Below, in pieces: positions 1 to 40,034 of a stretch of 40,034 bases of DNA; within the stretch, counting starts at the first letter, position 1; each line of letters opens with the position of its first letter. The notes below the pieces were generated by a model. It did not search any database. It was not told the DNA's origin and worked only from the letters and a program-made list of their open reading frames with translations. The position numbers were made by a program, and so were the translations under genes. The stretch is from assembly GCA_019775845.1 (NCBI GenBank), contig JADQAV010000076.1:1-40034 (forward strand), written 5' to 3'. Source of the DNA: Myrmaecium sp. VS I D KN 1 (taxonomy: Eukaryota > Ascomycota > Dothideomycetes > Valsariales > Valsariaceae).

Positions 1-1
1 G

Positions 2-541
2 GCGTTTTATGGGCGGTTGATGGGGCTTTTGCGGGTGGGGAGGGAGGTTGATGGGGAGGAGGGGGGTAAAGGGTGTGGGGTGTGGTGGTTGGTGGGGTTT
101 TTGGGCCGGATGGCGGGGGTGCTGGCGGAGGTGTTTCCTGCCGGGTCCGTAGGGGGGATGGGGGATGGGGGGGAGAGGGTGAGGGTGAGGGCGGAGTGGG
201 CGGTGTGGGGGGAGGAGAAGGGGAAGAAGGAGAAGAAGGAGAAGGAGAAGAAGGACGAGAAGAGGGATGAGAAAAAGGACGAGAAGAGGGATGAGAAAAA
301 GGACGAGAAGAAGGACGAGAAGAAGGACAAGAAGGACAAGAAGAAGAGGAGGGCTGGGATACGGGTGTTTCTGGATGTGCAGGAGGATTGGGACGGGGAC
401 GGGCTGCGGGAGGCGGCGAGTCGGGTGGAGAAGTGGGGGAAGAAGAAGGCGTGGAGGGAGACGGGACTGGACGGGGAGGACGGGGGGTGCAAGGTGGAGG
501 TTGTGGTGACGGTGGTTGAGAAGGGGAGGGGGACGGTTTGA
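2..541 (+). CDS. 3' end of an unrecognised protein with a Lys/Asp/Glu repeat (partial)
   Basis: The reading frame is open from the left edge of the window to a TGA at 539-541, so the 5' part of the gene lies outside. About 179 residues are visible. They begin with a hydrophobic, Gly-rich stretch (VWWLVGFLGRMAGVLAEVFP). A highly charged linker built from KKDEKRDE-like units follows. The final 65 residues alternate hydrophobic and charged residues (AGIRVFLDVQEDWDGDGL, then VEVVVTVVEKG), which looks like a folded beta-rich end. I do not recognise the family. The G-rich base composition gives long open frames on both strands, so the opposite-strand frame was considered, but its translation is Pro/Ser/Phe low complexity. 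The gene converges with the Yippee-type gene downstream. That this is coding is probable; its function is unknown. Confidence 0.5.
   Translation, partial: AFYGRLMGLLRVGREVDGEEGGKGCGVWWLVGFLGRMAGVLAEVFPAGSVGGMGDGGERVRVRAEWAVWGEEKGKKEKKEKEKKDEKRDEKKDEKRDEKKDEKKDEKKDKKDKKKRRAGIRVFLDVQEDWDGDGLREAASRVEKWGKKKAWRETGLDGEDGGCKVEVVVTVVEKGRGTV
251..345 (+). repeat. Coding minisatellite, 24-bp units (KDEKRDEK)
   Basis: Two near-identical 24-bp units (aaggacgagaagagggatga plus gaaa) run into shorter aaggacgagaag units. They encode alternating KDEK and RDEK tetrapeptides inside the charged linker of the partial gene. Such arrays commonly change length by slippage. Confidence 0.8.
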
Positions 542-1080
542 AGGCTGAGAAGGAGTGATTTGGATAGTCTCATTAACGCGCACGGTGTGGCATGGTCGGT
601 AGTAACCGATGGTATTATATGATCCTATATAGAAAGATAAAAGGACAAAAAGCTGGAAAGAAAGCAAAAACATATTAATCCGAGATACATGGAAAAGAGC
701 CAGGTTGTCGGTTTGGGGAAAGGGGGTATCAATTTCATGTGCCCATCCGCCTGTGTTGAGAACCAGCCCGAACGTGAAAGTATTAAAATATCCAGAGAAC
801 CATAGACACCCAACCATCCAGCCGACCGATATTCCCTGAGATTATAACTCCCTGTCCGATGCAGATTAGATGGTAGGGAATCCGATGTTGCACCAGCCTG
901 CGAAACTCCTGCGAAATGGAAAGAAAAAGTGAAGGAAAAGAAGGGGAGATGTGAGAAATTCCCGGAGTGAACAAGGCGCACGAAGGGAACGGCGGCAGAC
1001 GCGCACTGAGCCCTTTCCCTCTTCCAATCCAAAGATGGGGAAGAAAAGAAGAACGGGCAAGGGAAGAGCAGTTTCACCGC
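542..1080. other. Convergent intergenic region
   Basis: This is the shared 3' flank of the partial + strand gene and the - strand Yippee gene. It contains AT-rich stretches (tattatatgatcctatatag near 612-631) that could serve polyadenylation. Short open frames here lack any recognisable domain, and I see no RNA gene or repeat. Confidence 0.5.
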
Positions 1081-2238
1081 TCATCTCCATCCGCCGCCCG
1101 CGAAGCCTACCGTCACAACACCTCCCACGCCGATGCCCACGGTCATCCCCCCGCTCTCAAAGTCGACCAGGCCACCAGACATGGTCGTGCTGCTCTCACC
1201 GTTGCTGTTGTGGCTGCTCCCTCGGCCACTCCGCTTGCTCTGCAGGCGGGATCGCCGTCGTCGCTCCCTCATCTCTCGCTCCACCCGCTGCCGCTCCCGC
1301 CGCCGACGGGCCGCGAGCTCGGCCGACCAGCAGCCCGCGAAGAGATCCTCGCACTCGTCCTCGTCCTGCGAGTCGAACTCGACGGGGCCATCGTCGCGGT
1401 TGTCTTCTTCGCACTCGGACTCCGAGGAGGATGTCGAGGTGCTGGATGAGGACTCGGTATAGTAGCCGGCGTCTTCATCGTTGTTTTCCTCCATCTCCTC
1501 ATCACCATCCCCAGTAGGCGGTGAGCCGCAGTACCCGCTGTCGCGACGCCGGCGCTCCGGAATTGAGGCCTTGCCCTTACCTTTCTCCATCTGCCTTGTG
1601 GCCGCCGTTGCTGAAGGTGCCGATGGTGACTGCTCGGCGACAGTATCCATACTCTCTACTCCCTCGCCGTCATCCCCTCCGCCGGCGTTATCCCACGTTT
1701 TGCGTGAGACCACGTGCACGGCTTCCAGGATGTACTTGCCGACCTTGTATCGCTGTTCAAGGGCCTTGGCATCGATGTATTTCCACCCCACGGTCTTCCC
1801 GCAGCTCCGGCAGCTCACGTCGGCGACGGTGTGCGCGCCGGTGACGAGGTAGCGAGCATGCGGAGGGTGCTCAATGAGGTTGAGGAGGTGGCCATCGGCC
1901 GAGGAGGAAGCGCTGACGGTGCTGTTGGATTTACGGCTTGGTGTGAAGCTGTGCGGCAGAGGGACGAAGGAGGTAGGGACATCGGAGAAGGGTGCGACGA
2001 GATAGGCGCGCCCGTCACGGCCGTGGAAACCTTTGCTGATGATCTGGGAGGCGTGGCATATGTCGGCGAGGCAGCTCGAGCAATGGAGGGTGTGCGTGGT
2101 GGCGTGAGGTGAGAGATAGGCTGGTGGAGTTCCGGGTTCGTCGGCGCGGGTATTGGGCGACGCGCCCGCGGTGCCCTTTCGCCTGAAAGGGAAGGGCGGA
2201 AGGAGATAGGATGGAAAGAATGGGGCGGCTCGCGGCAT
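1081..2238 (-). CDS. Yippee-type zinc-binding protein with long acidic/basic tail
   Basis: This single-exon gene encodes 385 residues. The ATG at 2238 has A at -3; the frame extends further upstream, but only through a TTG. Residues about 50-177 form a Yippee domain: a first CxxC (CSSC, 53-56), a second CxxC (CRSC, 143-146), and the family signature GWKYIDAKALEQRYKVGKYI after it. These four cysteines would bind one zinc. About 35 extra residues, Ser- and Pro-rich, separate the two halves. Typical Yippee proteins are 100-130 residues, so most of this protein is extension. The tail has a Ser/Asp/Glu block, then an Arg-rich segment (AARRRRERQRVEREMRERRR), then a Gly/Val-rich end. Yippee proteins share a fold with Mis18 and cereblon and usually act through protein contacts; the exact role is not known. 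The family call is firm, the function open. Confidence 0.85.
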   Translation of the reverse strand: MPRAAPFFPSYLLPPFPFRRKGTAGASPNTRADEPGTPPAYLSPHATTHTLHCSSCLADICHASQIISKGFHGRDGRAYLVAPFSDVPTSFVPLPHSFTPSRKSNSTVSASSSADGHLLNLIEHPPHARYLVTGAHTVADVSCRSCGKTVGWKYIDAKALEQRYKVGKYILEAVHVVSRKTWDNAGGGDDGEGVESMDTVAEQSPSAPSATAATRQMEKGKGKASIPERRRRDSGYCGSPPTGDGDEEMEENNDEDAGYYTESSSSTSTSSSESECEEDNRDDGPVEFDSQDEDECEDLFAGCWSAELAARRRRERQRVEREMRERRRRSRLQSKRSGRGSSHNSNGESSTTMSGGLVDFESGGMTVGIGVGGVVTVGFAGGGWR

Positions 2239-3234
2239 CGTTGCCAATCTTCGGAGACTCTCTGCTCCGGTTTTGGCTGGGACGAAGCTCAAAGAGTGCG
2301 AACGAGGGGTGATGAAAGTCGATAGCTCGACACCCAACTTATTGGGATGAAGCAGCAGCTTCTCTTCTGAATTGACCTGAGGGCGCAGTGGCTGGCGATG
2401 GTGAGCGAGCTGTGCCAGCAGAGCGGTGGAGCGATAATGCGGGGTTGAGCCGAGCTGAGCTGGAGGAGGAGGCGGGATGGTGAAGTGGTGAAGTGGAGAA
2501 GGTTGGAAGTTTTCGTAGACCGTAGAATCAGTCAGGCCAGCTCTTGAGCCTCATAAGCTCTCGAGAGACCAGCTCCCGACCGAAGTTTGTGAGTGCGGTG
2601 CAACGGGATGGCAGAGTGACGTGGAGAGGGGAATGGAGGGGAATGGAGGGGGAGGACTGGGGAGAGAGATAAGCGAGGTGGAGAGGCCTTATCGCCTGTC
2701 TTATAAGGCTGAAGGAATGTCGCCCACGCCTTGAGAGGCTACTCCCTCTTTTCCTTGTAGGTAAGGTACATATTCGTCTTCATGCTGAGCGCAGTCGCGC
2801 ATACTACCTACGCAGTACGTATTTCTGGAAGTCAGAACCGGCCACGGTGCTTAGTGCTTCCTACAGATAGTTCTTGCCTCATAAACGGCCTGAAGAAAGG
2901 AAGGATCATTGAGCAATTATCCATTTTTTTTTTTCCATTTGCATTCCCCATACTCGTATGTCATCATAGAACCGTAGCAAGCTAAATATATACAAACGTT
3001 GGAAGATGTGCCACTGGTAAAAAAGCGAGCAAGAAAGACGGATAAAAAGGAAAAAGGAAAATACATATGAGGGATTGGAGAATCGGCACAAGCAAACCCA
3101 CAAGTGCATAAGAAATGCAGGAAAAAACCCACCGCCTTGAGCCCCTGAATAACGGGTCGAATTGGCCATTGCCCTCATGTTCCGTTATGGCCATCTCAAA
3201 TTCGTTGATTCGTAGTGAAAGAGTCCACTCCACT
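2239..3234. other. Promoter of the Yippee gene and 3' flank of the HAM1-like gene
   Basis: No convincing gene lies here. The segment just upstream of the Yippee gene is purine-rich on the + strand (pyrimidine-rich on the coding strand), as is usual for fungal promoters. A 7-bp inverted repeat with a 10-nt spacer, GCCTTAT (2686-2692) and ATAAGGC (2703-2709), stands out but has no known meaning. Around 2755-2822 there are clustered TAGGTA/TACCTA and GTAC words. From about 2925 to 3110 AT-rich DNA probably holds the 3' UTR of the HAM1-like gene. Confidence 0.4.
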
Positions 3235-5517
3235 TCACGTAAAGCTCCTCGTGTGCAGATCAAAGATCTCGTTCCTCCATCCACCCTCCTCTGCATCCTC
3301 AATGCGTTCCCCTGCCCGTCTACCTTCCTCCTCCCACAGCTTGACCAAGCTACCTGGTGCATACACGCCCCTGAAAACGCCCTTGCCAGGCTGAGCAACG
3401 CCAATGCGGGTGTAGAGGTCGGGGTCCTCCGCAGGCTTGAGACGAGCCGCAACCGCCTTAACAAACGTGAGGAGATCGTTGGGATCAGCAATGCGGGTAG
3501 CGCGCAGACGCTCCCGAGCGTAGAGAAGCTCGCGATTGGCGGAGTGAAGGGCATCCGCAATGGCTGTCGCCATCTGCTTCTCGACTACTTTTCGTACAAT
3601 CGGTCGCAGCAGCGGCTTGAAGATCCAACCAAGAAAGCTTAGACGGCTCTTACGAAGGGTATAGTTAAGCTTGTGGATGTGTACCCGAACCGCCTTGAGG
3701 GACAAAATCTTTTCCAGATTGTCCTTCCCAATCTCAACGTCGAGATGGATATCCATGCCACGCTCATCCAACTGCACGGACGCAATGCCTTCATCCGCAA
3801 GCCTCATAAGCCCGCTGTGGGCACGCAGCCAGAATCCCACTTCGTCCGCCCGGACGGATAAACCGTCCAGCTTGATCGTAAGCTGAGACTGGATGCGTGA
3901 GGCTGTTCTGAAGCGCGCCTTCCATACCTCAAGGTCATTGCGTGTTTCCACGCGGAACTTGTATGGAAGGAATGAGGTGTTGTTGATCGTCTTTCCTGGT
4001 TCCAGGATAAGATTCTCAAGCAGGAGATCGATTTCTGGAGTCGAAATCTCCAAACGAGGAATGGGAATATACTGGATGGCCTGGATGATCAGAGGAACGA
4101 AGACATTAATGGCATCAGTAACGAGCTCCGTGTTGGTGTACTGATGAACAGGGGAGAGAATGTGAGCAATTTTGAAGCTGGTAGAGAGAAGGTTTGCAAT
4201 GTCCTGGTCATGTAGGACGGAATCAAAGGTCTTTCTGATCTGTTCGAGAAGCGTATCAATGTCATCACGGAGAGAGGAGTCGGTTCCAACGCCTTTGGCC
4301 TTCTCCCGGAGCTCTTGGAATTTTTCATCCGCGTGCTCAAGGAAGTCGGGATCTTTCAGGACCTTTTCGAGGGAGTTCCCGATATCTGTGAGAAGGTCCT
4401 CGAACTCAGGGTCATTTTCCTTGTGAGACATGACCTGTTTGAAGTCTGCCTCGAGCTTCTCCCATTCCTTACGGTCTCCAAACGAAGTTATCAGGACCCA
4501 GAAGTTCTTCAGCGCTCTGTCAGTGGCAGTATTCTCGTGGAGATCGTCTTGGAGGCTGTCCACAGTATCGGAAACTGCACGCGAATACACCATCGCAAAT
4601 CGTCTGATCAACAGGGAGAGGGTAGATACGGAATCGTTGTAGTCGGGGCGTCTGCGGAGCTTGAGGACGGCTTGCTTCAGACGATGTAGAAGAGTTTCCT
4701 TCTCCTCTCCTGAAACATGGTCCACCAAACTCTCCTCAGCCCCCTTTGCAACCTTCACTGCTCCGTCAGTCACGGCTTTTGCGACATCACTGGCCTCTCT
4801 TTCAAGGTCTTCTTGTGATGGGCGAGGGCCTTCATCAGCACCAGGTGCTTTGAGTGCATTCCGTTCCTCCGGTGACGGTTCAAGTCTTTTACCGGTCTCT
4901 TTCGCGACATCAGAGAGCCTGAACGCAGTGTCTTTGAACACTTCCCGAGCAACGACATTGAGATCCGCGAGGAACAATCGGAAGTCGGAGTTGGTCAGCA
5001 GTAGGGAACCGATCGTCTGAATACTCTTGAAAGCTAAATCGATCAGATTAGTTATTGTGAAGGTGATATATCATGTTGAATCCGTCAACGTACCTGCAGA
5101 GACATCCGCCTTGGCCTTGGCCTTGTTGGCCCGGTAGGCAAGGTCCTCCACGTCCACATGTATCCTAGACTTCGTGAGGAACCAGATGAAATCCTGGATT
5201 TGGTCCTTGCTGTTCTTGTGCTGAAGCAGCTCGATGAACTGGTGGAGCCATTTCTTTGTGTACCGAGTAAGCAAACGGCCGGAGTCGCTCAAGTCGGGGT
5301 TGTCAGGGTTGAGGATGTCGGCAGCGAGGAGGGTGCGGAGATTCACGATGAGCTGCTCGTTCGAAGGCATGTACCCTTTGGACAGAGCGCGGACCATCTG
5401 ATAGCTATGAAGCTTCTGGTGAAGCTCCCTCTGCAGGGTGGTGTCATCACGGTACTGGGGGAGCAACGGCTCCTGGTCGCTGCCCTTGGACTTGCGGAAA
5501 CCGAAGCAGGAAGACAT
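3235..5517 (-). CDS. HAM1-like fungal protein (HAM1 N- and C-terminal domains)
   Basis: There are two exons, 5517-5094 and 5033-3235, split by a 60-nt intron (donor GTACGT, branch ctaat, acceptor TTTAG); together they encode 740 residues. The N-terminal exon starts MSSCFGFRKSKG and contains a conserved helical stretch (TKKWLHQFIELLQHKNS). The long second exon continues with an amphipathic, largely helical region. It ends in a beta-rich part (PYKFRVETRNDLEVWKARF, then LDEKGMDIHL-like strands and a Lys/Arg-rich helix). To my knowledge this layout matches the fungal family annotated with HAM1-like N- and C-terminal domains (the latter formerly DUF4449), in which the C-terminal part is thought to resemble lipid-binding folds. 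No signal peptide or membrane helix is visible. The molecular function is not established. The upstream flank is shared with the malic enzyme gene, 2.7 kb away. Confidence 0.75.
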
Positions 5518-8189
5518 TTTTGCGTTTCAGAGCTTCACTGTCAATCCCAGGCGAGAGGGATGCAGAAGGGTCGTCGAGGGGATGTACAGTGCCAAATCGT
5601 CGTCTGGGTGCGGGGAGCGCCCTGCCCACGTTTGTATCTGGCAGCTTGCGTGCTTGCTCGACTGCATCCTTGATTTTGCGGCAGGAGCTACTGAGCTTGT
5701 CTCATTATGACGTCCTATAGCCACACCGGTGTCCAGGCTTGCACGCGTGGCTTGCGCGCCGCTGTGGCACAAACACCGGTTTCGTGTCGGTGATCAATGA
5801 TCCAACGTCGATCACCTTGGCCCTCCTTGGCGAGCCTTGCAACCACTCTGGAGTTCGACCAGCATCAACATCGCCGTCTACTTTGAAGTACATATACGAC
5901 CGCCGTATCGCTTCCTGCAGATAGGAGGTCTCATTCATTTGAGCGATGGCTGTAGTGCAACCGTCCAATTTACTTCTCAAAGCACTGAAATTCCCGCAGT
6001 CTCAAATTTGCAGAAACTCCGCGGGACCTTTCTTAGAATAAGCGGTCGTGATCCACTCGCTTTGGCTTCACAGGCCATCAAGGCTTTCACTCATCAGCAC
6101 GATGCTGGCCATGCCTCCTGCAACGCGCCTTTTTCTCCTTGGATCTTCCTGCTGGAAATTCCCATAGGCCCCGCATGAGATGTTTGCCAGCTGCATAGAC
6201 TTGGCACCTTGCAAGAACGCACCATGCGTATAAGGCATCGAACGAGAGCACTCCGCGCGAGGGCAATGCATGTCAGCACTTGCCGAGCTCCAGAAAATGC
6301 TGGGGAAACCTGCAGTCAGAAGAAATATTTATACATCGGACTCCGAGATCACAGTGTTCCGTCCGACGTCAGCATCGGTGGTTCAGCGTAAGGATCTCAA
6401 AAATTCTACGCGTTTGGTTCCGGATACGCAGGGCGATCAGGAGTGTGTGTAGTGAGAGAGCCGTGCTGGAACGATAAACAAAGCACAGGTCGAACGAGGG
6501 AAATTTCAAGTTTCGCTGACAGAAGCGAAACATGCATGCTTCCGAAGTCCTGCATGAAACCGCATGGCAAGTTCCACGGTGCCGTTATCACTTTCAATTT
6601 TTTGGCTCCTGTCAGCTCAAGATCGGGAGACTGCAGTGACAACATGTATCTGGCGACCTCGAGCTTCAGAGTGGACCTGGATAAGGGGCGAGGCTCAGGG
6701 TCAAACTTGCAATTTTTAGTGCTCGAATGACTGACTTGGCCAGGGAGCTCCACCACGCTCTCTTCCCCCCTTTGGTTTCAAAGCCCCTTTTCACGCGATA
6801 TCATCTCATCAGACTCGGGGATGCTCTGATATGATGATGACGACGAGACACAATGTTGTACAGGGGAAGCAGTGCATCGTATACCAGGAGTGACCGGGGG
6901 GATGCAGGCGAAGCTTTATCGCCCAAGCAGACCGAGTGGGTCCCGGCTGGCACGAGGCGGGAGCGCTGCTGGCACGGGCTTGCCGCGACAGCGGGAGAGG
7001 GAAGGGAAGGAGCGTGAGAAGGCGGTACGGGAAAAATAGAAGAGGTTTGCAGCTTGCAAGCCGGACGTTTAAGGGGGAGCCGAGCTGATTACATTGCCGG
7101 CTTCGCTCCAGCACGTCGAACCCGAAATTCACAGTTCCCGTTGTCAAGCGTGTTGTTTGCAGACACTCCCGCGTATAAGCGACGGCGGAAGGAGGCAAGG
7201 CGGCGAGATGGTGCAATAGTTGCCCTTTGGGGCATGACTGCCGCTCCGACCGTGAGCAAAGGCGCCGAAGCGGCACGCACCAGGCAAGGAAGAAAACGGC
7301 GCCCCCACCGTGAACTCGGGAGGGCAGCAGGCCGGAGGCTGCGGTTTTCGTGAGAACCCGGTTCACGCCGAGCCGGTTGCCCAATCGGGCTGATCCAGTC
7401 GCGGCGGCGGGCCCTCGCACCCGGCTGGGCCTCCACCCTTGGCCGCCCCGGATCTTGGACAGGCGGCGTGGCGCCCTCGTTGCCGTCGCTGCCCCTGTCT
7501 GGCCGAATCTGCTGCCTCATCCGCAGCCGGCAGAGATCCATTTGTTGGTGAGATGCGCAAGGGCGGCCCGGCCATGGATGGGGCAAGGCAGAGCTATTAG
7601 GTACAGTACAGTGGATAGGTACCGGGGAGCAAGCAAAACGGTGGTAGGTACTCGCAATCGCGCCCTCGCCCATCCATTCAGCAGTACCTAACTCTCCTTA
7701 CTGTACGAGAACTTGCAAGTAAGTTAAGAATGATGATGATAATGATGAGCACCGGCTGTGCGCCATATTCCAACGCCGCGTGTAAACGGGCCTTTGAAGG
7801 TCGTCCGTCGTCTTGACTCACGCATTCACGTTCCAAGGCTCCGAGTCGTCGATATCGGCGTGTACGGGCGGGCTGATGCGACCTTCAAAACCTTTCCCGG
7901 CTGGCCTCACCTCGACCCGTTCTCACCTGTTCTTCTTTTCATTCGCTTTCTATTCCCCCTCACTTGTCAGGCACCGCCGCAGGACCCGAAAAGCTCTGAT
8001 CCAGCTTCGCGTTCCAGTGTGTGTCATCCCTCCCTCCCTCCCTCTGTCCTTCCTTGCGATCCTCCCCGAGCTGCCCACACCACCCCAGTAATCCCACCTA
8101 TTTCGTAACCCGTCCGCCGCACTAGAATTCCTCTAGGGTTTGGGGGAACCAGATACCGCCGCTTGCTTCACTTTCTCTCCCGTGAGCCA
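5518..8189. other. Long divergent intergenic region
   Basis: These 2.7 kb lie between the start codons of the HAM1-like gene and the malic enzyme gene. Open frames up to about 200 codons occur in the GC-rich part (6809-7673), but they have no recognisable domain, are Arg/Pro/Ala-rich and overlap one another in different frames. Notable words are TAGGTAC and GTACAGTAC around 7598-7690, a gat/aat trinucleotide run near 7728-7749, and a CCCT-rich pyrimidine tract near 8026-8045 just upstream of the malic enzyme gene. I see no RNA gene or transposon end. Confidence 0.4.
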
Positions 8190-10531
8190 ATGCGACAATT
8201 CGCTTCCTTTAAAGCTGCCGCAGCGGCCCCCTCTTCCTGCCTCAGACCCTGCCTTTTCCCCTCCCGTCCTTCTCTATATACCTCTCTCTCCTCGCCTTCC
8301 TCCTCCCGTACCTGCATCTCGACCAAGACATACTCCGATACCATGGCCGCTCCCTACTCCACCCAGCCTCAAGCAAACATCAAGCACGCACACCCCCCAA
8401 TGCCTCAACGGCACCTCAGCACAACGTAAGTCTTCTGCCATATACTGCTGCCGTCCTTCACCGGAGTCGACAAGCTAACCCACCCTGTCCTCGACTCAGG
8501 AGCGGAGACTACGACACCTCCAACCCGCCGGAAATCCGCAAGTACCTCCGCACATATGGCCTTACCCCTCCGAGTGTCGAGAGCTTCGAAGTGCAGGCGC
8601 AGAGATGTGAGTGTCGGCTCCGCAATCGTGGCGGAGTTAGTAGTCTGACTTCGAACCCCAGGTCTCCGAATTCTGGATATGAAGCCCTCGCCCATTGAGA
8701 AATACCAATACCTCACCCACCTTCGCGCCACCAACGTCCATCTATTCTACCGTCTCCTGGCAGACAATGTCAAGGTGAGCACTACAGGAGTAACTACTGC
8801 GGTCTCAGCGACTGATCAATCGCCAATTAGGAAATCACCCCCATCATCTATACCCCTACCGTCGGCGAGGCGTGCTTGCGCTGGTCTGAACTCTACACCC
8901 AACCCGAGGGCATGTACCTCTCCTACAGCGACAAGGGCAACCTCCACTCCATCCTCGCCAATTGGCCGCACAACGTTGAGATCACCGTGGTGACAGACGG
9001 CTCGCGAATCCTAGGTCTCGGCGACTTGGGCATTAACGGCATGGGTATTCCCGTGGGCAAGTTGGCGCTGTACACAGCCTGCGCGGGCATCCGACCGGAC
9101 GCAACCCTGCCCTTGACTGTGGATCTGGGAACAAATAACAAGGAATTGAGGGAGGACCCGCTCTACATGGGCTCGCGTACACCGAAGGTCTCTCAGCAGG
9201 AGGAATTGGAATTCTTGGATGAGCTCATGGCGGCGTTGACTGAGCGATGGCCTGGGTAAGTGTTGCTCTTTGTTACTGCTTTGCGCTACGGTGCGCCGAA
9301 CCTTGTCTCCCCGAAAATATTTCGCACGGCCTCCACATGAGTTGCAACCACGGGGGCTCATGGTGGGGAGCTGTGTCGGAGTTTACGGTGGAGATCGACT
9401 CCGGTTGTGGGGCACCGCCCAACGCACAACGCACCCCTGAACGGGAGAACACCAACGCTAACGGGTCCGCCTACCAGGATTGTCATCCAATTCGAGGATT
9501 GGAAGAACCCTTTCCCCGCTCTGGAGCGCTACCAGAACACCTACGCCTCCTTCAACGACGACGTCCAGGGCACCGGCGCGGTTATCGTCGGCGGCTTCAT
9601 CAATGCTGTCCGCCAGTCGGGCGTGCCTGTCAAGGACCACCGCGCCATCTTCATGGGTGCCGGCAGCGCTGGTGTCGGTGTCGCCAAGCAGATTGTCGAG
9701 TTTTTCATGAAAGAAGGTCTGACCGAGGAGGAAGCCCGCAACAAGTTCTGGTTCGTCGACAGCAATGGCCTGGTCACGCTCGACCGCGGCGACAAGCTTG
9801 CCGACCACAAGGTCTACTTTGCCCGCAAGGACAACAACGGCAAGCAGATCCAGAGCTTGGCCAGGTTGATCGACTATGTCAAGCCGACCATCCTCATGGG
9901 TCTCTCCACCATCGGCGGTGCCTTCAACAAGGACATCCTCGAGCGCATGGCCGCCCTGAACGACCGCCCCATCATCTTCCCGCTTTCGAACCCCTCGTCC
10001 AAGTCCGAGTGCACGTTCGAGGAGGCCGTCAAGCACACAGAAGGCCGCTGCCTGTTTGCCTCCGGTTCCCCCTTCCCCTCCGTCGAGTACGGTGGTAAGA
10101 CGTTGCACCCTGGACAGGGCAACAACATGTACGTCTTCCCCGGCATCGGCATGGGCGCCATCCTCTCCAAGGCCGTCACCATCACCCAAGAGATGATCTA
10201 CGCCTCCGCCACCTCGCTCTCCACCTCCCTCACACCCGAGGAGCGCGCCCAAAACTGGCTCTACCCCGACATCCGCCGCATCCGCGACGTGAGCGTCATC
10301 GTCACCCGCGGCGTCATCCGCGCCGCCCAGCAGGAAGGCGTCGACCGCGAGCTCGCGCTCCGCAACCTCAGCGACGAGCAGCTGGACGAGTACATCCGCT
10401 CGCGCATGTACGACCCCTTCAAGGAGCAGGAGGGCATCGAGTCGCAGATTGCGCAGCTCGCCAACTTCACCAGCCATCACCACAGCCACAGCCACACCCT
10501 GAGCAACGGCGCCGCCAGGGCTGCGTTGTAG
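8190..10531 (+). CDS. Malic enzyme (oxidative decarboxylation of malate), probably mitochondrial
   Basis: There are five exons: 8190-8425, 8500-8606, 8662-8774, 8831-9255 and 9478-10531 (644 residues). The enzyme converts malate to pyruvate and CO2 with reduction of NAD or NADP. Family marks are YTPTVGEAC, DGSRILGLGDLG, GKLALY with the catalytic Lys, the metal-binding SFNDDVQGTG, and the dinucleotide motif MGAGSAGVGVAKQI. Reading from the ATG at 8190 gives an Arg/Ser/Ala-rich, acid-poor leader (MRQFASFKAAAAAPSS), typical of a mitochondrial presequence. An in-frame ATG at 8343 has a stronger context (ataccATGG) and would give a shorter, 593-residue form. The sequence is closer to the plant/animal YTPTVGEAC type than to yeast Mae1 (YTPTEGDA). 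The usual N-terminal LLN...NKG...ER motif is not seen. Intron 4 is 222 nt, longer than the others. Cofactor preference cannot be read. Confidence 0.9.
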
Positions 10532-11648
10532 AGGAACGAGGGAGTGCGAAAAAGTCTTTGAGCATTTTTCTTGTGATTTTAGTTGTTCATCCTTGCTGCT
10601 TCCTCCTTTGGTCCCAGGAGAGCTAGCAAGGAAGCCAACGCACTGTTCAACATTACTGTCGCGCCGGTCGTCTATATTATGGACCTTGCGATGGATGGCA
10701 TCCGTCATCTTGTAGATATTCGCTTTTTTGTTTCTCTGCTGTTGTTTTTCCTGATACCTGCAATGGTTTTTTTTCTCTTTCTCTTTCGGTTTGGATCACG
10801 GTGGGAAAATAGACGGGGCTTTGTCAAAAATTCAAAAGGTCGAAGGAGGTTTCAGTTGATATTTTCTTTTTCGCCAAGTAGATAGAGAGAGCGCGAAAGA
10901 AATAGAGAAAGAGAGACGGAGTATGTCTATACAATCCATGTATATGCCTGTTGAGTAAAGCCATCTCGATATGTAAAGCATGAGCGTTACTATCCAGTAT
11001 TCCATCCACTGCCCTTCCCTTTCCTCTCTTCAGCCTTCTTTCCCTGCCACCCTCCTTCTCAAGGCCGCACCCCGTAATCCTGTGACCCCGTCTTCCGTCT
11101 TCCGTCTTCCGTCATCCTCAACTCAACTCAGCTCAACTCAACTCGGTTCGGTTCAAGTCGGGTTGTATCGGGTCGGGGAGACAAGACCCATGAGTAGGTA
11201 GCAGGTAGGGTAACTGTGGGGTGGGAAGGAATTATGGAATTGTGGGGGAAGGCGGGGCCCGGTCCATTGAGTGACTCAGTTACCTACTAGGTTGTTTTTT
11301 GCTCCGCTCCCGTTCCGATCACGGTTCCGATCCGGTACGATTCCCATGTGCGGTAGGGGTTCCGACTGCTTATTGAGAAGGGACGGGGGAGGGGCGGGGA
11401 GCAAGAAAAGCAGAACGAAGTGCGACTTCGTGTCGCGTGTGCGCATGGAACGTACTAGAGTATTTGTGTCGAGACGGACAGTGGGAAGATCGGAGGGTAT
11501 GGATATCTATATATGCGAATGAAATCCCGTTCGTACAAGAAAAGTGGTATCATATATAAGGAGATCTATAGAGACAATATGCATGCACCGGGTATGAGTC
11601 GCAAGAGAATCCATACACAACCATTTCGCCACCACCCATATTCTCCCA
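10532..11648. other. Convergent intergenic region with simple repeats
   Basis: This is the 3' flank shared by the malic enzyme and rev1 genes. A T-rich stretch at about 10723-10870 probably belongs to the malic enzyme 3' UTR. Short tandem words occur at 11090-11112 (cttccgt repeated) and 11118-11152 (caact and cggtt pentamers). No coding region or RNA gene is supported. Confidence 0.5.
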
Positions 11649-14600
11649 TCAGAAGACCACGCTCCCCAAGCCTCGCTCCCTCACAGCAGCGCTGACACCC
11701 TCCTTCACCACCGCAACCGCCTTCTCCCACTCCCGCCTCCCGCCCGTGTCGGCCGCGACCTCCTCCCCCACCACCCACACCAGCCACCGCACCAACCCCA
11801 CACACTTCCCCAGATCCCGCTCCTCCTTTACCACCTCCTCCAGATACTCCACCAGCGCCCCCGCATCCTCCTCGTACGGGCCCTCCTCCCGGAACTCCAC
11901 CACCCACTCCTTCAGCGCGCCCCGCAACGCCTCCGGCGTCTGCAGCCGCATCGGCGCGAACGTCGGCTTTCGCACCTTCTTCTCCAGCACCAGCTTCCTC
12001 TGCGTCGCCGGCGTCGCCGGCGCCGTCCTCGCTTTCGCCTTGGTCGCCGCAGCAGCCGAGAGGTTCTTCGCTCGCAGTCGCGCCCGACGGTGCTCGGCCA
12101 GGACCTCGGCACGGATGTCTTCCGGCAACGCGGAGAGGAAGGACGGATCCGGCTCGGGGACCTCTTCGTCCTTCACTAGCGACGGGCCGTCGGTGTCGGA
12201 GGCTGAATTGTTGGCGCCGCTCCCGTCAGAAGCGCCACCCCGAGACTTCGGGCGGAAGCGGGACGAGGACGTGAGAAAGTTTGTCTGAGTTAAGGTCGGC
12301 CCAGCGGTTGCGGTAACGGTCCTTGTGACTGCATGTTTGGGAGGTCGTCCGCGTCTTCGGGGTAGCGGTGGAGGCGGAAGAGGCTTGCGTTTTCGAGGAG
12401 ATTGAGGAAGGAGTTGCTGCTGCGGCGGCTTCCGAGGTGACGAAGGAGCAGACCGAGAGCCAGGTGTTTCATTCGAATAGAACGCAAGAATCTCGGCACG
12501 GAGAGAAGGGGAGAGCTCGTTCAAAGTATCGGGATCGAGCTGAGATTGCGGGGGAAGCGATGTCAACACTGACTGGGTAGGCTTGTTCCTCGGCGTTGGA
12601 GTGGGTGAAGAAGCACGTTCCTGGTCGCGGGATTGGCGAACCAACTTCGAACGAATGTCATCGCTCAGTTCCGCTAGAACGCTCGGGTCGACCTGGGACG
12701 GCAGGACAAACTGTGTGCCCAGAGTGTTGAGTGGTCTCTTACTGGGACTGGCGGAGTTGAGGTTCTCTGCTCCAAATTTAACGTAGCTTGCGGAAACGCG
12801 AGACTTCTTGGGGGTTTCAACGTCGTCTTGGATAGCGTCTTCAGACTCCCTTGGAGGCGGTGGGGGTTTTGGGGCGGTGTTGACTTTGAATTGGAGACGC
12901 CGTTGGCTGCTCTCCATTTGACCGTCCCCGCCGCCCTTGATCGGTTCTAGCTTCGTCATCTGTATCCCTATGCCTCGTAACTCGCCGGGGGAAAAGCCGA
13001 AGCCTTTCAAAATCGAAAGTGCCTCCCTAGTGATGATTTCTGGAGAGTTGGTAGAAACTCCTAGGACGACGCTCTTGTTGAAGGTATCGCATTTCCCGTG
13101 TCCAAGGTGCTTCGGAGGGTCCAGCGGCGCATCGGCAGATCGCTTCATTATCTTCATGGTAAGTTGGCGTCCTCGAACTTTCTCTTTCAGAAGGCGTTTG
13201 CTTAGCTCTTCACACAAGCTGTTGATGAAGTCGATGACCTGTTCCTGGTTCTCGAATCGGACACCCCAATTCACCTCCGCGGAAACCGATTTGCGAATGA
13301 CCTGGTCACCAACTTCGGCACGATCGATGCCTCTGGCATACTCCCAGATCTTCTCGCCCGTCTTTGGACCCAGCGTCTGCATGAGCTTCTCTTTCGAGAA
13401 TTCTCTGACGTCTTTGACAAATTTGATACCAATCTCTTCGAGCTTGCCGCCAATGCTGGACGCCACTCCCGGAAGATCCTGCACCTCAAGCTGTCCTATA
13501 AAATCCAAGACCTCTTCGGGTTTGATTTGATACTGGCCAGCAGGCTTTGCCTTCCGCAGAGCCACCTTGGCCAGGAGGACATTGCCTCCTATTCCAACAG
13601 AGACATTGCAGTCAGTCCGTCTCTTGACCTCTTCCCGCAGCTCCCGAGCAACCTCTTCCGCTTTAGTCTGCTCACGATACTGACTGCCTTCGCTCCTTTT
13701 CACCCCATCCGATCCCCCATAAGCAATGCATATGCTTGAAATATCGATCAGCGCCTCATCCACACTGACGCTCTGCATTATACCCCCAACGTTCAGGATG
13801 GCATCATAGAATGCTCGACTAGCCTCTTCATACGCTGGAAAGTCGTATGGTAATATCTTCAGATCTGGACACAGCTCCAAAGCTCTTTTCATCCACATTC
13901 CGTTTTTGACTCCAAATTCTCGTGCAGGGTAGTTGCAACTTGCAATCTCGGAGCCGGTTCCATTGCCATGTGCCACAACGGCAGGCATGTCTTTATACTG
14001 GGGGTGCCTCAATAAAGACACCGCGACGAAAAAGCTGTCAAAATCCACATGCAGGATATACTTCCTCGCGCCAGGAGTTCGTTTCTGTTTCTTCTGGGAA
14101 GCCGATTTTTCGGCAGTCAGAGCTTGGAGCTGCGACTTCAGGTCGGCTTTCCAGGTTGAGAGATGATGCAGGCGGGATTCTCGATAATACTGTGCCAGGA
14201 AGTCGGGGTTGACCACCGTAGACCTCCGGATATTCGGGTCCGCGAGTAATTTAGCATTATGCTCTTCAGCTGTCATCTTTCTCCGCTTCGATGGCGTCTC
14301 CTCTCCCACACTTCGGGAACGTTTTCGGCTTGTTTCATGTCCATTTTGGTCCGATGTGGGATCGTACATATTGTCAACTTCTCCTGCATCTGAGATAGCG
14401 TCTGATTCTTCAAGAGTCGGACTGGTCTTGGGGGGCGTGTGAGGCGTGACCACATCCAGAGGAACTACGCGTTGACCGTCAAGGCCTTCCGTCTCCAGGA
14501 AGCTACCATCAAATCCTCCATAATCGGAGCTCCGCTGGCTTGGCTGATTTGAGTTCGGCAAGTCGTCGCCTTCCACATCATCCGGTGTTGGGAGCCTTTG

Positions 14601-15337
14601 CGAGAGAAACTGGGAAGGCCGCGGACTGTTCGATGGATGCCCCTCACCCTTAAGCTCTCTAGTATACCAACTTGCGTCTGTCTGGTCTCGATAACCCTCA
14701 CCCTTAAGCTCTCTAGTATACCAACTTGCGTCTGTCTGGTCTCGATAACCCCGGGTTTGCTTGTTTACCTGGGTGACAACTTGCCCATTGTCAAAGCCTA
14801 AGACTCTTTGACCTGCGCCCTCATCCAACACTCGATAAGAATCCCATGGCAACAGCCTACCAGTTTTCACACAATCCACAATCCATGCTGGCTTCACAAT
14901 CCTGTAACGCCTGAACTCGACTGCTTTCTTCGGGGTCAGGCTGCTGGCGATGATGTGGGTAACCGTGGTCTTCCCGTCCAGGTATTGCAAAAACCCGCCG
15001 CCGTGGGTGACGATAAGCTTGTGGAGGTCGTTGAGTGAAGGCTGGGTGTAACCGTTGACATGCACGACCACTCCGCGGAAGATTTGAGGCTTTCCCGGTG
15101 ACTGCGCGCGCAACTCAGCGTCGAGATTCTGCAACTTGATTTTCTTGCGGCGAAAGTAGTCGCCAAAGCCACCGAACTTGGAGCCTTTGTACTCCTCCCC
15201 TTCCTCGTCCTCAAAGGTGTCTGGAACGCGTGTTAGACAAGTTGAGGCCGCTGTAGTAGGGCACACGCGTCGCGCCACTCACGGTTCTCGATCCGTTTCC
15301 GGACCGAGTTGGAGTTCTCTTCCAGCCGTGACCCCAT
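11649..15337 (-). CDS. rev1: DNA repair protein Rev1 (Y-family deoxycytidyl transferase)
   Basis: There are two exons, 15337-15283 and 15220-11649, with a 62-nt intron (GTGAGT...TTCCAG); they encode 1208 residues. Rev1 inserts dCMP opposite abasic sites and damaged bases and is the scaffold for polymerase zeta in translesion synthesis, in the nucleus. Features in order: the conserved N-terminus (MGSRLEENSNSVRKRIENH); a BRCT domain at about 60-150; an exact 18-residue tandem repeat at 176-211; a basic linker (KRSRSVGEETPSKRRK); the N-digit region before the palm (about 355-380); the palm with catalytic Asp in HVDFDSFF (about 409-416) and SVDEALID (Asp506, Glu507); little finger to about 780. 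Three ubiquitin-binding UBM-like segments follow (about 862-880, 911-930, 1043-1060), with an AT-hook-like RRRGRPPK between the last two. The C-terminal helical domain (about 1112-1208) binds other polymerases. The gene is divergent from the FKBP gene, 422 bp away. Confidence 0.95.
14643..14750 (-). repeat. Exact 54-bp tandem duplication inside rev1
   Basis: Two identical, directly adjacent 54-bp copies (14750-14697 and 14696-14643) encode the 18-residue unit GYRDQTDASWYTRELKGE twice. It lies between the BRCT domain and the polymerase core, in a part expected to be disordered. The lack of any difference between the copies suggests a recent event or ongoing homogenisation. Confidence 0.95.
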
Positions 15338-15759
15338 GTTGCCGACTGAGCGAGGACATCATCGGGATGCTGATCGGATCATGACATGAATTAGTGTTGG
15401 TATCTGTGTCGTTAAGGATAGAGACGGACGAGGGATGATGGGATCTGAGTGGAGAAACGTGAGCAGGCGTTCGCGCGTCATGGGTGGGTCGAGGGCAAAT
15501 CTTGGCGGCGCTAGAGGCGGAAAAACGGGACCGGCGCATGGGTCCGCTCGAGTTTTATGTTGTCTGGGAAGCTCCAGCCAGTTCGTCCCATCGCAACCGC
15601 AGTTTTTTTTTTTTTTTCTCTGCCCTTCTCTTCTTTACGTGCCTACTTCTCTCAACCTCCGCCCCAAATCCTAACATCCCTTCAGTTCAGACTCTCAGTT
15701 CTCTTCTTCCTCTCCATCTATAATCTCCTACACCTTTGTCTCTCTCACCGTCAGTCACG
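15338..15759. promoter_or_regulatory. Divergent promoter between rev1 and the FKBP gene
   Basis: These 422 bp separate the two start codons. On the FKBP side a 15-16 nt poly-T tract (about 15602-15618) is followed by a long CT-rich stretch up to the ATG, typical of fungal core promoters and transcription start regions. The rev1 side has no clear TATA element. Confidence 0.5.
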
Positions 15760-17474
15760 ATGTCCGGCCTCGTCCCCGTCAATGTTTACGGCCTGAAGGT
15801 CCCTACTGGGGACTTCCCCATTCCGGCGGCGCCTGATTTCCCGGCTACGGTATGTACTACAAATGCCTTGCCAGTACCGGAGCAGCGAACAGCCCTCAAA
15901 TTCGCTCTGGGAGTCGCTGCGCGCATTGTCTTATCGCAGTAGAAGCTAACCATGTCAGATCCGTATCACCATGGCTGCCATCGACCCTAGCGCTTCTCCC
16001 CAGCTCGACAACGTCGCAGACGGTGCCACTCCTCGCGCCACCCTGAAAATCCTCAGACAGCACGTCGAGGATGAAGAGGATGAGGATTACGACGAAGATG
16101 ATGACAGCATTGAGGCGATCAAGGCCCGCCTGGCCGGCGTCATCTCCGACGAGTCCGACGAGGAGTCCGATGAGGAAGAGGCGGAAGCCAACGGTGGTCC
16201 CAGCGACCCTGCCAAGTCCAAGAAGGCTCGTAAAGAGGCTGCTTTGAAAGAGATCTTGGCTGATCTTCAAAACCAGGACGGCATGGACATCGACAGCCCC
16301 AAGAACAAGAGCAAGGGCAAGAAGAAGGCTGCCGACAAGGAAGAGGAGAGCGACGAGAGCAGCGACGAAGAGGAGGATGACTACGAGGGTGAGGTTGAGG
16401 AATTCGTGCTTTGCACCCTGGACCCCGCCAAGGTTGGTAGACGCAGCCTCCGTCTCCGCAGAAACCGTACTTACCTATTCGAAACAGCACTACCAGCAAC
16501 CCCTCGAGATAACGATTGGCGAGGATGAGCGTGTTTACTTCCAGGTCAGCGGTACGCACGATGTCTACCTCACTGGTAACTACGTCATCCCTGCCCATGA
16601 TCACGACCATGACGAGGATGATTACGACTCCGAGGATGATGAGGACTATGACCTCTCTCCCGATGAGGACGAGCTCTACGATGATGAGGAGAGCGAAGAC
16701 GCTCTCGACGACCTCCAGGATCCCCGGATCGAGGAGCTCCCTTCTGACGAGGAGGAGGAGGCGCCTAAGCTCATCAAGGCCGATGCCAAGGCTGATGAGA
16801 AGAAGAACAAGAAGCGTCCTGCCGAGGAGTCTGAGGAGGATGCTACTCTCGACGAGCAGATCAGCAAGTCCAAGGCTGCCGCCGGCGAGAAGCTCAGCAA
16901 GAAGCAGCAGAAGAAGCTGAAGACCAACGAGGGCAAGGCTGTGCCTGCTGAGGAACCTAAGAAGGAGGCCAAGACCGACAAGAAGGTACAGTTTGCGAAG
17001 AACCTCGAGATGGGCCCCACAGGCTCGCCGAAGGTTGACTCCAAGACTGACACCAAGAAGGACGAGAAGCCTAAGGCCGCACTTGGTGTCAAGGTCGTCA
17101 ACGGTGTGAAGATCGATGACAAGAAGCTTGGAACTGGCCCGGCCGCGAAGAAGGGCGACAGGATCGGTATGCGCTACATTGGCAAGCTCGAGAAGGATGG
17201 CAAGGTCTTTGACTGTAAGTTTCGTCCCGTCATAACAAGCTTCAGAAGCATTCACTAACAGAACGTAGCCAACAAGAAGGGCAAGCCTTTCACCTTCAAG
17301 CTCGGTGCTGGTGAGGTGATCAAGGGCTGGGACATCGGTGTCGCTGGCATGTGCGTCGGTGGCGAGCGTCGCATTACCATTCCTCCCCAGCACGCCTACG
17401 GCAGCCAGAAGATCCCTGGCATCCCTCCCAACTCCACCCTTGTTTTCGACATCAAGATGATCAGCCTGAACTAG
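15760..17474 (+). CDS. Nucleolar-type FKBP peptidyl-prolyl isomerase (Fpr3/Fpr4 family)
   Basis: There are four exons: 15760-15849, 15959-16432, 16488-17214 and 17269-17474 (498 residues). Intron 2 uses a less common GTTGGT donor, but it is the only choice that keeps the frame. The protein begins with the nucleoplasmin-like N-terminal part known from yeast Fpr3/Fpr4 ([20 protein letters not shown]; later [20 protein letters not shown] and [11 protein letters not shown]). Several Asp/Glu/Ser-rich acidic blocks and Lys-rich stretches follow. The C-terminal FKBP domain (about 395-498) carries [10 protein letters not shown] upstream, then [32 protein letters not shown] and [10 protein letters not shown]. 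The enzyme isomerises Xaa-Pro bonds. Family members act as histone chaperones and proline isomerases in nucleolus and chromatin. The length is close to the family norm. Confidence 0.93.
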
Positions 17475-18143
17475 ACGGCGTTCACTGGATCTTTTGGTGT
17501 TAGGTGGAGTCTGTAACTGTACATTGAAGCAGCAATCTCCGCATCGCTGTACCTTGCGCGACATGAGGGCAAGGGCACATGCGTCCGCCGTTCTCCATGC
17601 TTCAGTATTTGCTTGTCTTATTTTCTGTTATGTCATTTGAGATATCCGACCTGCATAGAAGACGCCCTTTCCTCTCTTGAAACCGGAAAGGATGCGAGGA
17701 TGGGATCGATGAAGGGGAATTGGTCCGACGGAAAGGCAACGTAAAATTTGAAGCACAGGACTGTTCCAATCTGCAGGAATGATGGATCTCTCTCAAGGCT
17801 TCCACCGTGGAGGAGAAAAAAGATCTTTTCTTATTGTCCTTTTTCTTTCTTCATCTCTCTGGTCGAAAAAAAAAACAATGGGAGGTGTTTTCAAGGAGTT
17901 TCTATCATTTTTCTTTCCTTCTTCTCTTCCTGCTAAACGTGGCTGTATTGCTATTAAGGCCCATACTTTTTTTTCATCCTCTTAGATCAGATACTCAGAT
18001 CATATACAAATATGTATCCTGGTTCACTGCGTTCTTGATGTACCCATTTCCTATCTGTGCACTTTGTGGTCCGCTCCGTCTCAAGGATGCATAACACAAC
18101 AGCCTTTCCTCCCCCACTTTTGGAAGCCCTTCCCGAATGATTA
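17475..18143. other. 3' flank of the FKBP gene
   Basis: This gene-free stretch becomes T-rich from about 17820 to 18010 and probably contains the 3' UTR and polyadenylation region. Short + strand frames here are Phe/Ser low complexity and are not supported. It ends at the target duplication of the inverted-repeat element. Confidence 0.5.
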
Positions 18144-18151
18144 AATGCGTA

Positions 18152-18233
18152 GGAAATTGATAATCGTACAACCCCTACATTACTGCGCGTACAACCCCCA
18201 GATTACTAGACGTACAACCCCCCTTCCGATTGG
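18152..18233 (+). repeat. Left terminal inverted repeat
   Basis: This 82-bp arm contains three GTACAACCCC words about 22 and 24 bp apart, two of them preceded by ATTACT and four bases. It ends CTTCCGATTGG. Regular subterminal words of this kind are often transposase binding sites. Confidence 0.9.
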
Positions 18234-18291
18234 TCAGAAACACGCGGTATAGGCTGGCAGTATACTGATTTTGCTCAACGCCCGGCATTAC

Positions 18292-18503
18292 GCCTGCGAG
18301 GGCCCTACGTAAGGCCTGCGAGGCGCCCTACGTAAGGCCTGCGAGGCGCCCTTCGTAAGGCCTGCGAGGCGCCTATACGGTTCTACCGGAGCTTGCGAGG
18401 GGCCCTGCGTGAGGGCCTACGTGAGGGCCTACGTGAGGGCCTGCGAGGGGGCCTGTGAGAGGGCCTGCGAGGGAGCCTGTGGGAGAGCCTGCGAGGGAGC
18501 CTC
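18292..18503 (+). repeat. Two minisatellite blocks inside the TIR element
   Basis: Block one (about 18292-18379) is four units of 22-23 bp built on GCCTGCGAGGCGCCCTACGT plus AAG. Block two (about 18407-18503) is roughly eight diverged 12-bp units of the type GTGAGGGCCTAC or GAGGGAGCCTGC. The two share the GCCTGCGAGG core. No protein is encoded. Confidence 0.85.
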
Positions 18504-18614
18504 TATGTCTGCCTGATGGCCTGCTTGAGGGCCTGATAGTCTACCTGAGGGCGAGAGAAGGCTGCGAGGAAGCCCGCGGAAGGGCCTACGTATAGGCTTC
18601 TAGCCAATCGGAAG

Positions 18615-18695
18615 CCAATCGGAAGGGGGTTGTACGTCTAGTAATCGAGGGGTTGTACGCGCAGTAATGTAGGGGTTGTACGATTATCAATTTCC
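18615..18695 (-). repeat. Right terminal inverted repeat
   Basis: This is the 81-bp partner of the left arm. It differs mainly by CT for CA after the second GTACAACCCC word and by one C in the third. The inner border is extended by a duplicated CCAATCGGAAG (18604-18625). Confidence 0.9.
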
Positions 18696-18703
18696 AATGC
18701 GTA

Positions 18704-19472
18704 TCCCGGAGTGGCACCAAAACGCAAATGATATGTACATGAGTGAGAGGGAAAAGAAACAACGGTGAATGCGCGACCCAACCCCGCTCTCCCCCCGCTT
18801 GTACTCCATCCTCATCCCCCACGCAACACACATCTCCCCGTATCGGCAATTCGGGAAGGTAAAGGCGATCCATGCTGCGGCCGGGGCGGGACTGACACAC
18901 AAACAGACCAAGAAAAAGAACAACACATGAGGGTGGTGGCAAGCACATGGAGAGGCGGTGTAGGGAAGAGGAAAGACATGTTGGTTGGCGCCAGAGAAGA
19001 TCAGCGGACAGGTAACACGAAGGATCTGCTGAAGGCAGAGGGGGAAGCGGTGTAGGTGGAGAGGGGACACTCCTCGGAAACCGACAGTGATCCAGCTTAG
19101 CCAGCCATTTAGAAAGGGAAGGGATTCGAGGTATCGGAAAGAGAAAGCCATGTTGGTAGATTGGTGATTCATCTGCCTATTGACTTCCACTGACAAGTAC
19201 AGGTGTAATTCAACAGCAACAGCTAAACCCTGACGCCAGATGACCACCCAGTAACGACAGCGATAAGGATTCCGCTTTCCTAGCGGTCATAAGGAAAACC
19301 CATGCTGAGTTGTAAAGCGAAAACAAAGTCAAGTACGTAGAAACACAATGTTGAACTGAAAAAAGCAAATCAAAACGTCAAGAAGGGAATGGATGGTAGA
19401 ATAGATGCATCGTGCTTTCTGGGAAATGAAGGGAGAATGGGGAGAAAACAACACCGGAAAGACAAATGCCGA
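18704..19472. other. 3' flank of the antizyme gene
   Basis: No gene is supported. A 186-codon - strand frame (18687-19247) overlaps the transposon end, has no recognisable domain and is probably chance. AT-rich DNA just below the antizyme stop codon is its likely 3' UTR. Confidence 0.45.
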
Positions 19473-20477
19473 CTAAGTTTCCATACTCAGTATTAGCCAT
19501 TCGGTGCTGACAATCTCATCATCCCTTGTCCAGTCGTTTAGCGTCATTGGCTCGAAACCAACCCAGCCTAGATCCCGCATGAGACTGTTCAACTCATCTG
19601 GCGGGGAATGGCGGTCGATGCAGACAGCTAACTTGGAGCAATCGAATGCAGGATGGGAACAGAGCTCAAGAAGAGCCATCAAGCTGTCACCGCAGTCAGT
19701 CGATGTGTAGCCAACACTTCGAGGCGATGGTACTTACCCAGGCTTGAGATCGCATCCTAGAACGCCTTGGTCAAAGAAGACGAACAATGTGTTGTCACTA
19801 CCGTCAGGCGTTTGCGCAACGAAGCCTCTGAACCTCGCGCCGCCCACATAATCATACATTTCAATCCACTTGCTCACCAGTCCCCGCGGAGACTTGATCA
19901 TGATGTCCTCGGGTGTCGAACGTTCGGACGTCGGCGGAGATGGCAACCCATGACTGATAGTTGTCGTAGCGGTATTGATGCCAGGAATGTTGTTACTGTA
20001 TTGCACACCCATCGCAAGCGAGTCCTGGTAGGCCAAGTTCCCCTCACCAAGGAAAACAGCCTTCAGTGTCTCGCAGAAGAGTCTCTCACACTCTCCCGCA
20101 ATGGTGTATGCCGCCCCCCCTCGGCGCGCCGAACGCGGCTGGCTCCTGGCCTTGTCGCTGCGCGTAGCAGTATAGGCGGCGAGGGGGGGACTTAGCGGTG
20201 GAGAAGGTATTCCCTGGAGGCTTCGTCAGTACCATTGTCGCGTACAGGCATCGCTCTGAAGGATAGGAGTCTACAATAACCTACCGAGCTGACCTCAGGA
20301 ACGCCAATCGACCCCGCCGGCCCCGGTCGAAGAGTAATGAAATCCCTGGAGAGCCGTCGAGCAAGCATCGACGGCGTAGCAGCTCGCGAGGACGTTGGGA
20401 CGGGCCTGGTGGCTCATGGTATTCTCGTAGTAATTACTACTACTACTGGAATTCATACTACTGGTGATTCGCGCCAT
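19473..20477 (-). CDS. OAZ1: Ornithine decarboxylase antizyme, expressed by +1 programmed frameshifting
   Basis: There are three exons: 20477-20285, 20213-19738 and 19683-19473. Antizyme binds ornithine decarboxylase, sends it to the proteasome without ubiquitin, and blocks polyamine uptake. Frame 0 from the ATG at 20477 encodes 60 residues (MARITSSMNSSSSSNYYENT...GGVDWRS) and stops at TGA 20297-20295. Skipping the T of this TGA continues EVSS, and after a 71-nt phase-0 intron GIPSPPLSPPLAA follows. The full product is about 292 residues. The C-terminal half carries the antizyme fold: AAYTIAGECERLFCETLKAV, FVFFDQGVLGCDLKPG, LAVCIDRHSPPDEL, RDLGWVGFEPMTLNDW and STEWLILSMET. Antizyme frameshifting is stimulated by polyamines, giving feedback control. 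No in-frame ATG was seen upstream of 20477, though an extra 5' exon cannot be excluded. Confidence 0.9.
20295..20300 (-). promoter_or_regulatory. +1 ribosomal frameshift site TCC-TGA
   Basis: The antizyme frame 0 ends CGT TCC TGA GGT. The conserved antizyme coding sequence resumes exactly one base later (GAG GTC AGC TCG), so UCC-UGA is the slip site, the same codon pair as in animal antizymes. The following base is G rather than the U usual in mammals. The donor of intron 1 lies only 10 nt after the stop. Confidence 0.9.
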
Positions 20478-21297
20478 GTCTAACAGTTGCCAGGGTTGCA
20501 GTTCGGTGAATGTTTTGAAGAGAAGGTTGAGGGGCGTAGTAGCTGATGAGCAGGGAGCCGGTTCGAGGTTGCTGTCGTCGGATTGATGAGCAAGAACTTG
20601 GATGGTGATTCTGTAAGAGTCGGAAAGTTCGGCGGAATATGTAGGGAAGTGGAGAAGGGGCGCCTTAGTCAGTGGGCCACCCGCCAAGCCCTGCTTACTA
20701 GTAGATCTGGTCACCTGAGGCAAACGGCGCGTACCGACCACGGGGAGGACTAGCGATTAGTAGCCGTGGAAGGCCAGCGAACCACAGCCAAGCAGTTCAC
20801 GAAGACCAAGCTTCTCTCCCCACAAGGGATGTAGGTCATCAACTACCCAGCTACGGAACACAAGGTCGATCAGAAACGCTTTCACAGCCGCTCGAGTAAC
20901 GGTATACGAAGACGTAGCAAAGGCATTGGACGAGTAATGGCTTGATTGATGATAGCTCCCCTCCGATAGGCAGGGAATTGAAAGATTCTACATACCCAGA
21001 TTCACACGTACGTGTACCTATACACTGAAACCAATCCCAGACAGCCCCCCATTGAGATTACATGATTCCCAAACGCCGTGACCTCTTGATGCTCCGTATG
21101 GTTGGTAGCCGTTCCAACACCTCGCTATGCAGCGCCTCGTCTCTCGGTGTCCTGGTTGATACTGTACATATATCCCAAGACCATGTAACGGGCCTCCCTA
21201 TTTCCTCGAGAAGAAGAAAATGAACCTTGCACTATTCAATATTAGATGTCGATAGGAGATAAGCAGCTCATGGACGAGAAATAACGATTGTCGCGCG
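20478..21297. other. Antizyme promoter/5' UTR and 3' flank of mpe1
   Basis: Frame 0 of antizyme stays open upstream of 20477 to about 20741 without an ATG, so a longer leader is untranslated or carries an unseen exon. The remainder up to the mpe1 stop has no supported gene. Confidence 0.4.
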
Positions 21298-23572
21298 TCA
21301 AAGCTCGGTATAATCGCTCGGCCTAGCTCTCTTTTGCCTATTCTGGTGACGATGAGGGTTCACCGGCTGGCGGAAATATGCGTTGTCCTCCTCGTTCGGG
21401 GAAGATTCGCTGAAGACGGTCCTCTGCTGATTCGGAAATGGGCCAGTCTTCATGTTCGGCATGCCCTGCCCTTGATAGTTCATGCCGTTCATGCCGTTCA
21501 TCCCATTCATGCCACCCATGCCGTTCATCCCATTCATGCCACCCATGCCTGCCATGCCATTCATGCCATTCATGCCGGCCATGCCACTCATGCCAGACAT
21601 GCCGTTCATGCCGTTCATACCAGTCATACCCCAATTCTGATTTCCTGGCCAGTTTTGCATGCCCCCATAGCCTCCGTTGGGCATCATGCTCGGCTGGTTG
21701 TACATGCCGCCGTGCTGAGGGTACATGGACTGCTGATATCCCATGCCGCCCATGGCGTTCCAGTTACCCTGACCATTTTGCATCATGGGATTCATCATGC
21801 CTTGATGCATGCCCATCATCGGCGGTGCATTCATTGACATACCCATCATTCCATTTTGACCCGGCATGCCCATTCCATTCATACTGGGACCAGTCACCCC
21901 TGGGAAAGAGGCCATGTTATTCGCGCCAAAGGATGGGTTCATCGGCATGTTAGGGGGCATCATTGCGTCCATCTGAGCAATGAAATCCGGCTTTGACGTT
22001 GTCGGTTGTTGCAATTGATGTTGTTGCTGTTGCTGCTTTCGCATAGCTGCAGGAGCGGTTGGTATCCGATCGTTCTTCAATTCATCTTCAGCTAGCCGTT
22101 TCTTTGAGGTACCATTGGTCTCCGGTCTCGTAGAGCCGTTCGTTGGCGAACTTGGTCCTGACCGAGATGGGACAGGCGACTGGGCCTTTTTGTCGGCTGT
22201 TGCAACATCCTCCTTTTTGTCATTATTCTCATGGTCCATTGGTTTCGTGGCTTCCGTGGCTTCCGTGACGGGGGTCGCTTTCTCGGAAGTAGGGCTTTTG
22301 GAGCTTTCCTTGGCCTTCTTCTCCTTGTCGTTGGCCTTCTCTTCTTCGTAAGCTTTGATCTTGGCCATCGTCTCCTCATCAGACACAAGATCATCTATCA
22401 GCACGCTGGTCGAACAATTCGGACAAACTAGATCACTGTTGATGAGGGCATCGACAATACAGTCGTTGCAGTACGTCTTGCCACAACAAGGTGTTTTCAT
22501 TGGCTCCACGAATAAGCGCTTATCAATAGGACACTCCAGTCCCCGTTCTTGGAGCTCCTTGTTACCAGACGCAGATGCGTCCTGTTTCTCCGCAGCTGCT
22601 TTGGCCTTTTCTTGGAATTGCTCCCACGACTCCGTGTCCGGCTTAACAATCACATACTCGCCTTCAGCATTGACCATAACACCTGATGGCTGGCGCCCGT
22701 CTTCATTTAGCCCGTCACTGGCAAGTGCTGTGGCCTTATCGACCGTCTTTAACATAGACCTTGGAATGCCAGTAGTGCGTTTGATACGAGGCCGGCTTTC
22801 GAAATTAGGGTCGTCGTTGGTCGGACATGCTTGTATCCAATGGCCTATGAAGAATTAGCTTAGGATCACATTGACAATTTCTATGTAGAACGTACCTTTC
22901 TCATGACACCGATAACAGATGTAGCCCGGTGGGGGCTCATGGTCAGGAACATTGGCTTTACTCCTAAACCCTGGTCTGTAACTGGGCTTCGCACTAAAAC
23001 TTCTATAAGTATATACCGAGTACCGCGTCGGAGGAGAACTCACTTTGCCATCTGCTGCTGCTGTTGTTCCCACTGATCACCACCTGCTCTAAACATCGCC
23101 TGAATCCTCTCTTCTTCAGTTTGGGCCTTGTCCATATCGGCAGCTCCGTTCGATACGATGGCGCTGAAGGAGGTCGTTTTAGTGCTAGTAACCTCTACTC
23201 GATGAGTGTTCTTCGCATTGACCGGTGCCTTTCCAGAAACGTAACGAGCGGCCTTGCCGTGGCCTGGCTTGGCCGCAGGGAGCCGGCGAGCTACGACAGA
23301 TGTAGACCGGGGTATGATTTCCGTGTCATCATCGTATTCTAACGCAAGGTCAGCCATTTTTCAAGCCTAACAGAAAAACAAAAAAGAAATTCGAACAAAC
23401 CTTCATTGGTGTCTTCGTTGTAAATGGCTAAATCAAAGTCCGTGCCATCTCCAAGCCCACTAATTGCGATAATGTCTTTCTTGAGTTCAAAGACAGAAAT
23501 GCCAGTGCCGTCGAAGGTAATACGCTGCGGCTCTTTCGAGGATTTGAACTTGAAAAAGACAGAAGAAGCCAT
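21298..23572 (-). CDS. mpe1: Mpe1/RBBP6-type subunit of the cleavage and polyadenylation factor
   Basis: There are four exons: 23572-23401, 23338-23044, 22981-22896 and 22844-21298 (699 residues). Introns are 51-62 nt. Domains in order: an N-terminal DWNN ubiquitin-like domain (SSVFFKFKSSKEPQRITFDG, residues 3-80); a linker with the conserved IIPRSTSVVARRLPAAKPG; a CCHC zinc knuckle (Cys178, Cys181, His186, Cys191); and a RING/U-box type motif starting CPIDKRLFVEPMKTPCCGKTYC (289) and ending CPNC (328). Yeast Mpe1 is an essential part of CPF, which cleaves and polyadenylates pre-mRNA; human RBBP6 is its relative. The last 370 residues are low complexity: Lys/Glu/Ser-rich, then Gln-rich, then a long Met/Gly/Asn-rich part with NGM, GGM and SGM tripeptides. 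The neighbour upstream is hrp1, another 3'-end processing factor. Confidence 0.93.
21481..21628 (-). repeat. Met-Asn-Gly / Met-Gly-Gly coding repeat in mpe1
   Basis: About 16 imperfect 9-bp units (cat + gcc or ccc + gtt or att on the + strand) encode runs of NGM with SGM, AGM and GGM variants near the C-terminus. The codons vary between units, which argues for selection on the peptide as well as slippage. Confidence 0.8.
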
Positions 23573-24954
23573 CGCGTTTCCGAGTCCGGGGTATATAGTA
23601 TGGTCGTTTCAATTCCGATCGGTGTTCAGTCGTCGGACCGTTGAGGGTTTCTTTGAGAAGTTGGAGCGGCGTCCAACCCTACGGTCCAGGTAGGAAGCTG
23701 AGCTGAATGGAAGACTTGGAAGAGAGTTCAGATGCTAGAATCAAACTGCGAGAACAGGATCAATGACTGAGGACTCTGTTCGGCTTCGGCCCTTTCCACA
23801 AGAGGCAAATGCGTTATTTTAATTTTTTTTTTTTTTGAAGCCGAGCACAATGAGCAACAGCTAAGAAAAGAAAAAGCCAAAGTGAATTTTTGGATACAAA
23901 GGGCAGTGGTATAGCTGAAGTCGGTAACCGGACAGTCCGGGCTAGAGAGCTTCGTGAAAACTTGTGCAGAACTCCTCCCAGATTTGCCGCTTGACCAATT
24001 GTCCCCCAACTTGTACTGTGTCCTAGTCCCTAATCTCACCTAGCCAGACTTTTCAGCCGCGCTTGTTGTCGCGAGATGGAGATGTAGTTTTGGGAAATTT
24101 GCGAATCGTCCCTAGAGCCGCAACTTGGAAGCGACACGTCAGCTCACAAAGACGGACCGGAATGCGCCTGAGGCCTGGCGTAAGTCGGTTCCCGGGGTAT
24201 GAAGAGGGGGTACAGGGCAAAGGAAAACCCCCAGTCGATGAAGTTGATGATGACAATGAGAGGTGCGGAGAGCAAGGGCAAGTGAAAAGGAGGTTGGGAG
24301 GTTGGAATGTTGAGAGAGCAAGAAGGCGATGGGCAGACGCTTCTACTTTGGCTCTGACAAATGCAACGTTAAGCGGGCCGAGGTTTTCCCTGCACGTGAC
24401 ACATCTGTATCAAGGATTCTACCACCCAAATTTACAGAAAGTCTCGGAACGTAGAGACTTGGAGCTCCTTACGACTTGCCCGCAAGTATTGGATAGCTTA
24501 CGAGAATATTAGCCTTCAAAAGGACCGCACAGGACGGACATCGAGGATGGAGAGTAAGCCAAGTCATGTCAATTGAACATATTCATGGTAAGATACTATA
24601 TGATACAGAACGTAGGTTTTTCTTTGAGCGAGAAGATAGATCTGCCCACCGAATGGCCTTGATCCATTGTTTACCTACATGCGCAATTCAAAGTCCCGCC
24701 GTGCCTGGAGAAAACCTGTGAACGCCGTGAAATAGCGAAGAAAGTGTTGTAAATGAAGCAGAGCGGGTGTGCACCGCCGGAAGTCCGGCCAAGCCCACCC
24801 AGGTGAGTCCCTTCCAATGCCTGCTTTCGGATTACGAGTGAAGCTGCCCGTTCCTACCATCCAAGTAAAAGCGCGGATATTGTTCCGATAGCATAGTGAG
24901 ACCATCCCGCAGTTTGACCCTTGCATGGTTCGCCGGCGGAGCGGTGTCGGCCTT
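23573..24954. other. mpe1 promoter and hrp1 3' flank
   Basis: The two genes lie head to tail on the - strand. A poly-A/T tract sits near 23820-23836. + strand frames (for example 24063-24512) have no recognisable domain. No RNA gene or repeat is seen. Confidence 0.4.
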
Positions 24955-27900
24955 TCACCCGCGGTTGTAAGGGTGGAAGCCCCTGTGTCCACCACGCCCA
25001 CCTCCGCGATAGTTTGCACCCGGTTTGCCGGCATTCCTTGGTCCAGTAGGTGCGTTGGCGGGGGCATTGCTGGGCTGGGTGGGCGGCTGGCTGCCACGCC
25101 CACCTCCTCGGCCGGCCTGCGCTGGGCTCATCTGTCGTGGGAATCCGGCGCCCTGCATGCCTCCGCGCGCTGCGGGGCCCGTCGGAACGTTCGGCTGGGG
25201 AACGTCGTCGTACATACCGTCCCAGGAAGAGGGGCCACCTTGGCCGTACTGGCCGGTGTATTGGCCTGGGGTCTGCATACGCCGAACCTGCTGTTGTTGT
25301 TCGTACTTCTGCTGTTCGAAGGCGAGCTGTTCCTGCGCATTGAAGGCAGGACGGTTTGCTGCCATCCCGGGGCCGTTGGGGTAGGCTCCTCCTTGGTTTG
25401 CTTGTTGTTGCTGCATCTGCATTTGCTGCATCTGCTGCATTTGTTGCATCATAGCCGGGTTCATCTGTCCTGCCATGCCTGCCGCAGCACCATTGGGGGA
25501 TTGTGGGTGGGGACTGCCAGAAGGAGTGATGCCTTGGCCGCGACCCATTCCCTGCATGCCCATCATCTGCTGCATCATAGCCGGGTTCATTTGGCCCATC
25601 GCCATGGGATTCTGCATGCCTTGGCCTCCGCCAGTCATGTTCGCGGCCATCTGCTGCTGCATCATAGCAAAGTACTGCTGCATACGCTGCCAGTATTGCG
25701 CCATCATGGCCGGGCTCATGCCAGCCATACCAGCGGTTCCGCCCTGTTGACCTTGGTTTTGCTGGTCCATGCCGCCCTGTTGTCCATCATTTCCGCGACC
25801 AAATTTATCTCCGGGACGCCGATTGAATTTTTTATCATCGTCGTTGTCACGCAAGTTTCCTCGGGGCTGAGCCCGTTTCACTTCAATGGGCTTCCCGAGG
25901 ATTTCGAGAGGGCCCTGAAGGGTTGCATCAACCGCTGCATCGCCATCGAACGTGACGAAGCCAAAACCTCGAGGACGGCCAGTGTCCTTGTCCATCATGA
26001 GCGTGGCATCGACCACCCTTCCAAACTTCATAAAGAACTGTTTGAAGTCTTGCTCAGTGGCTTCTTGACTTACGCCGCCTACGAAAATCTTGCTTGTACG
26101 CTCTTGTTCCTCGCGAGGGATTGCACGCTTCGGATCGATCTAATCATAATTAGATAACGTAAAGCTATAAACGAGTGGTCACTTACAATCTTGCCGTCTA
26201 AATAATGTTCTTTCACCATAACGATATTGACACACTTTGGGTCTTTGAAGGTAAGGAAACCGAAGCCACGGGAGCGACCAGTGGCACTGTCCCTCATCAC
26301 AGTGCATTCGGTGACCTCTCCAAACTGCGAGAAATAATTCTTGAGGGACTCTGCATTATATTATTAGTAGACGCGCCTTGAATAGGAAATGTATGATACA
26401 AGAAGAATTAGTAGGTATAGCGAGTAGGCTGTTATGTTGTACAGGCCAGAGACGGTGCCTAGCCCGGAAAGGAAAGATTGCTTCACTTACGCTCTGTCGT
26501 CTCCCAATTTAAGCCACCAATGAACATCTTGCTAATAGTTCAGTTTGAGTCAGTACCATATTCAGACGTATGGGAGGACTAAAGTAAGTCTTGACAGATC
26601 GAAAAACAAAGCCCATCTTGAAGGGCGGGAGTAAAGCTCAAAGTGCGACAAGGAGCATGATGATAGCAGCAAGCAGGCACTTCTACTCCTTCAAGCCACT
26701 CGTACGCTCCAACAGCCGATCGGTCCATCACAAATCCCGCAGCTCGGAAGAACGAAAACAGCAAGCTATATTTGCTCGTCATGAGAGCGCCAGTTCTTGC
26801 TGTTGTAAGGAGGAAGCAGTGCGGAAGTAGTAATGGTCTTTCAGATGCCAAGGCTGGTGAGGTTTTGGCGGCGCATATTCGTTCTCCTCCCGGAAGACTG
26901 CATAGCAGGATTCTATCTCGTTTCCAGAAAGCGGTATGTGTGTGGCAGCTTCACATCTTGATGCCCCGACCGCCAGCTCTTCCACCGTGACTGTCTGCGA
27001 ATGCACGGGAACGTTCGTAGAAAGCGACTGTGTTTTGCTACGGATTCCAGTGCTAGGTAGATACGTACGTACTGACGCCGATGACCGCTGCCACTCGGAG
27101 AACCAGTAGGCCATACCAGTCTCGAAGAAGCTACCTCTGCTAAGCGCTGATCTGCTCTATGAAGATTATATCCACATGAAGCTTGCACCCTATCGGTAGC
27201 AGTCTCTGAGCTTGCGCGTAGTTGCTAGGCAATACGCAAAAGGTCGATATGATGTAGCTCCTTGCGGCCTCTTCCATACTATCTCTCCTTCGGCCTTCCG
27301 GGGTCCCAATTTTGATGGATTCTAGAAGCTGCCCCGCGAATGAAGCAGCCACTCTGAACTGCATGGCTATAATAACCATGTGGACCGATGCGCCCCAGAA
27401 CTTCATATCTGATCCGCCTGCAGACTTGTACGACCTCAAGCAGACGCAAAGTCATCATTGAAGGCTCTTGCCCAAGCGTGACTTCGATCCGCGATGGTGA
27501 CAGCCCCTCAGCCCTGCTTCTGAACTTGGCCGAGAAGACCTTCCCGGACGGTTCGATCGTCAAAGCGGGCGGTCTGTTCTCTTTCCCGCTAGTTGAGAGA
27601 TCTTAACGCCAATTCCTCCTCTGAGGAAGGCTGCCGGGTGTTGCTCGCAAGATAAATCCCTCCACGCCGCTGACCGCCCTCATCTAGTATCGTCCAGCGA
27701 GTTTTCCGTACCGCCACATCGATCCAAACATCAAGTTCATGACTGCTATCATCATGCTCATCGCATTCTCCGTTTGCTTACCTTATCTAGGTAACGCACA
27801 TACAAAGGAAGTACAGAATACTTAACAGAATTGAAATCACTTACCCATCTTCCTTGATGCCAATGGGACCATAGTTGTCATCAGCTTCGCCGCTATGGTG

Positions 27901-28227
27901 CTGGTCGTACCCATTCGCATTGTTGCCGTTTGAGCCGTTGTCATGCATAGGTGCATCGCCATTTCCATTACTAGCCGAGCTGTTATTGTAAACGTTCGCA
28001 CCGGGCGCTGGCGGCTCGGATTGGACAGGCTGGGCCTGCTCCTGCGCAGCTTCTGGGGCAGCCACTTCAGCTTTAGGGACTGGAGCGGGTGGAGCCGTGG
28101 GCTTGGAGGACGCCTCGTCGTTCTCGTAACTGTCACATGATTTAGTGAACGCGGATTCGAACAAACGGTGATGTCTGACATACAGGTCAGCGAAGAGATC
28201 ATCTTCGACGTCTCCGGCGTCGGCCAT
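24955..28227 (-). CDS. hrp1: Hrp1/Nab4-type hnRNP, two RRMs (cleavage factor IB)
   Basis: There are five exons: 28227-28184, 28129-27845, 26531-26491 (41 nt), 26350-26187 and 26139-24955 (572 residues). The protein binds UA-rich polyadenylation enhancer elements and shuttles mRNA out of the nucleus. The N-terminus is acidic (MADAGDVEDDLFADLYENDE), followed by a Pro/Ala/Asn-rich linker. RRM1 (about 111-185) has RNP2 MFIGGL and RNP1 RGFGFLTF. RRM2 (about 195-270) has IFVGGV and RGFGFVTF, joined by the conserved DPKRAIPREEQ linker. The C-terminal half is Gln/Met/Gly-rich with RGG-like groups at the end (RGGGRGGHRG), probably methylated and able to form condensates. Intron 2 is 1313 nt, far longer than every other intron in the window. 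Exon boundaries are supported by phase and by RRM continuity. The gene is divergent from gyp1, with 303 bp between start codons. Confidence 0.93.
26532..27844 (-). other. 1.3 kb intron of hrp1 with open frames of unknown status
   Basis: The donor is GTAAGTG at 27844 and the acceptor ATTAG at 26533-26532. Inside, on the same strand, frames of 80-110 codons occur at 27563-27279, 27439-27140 and 27114-26779. One contains LLEVVQVCRRIRYEVLG, which resembles a helix common in fungal F-box/2EXR-type proteins. None begins with a well-placed ATG over its full length. They could be a decayed gene inserted into the intron, or chance. Confidence 0.55.
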
Positions 28228-28530
28228 TGTTGCTGTCACAAGGATAAAACGGCGGATAAAGCAGACTCGATAAGCTGAGCCAGGCCGACGGTGAGTAGAC
28301 TGCTGAGAGCGGACAAAGCAATCTCGCAGTCAGCTATTCCGCGAAAGACGGTGAGGGCGGGGATGCAGTGTGCAGGTGCGAAACCCGAGGAAGTGAGGTG
28401 GGCGGGAAGAAAGCGTCGCGCCAAGCCAGAAGTTGCCTGAGTCTGGCATCATACCTCCTCACTCAAGGGTCAATGCCGTGTGGGGATGGGGTAACTTGAC
28501 AGCAAGACAACTCCGTTTGTGCCTGGCGCA
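28228..28530. promoter_or_regulatory. Divergent promoter between hrp1 and gyp1
   Basis: Only 303 bp separate the two ATGs, so the two genes probably share a nucleosome-free promoter. No TATA box is evident on either side. Confidence 0.5.
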
Positions 28531-30635
28531 ATGGCGTCCAAAAAACAGCAGCAGGTACGTCGCTAAACTCAACAGTCACGGGTTCGACTGTGAAAGCTAA
28601 GATTGATATACAGGAAATGGTTCAGGTCGGTTCGTGGCATTCCTAGAACCTCGCATTGCAGCAGGAGCGGAGCGCTAACTGAGTCTCCTGGCCATCCCAG
28701 ACAGGTCGAGGTGAGTCAATACCTCTTCTTGGATGCGAAACTGCCCTGACCTCCTTTCAAGCTCGAATTCGCCATTCTGGAAGACCGCGAACTCGTCTAA
28801 AGGTTACGACGGAAAGATCATCGGTGCTTCATATTCCCACGCCGACATCCTCAGACTGGATAGCTTGTAAGGAGGACCCCACTCTGCCGACCTCTTCACA
28901 CCCAGCTTACGCACTGCGCAGGACTGTGTCAGGAAGTGGCACTTCACGCCCAAGGACACCTTCATCTACATCACACCATCGAGCCACGAGCTCCACGAGT
29001 CGCGCAGGAACCAGTCTGTCACCCCCGCCATCCAAAGGCTACGGCTCGTACCTTCGGAGTACCAGCCATGATTGGGCAGCGGAGGACTTCGATGACGAGG
29101 ACAACCAGGAAGTCCTCGCGTTTGATGATGACGACGAAGATGAGTTTGGGTTGCCGAGCATAGCGAGCATGCGACGAAAGGGTAAACGGAAACCGTTGAA
29201 CAATGGCAAAGATCCGGGTGGAAGGAATGACCCGCGAAGCATACACTCCCCGCTGCCGCAATCCTTCGTCAGCGTGGATAGCGGCGATATCGCAGAAGAG
29301 CGAAACATACCCAAATACCCCACCGCGAAGAAGAGCGAAGGAAAGATCCTCCGGCCGCAGTACAAAGAGATTCTACGAGATCCAGCGAATTCCCTGCACC
29401 TGATCGATCACCCGCCGCTACCCCCAGATGCCACGCCGAAGGAGGTGGAAGCTCACAATACACGTATCTCTCGAATCAACAAGTTCAAAAAGATCCTTCA
29501 AACAAGTACGATATCGCTGGCAGAACTCAAGGAGGCCGCTTGGAATGGAGTACCACATGATGTGCGTGCGATGACATGGCAGCTGCTACTGGGGTATCTG
29601 CCTACCAGTAGTGAGCGGCGGGTGGCAACGCTCGAGCGGAAACGAAAGGAGTACCTCGAAGGTGTACGCCAAGCATTTGATCGAGGTACTTCTGGGAGTT
29701 CCACCTCGGTCGCTGGAATGACATCCGCTTCGGGAGGAACGAAGGGACGTGGGAGAGGATTGGACGAGGCCATATGGCATCAGATCAGCATCGACGTACC
29801 ACGGACAAACCCACACCTGGAGCTATACAGTTACGAAGCCACACAGCGGTCTCTAGAGCGCATTTTGTATGTCTGGGCCATCCGCCATCCAGCGAGCGGT
29901 TACGTCCAAGGCATCAACGACTTGGTCACCCCCTTTTGGCAAGTTTTCCTAGGCGCGTATATAACCGACCCAGACATCGAGTTCGGGATGGATCCAGGAC
30001 AGCTGCCGAAAGCGGTGCTGGATGCCGTAGAGGCGGACTCCTTCTGGTGCCTGACGAAACTCCTGGACGGGATCCAGGACAACTATATCTTCGCGCAGCC
30101 GGGCATTCAGCGCCAAGTGGCTGGCCTCCGTGATCTCACGACTCGCATTGACGCCAACCTGGCTAAACATCTGGAGCGGGAAGGCGTCGAGTTCATCCAG
30201 TTCAGCTTTCGGTGGATGAACTGCCTGTTGATGCGCGAGATCAGCGTGAAGAACACCATCCGGATGTGGGACACGTATCTGGTGAGTCACCTCTACCCCT
30301 TGCAAGCGCGACTTCATCATCCGAAACACATTGAGACTAACCTCACCTCTCTTACCAATCAACCTTTACAGGCCGAGGACCACGGCTTCTCCAACTTCCA
30401 CCTCTACGTCTGCGCCGCCTTCCTGGTCAAGTGGTCCGACCAGCTGCTCAAGAAGGACTTCCAGGAGATCATGATGTTCCTCCAGGCCCTGCCGACGCGC
30501 GACTGGACCGAGAAGGACATCGAGCTCCTGCTCTCCGAGGCGTTCATCTGGCAGAGCCTCTTCGGGGGCAGCAGCGCCCACCTGAAAAACACGGGCGCGG
30601 TGGACCGGGGGGTGGGCATGGGACCTGATCGGTAA
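28531..30635 (+). CDS. gyp1: Gyp1-type TBC domain Rab GTPase-activating protein
   Basis: The model has six exons: 28531-28554, 28614-28629, 28701-28710, 28762-28866, 28922-30281 and 30372-30635 (592 residues). Exons 2 and 3 are micro-exons of 16 and 10 nt; their exact borders are inferred because only this combination keeps the frame into NSPFWKTANSSKGYDGKI and then RLDSLTVSGSG. The N-terminal third is Ser/Thr-rich with an acidic patch and is probably disordered. The TBC domain (about 258-530) begins AAWNGVPHDVRAMTWQLLLG. It contains both catalytic fingers: Arg346 in ISIDVPRTNP and Gln381 in GYVQGINDL. It ends with DFQEIMMFLQALPT. Gyp1 proteins switch off Ypt1/Rab1-class GTPases at the Golgi. 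The last intron (90 nt) has no in-frame stop, so its retention would insert 30 residues; homologues read DTYL directly into the AEDHGFSNFHLY part. Confidence 0.88.
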
Positions 30636-31210
30636 CACGCGGTTGGGCTCATTCACGATGTTGAGTGAGACGGTGCTGGTAGGTGGGCTCGGAGAACGTG
30701 GGTTTCTGGGAGGAAGGAGGATATGACTCGATTTCGCTTTCTTTGGCACCAGGCGTTTACAGGAAGGAGGATTTCCCACGCCTTGTTGGTCCGGCGCCCT
30801 TTTGCTTCTTCTTCTCTTTCTTTTTTCTGTTTGGCTTGCATGAAGCACATATGGTGCACGAGGTGTTTTGTTTTTCTCTTTCCTTTTGCGTTCGCAATGC
30901 AAAAATACCGCTTGATTTCTTCGTTTTACCCTTTTCTTCTTGGTATTCCCGTGGCGGGGCTTGCAGATGCATATACTCCTTTCTGTTTGGTATCGTAGGA
31001 TGAAATCTCGTTTTATCTATTGACATTTGGTATGAACAGAGGGTGATGAAAGATCCATTGCGACTTGGCGCGTCAGTCTTCACGTCTCGTCTCGTGCGGC
31101 GTGGCCTTTTTTCCATATACAATCGTCCGCACTTACATACGATGCGCGCGTAAGCGGGATCGTTCTCAGGCTTTCTTACGGCTAGTGAGCGAGATACTGT
31201 AAATCCTGTC
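30636..31210. other. Convergent 3' flanks of gyp1 and dcd1
   Basis: T-rich stretches (about 30790-30960) probably form the gyp1 3' UTR. No supported gene or RNA is seen. Confidence 0.5.
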
Positions 31211-32559
31211 CTATTGAGGAAGGGCATCCTCCCATGCGCTCTTCATGGAGAGGTAATCGTGCTCCAGGGCGTCTGGTACGATCGACGACGCCGGCGGCCC
31301 GTTCGTGCTTGCTTCCGGACCTCGCAGATCCACCAGGCCTTCCTTGGGCTTTGGAGGGCACGTAAAAGATGATGTCAGCACCTGCAGTGTTTTTGCTATC
31401 TGAAACCGTCTCCGGTCCGAACGAGGGGGGGAACTTAGGTTCCGACTCACCGGAGAGAATTGGCGGAGCTTGACGCCGCCCTCGGCGAAGATGCGGGCGG
31501 CCTGGTCGTCCATGCTGTAGGCCTGGCTGTAGACGACCTCGGAGATGCCGACCTGGGTGATCTTGATGCTGCAGGTGAGGCAGGGGCAAGTGTCGCAGTA
31601 GAGGATGGCGCCCTCGCGGATGCGCTCCCGGCCCGCCTCCAGCAGCGCGTTTTCTTCCGCGTGGATGCAGAGGCAGGCGGCGAGGGCGTGGCCGCCCTTC
31701 TCACCGCCGTTGCAGCGCGCGCACCCGCCCCGGTTGCAGTTGCGCATCCCGCGCGGCGTGCCGTTGTAACCGGTGCTGATGACGCGCCGCTCCCGCACGA
31801 GCACGCAGCCGACCCGCCGCTTCATGCAGTTGCTCCGCTGCGCCGCCAGCGAGGCCAGCCGCATGAAGTACTGGTCCCAGCTCGGCCGGAAGCGGGCCTC
31901 GTCCGTGAGGTCGAGTGCGGCGAGGGCGGTGTGGAGGGCGTCCAGGGAGCCGCACGAGTTGAGCAGCCGCACCTGCGCCCGGCTGAGGAGGGTCGCGAGC
32001 GGCTGGACGGGCGCGTAGAGGTGGGCGTCGTTGCGGAGGACGAAGTCGGCGAGCGTAGGCGGGGGCAGGTTGTGCGCGACGCAGCGAGCGCGGAAGCGCT
32101 GCCAGCGGACGCTCACGGGGGCGTCGACGCTGACGAGGAGGAAGAAGGGCCGGCGGAGGAAGGTGTCGAGGATGGCCTCATCCCAGACGTCCGTCGTCAG
32201 CCAGCGCTCCTGCCAGCGTCGAGTGACGAAGTCGAGGAGGGCGTCGGCGTCGTCGAAGGTGAGCGCGACGTCGTCGGTGTCAGTGTTGGAGGCTGGGACC
32301 GGATCGTGTGCGGCTGACTTCTCTACCGCGGGCGTCGAGGCCGTACGGGTGAGGGTGAGGCGGCGGAAGCCATGTTCACGGATGAGATACGAGGCCACGG
32401 AGGTCTTGCCGGCGCAGATGCCTGTCGGTGGGAGGGCGGAGTGAGTGATCGGATTGTCAGCGGAGGAGGAGGATGAGGAGGAGGAGGAGGAGGAAGAAGG
32501 AGGGAGTTGCCCGGTGAAGAGAGATGGTCCTTCGTACCTCCACAGATTCCTATGAACAT
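31211..32559 (-). CDS. dcd1: Deoxycytidylate (dCMP) deaminase
   Basis: The model has three exons: 32559-32538, 32421-31451 and 31348-31211 (376 residues). The enzyme deaminates dCMP to dUMP, the main source of dUMP for thymidylate synthesis. The N-terminus (MFIGICGGICAGKTSVASYL) contains a P-loop-like GxxxxGKT and continues into a kinase-like domain, as in other fungal Dcd1 proteins. The deaminase domain (about 190-345) has the zinc ligands and catalytic Glu in HAEEN (His261, Glu263) and PCxxC (Cys288, Cys291), plus CNRGGCARCN, which may hold a second zinc. The second intron is inferred: it runs GTGAGT to CCAAAG, 102 nt, with a CTGAC branch point, and joins RQFSP to PKEGLVDL. The frame also stays open through it, so shorter variants (51 or 69 nt) or retention are possible. 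The 5' flank is shared with atg7. Confidence 0.92.
32462..32504 (+). repeat. GGA trinucleotide microsatellite in dcd1 intron 1
   Basis: GGA/GAG units with a few changes run for about 43 bp inside the 116-nt first intron of dcd1. On the gene's strand this is a CCT tract between branch region and donor. Confidence 0.85.
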
Positions 32560-33082
32560 CGCAACCTTGATATCTTATATAGGTAGTACTGTACCACTTG
32601 ATCAATGCCAAGCGGAGAGGAGCGTGGAGTGTTTACTTTTCCCGCTTTTTCCCTCCGCAGCAGGCGTGCTCGGCTAGAGGCTTCGTTATCTCCGAGGAGC
32701 GAGATGCACATGTTGATGCCTGAGATGGGATGGCCGCGGCCCCGCCTTGTGCCCAACTGATCAGGCAAACGCAGGCATGCACGGACAGGCTCCCTTGCCC
32801 TTGCCGCCTTGAGTTCCTTCGATGATATCAGCGCGTGAGGCTGACGGACGGCCGACTGACTGCCTGACTGACTTCGCCTGACTGACTTCGCCTGAACCAT
32901 TCAGTCTACCACGCGCGCCGGACGTTCGCACTCACCTTACACCTCACCTTCCCACGCACCCCCTGCCTTCGCCATCCGTCTATCTTCATGCCCATCGATC
33001 CGACCATCTCTCCGCTTCCGCATTCTTCTTTGCCCACACCACCACCGCGCATCCTCTAGCTCCTCCTCCTCCGTCGCGCGCC
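32560..33082. promoter_or_regulatory. Divergent promoter between dcd1 and atg7
   Basis: These 523 bp separate the start codons. The atg7 side is strongly CT-rich from about 32930 to the ATG. A direct duplication of cctgactgacttcg occurs near 32861-32892. No TATA box is obvious. Confidence 0.5.
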
Positions 33083-35492
33083 ATGGCGAGCATCCAGTTC
33101 GCGCCCTGGTCCTCGGACATCGAGCTCGCCTTCTACGCTGCTCTCGCATCCCTCAAGATCAACCATGACAAGCTCGACGACTCGGCGCGCAAGGTGCTCG
33201 GTCTCTACGAGGTTCGCCCGACCGACCCGCCGGAGCGCTCATGCCGCATGCAGATCCACGGCAGCGCCTTGACGACCGACGAGTGAGTCCTTGCACGTTG
33301 GCCCTCCAAGATCTCCATGTGCGAGTGCTGACCACGGCGAACGCGCGTAGGACTCCAGCGGGCTACTGTCGTGCTGAAGGCATTATCAAGAACGTGAATA
33401 CGATTGAGGAATACAAGAATCTCGACCGCTCCGCCGTCATTGAACGCGCCGGTCGCATCGTAAGCCCGCCTGCCGCATGCTCGTGGAAGTGCTGGTGGTA
33501 TTGACGGCAGCTGCTCTAGATCTGGGACGCAATCAATGACGGCACCATTTTCTCTTGTCCCTCCCTGCTCTCCTCTTTCTCCGCGATCTCCTTTGCCGAC
33601 CTAAAGAAGTACAAGTTCACCTACCATTTCGCTTTCCCGGCGCTTCACTCCGATCCAACATGGAAGCAAGTAGCGGAGCAGAAGAAACTCTCCAAATCCG
33701 AGACGACACATCTCGTGGACTCAGTACAGACATGGAAATATTCCGTCGACACTCGCCAGCATGGCTTCTTTCTTGCCAAGCGGGTTCGTGAACCGATATC
33801 GTTAGAAGATCTCGAAGAGAGACCGAGAACCCCGCCGCAGACCCCGATCGCGGATGACCTTGATTATCGGTGGGTTATCGGAACACTACACAGCTATGAG
33901 AACGGCTTTTTCGCCAGAATCTCGCCCGAGGACAGATTCATTTGTTTTGCGGACCCTTCGACATATCCCAATAACCCCGGATGGATGCTTCGAAACCTCC
34001 TTGTGCTGATCCGACAGCGCTGGAACCTTACTGAAGCGCAGGTTCTATGCTACCGCGACACACATGTTCGCCGCGATCATCCCCACAGCATTATCCTTCA
34101 ACTGAAGCAATCGGCACCGTCCACGCCGGCAGAGCCTTCGCCGGAGGCGTCATCCTCGGGAAGCCGTCCGAGAACGCCTAAAATGCCTAAGGTGACAGGA
34201 TGGGAGCGGAACGAACACAACAAGCTCAGCAGTCGGCTTGTCGACCTGGCCGAATATATGGATCCCACGAAGCTGGCGGACCAGGCCGTCGACCTGAACC
34301 TCAAACTTATTAAATGGCGCATTGCGCCCTCAATCGACCTGGAAGTCGTCAAGAATACGAAATGCTTGCTCCTCGGCGCGGGCACACTAGGCGCCTATGT
34401 CGGCAGGATTCTGATGGGCTGGGGCGTCCGCAAGATTACTTTTGTCGACAACGCCACCGTGAGCTTCTCCAATCCCGTGCGACAGCCTCTGTTCGAATTC
34501 CAGGACTGCCTCAACGGGGGCGTCAAGAAGGCCCACCGCGCGGCTGATGCTTGCATGGAGATCAACCCGGGCGTAGAAGCCTTAGGAGAAGTCATGTCGG
34601 TGCCCATGGTCGGCCATCCGATCATTGACGAGAAGAAGACCCAGGAGGACTATGAAAAGCTGAAGAAACTCATTGACGAACACGACGCGATATTCCTCTT
34701 GATGGACACACGAGAGAGCAGATGGCTGCCGACCGTCATGGGGAAGGCTGCGGGGAAGATCGTCATGAACGCGGCTCTCGGCTTCGACACATATGTGGTC
34801 ATGCGCCACGGCGTGAAAGCGCAAGGCCCGGGTGAGGAAGAGCTAGGGTGCTACTTCTGCAACGACGTTGTGGCACCGGATAACGTGAGTGACTTTGTCC
34901 CACACGATTTTCATATTGAGACATGACTAACACATGCGGGGGGGNNACTAACACATGCGACCCCCCCCCCCCCCCACAGTCCCTCAAAGACGCCACGCTC
35001 GACCAACAATGCACCGTCACCCGCCCAGGCATCGCTCCGATCGCCTCCGCCCTACTCGTCGAACTCCTCGTCAGCGTCCTCCAACACCCGCTCCGCGCCC
35101 ACGCGCCAGCGACCAACACCGCCCCGACCACGAGCCCCGAACCGCCGTCCACACCCAGCTCCCCGTCCTCCTCCGGCATCCTCCCGCCCCGGAAGCCGTT
35201 CGTGCACCCGCTCGGCGCCCTGCCCCATCAGCTCCGCGGCTTCCTCGCGAACTTCTCCACGATCCCCATCACCGGCCGCCCGTACGACTGCTGCAGCGCG
35301 TGCAGCGACGGGATCGTCCGCCGGTACCGCGAGGACGGCTGGGACTTCGTCAAGCGCGCCGTCAATGAGAAGGGCTGGGTGGAGGAGGTGAGCGGGTTGA
35401 AGGAGGTGCAGCGGCAGGCCGAGGAGGCCATGAAAGCCGGGGACATGGAGTGGAGCGATGACGAGGAGGAGGGCGATGGCGAGATCGTCTGA
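33083..35492 (+). CDS. atg7: Autophagy E1-like activating enzyme Atg7
   Basis: There are four exons: 33083-33282, 33351-33459, 33520-34884 and 34980-35492 (728 residues). Atg7 activates Atg8 and Atg12 with ATP and hands them to Atg3 and Atg10 during autophagosome formation. The N-terminal domain begins [20 protein letters not shown] and includes [20 protein letters not shown]. The adenylation domain has the nucleotide-binding [13 protein letters not shown] (GAGTLG at about 389-394), [17 protein letters not shown] and [12 protein letters not shown]. The catalytic cysteine is Cys569 in [12 protein letters not shown], right after the last intron. CNDV and CCSAC supply the zinc cysteine pairs. 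The C-terminus is acidic ([13 protein letters not shown]), where Atg7 homologues bind Atg8. The last intron carries an NN join and a 15-C run before its acceptor, so the true intron is likely shorter. The reading frame is unaffected. Confidence 0.96.
34926..34975 (+). other. Assembly join (NN) with duplicated 13-bp flank and G/C homopolymers
   Basis: ACTAACACATGCG occurs at 34926-34938 and again at 34947-34959. The first copy runs into seven G, then NN (34945-34946); the second is followed by A and fifteen C. This looks like two contig ends that overlap but were not merged because of a homopolymer. It lies wholly inside the last atg7 intron and duplicates its CTAAC branch point. Confidence 0.85.
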
Positions 35493-38466
35493 AAGAGATA
35501 CACGGGTGTCTTTCAGTGACAAGATGATAGCGCTTTGTGTAAGGCGTTTTCCGACCGACGTCGCCTTGGTCGAGTACTTTATGGAGACGGCGTACCGGAT
35601 GACGGCGAAGACTTTTCCCATTTTCCTTTCTTCCATTACTTCCCTTACCTTCCGCAAAACTGCAGGAAGAGTAGGAAGAGGCGCGCCCGGCGAACATGGC
35701 AGGCATTAGACCCAATCGTCTGCCGGTATTTCAACACTTTTTCCTCTGTGGTTTTTTCTTCTTTGCTGTTTTCCCCGAGTCCACTTCCATGTACGTATGT
35801 ACGTACCGGCTAACTTTCCCGCGTCTGCCTCTATTTTCTTTTTTCTCCTTTTCCTATCACCTCGGCGTGGCTAAGACAAGAAGGGGGACTGTGAAGGGTG
35901 AAGGGGTATGGGAGATCAATAGATCGCTCGATATTGGGACTGAGTGACTGCTTCTGTCCTGCCTCTTTCCTACACTGCGTATCACTACGTACAGTACATT
36001 CAGCGCTCTACCTTTCTTCACTTTTTTTTATCACAACTTTCTGGCTCTGTGTCTCTCCGGGTCTGCCTGTTCACGGAAAGTTTATACGGGGATATGGAGT
36101 AGTTTCAATAAATCGAGCGAACTCACGTCGTGATCTCGACAATATCTCGGCTGTACGTCTGTGTGAGTGAGTGATTGATAGATGACGAGACGGAAATCGC
36201 CCTTTCCCGTCGCGGGTCTGGCTATCGTTACGTCTTCGAGAGGAGGACATAGGAATGGTTGGTGGACTGTTTCGGGTTACTATTGTATACGTTCTGTTCT
36301 TCCCTCTCTAGAGACCGCATGGGTTTGCGTTCGCCAGGTGTGTCGCCGCGCGACCCCTTCAGCACGACGCAGCACAGCGAGCGTATGCGCGGTGGTGAGC
36401 ATTATCCCGTAGTGGTCGGTTGAAGAGGAGAAAGGGAGGGAACACATTGTGCTGGACAATTCGAAATGAATGGCTTAGGTCGATAGGATTTCTTTTCTTA
36501 TTTCTCTTATTTTGCTTTCTTAAGGGGGATGTATTTGGGGAGAAGAGGAGGTGATTCGCCGTCCGATTCCACTCCTCTTCCCTTGTCTGCGGCTTGATGG
36601 CGATGGTGATGATGAACAGGGGCGAGGTGGGGAAAGGTGAAAGTGGAGTTCAGCTTAAGAGGTGGGGTTTAGGTGGGGTTGGCAGTGGGGTGGAAGTGGG
36701 GTGGGCTCGGAGGCTTGGTCTCCACCGTCAACCACTCTCTGTACTCCGTACCTCCCCTTTTTTGGTAGGAGCCCGGTTTCGGTGCTCAAAAGCGGTGCCG
36801 GGTGCGGCGGCGACAGAAGAACACGAAGACTTCGATCCGATGTGAAGGACGGAAGAGGGGGAGTGGGGGAGATGGGCTGTCCTTCTTTTACGAGGCGTGG
36901 TACTGTGGTGATGATGCTGGTTGGGATGGGTGGAAGAGCAACCAGCCTCCTCTGCCCCTCTGCCCCCGGTCGTCGGAGCGATGATGCTCATGTATACGGG
37001 GGAAGCAAAGAAGGAAACAAATAAACAAAAAAGCTTGTTCGGACACCTTAAAAAACAAAAAGCTTCTCGCGTGCGTCGGTGTGATGGGTTTCGTATGCAC
37101 GCAGACGATCTGCATGTTGTCGTGGTCGTACTCTCTGCTGCTCGATATGAAACCTCGGCACATATGTACTCTCGCCAACCACCTCTAACTCTAACTTCAC
37201 TCTATCAGTATTCCTACAGGCTACACCGACTGAGCAATCCTTTACTCGGTTCCCAAGACCTCCCGCGTATATCTCTCTCCTATACCGACAACACCAAACC
37301 ATACCACTACGTAGTGATCCAATACCCCCCAGCATCTCACACAGATCACACATCGCACCCGTGAAAAAGAAGAAGGCTGAATCTGAATCAGTAGTTCGAT
37401 TAAGGTAGTAAGCTCTGTCAATAAGGTGACAGGTAAGCTTCGTCATCGCCCCCCCCCCCTTTTCCCTTCACAATCATTCCATATCCTCGTCTCCCCCCAA
37501 CGATCCGGGATCCTCCTACGCTAGTCACAATCTCATTCTCACCGCCCTTGGAAAAACTTCCGACTGGATTGATATGCATGTGAAGTGAAGGGACGCAATG
37601 GAGGAGATGAGTTATTGGAAAGAAGAAAGATATGGCAGTTCTGTCCTCATGCTCCTCCGCTTTCCCCCTTTTTCTTCCCCATGGGAGGGAGTAAGAAGGA
37701 GAGGATGAAGGAGGCAAGATGCGGCCACGGCGCCAAACAACGGCCCGCGCTCACGCTCAGATAACTCGATGGGCAAGGAAGAAAAGGAAGGCAGGAAGAG
37801 GTCGGGCTCGTGGGTGGTGGCGGTGGGGAGGAGCGCTGATCCCGCACGAACGCTGGCTGTGCGTGCTCTTTCGCCCCACCATGCCATCACCCTGAGAAAT
37901 CGCTCATGTGTGTGGATGTCTGGGCGAGGGGGTAAACAATGGAGATCGACAAAAAGTGCGCACGGAGTTAGCGGTGTCGTGATTCAATAACGTCGCACGT
38001 GCTCGCGCTCTTCCTTTGATGTATTCGGATGGCATTCTTTCTCGTTGCTACGGTATAAAGTTACAAGTGCCCGAAAGGTGAGGCAGAAAAATTGAAAGAG
38101 GAAGAATATGAGAAAAAGACAAAAGAGACGGATGCAGCAACCACTCGTGAGGACCAATCCCAGCCCTCTCAAACCCACAAGTAAACTCGCTCGCAAGAAA
38201 CCCCGTTCTATTCATATCACAAACCCCCAGAACGCAGTAGACGGCAAACCAAACCCTTTTTCGAGTAAAACCCCAGCAACAAGAAATATCGATGGATATA
38301 GGGTGGCCATGATCGGGAACGGAGCTTTTGGTGAAATATGACGTAGAGCCACGAAGATTCGGATTACAAAATCATAATGTCCGTATAAAGACTGCTCGCC
38401 CCCACGTCACGGCTTGAGAAGCTGATGTGAAGACACCGGTGAGAACTCGGAAGCAACAATAAGTCC
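35493..38466. other. Long gene-free region between atg7 and the transporter gene
   Basis: Nearly 3 kb lie between two convergent genes. T-rich stretches near 35740-35860 and 36010-36040 fit the atg7 3' UTR, and AT-rich DNA near 38020-38300 fits the transporter 3' UTR. Frames such as 36921-37364 have no recognisable domain. A GTAC-rich spot (gtacgtatgtacgtac) is at 35791-35806, and a 10-C run is near 37450. No RNA gene or transposon end was recognised. Confidence 0.4.
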
Positions 38467-39957
38467 TTAAGCGGAGCCGGTGTTGGTGTTCATGACTTTG
38501 TCGCCGAGGGAGCCGAGTTTGTCCTTGAGGTACTGGCTGGAGCTGGGAGCGAAGGAGGGTCCGATACCGCCGAGGACGAGGAAGACGACGAAAAGGATGA
38601 CGCCGAAAACGATCATTTTGCGCATAGCCGGCCTTCGCTGTCCGTACTCGGCCCACGCGAGCTGACCCTGGCCAATGTACTCCTTAAGCTTCTCAGCACC
38701 GAGCTTGTAGTAGATCAGACCGCCAAGAGCAATGCTGTAGCCGAAGGCCTGGAGAAGGGTCACCGGGTCGCCGAAGATAAGCATGGAAGCGAAGACGAGA
38801 AGAATGTCCTTGAGGACACCAGACAAGGTCAGGACAAGGGAAGAGGTCTTGCCAATCTGCATGATTCCGTTAGCGAATGCTCTGCACCTGAGCTTGCTCT
38901 TCACGTACCAAGAAAACAACGGAAACGTTGAGGAGGAAAGCGACGGTGGCGTTGGCAAGAAGCGTCATGCCACCGACACGAGCAATGTCTTCCAGAGACA
39001 TGTATGGGACCTCCACGAACAAGCAGACAATACCGTTCATGATGGCGCAAGCGGGAGCATAGTAGTAGAGTGACACGAGAGGGTCCATCTTGAACTCGGC
39101 GGAGCTGAGGAGGCGCTGAACCATGACGAGACGAATGGCCTCGAAGACGATACCACCGCATTGGAAGAGGAATCCGATCAGGACGAACTTGATCTCACCG
39201 AAGGAGGCAATGATGACACCGAGAACGATGAAGGAGACATTGTACAGAGTCTTCATGTTCGGCGGAGCGACACCAAGGGTCCAGGTAGCGATCAAGACAG
39301 CAACGGGGGTGGTGGCCTAGAGCCGCTCAGTCAGTGACCATTCTGTCTTGGGAGTTCCGGCTTACAAACCTTCAACATCTGGATGAAGGCGACACTGAGG
39401 TAGAGGTAGGTCTGATTGCCGCAGATCAAGCTCAAACTGAAGAAGATACCGATTGGAACGATAGCTCGCAGGTACACACGGCCGTTCATGGGCACCTTCT
39501 TACGAGAGTCGAGGAGAGAGGTCGTCCGAGCCAAAATTTGTGTCATCAGCGTAGCAAAGGTAAGATGCCATGTCGTCAGGAAGACGGCTTCACGGTGTTA
39601 GCTGGGCCATGTCCACAGATATATTGATGCGCGAGGAACGTACGGAAATCTGAGGTTGAGTTAGCCCATGATCATATAGCTGCCGAAGAGCGAGACTTAC
39701 GGAACTTCTTGGTGTCCAGCAGGTACTTGTTGAACACGATCACGCTGGAGCTGAGAGTGATCCAGGTGCTGGTGTGCTATTAGAACACTGCGCGAGTCTA
39801 TCTTCACACGGTGTACTCACGCAATATAAACAGCGGGGTGGAAGGCCGCCTTGGGCGGCGGAGGTGCAACATCCGGGTTGACTGTCGGCAGGACTGGAGC
39901 TGCGGTATCACGCGCAGCATCCACCGAGGATCTTGCCTTCTCTTCTTGCGAAGCCAT
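38467..39957 (-). CDS. Triose-phosphate translocator family (drug/metabolite superfamily) transporter
   Basis: The model has six exons: 39957-39821, 39768-39701, 39649-39644 (6 nt), 39587-39370, 39316-38909 and 38856-38467 (408 residues). The N-terminal cytosolic part is Pro/Ala-rich (MASQEEKARSSVDAA). It is followed by about ten hydrophobic segments typical of fungal TPT/DUF250 transporters: TWITLSSSVIVFNKYLLDTK, FLTTWHLTFATLMTQILART, IPIGIFFSLSLI-like, YLSVAFIQMLKATTPVAVL, SFGEIKFVLIGF, and GKTSSLVLTLSGVLKDILLV. The signatures KATTPV, TLSGVLKDILL and a tail YYKLG are family hallmarks. These proteins exchange sugar phosphates, nucleotide sugars or related compounds across Golgi/ER membranes; the substrate cannot be read. 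The 6-nt exon ATTTCC joins KKF to PVFLTTWHL as KKFHFPVFL; skipping it also keeps the frame. Confidence 0.9.
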
Positions 39958-40007
39958 TGTGATTGCGAAGGAAGTGATTATTCAGGCTGGCAGGATGCAG
40001 GACGGCT

Positions 40008-40034
40008 GGTGGTGGTGGTGGTGGTGGTGGTGGT
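40008..40034 (+). repeat. (GGT)9 microsatellite at the window edge
   Basis: Nine uninterrupted GGT units reach the end of the window. On the transporter's strand this is an ACC/CCA tract beginning about 50 bp upstream of its ATG, probably in the 5' UTR or promoter. Confidence 0.95.

What the first reader, a model, noticed from the sequence alone, without database searches (positions are those of the whole stretch)
20295..20300. Antizyme gene with a +1 programmed frameshift at TCC-TGA
The antizyme sequence is split between two frames exactly at TCC-TGA. The downstream frame reads without interruption into the conserved domain only if one base is skipped. Any pipeline that does not allow recoding will annotate a 60-residue protein or lose the gene. 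The next base is G, not U as in mammals, and an intron begins 10 nt after the stop, so any 3' stimulator in the mRNA must come from exon 2.
Basis: partly seen in the sequence, partly recalled or inferred. Interest (0 to 1): 0.8.

Follow-up and report, generated by a model that had tools for sequence, protein, structure and literature searches.

The report
Fungal antizyme gene with programmed frameshift
This looks like a fungal gene for antizyme, the protein that shuts down polyamine production, and as in yeast and mammals the ribosome must skip one base at a stop codon to make it; it is a clean but ordinary example of a well-known mechanism.

Summary
On the minus strand a 60-codon ORF1 (20477-20295) ends TGG CGT TCC TGA G; the ornithine decarboxylase antizyme domain lies in the +1 frame across two predicted introns (20284-20214 and 19737-19684). 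Joined with one base skipped, the frames give 292 aa that match Pfam ODC_AZ at E 7e-40 over positions 1-113 of 114. UCC_UGA, UGG two codons upstream and Gly-Gly at -7/-6 agree with published antizyme rules. Summed codon usage favours frame 0 before the TGA and +1 after it, though 5 of 28 sliding windows disagree. Among the frame-joining introns enumerated, none pairs a good donor with a good acceptor and keeps the domain. Limits: the frames overlap by 119 nt, so the shift codon is assigned by homology; no 3' pseudoknot was found; no relatives could be fetched; RNA and ribosome data are absent. Antizymes of Emericella and Botryotinia are cited to a 2000 paper, and an antizyme-finding program reported one from Hypocrea virens in 2008, so this is a new member of a known kind. 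The least ordinary point is an intron starting 10 nt after the shift stop.

The parts
20285..20477 (-). Exon 1: ORF1 (ATG 20477 to TGA 20297-20295, 60 aa) plus 10 nt that belong to ORF2
   Evidence: summed codon usage favours this frame over ORF1 (7.0 against -22.5 and -12.1)
20295..20300 (-). Shift site TCC TGA (followed by G): P-site UCC, +1 shift into GAG
   Evidence: matches the UCC_UGA majority site reported in PMC5009743 (passages)
20301..20306 (-). TGG CGT, candidate 5' stimulator (module A) directly 5' of the shift codon
   Evidence: the UGG rule is in PMC5009743, CGU at -2 in Agaricomycete antizyme is in PMC4505036
20310..20324 (-). Codons -9 to -5, G A G G V; Gly at -7 beside Gly at -6
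   Evidence: compare S. pombe P A G G A in Table 2 of PMC5009743
20214..20284 (-). Predicted intron 1 (71 nt, GTAGGT ... TACTGAC ... CAG), starts 10 nt after the TGA
   Evidence: needed for ORF2 (unspliced, the +1 frame stops after 34 codons)
19738..20213 (-). Exon 2: ORF2, including the start of the ODC_AZ domain
   Evidence: PF02100, E 2.5e-12 on the frame 20225-19734
19684..19737 (-). Predicted intron 2 (54 nt, GTAAGT ... CTGAC ... CAG)
19473..19683 (-). Exon 3: rest of the ODC_AZ domain, stop TAG ending at 19473
   Evidence: (PF02100, E 8e-22 on the frame 19733-19473)
20112..20190 (-). GC-rich distant stem in exon 2 (C7UCG/CGAG7, offsets 33-112 after the TGA in the spliced mRNA); weak candidate only
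   Evidence: z -2.05, 6 of 300 shuffles as low; of six stretches tried, the one at 112-160 was lower still (z -2.65, 4 of 300); no comparative support. Coordinates computed from the offsets

Best explanation
The gene encodes ornithine decarboxylase antizyme of a fungus, probably a filamentous ascomycete (taxon inferred, not tested). Ribosomes translate ORF1 and reach UCC_UGA with UCC in the P site. Most terminate and release a 60-aa peptide without the domain. A fraction, which rises with polyamine level, slips forward one base and goes on in ORF2 (Ser-Glu at the junction), giving the 292-aa antizyme that binds ornithine decarboxylase and sends it to the proteasome. This is an autoregulatory negative loop. 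Shown here: the frame relation, the gene model by sequence signals, the domain, and the match of the shift site and its 5' context to published antizymes. Inferred from the family: the shift itself, its response to polyamines, the binding of ornithine decarboxylase; inferred from signals: splicing of both introns.
For: Pfam ODC_AZ 135.9 bits, E 7e-40, profile 1-113 of 114, on the joined protein; the exon 2 and exon 3 frames hit it separately. Summed codon usage: ORF1 frame +7.0 against -22.5 and -12.1 before the TGA, ORF2 frame +40.8 against -86.6 and -47.6 after it. UCC_UGA, UGG at -3 and Gly at -7 as in PMC5009743 (passages); CGT at -2 as in Agaricomycete antizyme (PMC4505036 section 29). 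No credible frame-joining splice among those enumerated. The three frame-0 AUGs of ORF1 have a purine at -3; the one ORF2-frame AUG between ATG 20477 and the TGA is fourth in order and has T at -3.
Against: No RNA-seq, ribosome profiling or peptide data. No homologue could be fetched, so conservation of the site is judged against published rules only (searches found none; those are viral, bacterial and archaeal collections). No 3' stimulator near the site and no Rfam match at gathering in the window. The 119-nt frame overlap leaves the shift codon open by sequence alone. In the sliding codon-usage scan 5 of 28 windows favour a frame other than the predicted one: those starting at -93 and -63 (frame +2) and at +57, +237 and +267 (frame 0). 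Sequence search of solved structures found no antizyme.
Confidence: 0.93

Rival explanations
1. Alternative splicing removes the TGA and joins ORF1 to ORF2 in one frame, with no ribosomal shift.
For: 69 GT/GC-AG introns of 39-300 nt would restore the frame from ATG 20477; 20312-20214 uses the same acceptor and branch sequence as intron 1 and would give 283 aa.
Against: Best donor score -0.36 (a GC donor), and -1.19 for the 20312 donor, against 7.66 for the predicted intron 1 donor. Nine longer introns (318-693 nt) with donor score of at least 4 start from ATG 20477; one of nine ends in YAG and it deletes part of the domain. The donor matrix was typed from general knowledge, not trained on this genome; longer introns with weak donors were not enumerated.
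Confidence: 0.03
2. The antizyme domain is made by leaky scanning to the AUG at 20368 in the ORF2 frame, giving a 256-aa protein without a shift.
For: The ORF2 frame is open from that AUG through the predicted splices.
Against: It is the fourth AUG after three frame-0 AUGs with a purine at -3, and has T at -3. It would leave the UGG..UCC_UGA context unexplained. Codon usage over ORF1 disfavours that frame (-22.5 against +7.0).
Confidence: 0.02
3. The frame break is a sequencing error or a recent pseudogenising indel.
For: The two frames differ by one base.
Against: It falls on the canonical antizyme shift site with UGG at -3 (about 8e-5 by chance), ORF2 is intact to its stop with strong summed codon usage, and both introns keep good signals.
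Confidence: 0.02

Closest known systems
Schizosaccharomyces pombe antizyme (SPA) and the filamentous ascomycete antizymes of Emericella nidulans and Botryotinia fuckeliana (Ivanov et al. 2000, not held; seen as cited in passages of PMC3432380)
   Same: Antizyme of a fungus; for S. pombe, Ala-Gly-Gly at -8 to -6 as here (Table 2 of PMC5009743)
   Different: Their sequences could not be read here, so shift site, intron position and the base after UGA were not compared
Agaricomycete antizymes (Coprinopsis cinerea, PMC4505036; Ganoderma lucidum GlAZ, PMC9604110)
   Same: CGU at codon -2 and Gly-Gly near -7/-6; short ORF1 (66 aa in Ganoderma, 60 here)
   Different: Shift codon UUU there, UCC here; the conserved nascent-peptide signal was not compared, and no structure at the 19-nt position was found
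Mammalian OAZ1
   Same: UCC_UGA shift site; same protein family; polyamine feedback expected
   Different: UGA is followed by G here, U there; no 3' pseudoknot found here
Saccharomyces cerevisiae OAZ1
   Same: Antizyme made by +1 shift at a UGA
   Different: Shift site GCG_UGA_C there (PMC5009743, passages)

Membership tests
Ornithine decarboxylase antizyme (PF02100) expressed by +1 frameshifting | ODC_AZ domain above the curated cut-off | tested here: met
   135.9 bits against a cut-off of 24.2, E 7e-40; the pieces alone 47.1 and 77.7 bits
Ornithine decarboxylase antizyme (PF02100) expressed by +1 frameshifting | Two partly overlapping ORFs, the second in +1 | tested here: met
   119-nt overlap
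Ornithine decarboxylase antizyme (PF02100) expressed by +1 frameshifting | ORF1 stop codon beginning with U at the shift site; UCC_UGA in the majority | tested here: met
   rule from PMC5009743 and PMC2375905 (the T of the stop is the only universal nucleotide)
Ornithine decarboxylase antizyme (PF02100) expressed by +1 frameshifting | UGG as second codon 5' of the shift codon; Gly or Pro at -7 beside a Gly or Pro (frequent, not universal) | tested here: met
   rules from PMC5009743
Ornithine decarboxylase antizyme (PF02100) expressed by +1 frameshifting | Frameshifting that occurs and rises with polyamines | not testable with these tools
   needs reporter, peptide or ribosome data
Ornithine decarboxylase antizyme (PF02100) expressed by +1 frameshifting | Binds ornithine decarboxylase and drives its degradation | not testable with these tools
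   needs biochemistry; contact residues of the human complex (PMC4595762, passages) were not aligned
Mammalian OAZ1-type frameshift cassette | U after the UGA | tested here: not met
   G at 20294
Mammalian OAZ1-type frameshift cassette | Pseudoknot starting about 3 nt 3' of the shift site | tested here: not met
   97 of 100 shuffles as good or better for the best H-type pseudoknot in +1 to +110 (crude stacking score); z +0.5 for +1 to +50
Agaricomycete-type antizyme cassette | UUU shift codon | tested here: not met
   the codon is TCC
Agaricomycete-type antizyme cassette | Conserved nascent peptide at codons -15 to -5 | not tested
   the peptide sequence was not in the passages read
Agaricomycete-type antizyme cassette | RNA structure starting 19 nt 3' of the shift site | tested here: inconclusive
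   no significant fold in +1 to +50 or +1 to +120; nearest stem candidate begins about 34 nt after the TGA (z -2.05); no alignment to test conservation

The most novel reading that the evidence does not exclude
Antizyme expression in this fungus is tied to splicing. The intron starts 10 nt after the shift stop, so nearly all of what lies 3' of the shift site in the ribosome's path exists only in spliced mRNA: a retained intron gives a dead-end +1 product after 34 codons, and failure to shift leaves an exon junction 486 nt downstream of the stop that could mark the mRNA for nonsense-mediated decay. Polyamines would then raise both the yield of antizyme per mRNA and the life of the mRNA, with the shift driven by 5' signals alone.
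Probability: 0.1. Interest if true: 0.55.

Novelty: new member of a known kind. Interest (0 to 1): 0.27.

Why it matters
Antizyme is the textbook case of a frameshift used as a metabolite sensor. A well-defined fungal example with UGA followed by G, an intron 10 nt downstream and no recognisable 3' pseudoknot is a good test of whether 5' signals alone can drive the shift. It is also a reminder that standard annotation is likely to miscall this gene.

Tried and rejected
Relatives: viral contigs with exon 2 and exon 3, genome contigs with exon 3 and exon 2: no relative; these are viral, bacterial and archaeal collections, so nothing follows. Solved structures by sequence: the full protein (six weak hits, best E 0.14) and the domain (one hit, E 0.19) gave nothing convincing, so contact residues were not compared with the human complex. 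Rfam: 0 matches at gathering on the whole window; 3 hits far below gathering in 20000-20600. tRNA scan: none.

3' stimulator: sliding windows along the spliced mRNA (62 windows, 60 shuffles each): 4 of 62 had z below -2, namely -170 (60 nt, -2.93), +110 (60 nt, -3.36), +150 (60 nt, -2.45) and +100 (100 nt, -3.16). Six chosen stretches with 300 shuffles each: 0-50 z +0.5, 0-120 z -0.47, 27-116 z -1.66, 33-112 z -2.05, 0-160 z -1.57, 112-160 z -2.65. The low ones lie 33 nt or more from the site; with this many tries and no alignment none is claimed as functional.

A counting argument from TCCTGA frequency was rejected (fewer than expected). Splice signals: 15 intron-like donors in the window against a mean of 5.9 and a maximum of 11 in 20 shuffles, so the intron signals are better than chance over the window but do not prove any one intron. 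In one search my script failed to find intron 2 and so printed a wrong tail of the protein; one search corrected it, and only the upstream results are used. The codon-usage training set is eight open frames of the window, read partly stop to stop, so it may hold some non-coding codons.

Literature: searched (listings and abstract starts only, except for papers opened). In the listings and passages I saw, nothing describes an intron beside the antizyme shift site; the survey most likely to (Ivanov and Atkins 2007) and three related papers are not held, so absence from print is not claimed. Also opened, passages only, without bearing on the verdict: PMC3777964, PMC12661321.

Full report
What is there. 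The finding lies on the minus strand. From ATG 20477 a 60-codon frame runs MARITSS...STGAGGVDWRS and stops at TGA 20297-20295; the last sense codon is TCC. Ten nucleotides later, at 20284, a predicted 71-nt intron begins GTAGGT and ends CAG at 20214, with CTGAC starting 16 nt before its end. A second predicted intron of 54 nt (GTAAGT ... CTGAC ... CAG) runs from 19737 to 19684. Exons are 193, 476 and 211 nt. With the introns removed and one base skipped after TCC, the frame is open for 292 residues and ends at TAG 19473.

What it encodes. The exon 2 and exon 3 frames alone match Pfam ODC_AZ with E 2.5e-12 and 8e-22. The joined protein matches with E 7e-40, 135.9 bits, over profile positions 1-113 of 114. 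ORF1 alone matches no family above cut-off. The protein is ornithine decarboxylase antizyme. Sequence search of solved structures gave no antizyme; this was not followed further.

Is the frame change real and is it translational? Codon usage trained on 4335 codons of eight other open frames of the window favours frame 0 over ORF1 (7.0 against -22.5 and -12.1 log2) and the +1 frame after the TGA (40.8 against -86.6 and -47.6); over the first 115 codons after the shift, ahead of the Pfam domain, the ORF2 frame still leads (12.1 against -41.9 and -4.7). The fine resolution is poor: 5 of 28 sliding windows favour a frame other than the predicted one (starts -93, -63, +57, +237, +267), and the best switch points (-12, -9 and -48 nt; 50.3, 50.2, 50.0) are nearly tied, with 47.8 at the TCC itself. 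The ORF2 frame is open for 119 nt upstream of the end of the TGA, so the sequence alone does not name the shift codon; homology does.

Splicing rival. Of introns that would join ATG 20477 to ORF2 with no shift, 69 of 39-300 nt exist, but their best donor scores -0.36, against 7.66 and 9.98 for introns 1 and 2 (matrix typed from general knowledge). Allowing up to about 700 nt and donors of at least 4 gives 45 joins with an AUG upstream of the donor: 9 start at ATG 20477, make 85-210 aa, and one of the 9 has a YAG acceptor; 25 start at the ORF2-frame AUG 20368; 6 start at 20235 inside intron 1; 5 start at 20012 in exon 2. The AUG at 20368 comes after three frame-0 AUGs and has T at -3, while those three have a purine, so leaky scanning to it is disfavoured but not excluded.

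Comparison with published antizymes. [quoted passage not shown] and a Gly or Pro at -7 beside another Gly or Pro is frequent (PMC5009743, passages and section 17). All three hold here: codons -9 to -1 read G A G G V D W R S, and Table 2 of that review gives P A G G A for S. pombe. Agaricomycete antizyme has CGU at -2 (PMC4505036, section 29), as here. The next base is G. [quoted passage not shown] So G at this place is a variation and not a departure from the family.

3' stimulator. In spliced mRNA only the first 10 nt after the stop are from exon 1. The first 50 nt fold no better than shuffles (z +0.5), the first 120 nt likewise (z -0.47, 89 of 300 shuffles as low), and the best H-type pseudoknot by a crude stacking score is equalled or beaten by 97 of 100 shuffles. 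A GC-rich stem at +33 to +112 (z -2.05, 6 of 300), a hairpin at +112 to +160 (z -2.65, 4 of 300) and 4 of 62 sliding windows with z below -2 were seen; all but one of these lie 33 nt or more 3' of the site and the other is in the first part of ORF1. Published pseudoknot stimulators start 3 nt from the shift site (PMC5009743) and the mushroom structure 19 nt from it (PMC4505036). With no related sequences, no claim is made for them. The 5' context is the best candidate stimulator, by analogy.

Mechanism. Shown: gene structure by sequence signals, domain, frame relation, shift-site context. Inferred from the family: UCC in the P site, slow termination at UGA, slip by one base, polyamine-dependent yield, binding of ornithine decarboxylase and its degradation.

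Novelty. Antizymes of Emericella nidulans and Botryotinia fuckeliana are cited to a 2000 paper (PMC3432380, passages; the paper itself is not held). The OAF program found a Hypocrea virens antizyme in EST data, cluster F2 (PMC2375905, section 11; that Hypocrea virens is a Trichoderma is recalled). This is a new member of a known kind. The position of intron 1, 10 nt after the shift stop, is the least ordinary feature; whether it is conserved could not be tested, and the survey most likely to say so is not held. By geometry, an unshifted ribosome leaves exon junction 2 at 486 nt after the stop, which suggests a testable link to mRNA decay; this is inference only.

Taxon. No genome is held for the window. 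Gene content and short introns with CTGAC sequences suggest a filamentous ascomycete; this was not tested.

Noticed in passing
14641-14751: A perfect 54-bp tandem duplication (2.1 copies) inside the REV1-like ORF keeps the frame and repeats an 18-residue stretch (GYRDQTDASWYTRELKGE); recent duplication or assembly artefact.
   Followed up: no
18165-18682: Island of short tandem repeats (units of 12, 20, 23, 24 and 48 bp) between the 3' end of the antizyme gene and the gene with a nucleoplasmin-like domain; by eye, a 23-bp unit with GTACAACCCC occurs near both edges in opposite orientation.
   Followed up: no
20478-20836: No ATG in about 360 nt upstream of the antizyme ATG, and frame 0 is open upstream to 20756, so a non-AUG extension of ORF1 is possible; the transcript start is unknown.
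   Followed up: partly
21479-21627: Repeated MNGM/GGM stretch near the C-terminus of the RING/zinc-knuckle gene (MPE1-like, name recalled) next upstream on the same strand.
   Followed up: no
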